This document shows positions 1 through 47,431 of a DNA stretch of 47,431 nt, piece by piece. The stretch lies in the NCBI GenBank assembly GCA_018623195.1, contig JAAZVY010000007.1:1-47431 (forward strand). Direction: 5' to 3'. The position numbers and the translations under genes are program-made. Positions within the stretch are counted from its first letter, which is position 1. Each line of letters starts with the position of its first letter. The notes beneath the pieces were generated by a model. The model worked only from the letters and a program-made list of their open reading frames with translations, was not told the DNA's origin and did no database searches. Origin of the DNA: Flavobacteriaceae bacterium (GTDB lineage: Bacteria; Bacteroidota; Bacteroidia; Flavobacteriales; Flavobacteriaceae).

Positions 1-60
1 GCTGTTCTCAAGAAAAAACTGACCAATATCTACCATGTTCGAGTAGAATATCCAGAATAG
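1..60 (+). CDS. C-terminal end of an unidentified protein (5' end outside window)
   Basis: Frame 1 reads 19 residues ending in HVRVEYPE and then a TAG stop at 58-60. The mixed basic/hydrophobic composition and the stop just before a promoter for the tRNA genes suggest the tail of a real rightward gene. The fragment is too short to name a family. It could be chance reading, so confidence is modest. Confidence 0.45.
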   Translation, partial: AVLKKKLTNIYHVRVEYPE

Positions 61-81
61 TGAAATTTCTCTCTTTTTTTC

Positions 82-112
82 TTGTTAGAATCGACCTTAA
101 ACAATATTTTTG
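82..112 (+). promoter_or_regulatory. Promoter of the tRNA-Ser/tRNA-Pro pair
   Basis: TTG at 82-84, a 20-base spacer, then TATTTTTG at 105-112. This fits the Bacteroidota sigma consensus with both the -33 and -7 elements. Transcription would start near 118, about 28 bases before tRNA-Ser. Confidence 0.75.
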
Positions 113-145
113 CGCCCACCTTTATACCAAAGGTTAAATCAGATT

Positions 146-229
146 GGAGAGGTGCCGGAGTGGTAACGGAGCAGATTGCTAATCTGTCAGCGCGTAAGTG
201 CTGCCTGGGTTCGAGTCCCAGTCTCTCCG
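146..229 (+). tRNA. tRNA-Ser (anticodon GCT)
   Basis: The acceptor strand GGAGAGG (146-152) pairs with TCTCTCC (222-228), with one G-T wobble. The anticodon stem GCAGA/TCTGT encloses loop TTGCTAA, giving anticodon GCT. A long variable arm, as expected for tRNA-Ser, and a GTTCGAGTC T-loop follow. CCA is not encoded. It is the first of a two-tRNA transcript with tRNA-Pro, 10 bases downstream. Confidence 0.95.
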
Positions 230-239
230 CACAAACCTT

Positions 240-314
240 CGGGGTGTAGCGTAGCCCGGTCATCGCGCCTGCTTTGGGAGCAGGAGGTCGCAGGTTCGAA
301 TCCTGCCACCCCGA
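240..314 (+). tRNA. tRNA-Pro (anticodon TGG)
   Basis: The acceptor strands CGGGGTG (240-246) and CACCCCG (307-313) pair fully. The anticodon stem CCTGC/GCAGG encloses loop TTTGGGA, giving TGG. The T-loop is GTTCGAATC. It is co-transcribed with tRNA-Ser and followed at once by a terminator hairpin. Confidence 0.95.
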
Positions 315-321
315 CAAAAAC

Positions 322-356
322 AGGGATGTTGCTTTAAGAGCTTCATCCCTTTTTTT
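322..356 (+). terminator. Rho-independent terminator of the tRNA-Ser/Pro transcript
   Basis: The 7-bp stem AGGGATG (322-328) / CATCCCT (344-350) is followed by a run of seven T, 8 bases after tRNA-Pro. Confidence 0.85.
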
Positions 357-360
357 ATGC

Positions 361-430
361 GCTTCAACGAAGTTTAGTATTTGAAGGATTGACTATATAT
401 TTTGTTCTACTAGCTTGCTTCGATACTTGG
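361..430. other. Spacer with nothing recognised
   Basis: AT-rich sequence between the tRNA-Pro terminator and the terminator of the leftward tRNA-Arg. I see no open frame with coding character, no RNA gene and no promoter box matching TAnnTTTG here. Confidence 0.6.
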
Positions 431-433
431 CAC

Positions 434-462
434 AAAAAAAGACGCCCAATGAGCGTCTTTTC
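434..462 (-). terminator. Terminator downstream of tRNA-Arg, possibly bidirectional
   Basis: The 9-bp stem AAAAGACGC (437-445) / GCGTCTTTT (453-461) has A-run and T-run flanks, so it can stop transcripts from either side. It lies 14 bases beyond the 3' end of the leftward tRNA-Arg. Confidence 0.85.
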
Positions 463-475
463 CTTGATCCTGAAG

Positions 476-549
476 TGATCGCGATAGGATTCGAACCTAT
501 GACCGTCTGCTTAGAAGGCAGATGCTCTATCCAGCTGAGCTACGCGACC
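476..549 (-). tRNA. tRNA-Arg (anticodon TCT)
   Basis: Read leftward, the 5' acceptor GGTCGCG (549-543) pairs with CGCGATC (483-477) with one G-T wobble. The anticodon loop CTTCTAA gives TCT, and the T-loop is GTTCGAATC. The length is 74 nt without encoded CCA. It has its own promoter and terminator. Confidence 0.95.
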
Positions 550-563
550 AATAAATAGGATTG

Positions 564-594
564 CAAAAGTAGGATATTAGACCTAATTGTACAA
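564..594 (-). promoter_or_regulatory. Promoter of tRNA-Arg
   Basis: On the minus strand, TTG (594-592), a 20-base spacer and TACTTTTG (571-564) form an exact Bacteroidota-type promoter. It sits 14 bases upstream of the tRNA 5' end and just past the stop of the small membrane protein gene. Confidence 0.75.
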
Positions 595-602
595 TACACT
601 TT

Positions 603-857
603 TTACAATGAAATATTGTCTTTTAGAGAGAGCTTATTCTCCTTCTCGAGAAAATTAAAGATTAGTTCTACTAAATCATAGCCCAAGTAATCGGCTATAA
701 AGTAGGCTACAATGGCAAGAACTATAAGTGATAATAGGATTCGAACTAAAATTCTAAGAGGCGTTAGAAGAAGTTTTAATAGCTTGTAAATAACAACTAG
801 CGCCAGAGAACACCCGGCAATTATTAGTACTATTTGTATTTCGTCACTTAAGGTCAT
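603..857 (-). CDS. Small two-helix membrane protein of unknown function
   Basis: An 84-residue protein with two strongly hydrophobic stretches (about residues 8-30 and 34-56), separated by a short basic loop (KLLK, TPLR, R), and a charged tail of about 25 residues. This looks like a helical hairpin in the inner membrane. Its start lies 14 bases inside the 3' end of the preceding methyltransferase gene, so it should be translationally coupled as the last gene of the tsaD operon. I do not recognise a family. Hydrophobic character and coupling support it being a real gene. Confidence 0.65.
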   Translation of the reverse strand: MTLSDEIQIVLIIAGCSLALVVIYKLLKLLLTPLRILVRILLSLIVLAIVAYFIADYLGYDLVELIFNFLEKENKLSLKDNISL

Positions 858-2076
858 TAATATTCGCTTTTGTAATTTTATTTGTCTTTTCGCAGTGCAA
901 CACCGTTAATTGGTCTAGGCTCACAAGAATAAGGAAATGTCGGCTACTTTCTTTGAGTTGCCAAGTTTTTTTAAACTCATCCGCCCTAATTTTTGAATAT
1001 TTGCTAATCACACTAAAGGCCTTTTTCTTGAGACGAGACAAGGTTTTTTTCTTGTGTAAAAGAGCTTCTTTTAATAAAAAACACCTGCCTTGAAAGTCGT
1101 TTAATTCCACATCTGAGGTAAGTAGACTTGAATTGCCTAACTGGTAAAGGTTGGGGTTGTTATTACAAAGCACCCGAAAAGCTCGGGTTTTTAAAAAACT
1201 TGGAGCAGGATCATAAAGATAGTTCAGTGGCTGAGGGCTAATTTTTAGTTCAGCATTCTTGATTTCAGATAACGAAGTGGTGAACTGTTGTTCTTTTTCA
1301 CTGGTAAGATTGAAATGATGGATGGGGACCTTCTCTATTTCTGTATGGTTCGTTGGTGATAGCCAGAATAGAAGCTCTTTAACCTCATTTTTCACACTGA
1401 TTATGTCTATCGCTGTGCAGGCTCCTTTAAACTGTCTAAGGCTTTCGGTGAGGTCTATAAGCGGAGACGCTTTAATAGCTACTAGCTGTGCCTTTTCTAA
1501 TAGGGTAGGTAGAAGTTCGAGAAGGTTGGGAGTGCAGTTTTCCCATGCAACCGTCTTTTGGCCTTTAGATCCTCGTCTTGCCGGGTCGATATAGATAAAG
1601 TCAACTGCGGATATATTTTTTAAATAATCTTCGGCTCTTGCTTGAATGACATTGTTGGTGGAATTTAGAACACGATTGTTGTGCTTCAGTAATTCGATTA
1701 AATCATCCTGATACTCTATAGAAGTAAATGACTTAAAATACTGGCCTAAGAAATAGCTATCGATGCCTAAACCTGTGGTAAGATCAATACCTGTATCAAA
1801 TGACCGAAGAAAATTCGATAGTCTTTTCGCTTTAAACGCCGCGGTAAATGAAGAACTGCACTGTTCTAAGGAAAGTTTGGGACCGAATAAGTAGTCTTTG
1901 TGTTCGAGTAGAAATGGAGCCTTTATGCGTGCCCAACTTCTTCCGCTTATTTGCTTGATTAGTAGTTCATTGCTTATGCCATCGAATAACTGCGGCTTAA
2001 AGAGTAACTCCTCGCAATTCGAAGATGGATACGTCTTTATAAACTCCCATGCGTCCTCTGAGACGATTTCGGTCAT
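844..2076 (-). CDS. PG_1098/THUMP-like class I SAM-dependent methyltransferase
   Basis: A 410-residue protein with a central Rossmann-type methyltransferase: motif I is DLTTGLGIDS (about residues 98-107), followed by an acidic SIEYQDDL segment and the catalytic-type motif DFIYIDPARR (about 159-168). The IDPAR signature and a C-terminal ferredoxin/THUMP-like region match the Bacteroidota family typified by PG_1098. The DPxR motif resembles RNA or protein N-methyltransferases, but the substrate is unknown. Its start overlaps the transporter stop by 4 bases (ATGA type). Sharing an operon with tsaD and rsmE hints at RNA modification, which is inference only. Confidence 0.85.
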   Translation of the reverse strand: MTEIVSEDAWEFIKTYPSSNCEELLFKPQLFDGISNELLIKQISGRSWARIKAPFLLEHKDYLFGPKLSLEQCSSSFTAAFKAKRLSNFLRSFDTGIDLTTGLGIDSYFLGQYFKSFTSIEYQDDLIELLKHNNRVLNSTNNVIQARAEDYLKNISAVDFIYIDPARRGSKGQKTVAWENCTPNLLELLPTLLEKAQLVAIKASPLIDLTESLRQFKGACTAIDIISVKNEVKELLFWLSPTNHTEIEKVPIHHFNLTSEKEQQFTTSLSEIKNAELKISPQPLNYLYDPAPSFLKTRAFRVLCNNNPNLYQLGNSSLLTSDVELNDFQGRCFLLKEALLHKKKTLSRLKKKAFSVISKYSKIRADEFKKTWQLKESSRHFLILVSLDQLTVLHCEKTNKITKANINDLK

Positions 2077-3170
2077 AACCCCTTAGTTAGTTTGATAACG
2101 GTCGGATGTTCTGCGAAGAAAACGCTCAAGATTACCTTAATAACGGTATATGCGGGTATCGCAACTACCATTCCTAAAACTCCGAAAAGAGATCCTGAAC
2201 AGAGAATTACCAGGAATATTTCTAGCGGATGTGATTTTACACTCTTTGCATAGATGTAAGGTTGTGAAAAGAAATTATCGATGAGTTGACCGATGACAAT
2301 CCCTGCTGCTACATAAGCTAATTTAGGGAGGGCAACCTGATAAAAATCAACCTCTAAATAACTGATCAGTGTGAGAACTAGCATGAGCGTTCCTCCAATT
2401 AGCGGTCCTACATAGGGTATGATATTGAATATCGCACAGAGCAGGGCGATTATTATTGCGTTCTCTATACCTCCGATTAGAAGCGTGATACTATAAACAA
2501 TAAAAAGGATGACTAACTGCAGAAGTATACCAGAGAAATAACGTGAGAGCAGGTAGCTGATTTTTCCAAAAGAGTTGACCGCCTTTTCTTCTTTATCGTC
2601 TGGAATGAATACGAGGATTCCGCGCTGCAGTAATTTTTGATCTTTCAGAAAGAAGAAAGTAATAAAAACCACAGAGAAAAACCCAATACTGAGTGCTCCT
2701 AGGGCATCTAAAACACCACTTAGAAGATTAGGGATGAAATTCAAATCAACACTATCAATGAACTGATTCTCAATAGATAATTCATTCAGATAGTTTTTTA
2801 ACGGCGGAACATGCCTTGCAATGGTATCACTGAGTAGACTAAGAGAATCGGTTACGTTTTTCTCTAAACTATCAATATCAAGTAATGAAAGATTCTCGCC
2901 TTGAGTAATAACTACAGGAATGATAAGGCCAGCAAATCCTAAAACGACGGTAATTTGAAGAAGAATGGTTAAAACCACTGCCAAACTCGTCGGGATGGAT
3001 AATTTTTCATGAAAAAAGGAAACAATGGGTTTGCCAAGTAAAGCAAGTACTCCTGCTAAGATTAGGTATAAAATTACCGATGCAAGACTGTAAAAAAGAT
3101 AAATGATGACGCCTCCAATAAGTAGCGTACTGGTCCATTTAATAAGGGCTTGGTAGGTTGTATTGTTCAT
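2073..3170 (-). CDS. AI-2E family transporter (integral membrane protein)
   Basis: A 365-residue polytopic membrane protein with hydrophobic segments near residues 13-50, 60-85, 155-175, 210-275 and 300-355. A soluble segment at about 90-150 precedes the second half, as is usual in the AI-2E/PerM family (PF01594). The C-terminal part carries the family-like IPYVGPLIGG (about 251-260). Members move small solutes or ions by poorly defined routes; autoinducer-2 export is established for only one member and should not be assumed. It lies 3 bases after rsmE and overlaps the methyltransferase by 4 bases, inside one operon. Confidence 0.9.
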   Translation of the reverse strand: MNNTTYQALIKWTSTLLIGGVIIYLFYSLASVILYLILAGVLALLGKPIVSFFHEKLSIPTSLAVVLTILLQITVVLGFAGLIIPVVITQGENLSLLDIDSLEKNVTDSLSLLSDTIARHVPPLKNYLNELSIENQFIDSVDLNFIPNLLSGVLDALGALSIGFFSVVFITFFFLKDQKLLQRGILVFIPDDKEEKAVNSFGKISYLLSRYFSGILLQLVILFIVYSITLLIGGIENAIIIALLCAIFNIIPYVGPLIGGTLMLVLTLISYLEVDFYQVALPKLAYVAAGIVIGQLIDNFFSQPYIYAKSVKSHPLEIFLVILCSGSLFGVLGMVVAIPAYTVIKVILSVFFAEHPTVIKLTKGL

Positions 3171-3173
3171 AGG

Positions 3174-3881
3174 TTATTCCTTCAAAATCATTCGTGCTAG
3201 GGCCAATAAGCCTGCTGTTTCTGTTCGTAGTCTACTAGATCCTAGAGATACTTCTTTGTATCCTAAGTCTAAAGCCTTACTTACTTCCTCCTCGCTAAAA
3301 TCTCCTTCTGGCCCAATAAGCATCAATTTACTTTTTTTTGAATCACAGAGTGCTATAAGGTCTGTTTTATCTCCCGGATAACAATGACCAATAAACTTTT
3401 GATCCCAAGCTTCTTCCTTTTCAAAAAGTGTTTGGAGGGGAGTTAATTCATCTAAAATCGGACGGTAAAGTCGCAACGATTGCTTGAAAGCACTATCTAA
3501 GATGCGCTCGGCTCGATCCTTATTTAAATTTTTGCGCTCAGAGAATCGACTAGTTAATGGAATGATTCTTGCGATCCCAATCTCAGTTGCCTTTTCGATA
3601 AACCACTCGAAACGATCCATAGATTTAGGAAGTGCCATAGCAATCGTAATATGATTTTCGGTAGGATCTTCGCTCAGAAGGTAGGAGAGGCTTACTTCTG
3701 ATTTTTTTGGATGTGCAAGATTTACTGTAGCAGTAAATAGATCGCCCTTACCATTAGTGAATTCAACACGATCGCCCACTGACTTTCTAAGAACTTTACA
3801 CAAGTGTCCACTCTGAATCGCGTCTAGCTTACAGAATGTTGAATGTTTATCTAGGCTTGGATCATAGAAACGTTGACTCAT
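3174..3881 (-). CDS. rsmE: 16S rRNA (uracil-1498-N3)-methyltransferase RsmE
   Basis: A 235-residue SPOUT-type methyltransferase that makes m3U1498 in 16S rRNA. It has an N-terminal PUA-like region (residues 1-70) and the knotted C-terminal domain with LIGPEGDFS (about 189-197) and the SAM-binding LGSSRLRTETA (about 217-227), both hallmarks of RsmE. Length is typical. Its start codon overlaps the tsaD stop by 4 bases, so the two are co-translated. Confidence 0.95.
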   Translation of the reverse strand: MSQRFYDPSLDKHSTFCKLDAIQSGHLCKVLRKSVGDRVEFTNGKGDLFTATVNLAHPKKSEVSLSYLLSEDPTENHITIAMALPKSMDRFEWFIEKATEIGIARIIPLTSRFSERKNLNKDRAERILDSAFKQSLRLYRPILDELTPLQTLFEKEEAWDQKFIGHCYPGDKTDLIALCDSKKSKLMLIGPEGDFSEEEVSKALDLGYKEVSLGSSRLRTETAGLLALARMILKE

Positions 3882-4912
3882 AGTTGGGTTAGGTTATAAC
3901 GGGCAGTTGAGGAATGAGATATTTCGCTATAATCGTCCCTCTCGAATTTTAATGCACCTACAATTCCGATCATTGCTGCATTATCGGTACAGTATTCAAA
4001 AGGAGGTAAGTGTAATTTGAAATGGTGCTTATCAGAAAGTTCTTTGAGACGATTTCTAATACCGCTATTAGCGGCCACTCCTCCAGAAAGGACGAGGTGT
4101 TTTACCCCAGTGATTTTTAGTGCCTGGAGTAATTTCTTTTGTAGGACTTCTATGATGGCCTCTTGAATGCTTGCACATAAATCTGCCTTATTGTTGATAA
4201 TAAATTCTGCATCATTACGAACCCCCTGCTGAATGACTCTTGCGATTCCAGTTTTTAGGCCGCTGAAACTAAAGTCGAGATTGGGGACCTTGGGTAAACC
4301 AAATTCAAAGGCTTTGGGATTTCCTTGCTTAGCCCAATGATCAATCTGGGGACCTCCAGGGTAATCAAATCCCAACAGCTTTGCGCTTTTATCAAAGCAC
4401 TCTCCGACAGCATCGTCTAAGGTTTCCCCTAACACTTCTAATTCGAAATAGTCCTTCACAAGTACTAGTTGAGTATGGCCACCGCTAACAGTCAAACTTA
4501 GTAGTGGAAAATCTGGAGCAACTTGACGCGGATCATCGATAAAATGTGCCAGAATATGAGCTTGCATGTGGTTGACATCAATGAGTGGAATGTCTAAAGC
4601 AATCGAAAGTGATTTAGCAAATGAACCACCTACTAATAAGGAACCTAATAACCCAGGACCGCGCGTATAAGCAATGGCATCAAGCTCCTTTTTTTCGATA
4701 TTTGCTTCTGAAAGTGCTCGGTGTATGACAGGAACAATACTTTTTTGATGTGCCCTTGAAGCTAATTCAGGTACTACACCACCGTAACTTTCATGAATTA
4801 CTTGAGTATTAACCACGTTTGATAAAACTCTTCTACCTTGCATTACGGCGGCAGAGGTGTCATCACAAGAAGACTCAATAGCTAAAATTAAAGGCTCTTT
4901 TTTCAAGGTCAT
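3878..4912 (-). CDS. tsaD: tRNA N6-adenosine threonylcarbamoyltransferase TsaD
   Basis: A 344-residue ASKHA-fold enzyme that transfers the threonylcarbamoyl group to A37 of ANN-decoding tRNAs, working with TsaB/TsaE. The opening AIESSCDDTS (11-20), the iron/zinc-binding HMQAH (His115, His119) and the later SGGHTQL segment are all present. The ATG is directly abutted by the ATG of tamB on the other strand, with no base between. A TATCTTTG box 8 bases upstream, inside tamB codons 3-6, would give an almost leaderless message. First gene of a five-gene operon. Confidence 0.97.
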   Translation of the reverse strand: MTLKKEPLILAIESSCDDTSAAVMQGRRVLSNVVNTQVIHESYGGVVPELASRAHQKSIVPVIHRALSEANIEKKELDAIAYTRGPGLLGSLLVGGSFAKSLSIALDIPLIDVNHMQAHILAHFIDDPRQVAPDFPLLSLTVSGGHTQLVLVKDYFELEVLGETLDDAVGECFDKSAKLLGFDYPGGPQIDHWAKQGNPKAFEFGLPKVPNLDFSFSGLKTGIARVIQQGVRNDAEFIINNKADLCASIQEAIIEVLQKKLLQALKITGVKHLVLSGGVAANSGIRNRLKELSDKHHFKLHLPPFEYCTDNAAMIGIVGALKFERDDYSEISHSSTARYNLTQL

Positions 4913-7900
4913 ATGTTAAACAAAGATAACGGCTTAACTCCAAATCGAAAACGACTCTCTCTGGGTGTTAAGATTATACTGGCTGTAGGTCTTTTTCTTT
5001 TCGCTTTGACCATTATTGGATCGCTTACTCCCGTTCAAACCTATGTTGCAAAACGCCTTGTAAAACAACTCACTCAAGAATTTGGATTAGAAGCGAATGT
5101 AGGTGGTGTGCGTGTAAACCCCTTAGAACTCAATTCCCAGTTAACCGATCTTTATTTTGAAGACAATAGGGGAGATACCTTACTTTACATAAGTTCAATT
5201 CGCGCATCTCTACTTTCACTATCTGATTGGTCCTCGAGTAAAGGAGGTAATTACAGGGTTGGCGCCTCAGTACTTTATTACCGTATTCCTAAAGGTGACT
5301 CTGTGGCGACATTGAATCGCTTTCTTGAAGCTTTGCCTTCGAATGCCAATCAACAGAAAGATTGGAGTTCGAAACGAATTGAGGCTAGAAATCTTAGTGT
5401 TCGATATATCGATGAAAATCGCAGTGATATTCCTGTCAAAGTAGATGTAAATCAATTGGTTATTGAAGATTTAAAACGTTTGAACGGACTTTTCTCAGGA
5501 AAGGTGTCAACATCAATCAAGGAGGTGCCCACTTTAGGTTCTTCAACCTTATCTGCACGAATTAGACAAGTAGGAGGACGATGGGAAGCTCTAGATTTAA
5601 ATCTTCGAACGTCTACTGATGAACTGAATTTACCGTGGGTAGGTGTTCAGACCAATCCTTTCAACATATCTGCAGAAATGGCTCCTTCTTTCATTAGTCC
5701 CGAACTCATGAAAGCGATAATCCCGACCGTTCAAATTGAAAGTTCAATGTATGTTCAAGGGGAAGTTCAGGCAACCTCTGATTATATTAGTCTTAATCGT
5801 GCCTATGTAGAACTTGGGGATTCAAATGCAGAGGTTTCCTTAGATCTATCTACAAATAAGGGTATAGCTATTCGAGAATTAAGTCTTACCAATGCGAAAC
5901 TAAAGGTTAAAACTCTGGCTAGGCAATTGGCACCTAAAAGAACCTCTTTTTTGGATAACCCAGACTTAGAGGAAAGTCAATTTCATGGATTAATTCGTTG
6001 GTCCTCGATTAAAGATACGATGGAGATTGATGTTGTTGGGCTCTGGAATCAGTCAGAAGTAAATCTGCAGTACACCAAAAATACGAGGGAAGAGAGGGTA
6101 GTTGCAGACCTTGATAACTACCCCCTTTATTTAATTAGACCGGGTGCCCAAGAAACGCTATCAGGACAAGCTGTTCTTCAAAAATTAAATACTGGTAATT
6201 TCTGGGCTGTGGAGGGCCTCATCGAAGAAGTGTCTTCAGACTCTTATCAGTTACATGATATCGCGCTAAAAGGATCTCTAAAATCTTCTCTTTTTACTGG
6301 CCAGCTAAGCAGTCGTTCCCCACAAACCTCTTTTGTTTGGGACGGTCATCTAGATTGGTCCTCTGGCTTTCGATCGAAATCAGTTTTGACCTTAAATGGT
6401 TTCGATACCTCGGTTTTTAAGAGTAGTTATTTAGAGGTTCTTCTTAATGGTCGGATAGAATCAGAGCTATGGGGTACTAAATTTTCAGATATTCAAGGAA
6501 GTATTTCTTCGTCAGGAATTTCTGCAAAGACCCCTAATGGTCAATCTGTTGCCTTAGGTTCTTTTCAATTCGGTGCATCACTGATTAATAATGACACCCA
6601 CCAAATCCAATTTCAATCAACAGATTTGATCAATGGATCTATTCGAGGGAACTATCATTTGATTGATTGGTCCACTCTAAAAGAATATAAACTACCTGAA
6701 GATCTTGTTTTAAGGGCAGATATCGTTACTGGAGATTCGTGGAGTGAGCTGTTTAAACAGTCTTTAAGCATTCCTGAGATTAGTGGATTTCTAGATTACC
6801 GGCCGGATTACTATAAAACTTCACTTTCGCTTTCCTCGGTACGGTATCAAACTACATTAATGGAGGCTTTCAAAATAGAAGGAAATACAGGAGGTACTTT
6901 AAATATTAAAGCCGATCGATTTTCAAACCCTCTTTTAAACATTAAAGATGTTCGTTTAGTTCTTACCGAATCTGAGGGGGTCTTTTCCTTTACATCATTG
7001 AATCGTTTTTCAGACCGCTTAGATCTTAGAGCTCGGGTTGAAAGACCTTCAAAAGGGGTATATGCTTTTGATTTTAGTAACACTGATTTTACACTTAAAG
7101 GTGCAGATTGGCAGCTGATTGAAAACCCTCAAGTAGTCATAGACTTGAATAATCAAACTTTACGATCTTCAGAAATAGTTTTGAATAGAAGGGCAGGTGG
7201 TAATCTGCAATTTACCCTTGATTACAGAGATGAGGATAATTACGACTTTGATTTTACCGCCGAGTTTGTACCATTGGCATCAATAACTCCCGATGTAAGG
7301 AACCTTGAACTTTCTGGGTTAACTACGGGAACCTTTAGATTGTCAAACAAAAAAGGAAAGTTAAGCCCACTATTTAATATGGGGGTCGAAGAGTTTTCGA
7401 TTAACGGAGCAGGTCTAGGGTTCTTGAATGGCACTATCCTAGGAAACGAAGGAGGAGATGAGTTTGATCTCAAATTTGACCTTCGAAAAGGGAGTCAAGC
7501 CTTCTTTGAGATTGAAGGTGTTTTAGAGTCAAAAGAAGATCAACTTTTAACTAACCTTAAAGGGGAGTTTGACAGTATGCCATTAGCACCTTTATCGGCC
7601 ATTGGTTCTTCGGTCTTTGATTCGTTAAAAGGCACATTTACAGGCCCTATTACTTTAATGGGGAATTTGAAAGAAGCACAACTATCTGCCCGTTTAAATA
7701 TCGCCGATGGAGGTATTCGATTTCCTTATTTAGGAATGGATTATTCGTTTAATCCCGAGGCGACTATTGATATTACAGAACAAGCGATTCAATTTAATGA
7801 CATTATTCTCAGTGACTCCCAAGGATTAACGAAAACGCGCCTAATGGGATCCATCGACCATAGCTATTTTAAAGACTATCGTTTAAATCTTGCTATAGAT

Positions 7901-9145
7901 ACCGGAGATGAGCCTTCGTTGATGCTGAATACACCTTATAGAGACGGAGCGCTATACTATGGAAAGGGTCTTGTAACGGGTACTGCAAGTTTTAAAGGTC
8001 CATTTAAATCTCCCGTAATTAGTGTGAAGGCGAAGACGTTCGCAGGAACAGAAATTCAGATTCCGTTAGAAACAGAAACGACCGATTTTACCGATGATTA
8101 CATACGTTTTGTAAGCGATGTCAGTGAGGAAAAAGAAGAAGAACTAATTCGTCAAAATTCATCCTCTAAGATTACCTTAGATTTTGACCTTGAAATTACC
8201 CCTGAAGCTGAGGTAACTGTTTTGGTGGATCAGATATCTGGTACCGAGTTAAAGGGTAGTGGAACAGGACTCCTTCTCATGCGTTTAATCGATGGTGAGT
8301 TTTCGATGTTTGGAGATTACGCCGTTAGTTCAGGTAATTTCAATTATCGATTTGGAGGATTAATTGATAAAGATTTTGATTTACAGCCAGGAGGTACTAT
8401 TACTTGGCAAGGCGATCCTTACAATGCTCAATTGAATCTGACAGCTCTTTATCGTCTGAGTGCTAATCCGGCTCCTTTGTTGAATTCAAGTAGTTATCCT
8501 AGGCCAGTAAATACTGATGTTTCTATCCGTTTAGGGGGGGCGATTTTACAACCCCAAATCGATTTCGGTATCAATTTCCCCAATCTGAGTTCAGTAATAC
8601 GAAGTGAAATTGAGTATCGATTGAGAGACCAGTCTACGCTCGAAAGAAATGTTTTCTTTTTATTAGCTCAAGGTAGTTTTGTGAATGATCAAATGGGAAT
8701 TTCGCAAGGAGTTCTTACTGGTAACTTGATGCAATCGGCTTCAGGATTGTTAGATCGTGTACTTGGCGAATCAGAATCGTTTGATCTAGGCCTTTCCTAT
8801 GAACAAGGCTTTACGAGCCCTCAATCGAATGTAGATATAGAAGATCGAATAGGTGTAACAGTAAGTACTAAGCTCGGTAAACGTGTTTTATTTAATGGGA
8901 AATTAGGGGTTCCTGTTGGAGGTGTAACAGAAACGGTTGTTGCCGGGGACGTAGAATTACAGGTAATTTTGAATGAAGAAGGTACCTTGAGTGCCAAGAT
9001 ATTTAACAGAGAAAATACGTTAAGCCAAGTGTTTGTGGGTGCTCAGGGCTACACCCAAGGCTTAGGTCTTAGTTATCAAGTCGATTTTGAAAACTTCAAA
9101 GATTTAATTCGAAGAGTATTAAAATCGGCGAATCAAGCGGATTAA
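4913..9145 (+). CDS. tamB: TamB-like translocation/assembly module protein (DUF490)
   Basis: A 1410-residue protein with one N-terminal membrane anchor (about residues 17-40), a very long beta-rich body of AsmA/TamB-type repeats, and the conserved C-terminal TamB domain (about 960-1400). TamB proteins span the periplasm as a hydrophobic-groove bridge thought to move phospholipid to the outer membrane or help insert outer-membrane proteins. ATG 4913 touches the tsaD start. There is no earlier in-frame ATG and the anchor requires a start about here. No promoter box was seen upstream inside tsaD. Confidence 0.93.
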   Translation: MLNKDNGLTPNRKRLSLGVKIILAVGLFLFALTIIGSLTPVQTYVAKRLVKQLTQEFGLEANVGGVRVNPLELNSQLTDLYFEDNRGDTLLYISSIRASLLSLSDWSSSKGGNYRVGASVLYYRIPKGDSVATLNRFLEALPSNANQQKDWSSKRIEARNLSVRYIDENRSDIPVKVDVNQLVIEDLKRLNGLFSGKVSTSIKEVPTLGSSTLSARIRQVGGRWEALDLNLRTSTDELNLPWVGVQTNPFNISAEMAPSFISPELMKAIIPTVQIESSMYVQGEVQATSDYISLNRAYVELGDSNAEVSLDLSTNKGIAIRELSLTNAKLKVKTLARQLAPKRTSFLDNPDLEESQFHGLIRWSSIKDTMEIDVVGLWNQSEVNLQYTKNTREERVVADLDNYPLYLIRPGAQETLSGQAVLQKLNTGNFWAVEGLIEEVSSDSYQLHDIALKGSLKSSLFTGQLSSRSPQTSFVWDGHLDWSSGFRSKSVLTLNGFDTSVFKSSYLEVLLNGRIESELWGTKFSDIQGSISSSGISAKTPNGQSVALGSFQFGASLINNDTHQIQFQSTDLINGSIRGNYHLIDWSTLKEYKLPEDLVLRADIVTGDSWSELFKQSLSIPEISGFLDYRPDYYKTSLSLSSVRYQTTLMEAFKIEGNTGGTLNIKADRFSNPLLNIKDVRLVLTESEGVFSFTSLNRFSDRLDLRARVERPSKGVYAFDFSNTDFTLKGADWQLIENPQVVIDLNNQTLRSSEIVLNRRAGGNLQFTLDYRDEDNYDFDFTAEFVPLASITPDVRNLELSGLTTGTFRLSNKKGKLSPLFNMGVEEFSINGAGLGFLNGTILGNEGGDEFDLKFDLRKGSQAFFEIEGVLESKEDQLLTNLKGEFDSMPLAPLSAIGSSVFDSLKGTFTGPITLMGNLKEAQLSARLNIADGGIRFPYLGMDYSFNPEATIDITEQAIQFNDIILSDSQGLTKTRLMGSIDHSYFKDYRLNLAIDTGDEPSLMLNTPYRDGALYYGKGLVTGTASFKGPFKSPVISVKAKTFAGTEIQIPLETETTDFTDDYIRFVSDVSEEKEEELIRQNSSSKITLDFDLEITPEAEVTVLVDQISGTELKGSGTGLLLMRLIDGEFSMFGDYAVSSGNFNYRFGGLIDKDFDLQPGGTITWQGDPYNAQLNLTALYRLSANPAPLLNSSSYPRPVNTDVSIRLGGAILQPQIDFGINFPNLSSVIRSEIEYRLRDQSTLERNVFFLLAQGSFVNDQMGISQGVLTGNLMQSASGLLDRVLGESESFDLGLSYEQGFTSPQSNVDIEDRIGVTVSTKLGKRVLFNGKLGVPVGGVTETVVAGDVELQVILNEEGTLSAKIFNRENTLSQVFVGAQGYTQGLGLSYQVDFENFKDLIRRVLKSANQAD
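4921..4928 (-). promoter_or_regulatory. Putative -7 box of the tsaD operon, inside tamB
   Basis: The minus strand reads TATCTTTG, an exact TAnnTTTG match ending 8 bases before the tsaD ATG. It lies within codons 3-6 of tamB. No clear -33 TTG at 19-21 bases. A start of transcription about 5-7 bases downstream would leave a leader of 0-3 nt. Confidence 0.5.
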
Positions 9146-9159
9146 TTAGCAGATTTAAT

Positions 9160-9167
9160 TAGATTTG
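9160..9167 (+). promoter_or_regulatory. Putative -7 box of pfkA
   Basis: TAGATTTG matches TAnnTTTG 13 bases before the pfkA ATG, in the short gap after tamB. No TTG is seen at the -33 distance. It predicts a leader of about 7 nt. Confidence 0.5.
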
Positions 9168-9180
9168 GCGCGACAAAACT

Positions 9181-10167
9181 ATGAATCAATCAATCAAAAG
9201 AATTGGAGTACTTACCTCAGGAGGGGATTCTCCAGGGATGAATGCGGCTATCCGTTCGGTAGTTCGTACTGCAGCATTTCACGGCCTCGAATGTACCGCC
9301 GTATATCGAGGATACCAAGGTTTAATTGACGGAGATTTTGAAGAGTTTAATGCTCGCTCTGTGAATAATATAATACACAAAGGGGGTACGATATTGAAGT
9401 CGGCACGTTGTGAAGACTTTAGAACTCCAGAGGGCCGAAAAAAAGCTTATGATAACATTCAAAAAGCAGGTATGGATGCTCTTGTTGTTATCGGCGGTAA
9501 CGGTTCTCTAACAGGAGCTCAAAAATTAAACCAAGAGTTTGGCTTTCCCGTAATGGGAATTCCGGGAACTATCGACAACGATATTTTAGGAACCGATTAC
9601 ACGATTGGTTTCGACACAGCGATCAATACCGTTGTAGAAGCTATTGATAAAATTCGTGACACAGCGAGTTCTCATAATCGCCTCTTTTTTGTTGAGGTAA
9701 TGGGTCGCGATGTAGGTTTAGTAGCTTTAAATAGTGGTGTTGGAGCGGGTGCAGAAGAAATCTTGATTCCTGAACAAAATCTAGGGCTTGATCGAATGCT
9801 TGAATCTTTAAAGCACAGTAAGGAGTCAGGAAAATCGTCAAGTATTGTAGTTGTTGCTGAAGGAGATAAGACTGGAAATAACGTTTTTGAACTAAAGGAA
9901 TACGTTGAAAAACACCTACCGATTTACGATGTTCGAGTTTCAGTTTTAGGGCATATGCAAAGAGGTGGTTCACCTACTTGTTTTGATCGTGTCTTAGCTT
10001 CTAGAATGGGGGTAAAGGCGGTAGAGTCGTTAATGGAAGGAAAAACCAATTATATGATTGGTGTTGAAAATAATAAAATGGTATTAACTCCTATTGATCA
10101 CGCCATCAGCGGATTAACCCCGATTGATGAAGAATTAGTGCGAGTATCTGATATCATGAGTTTTTAA
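9181..10167 (+). CDS. pfkA: 6-phosphofructokinase (ATP-type by sequence)
   Basis: A 328-residue enzyme for fructose 6-phosphate to fructose 1,6-bisphosphate, the committed step of glycolysis. It has GGDSPGMN (14-21), the catalytic PGTIDND (128-134) and MGRDVG. Gly108, the position that separates ATP from PPi enzymes, is glycine, so ATP is expected. The residue before it is Asn107 (codon AAC 9499-9501), where the well-studied E. coli enzyme has Asp103, which binds Mg-ATP. Thirty bases separate it from gap, so pfkA, gap and the kinase gene probably form one operon. Confidence 0.95.
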   Translation: MNQSIKRIGVLTSGGDSPGMNAAIRSVVRTAAFHGLECTAVYRGYQGLIDGDFEEFNARSVNNIIHKGGTILKSARCEDFRTPEGRKKAYDNIQKAGMDALVVIGGNGSLTGAQKLNQEFGFPVMGIPGTIDNDILGTDYTIGFDTAINTVVEAIDKIRDTASSHNRLFFVEVMGRDVGLVALNSGVGAGAEEILIPEQNLGLDRMLESLKHSKESGKSSSIVVVAEGDKTGNNVFELKEYVEKHLPIYDVRVSVLGHMQRGGSPTCFDRVLASRMGVKAVESLMEGKTNYMIGVENNKMVLTPIDHAISGLTPIDEELVRVSDIMSF

Positions 10168-11199
<1,032 letters not shown>

Positions 11200-11211
11200 G
11201 GATAGGTATTT

Positions 11212-12063
11212 ATGATCTTAATCGTAGATAGCGGTGCAACCAAATCTGATTGGATTGCACTCAATGAAAAAGGAGAAGAACTTTTCAAAACTCAAACTTT
11301 AGGTTTATCGCCTGAAGTTTTGACCAGAGAAGTAATCGAGGATCGATTAGCGAATAATTTTGAGATTTCTCAGAACCGCGAAAAGGTTTCTCAACTTCAT
11401 TTTTATGGTGCAGGTTGTGGGACAGAACGTATGAAGAAGTTTCTAAGTGAAATTTTCGCCGTTTTCTTTCCTAAAGCAAAGATTGACGTTAAGGAAGATA
11501 CCTATGCCGCGATTTACGCCACCACAGATATTGGTAAACAAGGTATTGTTTGTATTCTTGGTACTGGTTCAAATTGTTCTTATTACGACGGTCATCAGCC
11601 TTTTCAAAAGGTAACCTCACTCGGTTATATCCTTATGGACGATGCCAGCGGGAATTACTTTGGACGTAAACTCTTGAGAGATCTTTATTTTCACAAAATC
11701 CCTCAGGATTTAGCGATTAAATTTACCAAAGAGTATCCGCTAGAGGCTGATATCATCAAAGATCACCTATATAAGCAGCCGAATCCAAATACTTATCTAG
11801 CCACTTTTGCACGTTTTCTTATTGAAAATAAAGACCATAGATATTGTAGAGGAGTTATTAATAAAGGTTTACAGCAATTTGTAAATAACTATATTATGCA
11901 GTTTGAACTAGCTACTAAGGTGCCCTGTCACTTTGTAGGTAGTATTGCTTATTATCTTAAGGATGAGCTAGAGGCAGTACTAAACAATAATGATTTAGTT
12001 ATGGGTAAAGTACTTCGTAAGCCTATTGATGGATTGGTGGAATTTCACAGAAAGACAATGTAG
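11212..12063 (+). CDS. BadF/BadG/BcrA/BcrD-type ATPase, N-acetylglucosamine kinase-like
   Basis: A 283-residue ASKHA-fold protein. The phosphate-1 motif is VDSGATKSDW (5-14) and the phosphate-2/adenosine region holds LGTGSN (about 117-122), with DDASGNYFG (about 143-151) as in bacterial NagK homologues. By family it would phosphorylate an amino sugar with ATP, but the substrate cannot be read from sequence. It follows gap by 12 bases and may be its co-transcribed partner. Its TAG stop lies one base from the stop of the convergent ridA gene with no terminator between. Confidence 0.85.
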   Translation: MILIVDSGATKSDWIALNEKGEELFKTQTLGLSPEVLTREVIEDRLANNFEISQNREKVSQLHFYGAGCGTERMKKFLSEIFAVFFPKAKIDVKEDTYAAIYATTDIGKQGIVCILGTGSNCSYYDGHQPFQKVTSLGYILMDDASGNYFGRKLLRDLYFHKIPQDLAIKFTKEYPLEADIIKDHLYKQPNPNTYLATFARFLIENKDHRYCRGVINKGLQQFVNNYIMQFELATKVPCHFVGSIAYYLKDELEAVLNNNDLVMGKVLRKPIDGLVEFHRKTM

Positions 12064-12064
12064 C

Positions 12065-12445
12065 CTATTTCTGGGCGATCAGTGAAATTTCAACATTCAC
12101 ATTTTTCGGAAGACCTAAAACCGCGACAGTTTCTCTAGCTGGAGCGGTTTTTTCGTTAAATAAGGTAGCGTAGATTCGATTCACTGTTTCAAAGTGAGTC
12201 ATATCGCTTAAAAATATACTACACTTTACCACTTGCTCAGGAAGATAATTTGCCTCCTTAAGAATGGCCTTGATATTGCTAATAACCCTTTCTGTCTCAC
12301 AAATGATGTCTTTCGTATCTAGTTCGCCCGTTACAGGATTAATTGCGATTTGACCGGATACATATAAGGTATTATTTGACTCTATCGCTTGTGAATAGGG
12401 GCCGATAGGAGCAGGTGCATCTGGAGTATAGATAATTCTTTTCAT
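12065..12445 (-). CDS. ridA: RidA (YjgF/YER057c) family imine/enamine deaminase
   Basis: A 126-residue protein close to the standard RidA length. It has the opening APAPIGPYSQ (10-19), the SGQI segment (31-34), Arg in PARETV (about residue 105) and the C-terminal VEISLIA with the conserved Glu. RidA hydrolyses reactive 2-aminoacrylate and related imines made by PLP enzymes. It starts on the last base of the lptD stop, so the two are one transcript. Confidence 0.93.
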   Translation of the reverse strand: MKRIIYTPDAPAPIGPYSQAIESNNTLYVSGQIAINPVTGELDTKDIICETERVISNIKAILKEANYLPEQVVKCSIFLSDMTHFETVNRIYATLFNEKTAPARETVAVLGLPKNVNVEISLIAQK

Positions 12446-15204
12446 CAGCGTCTTCTTACGTTTCGTTGACTACGGCTTTCCCATTTAAGATCAGAGAGCA
12501 TGCTGCTTTTGATTCCAATAAAAAAGTCCCAACGAGTATTTGTACCAAAAGGTACCCAATTAAATCGAAGATCAAAGCTTTTCAAGTCTCTACGAAAGCC
12601 TAATTGTGTTAGGTTAAAACCTTTATTGGTGAAGTCATAACCCGACGAGAATCTGATTTTCCATTCAGGAGTAAGGTCTAAATTCCCCGAAAACATCAGT
12701 GAGGCATTGGTAAAGTTGTTCTCTCGTGCAGCATTGGTGTATCCGCTGGTGAACTGCAGATTCATGTTCCAAGGGATCGCATTTCTATAAAGTTTACCAA
12801 TCTCTTCATTTTCCTCTTCATCCTCCGTATCGAGGTCATCATTGAGCCCAAATCCAAAGAGATCATTAGCCGCTCCTCCTGATGCTGTTCTATAATCAGA
12901 GTCATAACCTCTTCGGGCATCCTCCTCATCCTCTTCTTTATCTTCTCTTTGGTTTTTGGGTTTAAAGGTGTCGTTGTTTAAACGGTAGCTCACATTAATA
13001 TTGGCTCGAGTTAAACGAAATAAACCACCTCCATTTTGAATGTTTAATGTATTGATTCGTCTTCCATCTTCATTGACGGCATAAGGATCAAGGGCTCCAT
13101 TTAGGTTGATATTCATCTTTTGGTCGAGAATCGCAGTTGCAGCGTTAAAGCTTACCGGAGCGAGTCTAAGCGAGTCGGCTTCCATGTTATAAGAACTGGC
13201 AAAATTGAGGTTACTGAAAATCGGAATCTTCCTAGATTCTGTTTCTGTACTATCCTTTGATTTGACCTTTGCCTCAATCGTATTTTGGAGACTAAAAGTA
13301 AGTGCGTTACTTCTGCTGAGTGAAGGCGCTCCATTATAAGTTCCTTCGAATCTTGAATAGGTCTCTAATTCGCCGTCGTAATTGGTGTAGGTGTCGTAAT
13401 ACTGCTCAAACGAGGGTCGGTATCCCCAACCCACAGAAGGTCGCATTACGTGTCGGATAGCTTCTAATTTATTCCCTTCTTTAAAGGTATAGGTACCGTA
13501 AACCGTTGTTCCAATATTGGCTGAAATACCATACCTGTTAAATCGGTCAAACCCTTTCACGGTGTCTAATACGATTTCTCTGTTTTGCTCGATAGTTGGA
13601 TCCTGGCCTCTAGTGTAGGTTTCAAAGGTCCATAAATCTTCATAGTTAGCTCCCATAGAAACGCTAAAGAACTTAGCCACTTTAAAGTTGGTGCTAATCG
13701 GAATAGTATGCCTTGCACCCATTTTTACATCATCGAACATCCGAGCCGTTAAGAAAAGCGAATCGGTCGTCTTTACTCTGTTTTCGAATCGAGAGCTATA
13801 CTGAAAGTTAATATTTTGAAGTATCCCCTTTTTCATTCCATTTCTAGGTGCAAATGGGAATATTCGCTCCATATTGACCTGAGCGGTAGGCAGGGTTAAG
13901 TTGATTTCTTCAGTATTTGTGTTTTGATTATGCGTCGCACTGAGATTGACATTCACCGATGGGTAAGCAGGAAAGGTCTTTGTATAAGATATCGAAGACG
14001 AAAGGTTATTATTTTGCGTAAGTGCAAGGTTTTGTTGGTTCGCTGAACTTCTGAAATAGGAGCTCGACCCAATATTCACTGAAGCTGAAAATCTAGAATT
14101 TGGATTGGCCTTTGCATCTTGACTATGAGAGATTTGGAGATTGAAAATGCTACTTCGGCTGTAATCTTCGAAACCTTTTTGGCTCGTGATCAGATTTTCA
14201 TACCTCAAATTAATATTTCCTCTAAATCGGTAACGTTTGGTGTAAACGCTTTGCATTTTAAATCCATAGCTACCATTGGTGTAATAATCCCCAGTTAGAC
14301 TGAGATCAACATACTCGCTTAGTGGAAGGTAGTAACCACCATTTTGAATCGCGTAGCCTCGCTGAGGGTCGTTGGTGATTGTAGGGAAGATCAAACCTCC
14401 TGAGCGTCCTTGTGTCAAAGGAAGCACTGCGAAGGGTAATGCGATCGGGGTAGGTACATCGACCAGATACATGTTTGCGAATCCGGCGATGATTCGTTTT
14501 CCAGGAATGAATTTTGCCTTATTGATTTTGATGTAGTAATCGGGGTCAATCGTGTCCTTAGCGGTCGTTAGTTTTCCTTTTTGAAAATAAAAAACAGAGT
14601 CGTTTTCTTTTTTAGTCATCTCAGTGTAAACCTTCATGTTCTCACTTGAAGGCCCCATACTCCCATATCCTGCTCCTTGTTCGGTTCGAGAATTAAATAT
14701 GATTGCTTTTTCTGTGTTGAAATTGTATCGAATAGAGTCAGGAACCACAACGCTAGGACCTTGTTTGAAGTTAGGCGTTTGATCAAGATTACCTTCACTA
14801 TTTTTGATTCTCCCAGCTTGAACCTCGTTGGTTACGTAGTCGATAGAAATAATCCCAGAGGCCAATTGGGTATCTGCATAAGTGATTTTTGCCTGGTTTG
14901 ATAAGATGATAGCCGAAAGTTTCTGATCTATAGCTACCGAATCGGTGGCGCTATAAACGATTGGTGCATCTAAAGTTGAAGCTACTTTGAAGGGTTGCTC
15001 GGTAGGTAGGGCTTGTTTTAGAGAATCCTTTAGGGCTTTATTGGCGGTAACTACCTGAGGTAATAAGGGAGCTACAATGGTGTCTGACTTCGCGATAGGT
15101 CGAATGAGTAAGTTTTTTATAGCGATTTGCTTCTGTGCATGAACTACCGAAAATGTAGTTATCCATAGAAGAAGAATGATCCAATAATGCCTTTGTGTCG
15201 ACAA
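12445..15204 (-). CDS. lptD: LPS-assembly protein LptD (Bacteroidota type)
   Basis: A 919-residue outer-membrane protein. It has a signal peptide (1-23, ending VHAQ), an OstA-like periplasmic beta-jellyroll N-terminus (about 80-250) and a large C-terminal barrel region rich in alternating aromatic strands. LptD inserts lipopolysaccharide into the outer leaflet. An unusual Asp/Glu-rich low-complexity stretch at about residues 750-805 (DNA 12790-12955) interrupts the barrel region and is likely a surface or periplasmic loop. The last residues are basic (RRR). ridA follows with a 1-base overlap. Confidence 0.9.
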   Translation of the reverse strand: MSTQRHYWIILLLWITTFSVVHAQKQIAIKNLLIRPIAKSDTIVAPLLPQVVTANKALKDSLKQALPTEQPFKVASTLDAPIVYSATDSVAIDQKLSAIILSNQAKITYADTQLASGIISIDYVTNEVQAGRIKNSEGNLDQTPNFKQGPSVVVPDSIRYNFNTEKAIIFNSRTEQGAGYGSMGPSSENMKVYTEMTKKENDSVFYFQKGKLTTAKDTIDPDYYIKINKAKFIPGKRIIAGFANMYLVDVPTPIALPFAVLPLTQGRSGGLIFPTITNDPQRGYAIQNGGYYLPLSEYVDLSLTGDYYTNGSYGFKMQSVYTKRYRFRGNINLRYENLITSQKGFEDYSRSSIFNLQISHSQDAKANPNSRFSASVNIGSSSYFRSSANQQNLALTQNNNLSSSISYTKTFPAYPSVNVNLSATHNQNTNTEEINLTLPTAQVNMERIFPFAPRNGMKKGILQNINFQYSSRFENRVKTTDSLFLTARMFDDVKMGARHTIPISTNFKVAKFFSVSMGANYEDLWTFETYTRGQDPTIEQNREIVLDTVKGFDRFNRYGISANIGTTVYGTYTFKEGNKLEAIRHVMRPSVGWGYRPSFEQYYDTYTNYDGELETYSRFEGTYNGAPSLSRSNALTFSLQNTIEAKVKSKDSTETESRKIPIFSNLNFASSYNMEADSLRLAPVSFNAATAILDQKMNINLNGALDPYAVNEDGRRINTLNIQNGGGLFRLTRANINVSYRLNNDTFKPKNQREDKEEDEEDARRGYDSDYRTASGGAANDLFGFGLNDDLDTEDEEENEEIGKLYRNAIPWNMNLQFTSGYTNAARENNFTNASLMFSGNLDLTPEWKIRFSSGYDFTNKGFNLTQLGFRRDLKSFDLRFNWVPFGTNTRWDFFIGIKSSMLSDLKWESRSQRNVRRR

Positions 15205-15253
15205 GAGTAATTCTAAATTTAAATCAGGTGAAAAAGGGTCTGATTAATGGGTT

Positions 15254-15261
15254 CAAACTTA
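15254..15261 (-). promoter_or_regulatory. Putative -7 box of lptD-ridA
   Basis: The minus strand reads TAAGTTTG, an exact TAnnTTTG match 49 bases before the lptD ATG in the 101-base divergent gap. No convincing -33 TTG. Confidence 0.45.
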
Positions 15262-15269
15262 CGGATTAA

Positions 15270-15301
15270 TTGCCGAAACTATCCGGGAATGCTTAATTTT
15301 A
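15270..15301 (+). promoter_or_regulatory. Putative promoter of the amidase gene
   Basis: TTG (15270-15272), a 21-base spacer, then TAATTTTA (15294-15301), one mismatch from TAnnTTTG. Transcription would begin near 15307, beyond the first in-frame ATG (15306), which favours ATG 15321 as the true start. Confidence 0.4.
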
Positions 15302-15320
15302 GGGTATGTTTCACATCTCT

Positions 15321-16325
15321 ATGATTCGGTTGTTTCTGCGAGGATTAGTTATCGCTTCATTACTCTGTTTGGGAATTCCTTCAATCTACGCTCAATCAGA
15401 ACAATTTAAAGTAGTTCTAGATCCTGGCCACGGTGGTAAAGACCCAGGAAATGTGCATAACGGATATTATGAAAAGAATATCACCCTTGCTATTTCAAAA
15501 AAGGTGGCGGCCATTTTAAACAAAGAGGCAGATATTGACGTCTCTTTAACTAGAGATCGTGACGTTGCTGTAGATCTATATGCTAGAGGTCCAATTGCTA
15601 ATAAAAAAGGTGCGGATGTTTTTGTTTCTATTCATTGCGATGCTCATGATTCAAATGCTCACGGTGCAGGGACCTTTGTTTTGGGACTTCATCGTGCCGA
15701 TAAAAATTTAGAAGTCGCTAAACGTGAAAACGCAGTCATTTATCGAGAAGAAGGCTATACCGAGAACTACGCAAAGTTTAACAGTGATGCCATCGGGGTA
15801 TCAGTGATTCAGGAAGAAAATCTTAACCAAAGTATTCAGTTGGCCTATAAAGTTCAAAACGGCTTAGTGAAGCGTGCAGGTAGAAGAGATAGGCAGGTAA
15901 AACAAGCGGGCTTCGTCGTACTTTATGGAACCGTCATGCCATCGATTCTTATCGAGGTAGGTTTTTTAAGTAATGCTAACGAAGGAGCCTTTTTAAACTC
16001 AAATACTGGGCAGCAAAAGGTGGCTGAAGCAATAGCGGCTGCTCTCATAGAATATAAAAATGAATTCTTTATGAATTCGATAGCATTCGATCAGCCCACT
16101 TCTGATTCAACCACTTACTACCGGATACAACTGGCCGCTTCAGATCGAAGGCTTTCAGAAAATGATCCTTTTTTTAGAGGGTTAAAACCCATCTATCGTG
16201 ATGAAGTTTCAGCGGTAATGCGCTATTTTTACGGAAGAACCAGTTCTTTTCAAACTGCCCAAGAATTATTAAAACAGGCTCATAATAAAGGGTTTAAAGA
16301 CGCTTTTATTGCCGAAATGAATTAA
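15321..16325 (+). CDS. Exported N-acetylmuramoyl-L-alanine amidase with C-terminal SPOR-like domain
   Basis: A 334-residue protein counted from ATG 15321; a start at 15306 would add 5 residues. A signal peptide of about 25 residues ends SIYAQ. The amidase_3 domain has all zinc and catalytic residues: His in DPGHGGKDPG, Glu in YYEKNIT, His in SIHCDAH and Glu in ILIEVGF. It cleaves the amide between MurNAc and the stem peptide during cell separation. The last 80 residues (YYRIQLAAS to GFKDAFI) look like a SPOR-type domain that binds denuded glycan at the septum. The MCE gene follows 7 bases on. Confidence 0.93.
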   Translation: MIRLFLRGLVIASLLCLGIPSIYAQSEQFKVVLDPGHGGKDPGNVHNGYYEKNITLAISKKVAAILNKEADIDVSLTRDRDVAVDLYARGPIANKKGADVFVSIHCDAHDSNAHGAGTFVLGLHRADKNLEVAKRENAVIYREEGYTENYAKFNSDAIGVSVIQEENLNQSIQLAYKVQNGLVKRAGRRDRQVKQAGFVVLYGTVMPSILIEVGFLSNANEGAFLNSNTGQQKVAEAIAAALIEYKNEFFMNSIAFDQPTSDSTTYYRIQLAASDRRLSENDPFFRGLKPIYRDEVSAVMRYFYGRTSSFQTAQELLKQAHNKGFKDAFIAEMN

Positions 16326-16332
16326 CGAATCA

Positions 16333-17310
16333 ATGAATCTACTTCGATTAACAAAAGAAATAAAGGCTGGATTAATTGTTGTGCTTGGAATAACAGCGGT
16401 AATCTTGGGATTTAGTTATCTCAAGTCGAATAGTCTATTGGGAAAATCGACCACGCTATACGCGGTATACGATCATGTAGGTGGATTACAGTCGGGTACG
16501 GCAGTTTCCTTAAACGGGTTTAGCGTAGGTACCATTGACGATATTACTTTTTTAGATGAAACCGGTAAGCTGATGGTTTCTTTTACCTTAACTACCGATT
16601 TGCCAATACCTGCAGATTCGAAAGCTGAACTTTATGATACTTCTGTTTTAGGAGGAAAAGGTCTTCAAATTGTTTTAGGAACCCCGGGATCAGCGATCGC
16701 ACAAAATGGCGATACACTAAACTCGACGGTAAAGGTGGGAATGACCGATCGAATTACTGAGCTTATGGAGCCTCTTGAAGCTAAAGTGAATAGTGCGATA
16801 GTGGAGACGGATTTACTGATGAAAAATCTCAATCAATTGTTAGATACTGATTCACAGGCTCTTCTTAGAGAAACCCTTAAGAATTTCAGCGAAACCAGTG
16901 CCTCATTAAAGGTGATTTCTCAGAATGTTAGTGAGAACTTAGTTGCTAATGAACAGGCGCTAGGAACTATTCTTGAAAATACGGCGGAGTTAACCGCGAA
17001 TTTATCTACTGTTTCTCAAACATTAAATGAAGCAGATCTAAAGGGATTGATGACTGATTTAGATGCTTCTATATCTTCAACAAAAGAAATCCTAGAAGGA
17101 ATCAAAAGTGGGGATGGCTCTGTTGGGCAAATTTTCACCAATCAAGAATTATACGTTTCCTTGACTTCCAACTTGAACCAACTAGAATGGCTTCTACAAG
17201 ACTTGCGACTCAATCCTAAGCGATATCTGTCGGTTTCTGTATTTGGTAAGAAACAAAAGGATTATGTTGCTCCAGAATCAGACCCCGCTAAGACCTCGAA
17301 GAATCAATGA
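16333..17310 (+). CDS. MlaD-family (MCE domain) lipid-transport protein
   Basis: A 325-residue protein with one N-terminal membrane helix (about 13-31), an MCE domain (about 38-118, with YDHVGGLQSGTAV) and a long Ser/Thr/Asn-rich helical tail. MCE proteins form hexameric periplasmic rings that carry phospholipid between membranes, usually with an ABC transporter. No MlaE or MlaF is nearby, as is common in this phylum. The stop overlaps the next start by 4 bases (ATGA), so it is tied to the Fe-S genes. Confidence 0.9.
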   Translation: MNLLRLTKEIKAGLIVVLGITAVILGFSYLKSNSLLGKSTTLYAVYDHVGGLQSGTAVSLNGFSVGTIDDITFLDETGKLMVSFTLTTDLPIPADSKAELYDTSVLGGKGLQIVLGTPGSAIAQNGDTLNSTVKVGMTDRITELMEPLEAKVNSAIVETDLLMKNLNQLLDTDSQALLRETLKNFSETSASLKVISQNVSENLVANEQALGTILENTAELTANLSTVSQTLNEADLKGLMTDLDASISSTKEILEGIKSGDGSVGQIFTNQELYVSLTSNLNQLEWLLQDLRLNPKRYLSVSVFGKKQKDYVAPESDPAKTSKNQ

Positions 17311-18584
17311 TCAGTTCCATTCTTTTTTTTATTCTGCTTGTTGTAGGTATTGGGTTGTTCGTCCGAAACAGCAAAAAAATTGTTGCAGCTGTTCACCTAG
17401 GTACATCACTACCTAAGGTAGACCGAAAAAAGGAGCGTTGGTTTCAAATGCTTCGTTTGGCTTTTGGACAGCAGAAGATGCATCGCAACCTCTTGGTGGG
17501 TGTTTTACATCTTGTGGTTTATCTCGGTTTTATAATTATTAATATCGAGCTTTTAGAAATTATTGTTGATGGCTTATTTGGAACACATCGAGTGCTTAAA
17601 GGTTTAGGTGGGTTTTACAATTTCGCGATTGCAACTTTTGAAGTCTTTGCCTTACTAGTGGTTTTTTCGGTGATTGTCTTTTGGATGCGTCGAAACCTAG
17701 TACGTATCGCAAGATTTTGGAGTCCTGAAATGAAAGGTTGGCCAAAGTCTGATGCGAATTGGATTTTGATTATCGAATTAGTCTTGATGGGCTTATTTCT
17801 TACCATGAATGCCGCTGACTACAGTCTTCAGCTTAGGGGCCACGAGGCTTACCCTTTGGCAGGAACTTTTCCTGTGAGTGGTTTTATTACACCAATTTTT
17901 AACAACCTTTCGATAGACACCCTAGTCCTTATTGAACGTACTTCTTGGTGGATGCATATAGCAGGCATCCTATTTTTCTTAAACTATCTGTATTACTCGA
18001 AGCATTTACATATTCTATTAGCATTTCCACACACCTTCTATGCATCTCTTGAGCCAAAAGGTAAAATGTCTAATAATGAAATTGTTACTTCAGAAGTAAA
18101 AATGATGTTGGGCCTACCTGCCGAACCCGTGACGTCCGATGAGGTGTCTTTTGGAGCCAGAGATGTTCATCAATTATCTGCTTTACAGCTTTTAGGAGCC
18201 TATACTTGCACCGAATGTGGTCGTTGTACAGCTTCGTGTCCCGCTAACCAAACCGGTAAATTGTTATCCCCTCGTAAGATCATGATGGATACGAGAGACC
18301 GTGCTACTCAATTAATTGAAAAGGGTGATAGGGTGAAAGAGCACTTTTTACTTGATAATTATATCACTCGCGAAGAATTGTGGGCTTGTACTACCTGTAA
18401 TGCATGTGTTGAGGAATGTCCGATTGGTATAAGTCCTATGTCAATTATTTTGTCAATGCGTCAATATATTACCATGGAAGAGGCATCATCTCCCTCAGAA
18501 CTAAATTCGATGATGACTAATATTGAAAACAATGGGGCTCCTTGGCCGTTTAACAGTGAAGATCGTTTGAAATGGATGGACTAA
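17307..18584 (+). CDS. Membrane-bound 4Fe-4S dicluster oxidoreductase subunit
   Basis: A 425-residue protein. The N-terminal half has about five or six hydrophobic segments, as in NarI/HdrE-like heme-binding anchors. The C-terminal half carries two 4Fe-4S motifs, CTECGRCTASCP (about residues 301-312) and CTTCNACVEECP (about 363-374). It therefore looks like a fusion of membrane anchor and ferredoxin-like subunit, passing electrons between the quinone pool and a soluble partner. The partner is probably the next gene, which starts 13 bases inside this one. Electron donor and acceptor are unknown. Confidence 0.88.
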   Translation: MISSILFFILLVVGIGLFVRNSKKIVAAVHLGTSLPKVDRKKERWFQMLRLAFGQQKMHRNLLVGVLHLVVYLGFIIINIELLEIIVDGLFGTHRVLKGLGGFYNFAIATFEVFALLVVFSVIVFWMRRNLVRIARFWSPEMKGWPKSDANWILIIELVLMGLFLTMNAADYSLQLRGHEAYPLAGTFPVSGFITPIFNNLSIDTLVLIERTSWWMHIAGILFFLNYLYYSKHLHILLAFPHTFYASLEPKGKMSNNEIVTSEVKMMLGLPAEPVTSDEVSFGARDVHQLSALQLLGAYTCTECGRCTASCPANQTGKLLSPRKIMMDTRDRATQLIEKGDRVKEHFLLDNYITREELWACTTCNACVEECPIGISPMSIILSMRQYITMEEASSPSELNSMMTNIENNGAPWPFNSEDRLKWMD

Positions 18585-19354
18585 TCGTAAAAACCATGGC
18601 AGAATACGCTGCTGAGGGTGAGTCACCTGAGGTATTATTTTTTATCGGATGTGCAGGAAGTTTTGATCAGCGAGCGCAGCAGGTCACAAAGGCCTTCGTT
18701 AAAATTCTTAACAGTGCGAATATCTCTTTTGCGGTTTTGGGTAAAGAGGAGACTTGTACGGGAGATCCTGCTAAACGTGCTGGCAATGATTTTTTATTTC
18801 AAATGCAGGCTCTAACTAATATTGAAACCATGAACGCCTATGGGGTAAAAAAAGTGGTTACTACTTGTCCGCATTGTTTCAATACGATTAAAAATGAATA
18901 CCCTTCATTAGGAGGAGATTATGAAGTTCTTCATCACACACAATTCTTAAAACAGCTGTTAGAAGAAAATCGCATTCATATTGAAGGAGGGAGTTTTAAG
19001 GGAAAAAAGATCACCTACCATGACCCTTGTTATCTGGGTCGTGCAAATGGAGTTTACGAGGCGCCTAGAGAAATTATAAAAAAGTTAGAGGCTGAAATCG
19101 TTGAGATGAAGCGATGCAAGAAAAATGCACTCTGCTGTGGAGCTGGTGGCGCGCAAATGTTTAAAGAGTCCGAAGCGGGTAAAAAGGAAATTAATCACGA
19201 ACGCTCTGAGGAAGTGAATGCAAGTGGAGCATCGGTTGTTGCGGCTGCTTGTCCTTTCTGTAATGTTATGTTAAATGATGGTGCTGCCGCTACAGATTCG
19301 TCAGTGGAAGTTAAGGATTTAGCTCAACTCATCGTAGAAGCAGCAGATTTATAA
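18572..19354 (+). CDS. CCG-domain (Fe-S)-binding protein, HdrB/HdrD/GlpC-like
   Basis: A 260-residue protein with two cysteine-rich CCG-type regions: TCPHC with HDPCYLGR in the first half and RCKKNALCCGAGG with ACPFC in the second. In heterodisulfide reductases this fold binds a non-cubane cluster that does disulfide chemistry; in GlpC and LutA relatives it relays electrons. The 13-base overlap with the preceding subunit means obligate coupling. ATG 18572 is preferred to ATG 18596 because related proteins begin similarly before TMAE. The substrate cannot be inferred. Confidence 0.88.
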   Translation: MDGLIVKTMAEYAAEGESPEVLFFIGCAGSFDQRAQQVTKAFVKILNSANISFAVLGKEETCTGDPAKRAGNDFLFQMQALTNIETMNAYGVKKVVTTCPHCFNTIKNEYPSLGGDYEVLHHTQFLKQLLEENRIHIEGGSFKGKKITYHDPCYLGRANGVYEAPREIIKKLEAEIVEMKRCKKNALCCGAGGAQMFKESEAGKKEINHERSEEVNASGASVVAAACPFCNVMLNDGAAATDSSVEVKDLAQLIVEAADL

Positions 19355-19366
19355 GAATGACTAGGT

Positions 19367-19849
19367 ATGAAAATTAGTTTTGAAGAACTTCCCGATCAGG
19401 CTAGAATATGGATTTATCCATCGAATCGTCCTTTTACTGAAGGAGAGTTAGAGCGATTAATTCCTAGCTTAGATCACTTTGTGGCCAATTGGGCTGCACA
19501 TGGAACCCCATTAAAGGCCGCATATACAATACCTTACAGGCGATTTATTGTGTTGGGTGTAGATCAAGATATCCAGAAGGTTTCAGGTTGCTCTATTGAT
19601 AGTTCAGTACGTCTTATTCAAGAAATCGAAGAAGAATTTCAGGTGACACTACTCGATAAAATGAATGTTACCTTCAAACAAGGTGAATTCTTAGCGCACA
19701 AATCTCTGTCAGACTTTAGAAAGATGGCTAAGGACAAGGCAATTTCAGCAAATACGATTGTATTTAATAATCTAGTAGAAAACAAGGAAGAGTTTGAAAA
19801 TCATTGGGAAGTGCCTGCGAGTGATAGTTGGCATTCACGATTTTTGTAA
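19367..19849 (+). CDS. Conserved 160-residue protein, often labelled ABC transporter ATPase
   Basis: A soluble, acidic 160-residue protein with no signal peptide or membrane segment. Homologues in Flavobacteriia are commonly labelled ABC transporter ATPase, but I find no Walker A (GxxxxGKT/S), ABC signature (LSGGQ) or Walker B, so that label is not supported. WIYPSNRPF near the N-terminus and a C-terminal WHSRFL are likely landmarks. It lies 12 bases after the CCG protein and 9 before the GH3 gene. Its job may relate to the Fe-S pair; this is a guess from position only. Confidence 0.8.
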   Translation: MKISFEELPDQARIWIYPSNRPFTEGELERLIPSLDHFVANWAAHGTPLKAAYTIPYRRFIVLGVDQDIQKVSGCSIDSSVRLIQEIEEEFQVTLLDKMNVTFKQGEFLAHKSLSDFRKMAKDKAISANTIVFNNLVENKEEFENHWEVPASDSWHSRFL

Positions 19850-19858
19850 CTTAACTCA

Positions 19859-22756
19859 ATGATCAATAAATATACTGGGATGCTACTAATCATTTTAGCA
19901 TCCATACAATCCTACGCTCAGTCTATAAATTCTAGTGTGCTCGATGCAGAAGATCGACATCGACAAATGGTTTGGGTAGATAGTATTTATAATCAAATGA
20001 CTCTTGAGGAAAAGGTAGGGCAACTTATTATTGTTTTTACCGACTCAAAACCTTCTGAAGATGAGCCGAAGCGTATAGAAGCACTCATTAATGATCAACA
20101 TATCGGAGGGCTATTGTTCTCTGTAGGCAGTCCAGAAAGACAATTAGAACTTACTCGTCGTTATCAGGCATCTTCTAAAATTCCATTACTAATGACGATG
20201 GATGCGGAATGGGGGCTTAGCATGCGATTAAAGCCATCCTTTGCGTTTCCTTGGAACATGACTTTGGGTGCAACCAGAGATATCGAGCTCATTCGAAAAG
20301 TAGGCGAACGAATTGGTGCTCATAATAAACGTGTAGGTATTCATATGAATTATGCTCCAGCGGTAGATTTGAACACCAACCCACTTAATCCAATTATCGG
20401 TAATCGTTCATTTGGCGAAGATCCCCAGGTGGTTAGTGAGGCCGCGGAAGCATTTTATTCGGGTATGTGGAGTGCTGGTGTAATGGGTTCTATCAAGCAC
20501 TTTCCCGGACATGGAGATACCTCTACAGATTCACACCATGCATTACCTGTGATTTCGGCAGATCGTAAACAATTAGACACACTAGAATTGATTCCATTTA
20601 AACGAATGATTAATTCTGGGGTTCATTCGGTTATGGTAGCTCATTTGGCACTTCCAAAATTAAAAGATGCCAAAAATGACCCCGCATCGATTTCGTACTA
20701 CATATCCACTGAACTACTTCAAAACCAGCTCGGTTTTAACGGCCTAGTAATCACCGATGCCTTAAATATGAAAGGGGTGAGTGAAGGGATTGATCCTAAT
20801 GAAGTGGGCCTAAAGGCCTTTGAAGCAGGGGCAGATATAATTCTATACCCGCTTAATGTAAAGGCTACTACAGATATTTTGCTCGAAAAAATTAAGAGCT
20901 CCTCGTACTTACAAAAACGACTTGAACAATCGGTTAAAAAGATTCTTAAATCGAAATACTTATTAGGGTTAAATCAGTTAGAATTACCTTCATTAGAAAA
21001 ATTAAATGAGGACATTGAAACTACTGAAGATCAATGGTTAAGAGAGCAAGTTTTTGAATCTGCAATAACGGTGATTGACGATAATAAAAATCTCCCACTT
21101 TCGATTTCAAACCGATACTTATATGTGTCTTCAGAGTCAGATGATGATCAGTCGTTTTACGAATCCTTGGTGAGATACGCTGCCGTGGAGAAGGTTTCCT
21201 TTTCTGAATTGAATACTCTTGAATTGAAGGATTATGCTGCAATTATTGTTGGCCACCTACCAGACACCAGTAATCCTTGGAAGAAGACTAGTTTTTCAGA
21301 AGAATTTATAGACCAACTAGAAGCGATAGAATTATCGCCAGTTCCAATAATTATTGCGCATTTAGGAAGTCCTTATGCTCTTGATGCTATTTCTGAATCA
21401 AAGGCTTCTATACTCGTAGGCTATCAAAACACGGCTGAATCTCAAAGTGCTGCCGCGCAAGCCATTTTTGGAGCAATTGCAGTCAAGGGGAAATTACCGG
21501 TTACTGTGAACCATCGATTTAAGGTAGGAATGGGAGTCTCTTATCCAGCTAAGGATTTAATATCCTATTCTAAGGTTCCTGAAAGAGTTGGACTATCTAG
21601 CACTAAACTAAAAGAAGTTGATCGGCTAATTACTAGAGTGGTAGATGAGGAAATGGCGCCTGGAGGTCAGTTAATCATCGCTCGAAAGGGAAAGGTAGTG
21701 TACGAGCGCAATTTTGGGTATCAGACTTATAAAAAAAAAGTACCTATTCAGTGGGATACCCGTTATGATATCGCTTCAATAACTAAAATTGCGGCAAGTT
21801 TACCTCTTGTTATGCGCGCTCAAGAAAGAGGTGAAATAAGTCTTGGAGATCGCTTTTCAAATTGGTTTAAGGAGTTAGAAGGTACAGAAATTGGTCAAAC
21901 ACCACTTATAGCTGCTCTTTCGCATCATGGAAGATTGCCTGCTTGGATACCTTTTTATAAAGAGACCTTAGACAAAACTCAGCATCCTTCTTCTCAATTT
22001 TATCGTTCCGAAGAAAGTGATGAATTCGGTATTGCCGTGAGTCAGTCACTTTATCTTAGATCTGATTATGCCAAGCAGATGTTTCAGCGGATCAAAGAAT
22101 CCAGTCTTGAATCGAAAAAGTATCGCTACAGTGATTTGCCTTATTATCTCATTTTTTGGCATTTCACCAATCGATATGGTTCATTTGATAACCAAATTGA
22201 GTCGTTTTTATACCGTCCAATGGGATTAAGTTTTACCTCATACAAGCCCCTTCAAATCACTGATAAAGAAGGTATTGCACCTTCAGAAATTGACACTTAC
22301 TTTCGCTACGACCTACTTCAGGGGTATGTGCATGATATGGGTGCGGCAATGATGGGTGGTGTGGCAGGCCATGCAGGTGTTTTTAGCAATGCCAATGATC
22401 TTACAAAGCTCATGCAGATGTATCTTCAAGGGGGTTCTTATGGTGGTGAACAATTTCTACAGAGTTCTACGATTCGAAGATTTAATACTTGTTATTATTG
22501 TCATCAAGGAAATCGACGAGGGGTAGGATTTGATAAACCCCAACTAGAAGGTGAAGGGTCTACTTGCGGATGTGTTTCTCCTAAATCGTTCGGACATTTA
22601 GGCTTCACAGGAACTTATGTATGGGCTGACCCTGAAAAAGAGTTGGTATACGTATTTCTTTCGAATAGAACCTATCCTAACATGGATCGTAACCTCTTAG
22701 GTAAGACCAACATGAGAACAGAGATTCAAAGAATGATCTATGAGTCTCTGCTTTAG
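19859..22756 (+). CDS. GH3 beta-N-acetylhexosaminidase fused to a class C beta-lactamase-like serine hydrolase
   Basis: A 965-residue exported protein. A signal peptide (1-20, SYAQ) precedes a NagZ-type glycoside hydrolase family 3 domain (about 40-370) with the dyad motif KHFPGHGDTSTDSH and the nucleophile Asp in ITDALNMKG. A GH3 C-terminal domain (about 395-560) follows, then a serine hydrolase domain (about 580-960) with SITK (SxxK, near 640), YSD and HLGFTG. NagZ removes GlcNAc from muropeptides and the serine domain may act on D-Ala peptides. A two-step wall-recycling enzyme is plausible. All main catalytic residues are present in both halves. Confidence 0.92.
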   Translation: MINKYTGMLLIILASIQSYAQSINSSVLDAEDRHRQMVWVDSIYNQMTLEEKVGQLIIVFTDSKPSEDEPKRIEALINDQHIGGLLFSVGSPERQLELTRRYQASSKIPLLMTMDAEWGLSMRLKPSFAFPWNMTLGATRDIELIRKVGERIGAHNKRVGIHMNYAPAVDLNTNPLNPIIGNRSFGEDPQVVSEAAEAFYSGMWSAGVMGSIKHFPGHGDTSTDSHHALPVISADRKQLDTLELIPFKRMINSGVHSVMVAHLALPKLKDAKNDPASISYYISTELLQNQLGFNGLVITDALNMKGVSEGIDPNEVGLKAFEAGADIILYPLNVKATTDILLEKIKSSSYLQKRLEQSVKKILKSKYLLGLNQLELPSLEKLNEDIETTEDQWLREQVFESAITVIDDNKNLPLSISNRYLYVSSESDDDQSFYESLVRYAAVEKVSFSELNTLELKDYAAIIVGHLPDTSNPWKKTSFSEEFIDQLEAIELSPVPIIIAHLGSPYALDAISESKASILVGYQNTAESQSAAAQAIFGAIAVKGKLPVTVNHRFKVGMGVSYPAKDLISYSKVPERVGLSSTKLKEVDRLITRVVDEEMAPGGQLIIARKGKVVYERNFGYQTYKKKVPIQWDTRYDIASITKIAASLPLVMRAQERGEISLGDRFSNWFKELEGTEIGQTPLIAALSHHGRLPAWIPFYKETLDKTQHPSSQFYRSEESDEFGIAVSQSLYLRSDYAKQMFQRIKESSLESKKYRYSDLPYYLIFWHFTNRYGSFDNQIESFLYRPMGLSFTSYKPLQITDKEGIAPSEIDTYFRYDLLQGYVHDMGAAMMGGVAGHAGVFSNANDLTKLMQMYLQGGSYGGEQFLQSSTIRRFNTCYYCHQGNRRGVGFDKPQLEGEGSTCGCVSPKSFGHLGFTGTYVWADPEKELVYVFLSNRTYPNMDRNLLGKTNMRTEIQRMIYESLL

Positions 22757-22767
22757 CATTATGGTGC

Positions 22768-22775
22768 TATCTTTG
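22768..22775 (+). promoter_or_regulatory. Putative -7 box of bshA
   Basis: TATCTTTG matches TAnnTTTG, 14 bases before the GTG start of bshA. No -33 TTG at the expected distance. It supports the GTG start because ATG 22801 would need a longer leader. Confidence 0.45.
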
Positions 22776-22789
22776 ATAAAAATCGATCT

Positions 22790-23938
22790 GTGAAAATTGC
22801 AATGGTTTGTTATCCCACCTTTGGTGGAAGCGGTGTAGTCGCTACTGAGCTGGGTATGGCACTTGCTCGAGCGGGTCATGAGGTGCATTTTATAACCTAC
22901 AGTCAACCTGTACGTTTAGCCTTATTAGAAAAGAACATTTATTATCACGAGGTAGACGTTCCTGAATATCCTCTATTTAAGCACCAACCCTATGACCTCG
23001 CGCTTTCGAGTAAACTGGTTGATACCATAAAAGCGTATAAAATTGAAGTGCTTCACGTTCATTATGCTATACCCCACGCCTATGCAGGGTATATGGCCAA
23101 AAAGATGCTTAAGGAGGAGGGGATTATTATTCCTATGATTACTACCCTTCATGGGACAGATATTACTTTGGTGGGTAGCCACCCTTTTTACAAAACGGCT
23201 GTAACCTTTAGTATCAATAAATCAGACATTGTGACCGCAGTTTCTGAAAATCTGAAGGACACTACTTTTGAGATGTTTGAGGTGGATAGAGAGATTGAAG
23301 TAGTTCCCAATTTCATTGATGCAGCAAAGTATGCAGAGATGCAAAATCAGCCATGTGACCGAAACCTAATGGCGCTAAAGGAGGAATTCATTATCACGCA
23401 CGTGAGTAATTTTAGACCGGTTAAGCGCATCGAGGATGTTATCTTGGTATTTAAACAGATTCTCGATAAGCACCCGGCGGTTCTAGTTATGGTTGGTGAA
23501 GGGCCCGATCGTATTAAAGCTGAGCGCCTATCGAAAGAACTCGGTATTTATTCAAAGGTTAAATTTCTAGGAAACAGTGTTGAGATCGATCGTGTTTTAT
23601 GCATGAGCGACTTATTCTTGCTTCCTTCAGGTCAAGAGAGTTTTGGTTTAGCTGCTCTCGAAGCAATGATTAATAAGACTCCAGTTATTTCCTCAAATGC
23701 TGGAGGACTGCCTGAAGTAAATATTCATGGCTTATCTGGATACGTTGCTGAAATTGGCGATGTAGGAAAAATGGGGCAGTATGCCCTAGATATTTTGAAG
23801 GATTCAGAAACATTAAACCGATTCAAAGAAAATGCTAGAAAAGTAGCCTTGGAGTTTGATCTTCCTAAGATTCTACCTCTTTATGAGTCGATCTATGAAA
23901 AGGCTTATAAAGCCAGAAAACAAAACAGCGAATTGTAA
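22790..23938 (+). CDS. bshA: N-acetyl-alpha-D-glucosaminyl L-malate synthase BshA (GTG start)
   Basis: A 382-residue GT4 glycosyltransferase joining GlcNAc from UDP-GlcNAc to L-malate, the first step of bacillithiol synthesis. The N-terminus CYPTFGGSGVVATELG (7-22) is characteristic of BshA, as is LHGTDITLVG. The C-terminal nucleotide-binding region has the SGQESFGLAALEA motif (about 283-295). GTG 22790 is chosen because the family begins MKI-x-CYPT; ATG 22801 would remove the first strand. Its TAA lies one base from the stop of the convergent epimerase. Confidence 0.93.
   Translation: MKIAMVCYPTFGGSGVVATELGMALARAGHEVHFITYSQPVRLALLEKNIYYHEVDVPEYPLFKHQPYDLALSSKLVDTIKAYKIEVLHVHYAIPHAYAGYMAKKMLKEEGIIIPMITTLHGTDITLVGSHPFYKTAVTFSINKSDIVTAVSENLKDTTFEMFEVDREIEVVPNFIDAAKYAEMQNQPCDRNLMALKEEFIITHVSNFRPVKRIEDVILVFKQILDKHPAVLVMVGEGPDRIKAERLSKELGIYSKVKFLGNSVEIDRVLCMSDLFLLPSGQESFGLAALEAMINKTPVISSNAGGLPEVNIHGLSGYVAEIGDVGKMGQYALDILKDSETLNRFKENARKVALEFDLPKILPLYESIYEKAYKARKQNSEL
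23902..23914 (-). terminator. Weak hairpin that might end the ugd-epimerase transcript
   Basis: On the minus strand GGCTT-TAT-AAGCC is followed by TTTT. It lies inside the bshA coding end, 26 bases past the epimerase stop. The stem is only 5 bp, so this is tentative. Confidence 0.25.
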
Positions 23939-23939
23939 T

Positions 23940-24956
23940 TTACCCTTTTTTCGCCACCTCACTTTTTAAATACCACTGCACAAAACGCTTGAGGCCTTCA
24001 TCGATTGATGTGTTAGGAGCGTATCCATAGTCTTCGATAAGATCACTAACCTCGGCGTAAGTTTGACTCACATCACCAGGCTGCATGGGTAGTAACTCTT
24101 TCTTTGCTGTTTTGCCTAGATGTTTTTCTAGGGTAGCGATAAAGTCACCGAGCTGTTCTGACCGATGGTTACCTATGTTGTAGATCTTGTAGTTGTCTTT
24201 GGCAGGGCTTTCAATAATGCGAACCAGTCCTTCTACGATATCATCGATATAAGTGAAGTCTCTTCGCATTTCTCCGTTATTGAACACCTTGATTGGCTGA
24301 TTGCTTAAAATCGCCTTGGTAAATAGGTAATACGCCATATCGGGTCTACCATAAGGGCCGTAAACGGTAAAGAATCGTAGCCCTGTCGTGTTGATGTTGT
24401 ACAGGTGGCTGTAGGTATGAGCCATTAGCTCGTTCGCCTTTTTGGTGGCAGCATACAGACTGATCGGATGATCTACTTGCTGATCGGTACTAAAAGGTAC
24501 TTCTTTCGATTCTCCGTAGACGCTAGAACTACTCGCATAGATGAGATGATCAATACCGGAATGACGAACCTCTTCTAAGATGTTACCGAACCCTACCAGG
24601 TTACTCTGAATATACACCGATGGATTTTCAATGCTGTAACGAACACCTGCTTGTGCAGCCAAATGGCAAACCTTATCGATCGGATGTTTTTTAAATACCC
24701 CACCCAAAGCCTTTGCATTGGATACATCAACGCGGTAGAAGATAAAATTCGGATAGACCTCAGACAGACAAGAGATCTCTTCCAATTCAGCATCTACTCG
24801 AGCAATACCTAACTCACTTAGTCGAGCGAATTTGAGATCAGGGCTATAGTAGTCGTTGATATTATCGATCCCGATCACTTGGTGTCCGGCCTCTAATAAC
24901 CGTTTACTTAGGTGATACCCAATAAAACCCGCTGCACCTGTTACTAATACAGTCAT
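23940..24956 (-). CDS. NAD-dependent epimerase, UDP-glucuronate 4-epimerase-like
   Basis: A 338-residue extended SDR protein. It has the NAD motif TGAAGFIG (6-13), IDNINDYY typical of the GAE branch (UDP-GlcA to UDP-GalA), SSSVYG and catalytic Tyr-Lys in YAATK. The start overlaps the ugd stop by 4 bases, fitting a two-step path from UDP-glucose to UDP-glucuronate to UDP-galacturonate for surface polysaccharide. The exact sugar is inferred from the neighbour; a related 4-epimerase on another UDP-sugar is possible. Confidence 0.87.
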
Positions 24957-26347
24957 TCTCCTATGGTATAAACTTTAAACCCTTGCTGTTTAAGGGCGGT
25001 TTTATCAAGTAGTCGTCTACCATCGAAGATAAAGGCGGGCTTGAGCATCTGATTAAAAATGCGAGCGTAATCATAGCCTTTAAACTCATCCCACTCGGTA
25101 AGCACAGCAATGGCATGCGCCTTATCAGCCGCTTCGTATGGGTCATTAACTACCTTTAGGTAACGTTCATTTTCTTCTGGGCTTCGTGTCCCTAGGTAAT
25201 TCAGATCGCTCAGCATTTGAGCTCTAGATACCTTAGGATCGTAAACGGTAATCTCTGCACGTTCTTCAATCAGGGCATCAGCTACATAGATGGCTGCCGA
25301 CTCTCGGGTATCGTTGGTGTCTTTCTTAAAGGCCCATCCGTAAAAAGCAATCTTCTTGCCTGAAACGGTATTGTATAGACTAGAGATGATATGATCGGCA
25401 AAGCGACGCTTCTGATGATCATTCATGATAATTACTTGCTCCCAGTAATCAGCAACTTCAGTAAGCCCGTAACTACGAGCGATGTAAACCAGGTTGAGAA
25501 TGTCCTTTTGAAAACAAGATCCCCCAAAACCTACCGAAGACTTTAAAAACTTCGGACCAATACGAGAATCAAGCCCAATCGCCTTAGCGACCTCATCTAC
25601 ATTAGCATCGGTTTTTTCACAAAGAGCAGAAATTGCATTAATAGACGATACACGCTGTGCTAAAAAGGCATTGGCAACAAGCTTCGAGAGCTCTGAAGAC
25701 CATACATTGGTCTGTAGGATGCGCTCTTTCGGTAACCAGTGCTCATAGATAGAAGAAAGGGCATCTTTAGCCGCTTTCCCTGAAGGAGTGTTATCTCCTC
25801 CAATGAGCACACGATCAGCATTAAGCAGATCATCAATGGCGGTACCCTCTGCTAAAAACTCAGGATTCGATAGAATCTCAAACTTTACCCCGTTCCCGGT
25901 GTTCTCTAAAATGTTTTTAAGAGCCTGGGCGGTACGAACCGGTAGGGTAGACTTCTCAACAACAATCTTGTCGGTAGTAGCCACCTTAGCTATGGTACGA
26001 GCCGATAGCTCAATGTATTTAAGATCTGCTGCTTGTCCTTTTCCCTTACCATAAGTCTTGGTAGGGGTGTTGACCGAAATAAAGATGATGTCTGCTTCTT
26101 CAATGGCACGTTCTACCTCGGTAGTGAAGAACAGGTTCTTTCCACGCTGCTGACCCACAAGCTCAGCAAGGCCTGGCTCGTACACAGGGAGCTGATCTAA
26201 ATCCTCATGATTCCAAAGCGCGATACGCTCAGGATTAATATCTGCTACGTTGACCGTTATCTCAGGACACTGTGAAGCGATGACCGTCATCGTTGGTCCT
26301 CCAACGTAACCGGCACCGATACAGCATATGTTTTTAATTGCTTTCAT
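24953..26347 (-). CDS. ugd: UDP-glucose 6-dehydrogenase (long, animal-like form)
   Basis: A 464-residue NAD-dependent enzyme oxidising UDP-glucose to UDP-glucuronate. It has the Rossmann GAGYVGGPT (11-19), [11 protein letters not shown] (about 162-172) and [10 protein letters not shown] (about 274-283) with catalytic Cys. The length and N-terminal [12 protein letters not shown] match the longer class shared with animals and many Bacteroidota rather than the short type of about 390 residues. GC looks higher here than in neighbouring genes by eye. It forms an overlapping pair with the epimerase and supplies uronic acids for capsule or exopolysaccharide. Confidence 0.95.
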
Positions 26348-26367
26348 GTTCTATATAAATAGCGATT

Positions 26368-26375
26368 CAAAGGTA
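26368..26375 (-). promoter_or_regulatory. Putative -7 box of ugd
   Basis: The minus strand reads TACCTTTG, an exact TAnnTTTG match, 20 bases before the ugd ATG. No -33 TTG seen. Confidence 0.45.
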
Positions 26376-26404
26376 GTTAATACTGAAGTTTCATAGGGCA
26401 CTTC

Positions 26405-26419
26405 GGTTACAGTGTAACC
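26405..26419. repeat. Perfect inverted repeat between mnmE and ugd
   Basis: GGTTAC-AGT-GTAACC, a 6-bp stem with a 3-base loop, 9 bases past the mnmE stop and 30 bases upstream of the ugd -7 box. No T-run follows on the minus strand, so it is a poor terminator. It could be a protein-binding site. Confidence 0.3.
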
Positions 26420-26428
26420 AAACACCAA

Positions 26429-27811
26429 TTATTTTCCGATACAGAAATTAGAGAAAATTGATCCTAATAGATCGTCGGTGCTAACCTCACCTGTAATCTC
26501 TCCTAAATGGTGAATCACTTTACGAAGTGAGATGGCAAAAAGATCACTTGGAATATTTTGGGCGATTCCCGATTCTAACTCGAAGATTTCTTGCAGTGCA
26601 CTATTCAAGGCGCCGTAATGTCTCGAATTACTAACTACGGTCTCGTTCGCCCCAGTTTTTGCTTGTAATACTCGTTGTACGAGTTGGCGCTTTAAGTCAT
26701 CAATGGCAATTTTATTTTTTGCCGATAGCGATAAGAACTCAATGTTTTTAGGAACCTCAAGATTTAAATCTTGATTAAGGTCGATCTTATTAAATAGAAT
26801 CATCGTTCTCGAACGATCAATATTATGATCGTCGAGTAATGAAATGGTTGTGCTAAGATCATTCTGTGTTGTAGATACAGCGTCTATGAGTAGGATTACG
26901 ATATCCGCCTTTTGAGCACTTTCGATCGATCGAACGATTCCCAATTTTTCAATTTGGTCACTCGTTTCTCTGATACCTGCGGTATCAATAAATCGAAACA
27001 GAATACCGTCAATAATTAAGCGATCCTCAATAGTGTCCCTTGTCGTACCTGCAATATCACTGACAATTGCACGTTCCTCATTTAAAAGTGCATTTAATAA
27101 GGTGGATTTACCTGCATTGGGTGCGCCTAGTAAGGCTACCGAAACACCTTGTTTGATTGCGTTGCCATAAGCAAACGAATCTAGAAGCTCCTTTATGGAT
27201 TGTTTGAGTTTTTCTAATAGACTTTTCAATTCATCCCTACTCGCGAAGGTGACATCCTCTCCAGAAAAATCTAGTTCGAGTTCAATCATAGAAGCCATGT
27301 GGATGAGTTGAGCCCGAAGATCTTTAAGTGCTTCTGTAAATCCGCCTCTCATTTGGTTGATGGCCAATCTATGTGCAGCTTCACTTTCTGAAGAAATGAG
27401 ATCAGCTACTGCCTCAGCTGTGGTCAGTGACATTTTTCCATTGAGAAAAGCACGCTTGGTAAATTCTCCAGGTTCTGCAATTCTACAACGTTTGGTAGCA
27501 ATGAGTTGATTTAAAAGTGTTTGCTGAATATAGGTGCTCCCATGACAAGAAATTTCAACCACGTTTTCACCGGTATAAGATCTAGGTGCTTTAAATATGC
27601 TTATTAAAGCTTGGTCAATAATTTGATGATTGAAGATAATATCTCCTAGATGTATGGTATGAGAATCTTGGTCACTTAATTTTTTGGGTCCAACCGGATT
27701 AAAATGCTCACTAATAAGATCAATTGCATCGGGCCCTGATAAACGAATTACGGCAATAGCTCCTGCACCTGGCGCAGTGGCTATTGCCGCAATGGTATCG
27801 TTGAAAAGCAT
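26429..27811 (-). CDS. mnmE: tRNA uridine-5-carboxymethylaminomethyl modification GTPase MnmE
   Basis: A 460-residue GTPase that works with MnmG on U34 of certain tRNAs. It has an N-terminal tetrahydrofolate-binding domain, a G domain with GAPNAGKST (about 230), DIAGTTRD, DTAG and NKID, and the family-defining C-terminal CIGK. Length is standard. The start is 1 base from the dnaN stop region, so mnmE lies downstream of dnaN in a probable operon. Confidence 0.97.
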   Translation of the reverse strand: MLFNDTIAAIATAPGAGAIAVIRLSGPDAIDLISEHFNPVGPKKLSDQDSHTIHLGDIIFNHQIIDQALISIFKAPRSYTGENVVEISCHGSTYIQQTLLNQLIATKRCRIAEPGEFTKRAFLNGKMSLTTAEAVADLISSESEAAHRLAINQMRGGFTEALKDLRAQLIHMASMIELELDFSGEDVTFASRDELKSLLEKLKQSIKELLDSFAYGNAIKQGVSVALLGAPNAGKSTLLNALLNEERAIVSDIAGTTRDTIEDRLIIDGILFRFIDTAGIRETSDQIEKLGIVRSIESAQKADIVILLIDAVSTTQNDLSTTISLLDDHNIDRSRTMILFNKIDLNQDLNLEVPKNIEFLSLSAKNKIAIDDLKRQLVQRVLQAKTGANETVVSNSRHYGALNSALQEIFELESGIAQNIPSDLFAISLRKVIHHLGEITGEVSTDDLLGSIFSNFCIGK

Positions 27812-27812
27812 A

Positions 27813-28931
27813 TTAACTGTTTAGCATCACCGGCATAACAAGCATGGTAATACTTTCTCCGGCATCAAGACCATCTACAGGGGTCAGTAATCCTGCTCTA
27901 TTGGGAAGGCTCATTGCTAATTGTACATCCTCACAATCAAGGGCGTTAAGCATTTCTGTTAGGAAGCGAGAATTAAATCCGATCTGAAGATCATCACCTT
28001 GATAGGAACAACTCAAACGCTCATCGGCCTTATTGCTGTAATCAACATCTTCTGCAGAAATATTGATTTCAGCGCCTGCCATTTTAAGTCGAATTTGGTG
28101 AGTGGTCTTATTAGAGAAAATCGAAACTCTTCGAACTGATGCTAAGAATTGCGCTCTTGAAACCGTTAAAAGGTTCGGATTTTCTTTCGGTATTACTGCT
28201 TCGTAATTAGGGTACTTACCATCGATTAAACGACTGATAATTTCGATATTGTCAAAGCTAAACTTCGCATTAACGTCTGTATAGGTAACCGAAACATTTT
28301 GGTCATGACCAACCAGAATGCTTTTAAGCACATTTAATGGCTTCTTCGGCATAATAAATTCGGCAGCCGAGTTGGCACGACAATCGTCTCTTCGATACTT
28401 TACTAATTTATGCGCGTCTGTGGCAACAAAGGTGATGTTAGAAAGGTCACATTGAAATAATACACCACTCATCACAGGTCTCAGATCATCGTTACCAGCA
28501 GCGAATAATGTTTTAGAAATAGCGGTAGCTAAAATGTCTCCTTGGATTTCAAAACCTTCGGCTTCGTTCAGACTTACCGGTTTTGGGAAATCATTGCCAT
28601 CGGCAGAGGCTAAGGCGTATTTACCATTTGCGGCACTGATTTCTACTGTACCATTTTCTGAAACGATAAAGGTGAGAGGCTGTTCAGCAAATGTCTTTAG
28701 AGTGTCTAGAAGAAGTTTTGCTGGTAATGCAATTACGCCAGAATCACTAGAATCAACCTCTAATTCTGCACTGATGGTTGTTTCTAAATCTGAGGCGATT
28801 AGCTTTAAGCTTGATTCCTTTAAATCGAATAAAATATGATCTAAAATAGGTAGGGTGTTATTGGTTGCAATAACTCCTCCTAATATTTGCAAGTGGTCCT
28901 TTAAATAAGAACTTGAGACTATAAATTTCAT
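27813..28931 (-). CDS. dnaN: DNA polymerase III beta subunit (sliding clamp)
   Basis: A 372-residue clamp protein with the usual three-domain repeat and the C-terminal M-x-M-P-V end (MLVMPVM) that lines the partner-binding pocket. It tethers the replicative polymerase to DNA. A TATATTTG box ends only 4 bases before the ATG, so the message should be leaderless or nearly so. It is not next to dnaA here, and mnmE follows directly. Confidence 0.97.
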   Translation of the reverse strand: MKFIVSSSYLKDHLQILGGVIATNNTLPILDHILFDLKESSLKLIASDLETTISAELEVDSSDSGVIALPAKLLLDTLKTFAEQPLTFIVSENGTVEISAANGKYALASADGNDFPKPVSLNEAEGFEIQGDILATAISKTLFAAGNDDLRPVMSGVLFQCDLSNITFVATDAHKLVKYRRDDCRANSAAEFIMPKKPLNVLKSILVGHDQNVSVTYTDVNAKFSFDNIEIISRLIDGKYPNYEAVIPKENPNLLTVSRAQFLASVRRVSIFSNKTTHQIRLKMAGAEINISAEDVDYSNKADERLSCSYQGDDLQIGFNSRFLTEMLNALDCEDVQLAMSLPNRAGLLTPVDGLDAGESITMLVMPVMLNS

Positions 28932-28935
28932 AACA

Positions 28936-28943
28936 CAAATATA
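28936..28943 (-). promoter_or_regulatory. Putative -7 box of dnaN, predicting a leaderless mRNA
   Basis: The minus strand reads TATATTTG, an exact match, separated from the dnaN ATG by 4 bases. With transcription starting 4-7 bases after the box, the first base would fall at or within the start codon. Confidence 0.5.
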
Positions 28944-28970
28944 TTTGAAAACTAGGTTTTGCCGACCGAT

Positions 28971-29813
28971 TTAAGTTTCACTTATAAACAATAGGTTAAC
29001 ACTTGAACCTATTTGCATTCCTAAGAGTGTTTCAGCAGACCCAGACAACCCGGGTACTCCTTTATAAATGCTAATCTGTAGGTGGCCAGCCGTGTTGTAA
29101 TGAGCAATTTGTTTTCCTAAAGCAGCCCTACTGGCCGATTCGTCTTTTAGTATTCTTGTGGTGAAATCATTCAAGTTTTCATAGATGTGATCAATCTGAT
29201 GATTTCTAAGATGAACCTGTGTTTTTCTCCCTGATCTTCTCGCCTCTACATCTACTTTTCGGATGTTTGTTACAAGATTTCCGAATCGATCAATGTAGAT
29301 TACTTCACCAAAGATCTGACTAGCATCCTCGCTAATGATTCCGAATTGCTCAGGGTAATTGTATAGGTCTTGAATCTGTTTCCCAAGTAGCGCCAATGAA
29401 CCGCCTTTGAGTAGGTGGGTGGCAACTTTACTAAAGGTTTCTAACTCAACAAAATCTGAAAAATCGGTGTAGGCCGTAATTTCTATTACTTCATCTATGT
29501 TGGATAAACCGACAATTGCTGGGATAATGCCGTTATCAGCAGCGATGAAAAAGTGATTTTTGGCTTTTACAATGACATGGCGCGCACCGGGGGTAATCGA
29601 GCTGTTTATGCCAATGATATGGATACTTTTATCCGGAAATTCTGAGTATGCATTTCGTACTACATAGGCAGCCTCCTTAAGATTAAAAGGACTGATTTCG
29701 TGTGAGATATCAACAATACTTGCCGAAGCGTTTAAGGTCAGTATTCTCCCTTTTACTTGAGCTATAAAGTGATCTTTTAGACCAAAATCGGTGGTCAAGG
29801 TGATTACTGCCAT
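28971..29813 (-). CDS. SAM hydroxide adenosyltransferase (DUF62/SAM hydrolase family)
   Basis: A 280-residue protein of the DUF62 family, which splits S-adenosylmethionine using hydroxide to give adenosine and methionine. The N-terminal TLTTDFGLKDHF (5-16) and the following VDISHEI segment are typical, and FIAADNGI (about 108-115) matches the family DNG motif. The usual DPGVG segment is replaced here by a divergent stretch, a form I associate with Bacteroidota homologues. It ends 40 bases before dnaN. No promoter box was found in the 79-base divergent gap on its side. Confidence 0.87.
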   Translation of the reverse strand: MAVITLTTDFGLKDHFIAQVKGRILTLNASASIVDISHEISPFNLKEAAYVVRNAYSEFPDKSIHIIGINSSITPGARHVIVKAKNHFFIAADNGIIPAIVGLSNIDEVIEITAYTDFSDFVELETFSKVATHLLKGGSLALLGKQIQDLYNYPEQFGIISEDASQIFGEVIYIDRFGNLVTNIRKVDVEARRSGRKTQVHLRNHQIDHIYENLNDFTTRILKDESASRAALGKQIAHYNTAGHLQISIYKGVPGLSGSAETLLGMQIGSSVNLLFISET

Positions 29814-29856
29814 GAATTGTTAATAGAATTATAGATTCCTCTGTGGGTATTTTGGC

Positions 29857-29864
29857 TAAGTTTG
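29857..29864 (+). promoter_or_regulatory. Putative -7 box of phoH-purC
   Basis: TAAGTTTG is an exact TAnnTTTG match, 28 bases before the TTG start of phoH. No -33 TTG. Confidence 0.45.
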
Positions 29865-29892
29865 TTTGAGGTAAAATTAGTGAAAAGATATT

Positions 29893-30855
29893 TTGAACGA
29901 ACTCGTTATTGAACTTACAGATATCAGTGCCCAAGACTTTTTTGGGATGAACAATGAGACGATAACCTCTCTCAAGAATTATTTTCCAAAATTGAAAATC
30001 GTTGCCCGTGGAAATAAGGTTAAGGCCTTTGGTGACGAAGTGGTATTAGATGAATTCGAAAAGCGTTTTGATCTGTTAACCTCTCATTTTGCACGATACA
30101 ACCGACTAGATGAAAATAGCCTCGAACGTATTCTTGCATCAGACGATTCTGAAGTTACTGCCCTCAAGGATGTACCAGAATCTTCAGATGCTACCCTCGT
30201 TCATGGAGTTAATGGCCGAAAAATAAAAGCTCAAACCTTAAATCAAAGAAGATTGGTTGAGGCTGTTCAGCAAAACGATATGGTATTCGCTATTGGTCCT
30301 GCAGGGACCGGTAAAACCTATACCGGGGTAGCACTTGCGGTAAAGGCCCTTAAAGAAAAACAAGTTCGTAGAATCATTTTAACCAGACCAGCCGTTGAAG
30401 CAGGAGAAAGTTTAGGGTTTTTACCTGGGGATTTGAAAGAAAAGCTAGATCCGTACATGCAGCCCTTGTACGATGCACTTCGAGATATGATTCCTCCCGA
30501 AAAATTAGAGAATTATATAGAGACAGGTGTGATTCAAATTGCTCCTATGGCATTTATGCGCGGAAGAACGCTTGACGGCGCCTTTGTAATTCTTGACGAA
30601 GCTCAGAATACCACTCATGCCCAAATGAAAATGTTTCTTACGCGGATGGGAAAGAATGCCAAGTTTCTTCTCACCGGTGACCCCGGACAAATTGATTTGC
30701 CAAGAAGAATAATATCAGGATTAAAAGAGGCGCTCCTTGTTTTGAACAAAGTCGAGGGAATTGGGATTGTTTATTTAGACGATAAAGACGTAATTCGCCA
30801 CCGCTTAGTTAAGAAGGTTATAGATGCCTACAAAAACATAGAACATCAAAATTAA
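29893..30855 (+). CDS. phoH: PhoH-family ATPase (TTG start)
   Basis: A 320-residue cytoplasmic P-loop protein. It has an N-terminal KH-like RNA-binding region ([11 protein letters not shown], about 35-45), Walker A GPAGTGKT (about 135-142) and Walker B VILDEAQN (about 235-242). PhoH/YbeZ proteins are linked to RNA metabolism and partner with the rRNA maturation protein YbeY, which is not in this window. TTG 29893 is chosen because the N-terminal [11 protein letters not shown] matches family starts; the next ATG (29947) would lose this part. purC starts one base after its stop. Confidence 0.92.
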
Positions 30856-30856
30856 G

Positions 30857-31810
30857 ATGACAAACACATTGATGCATACCGACTTTAATTTTAAAGGACA
30901 AAAGTCGGTTTACCGAGGAAAAGTAAGAGAGGTATATACCCTAGATAAAGGATTATTGGTGATGGTTGCCACCGATAGGCTTTCTGCTTTTGACGTAGTT
31001 ATGCCTAAAGGAATCCCTTTTAAAGGGCAAATATTGAATCAGATTGCCACACGTATGCTTCAGGATACCTCTTCAAAGGTTCCCAATTGGTTGCTGGCTA
31101 CCCCTGATCCTAATGTTGCCATTGGAAAGGCTTGTGAACCCTTCAAAGTAGAAATGGTAATTCGTGGGTATCTAGCTGGACACTCGGCTCGTGAATACGC
31201 GAAAGGTAAGCGTTCGCTGTGTGGAGTAGCCTTACCCGAGGGTCTTAAAGAAAATGATGCTTTTCCAGAACCTATAATCACTCCTGCAACGAAAGCAGAA
31301 CAAGGAGATCACGATGAAGATATCTCACGAGAGGAGATTTTATCCAAAGGAATTGTGAGTGAAGCAGATTATCTAGTACTTGAGAAATATACTCGCACTT
31401 TATTTGAAGAAGGCTCTCGTATTGCAAAGGAGAGAGGACTGCTCTTGGTAGATACCAAATACGAATTCGGGAAAACGGATGAAGGAGAGATCGTCTTAAT
31501 TGATGAAGTACATACGCCGGATTCATCTAGATACTTTTACGCAGATACTTATGAGGAGCTTCAAAGAAATGGATCACCTCAAAAGCAATTATCAAAGGAG
31601 TTTGTTCGACGTTGGTTGATCGAGAACAATTTTCAGGGACTTGAGGGGCAAACGCTACCGCACATGAGTGACGAATATATTGAAGGAGTGTCTGAACGTT
31701 ATATCGAGTTATACGAAGCAATCACTGCCGAAAAATTTATTAAAGCCGATACCGAGGATATACAAGAGCGGATTGAAAAAAATGTAAATGCCTATTTAGA
31801 AAACTTATAA
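30857..31810 (+). CDS. purC: Phosphoribosylaminoimidazole-succinocarboxamide synthase
   Basis: A 317-residue SAICAR synthetase, the ATP-dependent aspartate ligation step of purine synthesis. It has GKVREVY (20-26), TDRLSAFDV (about 36-44), VRGYLAGHS-type segment (IRGYLAGHS) and [11 protein letters not shown] (about 214-224). The length is that of the longer PurC class, which has a C-terminal extension. It probably shares the phoH promoter, since only one base separates the two genes. Confidence 0.96.
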
Positions 31811-31888
31811 AGTTTTTTAGAGATAATTGACCGAAAATCATTTATTGTCAGGTAAATAGCGTTCCTTTGCAACAGAATTAAACATATT

Positions 31889-32080
31889 ATGACTGGAACA
31901 GTAAAATTTTTCAATGAAACCAAAGGTTTTGGTTTTATTACCAATGATGAAACAGGAGAAGACGTGTTTGTTCACGTAACTGCTTTACGCGGGCTTCGTA
32001 TTAACGAAGGTGACGCTGTTTCTTACGAAGAAGAGGCCGGAAAAAAAGGTACTCAAGCCGCCAATATTGAATTGATTTAA
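31889..32080 (+). CDS. Cold-shock domain protein (CspA family)
   Basis: A 63-residue single-domain RNA chaperone. RNP1-type KGFGFIT (13-19) and RNP2-type VFVHVTAL (26-33) aromatic patches are present. It may melt RNA structure in the cold or in rapid growth. It has a 78-base upstream gap with no exact promoter box (TTCCTTTG near 31860 is one mismatch off) and a strong terminator downstream, so it is monocistronic. Confidence 0.95.
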   Translation: MTGTVKFFNETKGFGFITNDETGEDVFVHVTALRGLRINEGDAVSYEEEAGKKGTQAANIELI

Positions 32081-32103
32081 TACAACCAATATATTGCGTT
32101 AAC

Positions 32104-32130
32104 AAAAGCAGCCTTTTGGCTGCTTTTTTT
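32104..32130 (+). terminator. Rho-independent terminator of the cold-shock gene
   Basis: The 10-bp stem AAAAGCAGCC (32104-32113) / GGCTGCTTTT (32118-32127) has a TTTT loop and an extended T-run. Confidence 0.9.
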
Positions 32131-32150
32131 TATGGATTTATTTAGGCAAT

Positions 32151-32182
32151 AAAAAAACCGAATATCCAACTGTGATATTCGG
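32151..32182 (-). terminator. Terminator of tRNA-Met
   Basis: Leftward, the 9-bp stem CCGAATATC / GATATTCGG (32182-32174 with 32166-32158) is followed by seven T (32157-32151). It begins 13 bases past the tRNA 3' end. Confidence 0.88.
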
Positions 32183-32194
32183 TTCTTCTGATTG

Positions 32195-32268
32195 TAGCGA
32201 GGGGGGGAATTGAACCCCCGACCTCAGGGTTATGAATCCTGCGCTCTAACCACCTGAGCTACCTCGCC
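32195..32268 (-). tRNA. tRNA-Met (anticodon CAT)
   Basis: Read leftward, the acceptor GGCGAGG (32268-32262) pairs with CCTCGCT (32202-32196), ending in a G-T wobble. The loop TTCATAA gives anticodon CAT. Pairing of the first acceptor base argues for an elongator rather than an initiator tRNA. A lysidine-modified tRNA-Ile(CAT) cannot be wholly excluded without comparison. The top anticodon-stem pair is A-C. Confidence 0.9.
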
Positions 32269-32290
32269 AATTGTGGTTTTTAAGAGGGTG

Positions 32291-32322
32291 CAAATATAGT
32301 TTATTATTTTTTTTAATCTCAA
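32291..32322 (-). promoter_or_regulatory. Promoter of tRNA-Met
   Basis: On the minus strand, TTG (32322-32320), 21 bases and TATATTTG (32298-32291) form a full Bacteroidota-type promoter, 22 bases from the tRNA. Confidence 0.65.
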
Positions 32323-32367
32323 CAATTTATTTAAATTGGCCACAATAGCCTTATAAAATAGGATAAC

Positions 32368-32745
32368 ATGACGAAGTTTGAAATTGAGTTTGTGGTTCAT
32401 GCCTCACCATCATTATTATTTAATTATATATCAACACCTTCAGGATTATCTGAATGGTACGCAGATAACGTGAATTCACGTGGCGAAAAATTCATCTTTA
32501 TTTGGGATGAGTCTGAAGAAGAAGCCCTGCTTTTGAAGAAGAAGACCGACGAGTTTGTTCGTTTTAAATGGATGTATTCTGAAGATGATGATACCTATTT
32601 CGAAATGCGTATTGTTGTTGATGAATTAACCAAAGATGTTAGTCTTTTTGTGATTGATTTCGCTGAGGACGATGAGGTTGATGAGGCTAAAATGCTATGG
32701 GAGAACCAAATTGATGATCTAAAGAAAATCATCGGTTCCGTATAA
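32368..32745 (+). CDS. START-like domain protein
   Basis: A 125-residue acidic protein beginning MTKFEIEFVVHASPSLLFNYI. That opening and SEWYADNVN are typical of the START-like/SRPBCC family found throughout Bacteroidota. The fold is a helix-grip cavity, but no ligand or role is known. It precedes the class IV aminotransferase-fold gene by 15 bases. The upstream gap has no exact TAnnTTTG box in this direction. Confidence 0.85.
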   Translation: MTKFEIEFVVHASPSLLFNYISTPSGLSEWYADNVNSRGEKFIFIWDESEEEALLLKKKTDEFVRFKWMYSEDDDTYFEMRIVVDELTKDVSLFVIDFAEDDEVDEAKMLWENQIDDLKKIIGSV

Positions 32746-32760
32746 ATATCTTTTCTTGCT

Positions 32761-33552
32761 ATGAAAATTTGTAATGTCAACGGGTCATTAATTGATTCGG
32801 ATGAGTACTTTTTGTCTCTAAACAGTCTGACTTCGGGTTATTCCATAAGAGTTTATGAGCTTTTAATTTGTGATCAGCTTGAGGAAAGTGTCTTTGAGCC
32901 GTTCTATTTTTCTCTCATGGCTTCTATGCGCATTTACCGTATACCTATCCCGGTAAGCTATACCTTAGAATTTTTCATAACCGAAACACATAAATTACTT
33001 GAGGCAAATCAGGTTGGTCTTGAAAAAGTAGCTGTGAATTGGACCATTTTTTTAAACAAAGGAGTTTCAGAGTTTTCTATGTATTTGAAAGAATTACCAC
33101 AGGATTATTCAAGTACAAAATCGCTCGGGGAATTAGATCTTTTTAAAGATGGATTCTTAGGAGCAGACTACATATCAGGAGTACCATCAGAGAACCAAGC
33201 AGCATTGTATGTTGCTAAAGGGTATATGAATGACCATCAGCTTCAAGATGTTTTATTGATTAATCATAAAAAGGAAATTGTGCAAACCTCAAACGGATAT
33301 CTATTCGTTCGTTTTGGGGATGTGATAAAGACTCCAGCAGAGTCAACGGGTGTAACTCGACTGACTTTAAGAAATCAGTTTATAAAACAATTAAAGGATA
33401 GGGGAGTGACTATTGAAGAAGTAGCTCTAACTCCATTTGAACTCCAAAGAGCAGACGAGTGCTTTATATATAACCCTTTGAAAGGTGTTTTTTCGGTTTC
33501 AAATTATCGCAAAAAAATCTATGAAACTAGTTTCACTGAAACTCTGAACTAA
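32761..33552 (+). CDS. Class IV aminotransferase-fold protein, probably catalytically dead
   Basis: A 263-residue protein of branched-chain aminotransferase/ADC-lyase fold. Overall layout is kept: LMASMRIYRIPIP (near 55-67), a TSNGYLF strand, VTRLTLR and a C-terminal FELQRADECFI. Set against the family pattern by eye, the PLP Schiff-base Lys (LK-x-x-NR in active members) falls on Pro142 (CCA 33184-33186), the following NR reads NQ, the phosphate-binding Arg of HxxRL reads Ser, and the Glu before the SNG strand is Gln. PLP chemistry is therefore unlikely. The stop abuts the yqgE stop. Confidence 0.8.
   Translation: MKICNVNGSLIDSDEYFLSLNSLTSGYSIRVYELLICDQLEESVFEPFYFSLMASMRIYRIPIPVSYTLEFFITETHKLLEANQVGLEKVAVNWTIFLNKGVSEFSMYLKELPQDYSSTKSLGELDLFKDGFLGADYISGVPSENQAALYVAKGYMNDHQLQDVLLINHKKEIVQTSNGYLFVRFGDVIKTPAESTGVTRLTLRNQFIKQLKDRGVTIEEVALTPFELQRADECFIYNPLKGVFSVSNYRKKIYETSFTETLN
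33523..33534. repeat. Perfect 12-base palindrome at the end of the aminotransferase-fold gene
   Basis: GAAACTAGTTTC reads the same on both strands and lies 16 bases before the shared stop junction of two convergent genes. It has no loop, so a terminator role is doubtful. Confidence 0.25.
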
Positions 33553-34101
33553 CTAGTTATTTCTCGGATCTTCTGGTGCGTTCGCATAAAGAAGAAATTC
33601 ACCTCCTAATTGGGTCATTTGATTCTTCCACATCGACTTTGGAGGTGATTGAAGAATTTTTTCTTTATCGCTGTTAGGAGCGACCACCCAAGAATCAGCA
33701 TCGATTTCTCCTTGTAATTGTCCAAACTCCCAACCTGAGTATCCTAAAAAGAATCGAATTTTATTCGAGTCGATCTCACCAAGGGCTAATTGCTCGCTTA
33801 GTTCGTTAAAGTCGCCACCCCAATAGATACCATCCTTAATTAAAACACTATTTGGAATGTAATCTGGTAGACTGTGAATAAAATATAGATTATCAGATTC
33901 AACAGGCCCTCCTCTGTAAATCATATATTCAGAAGTTACTTCAGGAATTAAATCACTCAATTGGTAATGCAATGGTTTGTTCATTACAAATCCAATACAG
34001 CCAGACTCATTAACCTCTGAAAGTAAAATGACTGATCTTGAAAAGTGATAGTCTAAGGCCAAAGAAGGATCTGCTATTAGTAAATCTCCAGACTCAAACA
34101 T
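33553..34101 (-). CDS. yqgE: YqgE/AlgH family protein
   Basis: A 182-residue protein that opens with GDLLIADPSL (5-14), typical of this family, followed by SVILLSEVNESGCIGFVMNK and GGPVESDNLYFIH (about 64-76). Function is unsettled: AlgH was named for alginate control in Pseudomonas, but the family is widespread and may act in general stress or metabolism. It lies downstream of the HU gene but beyond a strong terminator, so it needs its own promoter, which I could not see in the 73-base gap. Confidence 0.93.
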   Translation of the reverse strand: MFESGDLLIADPSLALDYHFSRSVILLSEVNESGCIGFVMNKPLHYQLSDLIPEVTSEYMIYRGGPVESDNLYFIHSLPDYIPNSVLIKDGIYWGGDFNELSEQLALGEIDSNKIRFFLGYSGWEFGQLQGEIDADSWVVAPNSDKEKILQSPPKSMWKNQMTQLGGEFLLYANAPEDPRNN

Positions 34102-34117
34102 GAATTAGAAATTAATT

Positions 34118-34152
34118 AAAAAAGATACGGCCCCAAAAAATGGGGCCGTATC
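34118..34152 (-). terminator. Strong terminator of the HU gene
   Basis: Leftward, an 11-bp GC-rich stem GATACGGCCCC / GGGGCCGTATC (34152-34142 with 34134-34124) is followed by TTTTTT (34123-34118). It isolates HU from yqgE. Confidence 0.9.
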
Positions 34153-34174
34153 AATAAATTGAAATAAAAGTCAA

Positions 34175-34447
34175 TTAGTTTACTGCTCCTGAAAGCTCAG
34201 CACCTGCTTTGAATTTTACTACGTTTTTAGCTGCAATTTTGATAGTAGCTCCAGTTTGTGGATTTCTACCTTCTCTTGCACTTCTCTGAGATACAGACCA
34301 AGATCCGAATCCTACTAGAGAAACACGGTTACCTGCTTTAAGAGATCCTTCTACGTTACCTAAGAAAGATTCTAATGCTTTCTTTGCAGCTGCCTTAGTA
34401 ATGCCTGCGTCAGCAGCCATTGCGTCGATTAGTTCAGTTTTGTTCAT
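34175..34447 (-). CDS. hup: HU-family DNA-binding protein
   Basis: A 90-residue histone-like protein starting MNKTELIDAM at 34447. An upstream in-frame ATG at 34504 would add 19 residues unlike HU and lies beyond the promoter box, so it is rejected. The beta-arm carries REGRNPQTG (about 55-63) with the intercalating Pro. HU dimers bend DNA and compact the nucleoid. It has its own promoter and terminator, and an inverted repeat overlaps the -7 box. Confidence 0.95.
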   Translation of the reverse strand: MNKTELIDAMAADAGITKAAAKKALESFLGNVEGSLKAGNRVSLVGFGSWSVSQRSAREGRNPQTGATIKIAAKNVVKFKAGAELSGAVN

Positions 34448-34470
34448 AATTATAGAATTAAGGGTTATAG

Positions 34471-34490
34471 TTTGATAACAATCAAATATA
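34471..34490 (-). promoter_or_regulatory. HU promoter -7 box with overlapping inverted repeat
   Basis: The minus strand reads TATATTTG (34490-34483), 35 bases before the HU ATG. TTTGAT (34471-34476) and ATCAAA (34481-34486), 4 bases apart, form an inverted repeat covering the end of the box and the likely transcription start, so it may be an operator. No -33 TTG. Confidence 0.45.
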
Positions 34491-34599
34491 AGTGTTAATC
34501 TCACTTAACCTAGTAAATACGCGGGTTGGCATCCATTTTGTTGATAAGTTTAAGGGTTTATCAACAATTTTCTATCAAAAAACTTCTAATTCGAGGGGT

Positions 34600-35541
34600 T
34601 TATTGCCATTTAGCCCCGTGAATATTAGGGTTCCCGTTTAAAAAGTCTTTAATAAACATTCTTTTTTTACCCTCTAATTGCCATTCGACAACTTCTAACC
34701 AGGAGTCTTTAAAACGAATAAAAAGAGATCTGTTGATTACACGGATCATTCCTAGATGGTCATCGTGATCTAGGTCAGCCTCCTTTGCTTTCCAAATTTT
34801 AGCCCCAACTAATTTTTGATCGATTTGAATCTGTCCATGAGCCCCTGGGAATGGATTGAGTGCACGAACCAGTAGTTCGGCATCTAAGGCTTTTAACTCA
34901 GAATGTAGGTGAGTGTTTTCCTTATTCAGCTTTGGTGCATAACTCACGGCTACCGAGCTTTCATCTTGATTTTTTGGGCTTATGTTACCATCAATCAACC
35001 CATTAATGGTTTCTACGATCAGTGGCTTACCTAAGGCTAGTAATTTATCGTGTAGGCTTCCGCCAGTATCTTCCTTATGAATTTCGCATCTAGCCTGTAA
35101 GAGTATATTTCCGGTATCAATCTGATCATCGATCAAAAAGGTAGTTACCCCCGATTGCGATTCATTATTGATGATAGCCCATTGAATAGGTGCGGCACCT
35201 CTGTAGGATGGAAGGATCGAAGCGTGCAGATTAAAGGTGCCTAATTTTGCTGCTCTCCAAATTGATTCAGGTAACATTCTAAATGCTACCACTACTGCTA
35301 TATCTATCCCGAGACTTTGATACTGCTCAACAAAATTTCTCTCTTTTAGGTTAGTAGGCTGTAGTAGATTTAATTCATTCTTTAGAGCAACTTCCTTTAC
35401 CGCTGATTGATTTAATTTACGGCCCCTTCCAGCGGGTTTGTCGGGTGCAGTAACTACAATGCTAATTTGATAACCTTCTTTAATCAAATGTTCTAGCTGA
35501 ACTGCAGCAAAGTAAGGGGTACCAAAAAAAGCAATCTTCAT
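34600..35541 (-). CDS. fmt: Methionyl-tRNA formyltransferase
   Basis: A 313-residue enzyme that formylates initiator Met-tRNA with 10-formyl-tetrahydrofolate. It has FFGTPYFA (5-12), catalytic NLHASILPSYRGAAPI (about 105-120) and the DTG segment TFLIDDQIDTGNIL (about 132-145), plus a C-terminal OB-like tRNA-binding domain. Length is normal. It lies 12 bases after recQ, as the last gene of the ATPase-recQ-fmt operon. Confidence 0.96.
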   Translation of the reverse strand: MKIAFFGTPYFAAVQLEHLIKEGYQISIVVTAPDKPAGRGRKLNQSAVKEVALKNELNLLQPTNLKERNFVEQYQSLGIDIAVVVAFRMLPESIWRAAKLGTFNLHASILPSYRGAAPIQWAIINNESQSGVTTFLIDDQIDTGNILLQARCEIHKEDTGGSLHDKLLALGKPLIVETINGLIDGNISPKNQDESSVAVSYAPKLNKENTHLHSELKALDAELLVRALNPFPGAHGQIQIDQKLVGAKIWKAKEADLDHDDHLGMIRVINRSLFIRFKDSWLEVVEWQLEGKKRMFIKDFLNGNPNIHGAKWQ

Positions 35542-35553
35542 AGAATTATCGTT

Positions 35554-37386
35554 TTAGTAGCGTTCAAATTTATGGCTTTCATTCATTTTTATTTGATGAC
35601 TATCTAATAAAGACTGAATAGGTAATTCAAGGCTACCAGGAGATGCTCCTGTTAAATAAACTAGTTCAGATAAGTTCACTGAATGCTTGTCAATTATTTT
35701 AAGAATTCGAGTTTCTTCAATGGAGCCTGGAAGGCATGACTCACAATGGTTGCATGGTTGGCTTCGAATCCCAAAATAATTACTGATAAATTGCATTTTA
35801 CAGCGATCCGTTTGTAAAAATTCGATCATACTCTCCAGTTGAAGGGTCTTTCGTTCTAGATTGGGTTTGTGAACCTTTTTAATCAATGATTGTGTATAGG
35901 AATCTTCTCTAGGATACATCCAATGGATCAGTAACCCTTCTTCGGGTTCTTTTAACTTCAACTTACCTTGCCGCTCTGCTTTTTGAAGAAACGTTACGGT
36001 TTTCAATGAAGGGTTTGTCAGCCTAATGGTGCCCTCTGATTGAGTGCTTTTTAATTTTAAAAGCATTCGCCCGAAAGATATCTCAGAAGTGGATAAATCA
36101 AGATCCCAATGATCATTTAGTTGTACCTCCCATGTATCTAACTTATTTGGTTCTGCGGTTAAAACACCACAACGTTCTAAGGTGGTTATCGATTGATAGA
36201 TGAAAGCGGGTTTAAACGAATACTTGTGACAGAACTGATTGATGCTCAAAATCGAATTTCCTTCTTGTTCTCCAGCGGCAATTTTGAGATGTGCTATCAA
36301 TTTGCGGTAAACCCGATATAGATCTTCAACGGAAGGAGTTTGAGCTATAATTCGATTTCTTAATTGATCGATACTCTTGGAGTTCACTAAGAGTTCTGCA
36401 GAAGCCTTTTGTCGATCTCTACCTGCTCTACCGACTTCTTGGTAGTATTGAGCCAGATTTTCAGGTAAGTCAAAATGAATCACATTGCGAACATTGGGTT
36501 TATCTATACCCATACCAAAGGCACTTGTACTAACCATGACCTTAACTTTATTAGTGATAAAGTCTTTTAATCGCTGAGTTTTCAAATTCTCGTTCAATCC
36601 CGCGTGATAAAACGTAGCATCAACCCCTTTTTCAACCAACCACTCATACAGATTTTCTGTCCCTTTTCTACTTCTTGTGTACACTAGTACAGAGCCTTCC
36701 TCAGTTTGGTTTATTCGGGCTAATAACATCAAAGGTTTATCTTCATTTATGAAGAAACGGATATTCAAATTATCTTTTACTATGGATCCTATCACTTGTT
36801 TAGGAGCCTTTAAATGTAGATTATGAACAATGTCTTGAATAACCTCTTTTGTAGCTGTTGCGGTTAAAGCAAGAATCGGAGTGTATGGATATAGATCCCG
36901 AATTATAGATAGTTTCCTGTAGCTCGGTCTGAAATCGTGACCCCACTCAGAAATACAATGTGCTTCATCGATAGCAAATAGCGCTATATCTACTTGTTTT
37001 AGGTGATCTTGAACCACCGCATTGGCAAGTCTTTCAGGGGAGAGGAATAAAAACTGATAGTTGCCGTATTTAAGATTGTCTAAACGTTGTATGATCGTTT
37101 CTTGATTAATGGAACCGAATAGACCAATGGCTTTAAAACCGCGATCCTTTAATTGATTTATTTGATCCTCCATTAAAGCAATAAGGGGAGAAACAACAAT
37201 ACATACCCCTTCAAGTAAAAAGCCCGGTAATTGATAGCAGATAGACTTGCCAGCACCAGTAGCTAAAAGACCAAAGGTGTCATTCCCTGAGAGGACATTT
37301 TCAATGATTGATCTTTGATCTGAATGAAGTTCTTTAATTTGCCACCGCTCTAAGGCAATCGCATCAATGTCAGGTTTAATATTCAA
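35554..37386 (-). CDS. recQ: RecQ-family ATP-dependent DNA helicase
   Basis: A 610-residue 3'-5' helicase. It has motif I ATGAGKS (about 42-48), DEAH (about 139-142), motif V/VI with [10 protein letters not shown] (about 319-328), and a C-terminal zinc region with Cys residues in CNHCESC (about 550-556). It ends shortly after a degenerate winged-helix region, with no HRDC domain evident, like the shorter RecQ paralogues of Bacteroidota. It acts in recombination repair. The start overlaps the upstream ATPase stop by 4 bases. Confidence 0.95.
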
Positions 37387-37931
37387 TCTAAGAGTGTTTT
37401 TAGAATGAAATCAGCACGTTCTTCCACGGTGGTTTGTGGAACAATGTTTATTTCATATCCGAAACAAGAATAAGCGTTCTTTAATGCTTCATCTATTTGC
37501 AAAACGCTTTTAAACGTTTCTAAACGGGTAGGATCAGGAGCATATATGGACTCCCAAGGTTCAAAATAGAAAAGCTGGTCATACTTGTTCTGTGAGCAAG
37601 TATCTTTGAAGTGTTGCGGGTATTGTTGATTAAAATGATCCATGTATGCCAAAACATCTACCATACCTCGGTCAAAGAAGGTGTCTTCCTTAGTTTGGGC
37701 CTGAAATCGATTCAATCTTAAATTCAGAAGGGTTTCGTTGAAGGGTAAAGGATCGTCGAGAGCTTCTAATGGATTTTCAAACACCCCTTCCTTATCGCTC
37801 AATAATGATGCAGTGTGATCTCTGATGACCTCATGGTCGACATGAAACCCTCTTTTTTCTAGTTCACATATGACACTGGTTTTTCCACTCCCTGGAGCAC
37901 CACTAAACACTATTTTTTTCGGTTTACGCAT
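37383..37931 (-). CDS. Small AAA_28-type P-loop NTPase
   Basis: A 182-residue protein from ATG 37931, with Walker [12 protein letters not shown] (about 8-18) almost at the N-terminus and [11 protein letters not shown] near the middle, as in deoxynucleoside-kinase-like AAA_28 proteins. An in-frame ATG at 37961 would add 10 residues but lies upstream of the TATTTTTG box (37958-37951), so 37931 is preferred. The substrate is unknown. First gene of the operon with recQ and fmt. Confidence 0.88.
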
Positions 37932-37941
37932 TACTGTTCGA

Positions 37942-37949
37942 TATCTTTG
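37942..37949 (+). promoter_or_regulatory. Putative -7 box of the DUF493 gene
   Basis: TATCTTTG is an exact TAnnTTTG match, 16 bases before ATG 37966. It supports 37966 rather than the in-frame ATG at 37870 as the gene start. Confidence 0.5.
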
Positions 37950-37950
37950 C

Positions 37951-37958
37951 CAAAAATA
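37951..37958 (-). promoter_or_regulatory. Putative -7 box of the ATPase-recQ-fmt operon
   Basis: The minus strand reads TATTTTTG, 19 bases before ATG 37931. It sits one base from the oppositely facing box at 37942-37949, so the two promoters overlap face to face. Confidence 0.5.
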
Positions 37959-37965
37959 CACCGAA

Positions 37966-38253
37966 ATGAGTTCTACCTCCCAAGATGAATTTTATAAGAG
38001 TTTAAAAGAAAAATTAGAGAACGAAACTTCTTGGCCTTCGATATATCTCTTTAAGTTTATTGTAAAATCAAGCTCTCAGTCACTCGATGCTGTAGTCGCC
38101 GTTTTCGAAAATAAAAAAGAAAGTATACAATTAAAACCATCAAAAGCTGGTACTTACACAAGCGTCAGTGTTAAAACTCTTATGCTTTCACCGGATGATG
38201 TAATTGAAAAATACAAACGTGTGGGTGAAATTGAAGGAGTAATTTCTTTATAA
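37966..38253 (+). CDS. DUF493 family protein
   Basis: A 95-residue protein starting MSSTSQDEFYKSLKEKLE. The pattern WPSIYLFKFIVKS and the late GTYTSVSV-type strand match the ferredoxin-like DUF493 (YbeD-type) family, thought to be a small regulatory or ligand-binding domain. Function is unknown in Bacteroidota. A longer frame opens at 37870 but its first 32 residues are antisense to the ATPase gene and precede the promoter box. DUF4290 follows 30 bases later. Confidence 0.85.
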   Translation: MSSTSQDEFYKSLKEKLENETSWPSIYLFKFIVKSSSQSLDAVVAVFENKKESIQLKPSKAGTYTSVSVKTLMLSPDDVIEKYKRVGEIEGVISL

Positions 38254-38283
38254 GCCCGAGGATATACGTATTTTGCGTAACAT

Positions 38284-38934
38284 ATGATTTTAGAAAGTTT
38301 AGACCACTTACAATACAATACGGAGCGTAATGCCCTTATTATTCCTGAAAATGGCCGCCATTTTCAACAAATGGTAGATCATGCCATGCAAATTGAGGAT
38401 CGTGAGGAGCGCAATAGGGTTGCACAATCGATCGTTGATATTATGGGAAATAGGCAACCTCATTTACGTGACGTGCCTGATTTTCAACATAAATTATGGG
38501 ATCAACTTTTTATCATGTCCGGGTTTGCACTCGATGTTGATGCTCCATTTCCTAAACCATCTGCTGAATTGTTGGCTCAACGACCAGAGGTATTACCTTA
38601 TCCTCAGAATTTTCCGAAGTATCGATTTTACGGGAATAATATCAAGCGTATGATTGATGTTGCTGTGGGATGGGATGATGCCGAAAAGCGAGAAGGCTTC
38701 GCATATGTAATTGCGAATCACATGAAGAAGTGTTACCTAAATTGGAACAAAGACACAGTAGATGATCAAGCCATCTTTGATCACTTAGAAGAGTTAAGCG
38801 GAGGTATTCTAAAACTAACTCCTAAGGAGGATAAACTAACCGATAGCGAAGAAATTCTTAAGAATCGAATTAATCGTCCTGCCAAAACACAGGCACGTAA
38901 AAATCATCGGAACAATCGCTCAAAAAAGAAATAG
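38284..38934 (+). CDS. DUF4290 domain protein
   Basis: A 216-residue protein with an acidic/aromatic body and a strongly basic C-terminal tail (RPAKTQARKNHRNNRSKKK). The opening TERNALIIPENGR and MQIEDREERNRVAQ are typical of DUF4290, a family confined to Bacteroidota and usually next to murA, as here (6 bases). The basic tail suggests binding to nucleic acid or the ribosome, which is inference. No catalytic motif seen. Confidence 0.88.
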   Translation: MILESLDHLQYNTERNALIIPENGRHFQQMVDHAMQIEDREERNRVAQSIVDIMGNRQPHLRDVPDFQHKLWDQLFIMSGFALDVDAPFPKPSAELLAQRPEVLPYPQNFPKYRFYGNNIKRMIDVAVGWDDAEKREGFAYVIANHMKKCYLNWNKDTVDDQAIFDHLEELSGGILKLTPKEDKLTDSEEILKNRINRPAKTQARKNHRNNRSKKK

Positions 38935-38940
38935 AATAGT

Positions 38941-40251
38941 ATGTCGAGCTTCATTATTGAAGGTGGTCACCCACTGTCAGGAACGATAACTCCACAAGGA
39001 GCCAAAAATGAGGCTTTACAAATACTATGCGCTGTTTTGCTTACCCCAGAGCGCGTAGTTATTGAGAATGTTCCAGATATTGTTGATGTAAATAAGTTGA
39101 TCGATATCCTAGGTAAACTAGGCGTAAAAATTGAAAGGCTTTCTAAACATTCATATGCTTTCACTGCAAATGAGGTGAATGTCGATTATTTGCAATCTGA
39201 GGCTTTTAAGAAGGAGGGAGCGAGTCTCAGAGGCTCTATCATGATTGTTGGTCCGATGCTTGCTCGCTTTAAAAAGGGCTTTATACCTAAACCGGGAGGG
39301 GATAAAATAGGTAGACGGAGATTAGATACCCATTTTGAAGGATTTATAAAATTAGGAGCTAGTTTCAGGTACAATGAAAAAGAGTTCTTCTATGGTGTTG
39401 AAGCAGATGAGTTAAAAGGTTGTTACATGCTTCTAGATGAAGCTTCTGTGACAGGAACTGCTAACATCGTTATGGCTGCTGTTTTAGCTAAGGGTACTAC
39501 AACGATTTACAATGCTGCCTGTGAGCCTTATCTACAGCAGTTGTGTAATATGCTGGTTAGAATGGGGGCTAAAATTCAGGGGATTGGATCAAATTTACTT
39601 ACCATTGAAGGGGTTGAATCGCTGGGAGGAACCACCCATCGATTATTACCCGATATGATCGAAATTGGTAGCTGGATTGGTCTTGCTGCAATTACGAAAT
39701 CAGAACTTCGTCTGAAAAACGTCGTTTGGGAGCAGTTAGGTCAGCTGCCGCGAGTTTATGCAAAATTAGGTATCACTCTCATAAAGGAGGGTGATGATAT
39801 GATTATCCCTGCGCATAAAGAAGGTTACGAAATACAGTCATTTATTGATGGCTCACACATGACCATTTCTGATGCTCCGTGGCCAGGTTTATCCCCGGAT
39901 GTTCTTTCTGTATTGTTAGTAGTTGCTACTCAGGCACGAGGATCAGTTCTGATTCATCAAAAAATGTTTGAGAGCCGTTTATTCTTTGTAGATAAACTCA
40001 TTGATATGGGAGCGCAGATTATTCTTTGTGACCCACATAGAGCTAATGTGATTGGACTTGACTTCAACTCTTCGTTGAGAGGAGCAAAAATGAGCTCTCC
40101 GGATATTAGAGCGGGTATGGCATTGCTTATTGCCGCTTTATCTGCCAAGGGAACCTCTGAAATTCAAAATATTGAACAGATTGATCGTGGTTATCAAGAG
40201 ATTGAATTGCGATTACAATCGATAGGCGCAAAAATTAAGAGAGTCTCTTAA
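38941..40251 (+). CDS. murA: UDP-N-acetylglucosamine 1-carboxyvinyltransferase MurA (Asp variant)
   Basis: A 436-residue EPSP-synthase-fold enzyme transferring enolpyruvate from PEP to UDP-GlcNAc, the first committed step of peptidoglycan synthesis. The N-terminal GAKNEALQI (19-27) carries the conserved KN. The active-site loop reads PGGDKIGRRRLDTH (118-131): the position of the fosfomycin-target Cys (Cys115 in E. coli) is Asp121 (codon GAT 39301-39303). Asp at this site keeps activity and gives fosfomycin resistance in mycobacteria and chlamydiae. Its stop overlaps the stop of the convergent BLUF gene. Confidence 0.96.
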   Translation: MSSFIIEGGHPLSGTITPQGAKNEALQILCAVLLTPERVVIENVPDIVDVNKLIDILGKLGVKIERLSKHSYAFTANEVNVDYLQSEAFKKEGASLRGSIMIVGPMLARFKKGFIPKPGGDKIGRRRLDTHFEGFIKLGASFRYNEKEFFYGVEADELKGCYMLLDEASVTGTANIVMAAVLAKGTTTIYNAACEPYLQQLCNMLVRMGAKIQGIGSNLLTIEGVESLGGTTHRLLPDMIEIGSWIGLAAITKSELRLKNVVWEQLGQLPRVYAKLGITLIKEGDDMIIPAHKEGYEIQSFIDGSHMTISDAPWPGLSPDVLSVLLVVATQARGSVLIHQKMFESRLFFVDKLIDMGAQIILCDPHRANVIGLDFNSSLRGAKMSSPDIRAGMALLIAALSAKGTSEIQNIEQIDRGYQEIELRLQSIGAKIKRVS

Positions 40252-40679
40252 ATAGACCTTTCAATAAGCATATTTCGTACCTCGTTAAAGAAAGGGTTAG
40301 TAAGGCGGCTTTGAGTTTTAAGAGCCTTAGAATCTTCAAAAAAAGTATCTATTTGTGCTAATTTAATCTGTGCGGAGAGTGCTAGGTTGCCGTAATCGTA
40401 AAAGGCCATACTCCATTTATTGAACAAGCGTTCAGTCTTCTCCTCAGTCTGAATAATCTCAATATTCTTATGGCGTGTATCAGATTCAATAAGTGAGAAT
40501 AAACGGTGTACCTTATCCTTTTCGCCTTCTAGCAATTGCAAGAAGCGTCGATTATGGAATAAAAGGCATCCCGTGATGTCGTGCTCGGCATTGAAGTCCC
40601 TAGCAGCACTGAGCATCTGATATACTTCTGCATTGCTAAAACTCTCCTCAGCTACCGAGCGGTAGATTAGAGAAAACAT
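40248..40679 (-). CDS. BLUF-domain blue-light photoreceptor
   Basis: A 143-residue flavin-binding sensor consisting of a BLUF domain (1-95) plus a helical tail of about 45 residues and no output domain. Spacing against AppA matches at every key site: Tyr6 (Tyr21), Asn30 (Asn45), Gln48 (Gln63), Trp89 (Trp104) and Met91 (Met106). It should bind FAD and show a red-shifted photocycle. Short BLUF proteins act through protein partners. It has a near-consensus promoter, and its stop overlaps that of murA by 2 bases. Confidence 0.95.
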   Translation of the reverse strand: MFSLIYRSVAEESFSNAEVYQMLSAARDFNAEHDITGCLLFHNRRFLQLLEGEKDKVHRLFSLIESDTRHKNIEIIQTEEKTERLFNKWSMAFYDYGNLALSAQIKLAQIDTFFEDSKALKTQSRLTNPFFNEVRNMLIERSI

Positions 40680-40695
40680 AGGTTAGGTTCTATGT

Positions 40696-40724
40696 TAAAG
40701 GTAATCTAAATAATTGATTATCAA
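40696..40724 (-). promoter_or_regulatory. Putative promoter of the BLUF gene
   Basis: On the minus strand, TTG (40724-40722), 18 bases, then TACCTTTA (40703-40696), one mismatch from TAnnTTTG, 16 bases before the ATG. Confidence 0.4.
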
Positions 40725-41720
40725 CTATTTTTCGGCATAAATCGTCGTTTGGTCGGGATAGGTTGCAAATCTGATGGGTTCTGATCCATGAGTCATTTCT
40801 GCCTTTGGCCATGGCCATCCTCCGAATTCGGTAATTCGGTACTTGGCAATAACCGATTCGATTTCGTGACTTTCATTCATTACGAAGGGCCCGTATTTTG
40901 CGATGGGTTCATTGATGGGTTTACCTTGCATTAAAATGAGATAGGCTTCTTTTTGGGATGAATTGGTCAGAGTGATCCCTTCGGATGCCTCTATTTGTAA
41001 GCCTTCATTCTTAGTTAAAATGTACTCGTTATAGATAAGTTCTTCGCCATCGTATAGATAAAGGTTTCGAGAGATGCCTTCGTTTACTTTATCAAGTGAC
41101 AGTACGGCTCCCGGGTCTAAGATGAATTGCGCAACTACCAATTGATTTTCAGGATGAACAGCCCAGGAGTTAGGTGGACATTTATGCTGTACAAAGTCAC
41201 CGTGAGATCCGTAGATTAAACGGGTGAAAACACCTTCTTTCTTCCACTTAGGAACTTCGTGATTCCAGATCATATCAAAATGCGGGTCAACGTATTTACT
41301 GGCTTTTGGGAGATTAAGCCAGATCTGAAAAAGTTCTAATTTATTTGATTTTTTGGTATCTAGTAATGGGAACATTTCACTGTGCTGAACGCCGCTGCCG
41401 GCTGTCATCCATTGAACATCACCTTTACCAAAACGTGCTTTGGCTCCGAGTGAATCGCTATGATCGATATATCCTTCAGTTACTAATGTGATCGTCTCGA
41501 AACCGCAATGTGGATGATAGGGGAACCCAGGCACTGATTTCCCGTGATACATGCGAAAACCGTTCTTAATAGTAAAATCACTTCCTAGCGCTCGATCACT
41601 CACGAATGTGCTATCGATGCCTTGTTCAGAGTTGCCGGGGGGATAATGATCATTGTGATGTGCACAAAACAAGAAGGGATCTTCAGTGGGCCAAGGAAAG
41701 CCCATACCAAACTTTTTCAT
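40725..41720 (-). CDS. Pirin-family protein
   Basis: A 331-residue bicupin of the pirin family. The first cupin has the metal-site motif HPHCGFETITLV (about 72-83) with HSDS and, further on, AGSGVQHSEM (about 117-126), giving the three His and one Glu. Some pirins oxidise quercetin-like flavonoids; others bind regulators. Function here is open. It is longer than the common form of about 290 residues owing to an N-terminal stretch (HNDHYPPGN). It has its own -7 box and lies 45 bases upstream of the BLUF gene. Confidence 0.9.
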   Translation of the reverse strand: MKKFGMGFPWPTEDPFLFCAHHNDHYPPGNSEQGIDSTFVSDRALGSDFTIKNGFRMYHGKSVPGFPYHPHCGFETITLVTEGYIDHSDSLGAKARFGKGDVQWMTAGSGVQHSEMFPLLDTKKSNKLELFQIWLNLPKASKYVDPHFDMIWNHEVPKWKKEGVFTRLIYGSHGDFVQHKCPPNSWAVHPENQLVVAQFILDPGAVLSLDKVNEGISRNLYLYDGEELIYNEYILTKNEGLQIEASEGITLTNSSQKEAYLILMQGKPINEPIAKYGPFVMNESHEIESVIAKYRITEFGGWPWPKAEMTHGSEPIRFATYPDQTTIYAEK

Positions 41721-41736
41721 AGCTGCTGATTTTTTA

Positions 41737-41744
41737 CAAATTTA
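41737..41744 (-). promoter_or_regulatory. Putative -7 box of the pirin gene
   Basis: The minus strand reads TAAATTTG, an exact TAnnTTTG match 16 bases before the pirin ATG. No -33 TTG. Confidence 0.45.
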
Positions 41745-41781
41745 TAGGCTTTGAAAGATTATTGTCTTAATCTGTATTAAT

Positions 41782-41808
41782 AAAAAAAGCCTCCATCGGG
41801 AGGCTTTT
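41782..41808 (-). terminator. Terminator of the M20 hydrolase gene
   Basis: The 10-bp stem AAAAGCCTCC / GGAGGCTTTT (41785-41794 with 41799-41808) has a 4-base loop. A T-run follows on the minus strand, 5 bases past the gene's stop. The flanks also allow use on the plus strand. Confidence 0.9.
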
Positions 41809-41813
41809 ATTGA

Positions 41814-43241
41814 TTATTGATTAATGGGTGGTGGTCCATCAGGTACAATGGCTTCGTATACGGTATTTCCTTTCCTTTCCTTGTACTCAGCTTTCACTTG
41901 TTCTACCCATTTAGGATTTTCAAAAAGGTCAACCATAGTCATTCCCATGGCTTTTGCGGCGTAAGTCATTCCTTTATGTCCAATACTCATTCCTCCACAA
42001 GCAACAACAGCCCAAGAGTGCCAAGGTGTTCCTTTTGGAGCAGTAGTCACTCCGAGGTTAATATTTGCAACATTCCAGCTAACATCTCCAACATCAGTAG
42101 AACCTCCTCCTGGATGCTCTGCAGTAGGAAGTAATGGATTGATTGAAGCATCCATTCCCACCTGCTCTTTTCCAGTTTCTTGTTGAATACGTTTACCAAA
42201 TGCGATTTCGTCTTCGGTATACTCAATGGGACCAAGGAGTTCTAGATTCGACTGCATAATTTCACCACCTCGGCGGTTAACGAGAACTTCATAAATACCC
42301 GAGATCAGTGAGATTTTGTAATCTACATCAGCCATAATTGCTGCTCCCTCAGCCATTTCTTTGATTCGCTCGTAAACAGGCATCATACCTTCTCTCTTGG
42401 TATCTCTAACACGTACCCATAGTTTGGAGTAATCAGGAACTACATTCACTACCTGGCCTCCATCTTGGATGTGATAATGTATTCTAACGGTAGGTTTTAC
42501 ATGTTCACGGTAGTAATTGATCCCTGTGGTATAGATTTCTAGGGCGTCAGATGCCGAACGGCCGTTCCATGGATCCGCAGAGGCATGAGCGGTTTGTCCG
42601 AAAAATTCTACTTTAAAATCTACTAAGGCTAGTGAACTTTGAACATCTGCCTCAGTTTGAGCAGCTGGGTGCCAACTTAGATTTACATCGACATCGTCCC
42701 ATAGGCCTTCACGAACCATCCAGATTTTACCAAAGAATTTTTCTTCAGAAGGGGTACCCATAAACTTAACAGTCCCTTCTATTTTTCCTGTTTCAATAAG
42801 TTCTTTTACTGCTAGTGCAGCACCTAAACTACCAGCACCGAATAAGTTGTGTCCACAACCATGTCCGGCGGCACCTTCGTTTAAGGCCTCTTTTACTGGG
42901 CTCGCCTTTTGCGAAATCCCGGGTAGGGCGTCGAATTCACCTAAAACAGAGATTACTGGTGAACCACTACCATAAGTAGCTACAAATGCGGTTGGAATAC
43001 CTGCAACACCACGCTCTACATTGAATCCCTGAGATTCGGCGTAGTCAGCTAAAATTCGAGCTGATTGATGTTCTTCAAATGCTGTTTCTGCAAGAGCCCA
43101 TATAGAATCGCTGATCGCGATAAGTTCTCTTTCATGTTTTTCTACTGAAGCAATAATTGCTTTTTTGTGTTTGCTTAATCGCTGAGCATTCGCTACAAAG
43201 AAACTAGCGAACAACAGAGCGAATAGAAATGATTTTTTCAT
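41814..43241 (-). CDS. Exported M20-family amidohydrolase (AbgB-like)
   Basis: A 475-residue zinc hydrolase with a signal peptide (1-19, VANA). M20 features are GEFDALPG (about 102-109), GHGCGHNLFG (about 126-135), TPSEE (about 164-168) and SWHPAA (about 191-196). The layout is closest to p-aminobenzoyl-glutamate/indole-acetyl-amino-acid hydrolases with a lid domain. It is probably periplasmic and frees an amino acid from an acylated form, but the substrate is unknown. It is flanked by a terminator and by the photolyase gene, so it may be its own unit. Confidence 0.9.
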   Translation of the reverse strand: MKKSFLFALLFASFFVANAQRLSKHKKAIIASVEKHERELIAISDSIWALAETAFEEHQSARILADYAESQGFNVERGVAGIPTAFVATYGSGSPVISVLGEFDALPGISQKASPVKEALNEGAAGHGCGHNLFGAGSLGAALAVKELIETGKIEGTVKFMGTPSEEKFFGKIWMVREGLWDDVDVNLSWHPAAQTEADVQSSLALVDFKVEFFGQTAHASADPWNGRSASDALEIYTTGINYYREHVKPTVRIHYHIQDGGQVVNVVPDYSKLWVRVRDTKREGMMPVYERIKEMAEGAAIMADVDYKISLISGIYEVLVNRRGGEIMQSNLELLGPIEYTEDEIAFGKRIQQETGKEQVGMDASINPLLPTAEHPGGGSTDVGDVSWNVANINLGVTTAPKGTPWHSWAVVACGGMSIGHKGMTYAAKAMGMTMVDLFENPKWVEQVKAEYKERKGNTVYEAIVPDGPPPINQ

Positions 43242-43282
43242 ATCTCTTTAAAGGTTTGCTAGTGAAGATACGAAAAGGAACC

Positions 43283-44584
43283 TTAAGAATTGAGTGCTTG
43301 TTTATAAGTAGAAAGACAACGCTCTCGTGCGAACTTGTGGTCTACCATCGGTTGGTATCGCATCGATTCAAACTCTGGAACCCATTTTCTGATATATCTC
43401 AAATCTGCATCGAATTTTTTGATCTGAGTTATTGGATTAAAAATTCGGAAGTAGGGAGCCGCATCCACTCCAGATCCTGCAGCCCATTGCCAGTTACCCA
43501 CATTGCTCGCTAACTCAAAGTCAAACAATTTTTCTGCGAAATAAGCTTCTCCCAGTCTCCAATCAATTAATAGGTGTTTGCATAAAAAGCTCGCTACGAG
43601 CATTCGTACTCGATTATGCATGTATCCCGTAGCATTTAGCTCTCTCATACCTGCGTCTACCAAGGCATATCCTGTTTTACCTTCTTTCCAACGCTCAAAA
43701 TCTTCAGGTGCATTTCTCCATTCTATTCGATCATAGGCAGGTTTGAAGGAGTAATTAACTGTTTTTGGGAAGTGCCATAAGATTTGCTGAAAGAATTCCC
43801 TCCAAATAAGTTCACTTAAGAAGGTATGATTCGCAGACTGGAAAGCCTTTTTAGCTAGTTGTCGAATTGAAACCGTTCCAAATCGTAAGCTAGTACCTAG
43901 CTGAGAAGTACCTGGCACTGATGGAAAATTACGAGTGTCTTCATAATTATTGATGATTGCATCGTTCAATCTAATGGTCGGAGCAGGTAGGTTACTTGGA
44001 GAGAAACCGATATCAGATAAAGTTTGAACGATTTTGAGTTGAGTGCTCAGCGTGTTGAACCTATCTAGATAGGGTGTTATATTAAACTCTTTAAAATCCT
44101 CCTCAGGATTTAATTGACTCATCCACTTCTTCTTGTAAGGTGTAAAGACTACGTAAGGTGATCCGTCATCCTTCACCACTTCATCTTGTTCGAAGATGAC
44201 ACCATCCTTCTTACGAATCAACTCAATACTGTGTTCCTTTAAAAGTTCGGCTATTTCGCCATCTCTTTTTCGAGCGTAAGGTTCATAATCTGCACTCGTG
44301 TAAACTCTTTGAATCGAGTTTTCCTCAACCAGTTGCTTAAAAACAGAAGTTGGTTTACCAAAGAAAATCTGAATGGATTTTTGCTTTGATTCAAGAGATT
44401 TATTTAAGGACTTAAGACTGTCAAAAATAAATTGTACCCGGTGGTCATTTTTTTGAAGATGATCTAAAATAGACGGATCAAAAATGAATATAGGGGATAC
44501 GCTATCGCACTCAGTGAGTGCCTGGTGCAATACCTTATGATCGAACAGTCTTAAATCACGACGAAACCAAAAGATTGCGTTCAT
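43283..44584 (-). CDS. phr: Deoxyribodipyrimidine photolyase (class I CPD type)
   Basis: A 433-residue FAD enzyme that reverses UV pyrimidine dimers with blue light. The N-terminal antenna domain starts with WFRRDLRLFDH (6-16). The FAD domain has the substrate Trp in WREFF, MHNR (322-325) and SGVDAAPYFRIFNP. The electron-transfer Trp triad is intact: Trp289, Trp342 and Trp365, with the same spacing as Trp306, 359 and 382 in E. coli. It follows the SDR gene by 4 bases as the last gene of a three-gene operon. Confidence 0.95.
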   Translation of the reverse strand: MNAIFWFRRDLRLFDHKVLHQALTECDSVSPIFIFDPSILDHLQKNDHRVQFIFDSLKSLNKSLESKQKSIQIFFGKPTSVFKQLVEENSIQRVYTSADYEPYARKRDGEIAELLKEHSIELIRKKDGVIFEQDEVVKDDGSPYVVFTPYKKKWMSQLNPEEDFKEFNITPYLDRFNTLSTQLKIVQTLSDIGFSPSNLPAPTIRLNDAIINNYEDTRNFPSVPGTSQLGTSLRFGTVSIRQLAKKAFQSANHTFLSELIWREFFQQILWHFPKTVNYSFKPAYDRIEWRNAPEDFERWKEGKTGYALVDAGMRELNATGYMHNRVRMLVASFLCKHLLIDWRLGEAYFAEKLFDFELASNVGNWQWAAGSGVDAAPYFRIFNPITQIKKFDADLRYIRKWVPEFESMRYQPMVDHKFARERCLSTYKQALNS

Positions 44585-44588
44585 GATA

Positions 44589-45278
44589 TTAAATACTCAA
44601 TGTTGATTTCCCTCCATCATTACCGATAACTTGCCCGGTGATCCAAGAACTGTCATCGCTGAGAAGAAATAGGGCTAGTTTCGCCAGATCAGTGGCTTTA
44701 CCTATTTTTTTAAGAGGGTGCTTCTCTTCAATCATTTCACGTTTCTTGTCATTATTTAGCAAGCGGGACGCCAATGGGGTATCGGTAAGCGAAGGAGCGA
44801 TACAATTCACTCTCCATTTTGGGGCACTTTCAGCCGCCAATGATTTAGTAAAGCCTTCAACCGCCGCCTTCGCAGCAGCAATTGAACTATGAAAGGGCAT
44901 TCCTAGTTGCGCCGCTACGCTTGAAAAGAAAACGAGAGAAGCACCTTCACCCAGCTGGCTACTGATTGATTTTACGCATCTTACCAAACCAAAGAAATTG
45001 ATTTCCATATCTGATTTGAACTGCTCTTCCTTTAACATTTGTAGGGGTTTGAGAGCAATACTTCCTGGTAGATAGCTAAAACCGTCTAAGGCTCCAACTG
45101 TAGACAATTCAGACGCATCTGAGGTCAACACATCAAAGCTAAGATGGTTGAAATGAGAATGATCAATTGCTGGACGATTTCTAGAGGCCATAGTGACCTT
45201 ATGACCTTTTTGTAATAGCTCCTCGGCGAGGGCTTTTCCGATTCCTGTTGAACCTCCTACAAGAAGAATGTGTTTCAT
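44589..45278 (-). CDS. SDR-family oxidoreductase
   Basis: A 229-residue classical short-chain dehydrogenase. The cofactor motif is GGSTGIGKALAE (8-19); Arg38 in ASRNRP favours NADPH. Catalytic Ser is in FFSSVAAQ (about 115-122), but the usual YxxxK reads SSIAAAKAA, so the Tyr appears to be Ser while the Lys remains. The end has NDGGKS. The substrate is unknown. It overlaps the SRPBCC gene by 4 bases and precedes phr, an arrangement seen in light-response loci. Confidence 0.88.
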   Translation of the reverse strand: MKHILLVGGSTGIGKALAEELLQKGHKVTMASRNRPAIDHSHFNHLSFDVLTSDASELSTVGALDGFSYLPGSIALKPLQMLKEEQFKSDMEINFFGLVRCVKSISSQLGEGASLVFFSSVAAQLGMPFHSSIAAAKAAVEGFTKSLAAESAPKWRVNCIAPSLTDTPLASRLLNNDKKREMIEEKHPLKKIGKATDLAKLALFLLSDDSSWITGQVIGNDGGKSTLSI

Positions 45279-45778
45279 GCTTTTATTCTTTTAAGTTGAA
45301 ATGAATAGTGAAGATTCTCCGCAGCTGGATAAAGCTTGATTAATTGACTTTTTCTGAATGAGAATGCTTTAAGTAGCGCCCTTTTAACGATTAAAGTGTA
45401 GGCGATACCGCCTAATATTCCAAAGGGCATTTGAAAATATACGCGATCAACGATGGTGCTCCCTGCCTTTGACTCGGTAACCTCGTGTTCGTGGTTCCAA
45501 GATTTATAAGGACCGTACAATTGCTTATCTGCGAATAATTTCCCTTCAATATAACTGGTGATTTCGCTAACCCATAGTGTTTTGTATAAGGGCAACGGGG
45601 TAACACTATAATGAAGAATTTTACCTGTGTAAAGCGGAGTGGTGATCGAGCTTTTGATGGTTAAATTCATTGGCTCAGGTGTCAAGAATTCTAAATTCTT
45701 GGCATTTGTAAGAAATTGCCAAGCATCATCTGTAGCAATAGGTAATTCTTGAACCGCTTCGAGGTAGTACCAATACAT
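45275..45778 (-). CDS. SRPBCC-family protein, first gene of the phr operon
   Basis: A 167-residue helix-grip protein with WQFLTNAKNLEFLTP (20-34) and a WNHEHEV segment (about 94-100), typical of the ligand-binding SRPBCC group found beside SDR and photolyase genes. It may bind a lipid or pigment-like ligand, with no direct evidence. The TATCTTTG box ends 4 bases before the ATG, so the mRNA is predicted to be leaderless. The next gene starts inside its stop. Confidence 0.85.
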   Translation of the reverse strand: MYWYYLEAVQELPIATDDAWQFLTNAKNLEFLTPEPMNLTIKSSITTPLYTGKILHYSVTPLPLYKTLWVSEITSYIEGKLFADKQLYGPYKSWNHEHEVTESKAGSTIVDRVYFQMPFGILGGIAYTLIVKRALLKAFSFRKSQLIKLYPAAENLHYSFQLKRIKA

Positions 45779-45782
45779 ATCT

Positions 45783-45790
45783 CAAAGATA
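45783..45790 (-). promoter_or_regulatory. Putative -7 box of the SRPBCC-SDR-phr operon
   Basis: The minus strand reads TATCTTTG, 4 bases before the SRPBCC start codon, again predicting transcription from at or near the ATG. No -33 TTG. Confidence 0.5.
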
Positions 45791-45830
45791 CAATTTGTTT
45801 AACTATCTGAAGTAAAAAGATAAACAAAAT

Positions 45831-46427
45831 CTAATCTTCTAAAAACTCGATAAGTCCTTGGTAGAGTAGGGCAGTTGGTAATCCGACCACAGCGGGGTAA
45901 TTGCCTGAGATATGGGTGATGCCAATAAGCCCGATCCATTCTTGTATACCATAAGCACCCGCCTTATCGAAGGGTTGGTAGTGATCAACATAATATTCGA
46001 TCTCTTCATTGGTAAGTGCTCTGAAATGCACTTCGGTAACTTCGTATGAAGTCCATCTTTTATTTGAATCTCCGATACAAAGTGCAGTGATTACCTGATG
46101 CTTATTGTTGGATAATGCTTTAAGCATTTGAATAGCCTCTTCTTTATTTTCGGCTTTTTCTAAGGAGGTATTATTGTTCCAAACAACCGTGTCAGAGGTT
46201 ATGAGAAGCTCATTCTCCTGGAGTGTTGGTTCGAGTGCTTCGAATTTTAGCTCAGCTAAATAGATGGCGATCTCTTCGGCTACCAAATCTGGCGGATAGT
46301 TTTCTTCTACAGATGAGCTTCTCGTAGAAAAGGTAAGATGGAGCGATTCGAGAAAGTCTTTACGCCTAGGAGATTGTGACCCTAGAACTAATTTTTTGCC
46401 CTTACGCGCTAGTAATTGTTGAATCAT
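45831..46427 (-). CDS. maf: Maf-family nucleoside triphosphate pyrophosphatase
   Basis: A 198-residue protein starting MIQQLLARKGK at 46427; ATG 46442 would add only 5 residues and overlap the upstream gene more. It has SQSPRRKDFL, SDTVVW and FDKAGAYGIQ, the three Maf signature blocks. Maf proteins hydrolyse non-canonical or specific NTPs (dTTP/UTP or modified nucleotides) and affect septation. It overlaps the end of the KdsC-type gene by 26 bases, so the two are coupled. Confidence 0.93.
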   Translation of the reverse strand: MIQQLLARKGKKLVLGSQSPRRKDFLESLHLTFSTRSSSVEENYPPDLVAEEIAIYLAELKFEALEPTLQENELLITSDTVVWNNNTSLEKAENKEEAIQMLKALSNNKHQVITALCIGDSNKRWTSYEVTEVHFRALTNEEIEYYVDHYQPFDKAGAYGIQEWIGLIGITHISGNYPAVVGLPTALLYQGLIEFLED

Positions 46428-46929
46428 TGTTCCAGTGCCCATTAACTTTTAATACTTGCTCGATGACATCTCTAACACATCCTTTACCTCCATGAATATG
46501 AGAGACATAATCCGCTTTCTCTTTGATTTCAGGGACTGCATCCTGCGGACAGGTGGCAAGACGACAAAGTTGCATCGCCGGTAGATCGGGTAAATCATCA
46601 CCCATATAAAGGGTCTGTTCAGGGTTTATTCCGTAATCCTCGAAGTATTCTTTGAGTACTGTAGCTTTATCGTGTGCACCTAAAAAGATATCCGTAATAC
46701 CTAAAGCTTTTAAGCGATCTTTTACAGCCTTATTAGTGCCCCCAGTAATGATTCCAATTCCATAACCCGATTGCAATGCTACCTTTAATGCATAACCATC
46801 CTTGACATTCATGGTTCGAATAAGCTCGCCATTCGCGTCAATACTTACGGTACCATCAGTCATCACTCCATCTACATCGAATACAAAATGTTTAATATGG
46901 TGTAACTCTGCTTTAAAAATCTTCTTCAT
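46402..46929 (-). CDS. KdsC-type HAD phosphatase
   Basis: A 175-residue HAD subfamily C0 enzyme. Motif I is FDVDGVMTDG (17-26), motif II IITGG, and motif IV GDDLPDL (about 111-117). The small cap-less form matches 3-deoxy-D-manno-octulosonate 8-phosphate phosphatase, which acts in Kdo synthesis for LPS. Other KdsC relatives use different phosphates, so the substrate is probable, not shown. It overlaps the DUF2520 gene by 17 bases and Maf by 26. Confidence 0.9.
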   Translation of the reverse strand: MKKIFKAELHHIKHFVFDVDGVMTDGTVSIDANGELIRTMNVKDGYALKVALQSGYGIGIITGGTNKAVKDRLKALGITDIFLGAHDKATVLKEYFEDYGINPEQTLYMGDDLPDLPAMQLCRLATCPQDAVPEIKEKADYVSHIHGGKGCVRDVIEQVLKVNGHWNNDSTITSA

Positions 46930-47431
46930 AATAGGTTTTGATAGATTCGCTTAACTGCTCGTACAAAGGTAGTAGCCTTTTTTCTTCTTTGAGCAAACTT
47001 AAGTGCGTCTCTAAGGTTTTGGTATCCTTTCTGCGTGCTGGGCCACTTTGAATTTCTTTTGCATTCTGATGGATTGCTTGACCTAGTCCTTCTTCAAGTA
47101 ACGGTATTAAAGCTTGAAACGAAATAGCTTCCTTTTCTAGGTAGGCCTGTATTAATGCAATTAGGTGGTTACTAAAGTTTTGGCTCATCACTGCTGCTAA
47201 ATGCAGCTTTTGACGCTTTTCACTGGATAAATGTTGCACTTGATTACTCAGTCTTTGGGCCAATGAGTACAGTTGTTTGGTAGTTTCTTCGTTACTTCCT
47301 TCGATGAGTAGTGGTATTTCTTTGAAGGACCGAATCACTGACTTTGAAAAACTTTGAAGTGGATAAAATACTCCTTCTTTCCCATTAAAATGACGAAGTG
47401 GGGTAGCACCGCTACAATGAGCTACTATTCC
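46913..47431 (-). CDS. Rossmann-like/DUF2520 domain protein, 5' end cut by window edge
   Basis: The reading frame is open from the stop at 46913 to the last base. The 31 codons at the edge (47431-47339) read HCSGATPLRHFNG and GVFYPLQSFSKS, the conserved middle of DUF2520 proteins. The GTG at 47338 is therefore an internal codon, not a start. The visible part is 172 residues, holding the end of the Rossmann domain and the all-helical C-terminal dimer domain. The family resembles NADP-binding pyrroline-5-carboxylate reductase-like proteins of unknown substrate. The order DUF2520-KdsC-Maf is familiar in Flavobacteriia. Confidence 0.9.
   Translation of the reverse strand, partial: GIVAHCSGATPLRHFNGKEGVFYPLQSFSKSVIRSFKEIPLLIEGSNEETTKQLYSLAQRLSNQVQHLSSEKRQKLHLAAVMSQNFSNHLIALIQAYLEKEAISFQALIPLLEEGLGQAIHQNAKEIQSGPARRKDTKTLETHLSLLKEEKRLLPLYEQLSESIKTYYEEDF

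Follow-up and report, generated by a model that had tools for sequence, protein, structure and literature searches.

A class IV aminotransferase-family gene from a bacterium of the Flavobacteriaceae, lying in a 47,431-nucleotide stretch of DNA (hereafter the window), appears to encode an ortholog of PabC, the aminodeoxychorismate lyase of the pABA/folate pathway, whose PLP site has been dismantled while the rest of the protein remains under constraint. Comparison across related genomes shows that the loss of the PLP site is tied to the absence of a long PabB and is accompanied by constraint at the protein level. As an overall explanation, we regard it as reasonably probable that PabC was freed by the loss or replacement of PabB, lost its PLP site, and has been retained on account of a non-catalytic role. 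The window makes up a single contig of a genome of 1.7 Mb (G000; 87% complete), and the locus within it is comprised of the following features:

32194-32268, minus strand: tRNA-Met (anticodon CAT), in the 557-base gap before the START_2 gene
32368..32745, plus strand: START_2 (PF19569) protein of 125 aa (127.7 bits), candidate partner
32761..33552, plus strand: class IV aminotransferase-family ORF (ATG start, 263 aa plus stop), Lys-less PabC homolog, predicted pseudoenzyme
33553..34101, minus strand: YqgE/AlgH family gene, convergent to the PabC homolog (ORF list and profile match)

The START_2 gene ends 15 bases 5' of the PabC homolog on the same strand, and the two probably form an operon; the layout with START_2 upstream and YqgE downstream is common to many Lys-bearing PabC loci. 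The 557-base gap separates START_2 from an ORF ending at 31810, which we take to be purC. The tRNA-Met in this gap is encoded on the strand opposite to START_2, and the gap region 5' of START_2 shows 91-96% identity in the two closest relatives.

Profile searches place the window protein in the class IV family: it matches Pfam Aminotran_4 (PF01063) with 57.6 bits (cut-off 28.5), so that the original prediction of a protein keeping the shape of the family is upheld at the level of profile matches; AlphaFold models from three sequences, the window protein and two relatives, had a mean pLDDT of 38. Its top NCBIfam model is TIGR03461 pabC (pabC_Proteo; 49.7 bits, under the cut-off of 176.85), which is also the top model for nine of 10 scanned Lys-bearing relatives, with a BCAT subfamily model being ahead by about 1 bit in the tenth; all 10 score 108-142 bits against TIGR03461, again under its cut-off. 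A structure search with the window protein as a single sequence recovered PabC (3lul) as the top solved structure, and a 20-sequence family profile matched E. coli PabC (1et0, 1.9e-19) and 3lul (6.4e-27), with BCAT structures coming out slightly ahead (5e25, 3.9e-29). The window protein can be aligned over its length with Lys-bearing copies from the same locus, with ~30-40% identity to many of them. Our best call, made from sequence comparison and short of a match at the curated pabC threshold, is that the gene is the flavobacterial PabC ortholog. As BCAT structures match the profile slightly better, the PabC identity of the ancestor is argued mainly from its association with PabB (see below); the live, Lys-bearing relatives are very likely ADC lyases.

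A MAFFT alignment of the window protein, E. coli K-12 PabC (NC_000913), and ORFs from 88 related loci reveals the following substitutions at key positions of the active site:

32911..32913, plus strand: Ser51 at the position of the PLP-phosphate Arg (E. coli PabC Arg45; alignment)
33184..33186, plus strand: Pro142 at the position of the Schiff-base Lys (E. coli PabC Lys140; ungapped alignment)
33283..33285, plus strand: Gln175 at the position of the pyridine-N Glu (E. coli PabC Glu173; alignment)
33361..33363, plus strand: Leu201 at the strictly conserved Gly199 (alignment; role from PMC3174152)

Most of the aligned relatives have LKTNN(K/R) or a similar sequence in the Lys140 region, and the window protein has Pro142 in place of the lysine, followed by N145-Q146 in place of NR. 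Together with the replacement of the Arg of HxxRL by Ser51 and of Glu by Gln175, these are the changes that had been read from the window sequence by itself, and each is borne out by the alignment, which further reveals that the His of the HxxRL motif is also gone (F48). Seven residues are strictly conserved across four solved PabC active sites, viz., Phe27, Thr29, His43, Arg46, Lys140, Gly199, and Arg202 (P. aeruginosa numbering), and a side chain at Gly199 would clash with the PLP phosphate, according to PMC3174152. Only Arg202 (R204 of the window protein) is retained among these seven, and from this pattern of residues the protein has very probably lost PLP catalysis.

The loss is tightly associated with the status of PabB. 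We called a long PabB by a best TIGR00553 E-value of <1e-80 and searched 98 relatives, separating relatives that possess a long PabB (286 bits or more against TIGR00553) from those whose best match was TrpE-like (a label read from length and score), another chorismate enzyme, or none. The survey was widened to 397 genomes of the family, with PabC being gathered from the genomes lacking a long PabB and from 50 control genomes possessing one, three of which (G188, G209, G213) yielded no PabC ortholog. The counts leave out a genome's other class IV protein (L001), a second class IV gene (L092, G059), a gene with its frame broken by a TGA (L093, G051), two fragments (L147 of G185 and, at a contig edge, that of G058), and duplicates of other rows (L002-L005). 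Every one of the 114 sampled genomes possessing a long PabB (67 and 47 controls) retains the lysine, which is lost in 54 of the 68 sampled genomes without one. A score counting the seven active-site residues reaches 6 or 7 for 113 of the 114 long-PabB genomes; it is 5 or less in all 26 genomes with a short PabB (described below), and two-peaked in the other 42, of which 11 are at 6 or 7. A counterexample is G033, a 99% complete genome without PabB in which all seven residues are intact. We rejected a change of Glu173 as a marker of loss, since three genomes with a long PabB and the lysine have Gly or Ser there (L179 of G300, L219 of G262, L063 of G067), and the lyase reaction may be able to proceed without the pyridine-N Glu. 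G033 also has Gly at this position, which is no evidence of loss because its PabB-bearing sister G300 has the same change. In the genus of the window, a profile search found neither a long nor a short PabB in any of 11 genomes (including G000, 87% complete); class IV matches number two in 10 of them and one in G006. Dihydropteroate synthase is present in 10 of the 11, consistent with the use of imported pABA by this genus.

The absence of a long PabB takes more than one form. We examined 55 of the 68 genomes lacking it, hand-chosen with a preference for complete assemblies and Lys-less copies, and found a short PabB (~320-390 residues, 146-184 bits) in 26, all of which have lost the lysine of the old PabC; in the other 29, including the genus of the window, neither a long nor a short PabB was seen. 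The 16 short PabB proteins that we read match NF005486 (ADC synthase component I) with 400-470 bits (cut-off 275), and all 16 genes overlap or directly abut an ORF of ~200 residues (in stop-to-stop frames) that codes for a further class IV protein above the Pfam cut-off (35.7-67.6 bits). Each of these 16 short class IV proteins displays a K-x-x-x-R segment by eye, with the aligner not placing its Lys on Lys140. The short PabB and short class IV pair apparently takes the place of the standard PabB/PabC in several genera. The old PabC was probably displaced in these genomes, and the pair (L157-L172) may move between lineages. We accordingly discarded the simpler notion that PabB was lost everywhere, as 26 genomes carry a short version (16 confirmed by the family model).

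On a quick PabC tree with long branches, from which the main active-site columns had been removed, a minimum of 10 changes is required for the lysine and of 15 for the PabB status, in a count that is blind to loss versus gain and whose lysine changes are raised by three members of the genus that align a Lys at position 140. The tree offers five well-supported independent pairs and none in the opposite direction, with the sign test not being significant (median p 0.5). Losses of the lysine within a genus, beside sisters bearing both PabB and the lysine, are seen in G295 (versus G028 and G443) and G407 (versus G239), and the phosphate Arg alone has changed in two more genera (G151 versus G350 and G351 versus G152). 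We take the loss of the lysine to be recurrent, with its likely cause in the loss or replacement of PabB.

Several other explanations were weighed against the retention of a catalytically inert PabC. That PabB is merely missing from incomplete assemblies scarcely deserves credence, as the lysine is lost in 41 of the 47 genomes that are without a long PabB and have a completeness of 90% or more, and the absence of PabB throughout the genus of the window extends to assemblies that are 99%, 97%, and 96% complete. Incompleteness may nevertheless explain some exceptions: 14 of the 68 genomes without a long PabB keep the lysine, eight of them along with Arg and Glu, and seven of these eight are less than 90% complete (the eighth is at 94%), such that the PabB of the incomplete ones may simply be unassembled, while that of G218 (one of the eight; best match 8.6e-78) may be a cut long PabB. 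We also consider it improbable that the gene became useless upon the loss of PabB and is slowly drifting toward decay, with the intact ORFs being recent or lucky survivors. Such a course would fit the long end branches of several Lys-less copies, the in-frame TGA splitting the PabC gene of G051 into two ORFs (L093; without PabB), possibly a case of real decay, the TAG inside the matched PabC stretch of G320 (L152; without a long PabB), and the finding that 21 of 69 further family genomes without a long PabB show no PabC ortholog. Against it, Nei-Gojobori dN/dS values for the window gene and two relatives with 88-89% identity are 0.145, 0.088, and 0.126, and those of other Lys-less pairs with unsaturated dS are 0.06-0.17 (one pair at 0.31), i.e., far below 1 and, apart from that one pair, within the range of four live pairs (0.05-0.19), even if several dS values exceed 1 and are rough. 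When the window gene was mutated neutrally in simulation (0.4 or 0.79 substitutions per site), none of 2000 copies remained stop-free; full-length ORFs are found in homologs down to ~30% identity; and many residues outside the pocket are 82-100% conserved over ~33 effective lineages. The faster evolution of PabC relative to START_2 was dropped as a sign of relaxation because it is seen in dead and live pairs alike. The original prediction of a conserved pseudoenzyme rather than a decaying gene, for which a dN/dS comparison across relatives had been suggested as a check, is thus supported by the low values in the window trio (0.09-0.15), the full-length ORFs, and the simulation; the predicted status of the window protein as a pseudoenzyme fits both the loss of catalytic residues and purifying selection. 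The identification as PabC and the connection with the disappearance of PabB go beyond that original prediction.

To locate this constraint, we took the 68 columns that are conserved among 41 functional members of the family and scored their weighted retention in 54 Lys-less homologs. In E. coli numbering, the pocket shows low values (Lys140 0, Phe26 0.10, Gly199 0.14, Thr28 0.18, Asn236 0.19, Arg45 0.32, Glu173 0.38), as does the Tyr of the flavobacterial GGxYxP loop, which adjoins E. coli Tyr92 (0.01); some non-pocket positions drop too. It is highly unlikely that these proteins are still PLP enzymes, acting via another Lys or with non-covalently bound PLP: the equivalents of Arg202 and His42 are kept at 0.82 (the window protein itself being without the His), and the three genus members noted above align their Lys in the segment GVKTPSS, but the window protein is devoid of six of the seven strictly conserved active-site residues. 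The most specific candidate for a relocated Schiff base, which had been named at the outset as an observation that would count against a pseudoenzyme, was a Lys at window position 153, found in 15 of the 54 Lys-less homologs, none of the 67 functional ones, and seven of the 11 genus members. We rejected it, as PLP contacts are even scarcer in its bearers than in the other Lys-less homologs, with Arg45 retained in two of 15 versus 16 of 39, and Gly199 in one of 15 versus nine of 39; on sequence grounds, the pseudoenzyme reading stands. The distribution of Lys153, along with the loss or replacement of the GGxYxP loop segment, could alternatively point to a cavity remodeled after the loss of PLP to bind another ligand or perform other chemistry. 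We judge this unlikely, given that no common new residue emerges: 13 different residues occupy the Lys140 position across the 54 copies, and the alignment shows no further Lys column that the majority of them have gained.

Retention of the dead PabC for a non-catalytic role, which we consider likely, finds a possible structural correlate in a set of highly retained residues centered on the following motif:

32896..32952, plus strand: retained motif E46..Y49...M53...R57..R60..I63-P64 (retention 0.82-1.00 in Lys-less homologs)

In window numbering, the retention is 1.00 for Arg57, 0.97 for Tyr49, Ile63, and Pro64, 0.95 for Arg60, and 0.94 for Glu46, with Phe226 (0.92), Lys251 (0.91), and Arg250 (0.88) being retained further along the protein. 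The family fold suggests a helix at residues 46-61. When this segment is assumed to be helical, E46, Y49, M53, R57, and R60 fall on one face, and the retention clusters on that face, opposite the position of the PLP-facing Arg (permutation p 0.008, 11 positions).

START_2 is directly upstream of the Lys-less PabC in 51 of 54 cases, and two of the remaining three are at contig edges, giving 51 of 52 that can be determined; the third is G045, a genome in which a search found no START_2. After exclusion of four contig-edge rows out of 182, Arg57 is present in 148 of 150 homologs with START_2 directly upstream versus 13 of 28 without, a contrast that is confounded with phylogeny. Among the 69 further family genomes without a long PabB, 48 have a PabC ortholog, indicating that, once PabB is gone, PabC is deleted in some genomes but more commonly persists in a form devoid of its chemistry. 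START_2 is kept in 15 of the 21 that are devoid of PabC, and in nine of these it directly faces YqgE (L220, L221, L223, L226-L228, L230, L231, L234), which suggests that PabC has been cleanly excised in several lineages lacking a long PabB. No PabC-like ORF was found in the 15 START_2 stretches. Because START_2 persists without PabC in these 15 genomes, neither PabC nor its partnership with START_2 is obligatory, and the nine cases of START_2 facing YqgE led us to reject START_2 as an obligate partner of PabC. START_2 as a partner of PabC is a tentative proposal, to which we give somewhat less than an even chance.

Bringing these strands together, we propose that the loss or replacement of PabB released PabC from catalysis. 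The PLP pocket was then dismantled, losing the Lys of the Schiff base, the Arg that binds the phosphate, the catalytic Thr, the Glu facing the pyridine, the GGxYxP loop, and Gly199, and the rest of the protein stayed under purifying selection. The flavobacterial PabC would already have possessed a second, non-catalytic role before the loss of catalysis, perhaps carried by the surface of the first helix that points away from the cofactor and connected with the START_2 protein of the gene directly upstream, and this role alone would now keep the gene. More speculatively, and with a little under even confidence, PabC beside START_2 might be bifunctional even when live, combining pABA synthesis with a structural or regulatory role mediated by the E46/Y49/M53/R57/R60 face together with a YRKK segment at the C terminus, such that repeated losses or replacements of PabB strip away the enzyme and leave the second function behind. 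If so, the family would offer a natural series of live, half-dead, and fully dead PabC copies. More generally, enzymes taken to be single-purpose can hide a second function that is visible only once the first has gone. In the present case, one and the same folate enzyme has apparently been stripped of its chemistry several times, through the loss of its pathway or the replacement of its gene, with the protein being kept, which renders the hidden function testable. There is also a caution for annotation: these Lys-less genes pass the Aminotran_4 cut-off, and their presence could be mistaken for a sign of pABA synthesis.

Pseudoenzymes as such are well established, and our survey suggests that a Lys-less PabC is undescribed: no description of it or of the START_2-PabC arrangement was found in searches of open-access full text, judged by the titles and the starts of the abstracts among the papers listed. 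START_2 (PF19569), the immediate upstream neighbor in most homologs examined, belongs to an unrelated family, and its nearest solved structure (2lio) is named an uncharacterized protein. The short PabB (NF005486/PRK07093) with its ~200-residue class IV protein resembles the PabB-PabC system in coupling a chorismate enzyme to a class IV protein, but it differs from the window PabC in size and locus, and the pair was not found in the genus of the window. The window protein is like the PabC of E. coli (1et0) and P. aeruginosa (PMC3174152) in family, length, and best NCBIfam match, and differs from them in being without the Schiff-base Lys and six of the seven strict residues, and in that no PabB was found in its genus. 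In M. tuberculosis, PLP-family relatives presumed to be non-enzymatic are reported (PMC12910592), and Rv0812 is reported to be a PabC-type protein that also fulfills another role (PMC8105722). Rv0812, as described there, bears both roles on one working active site, whereas the second role of the window PabC would be non-catalytic.
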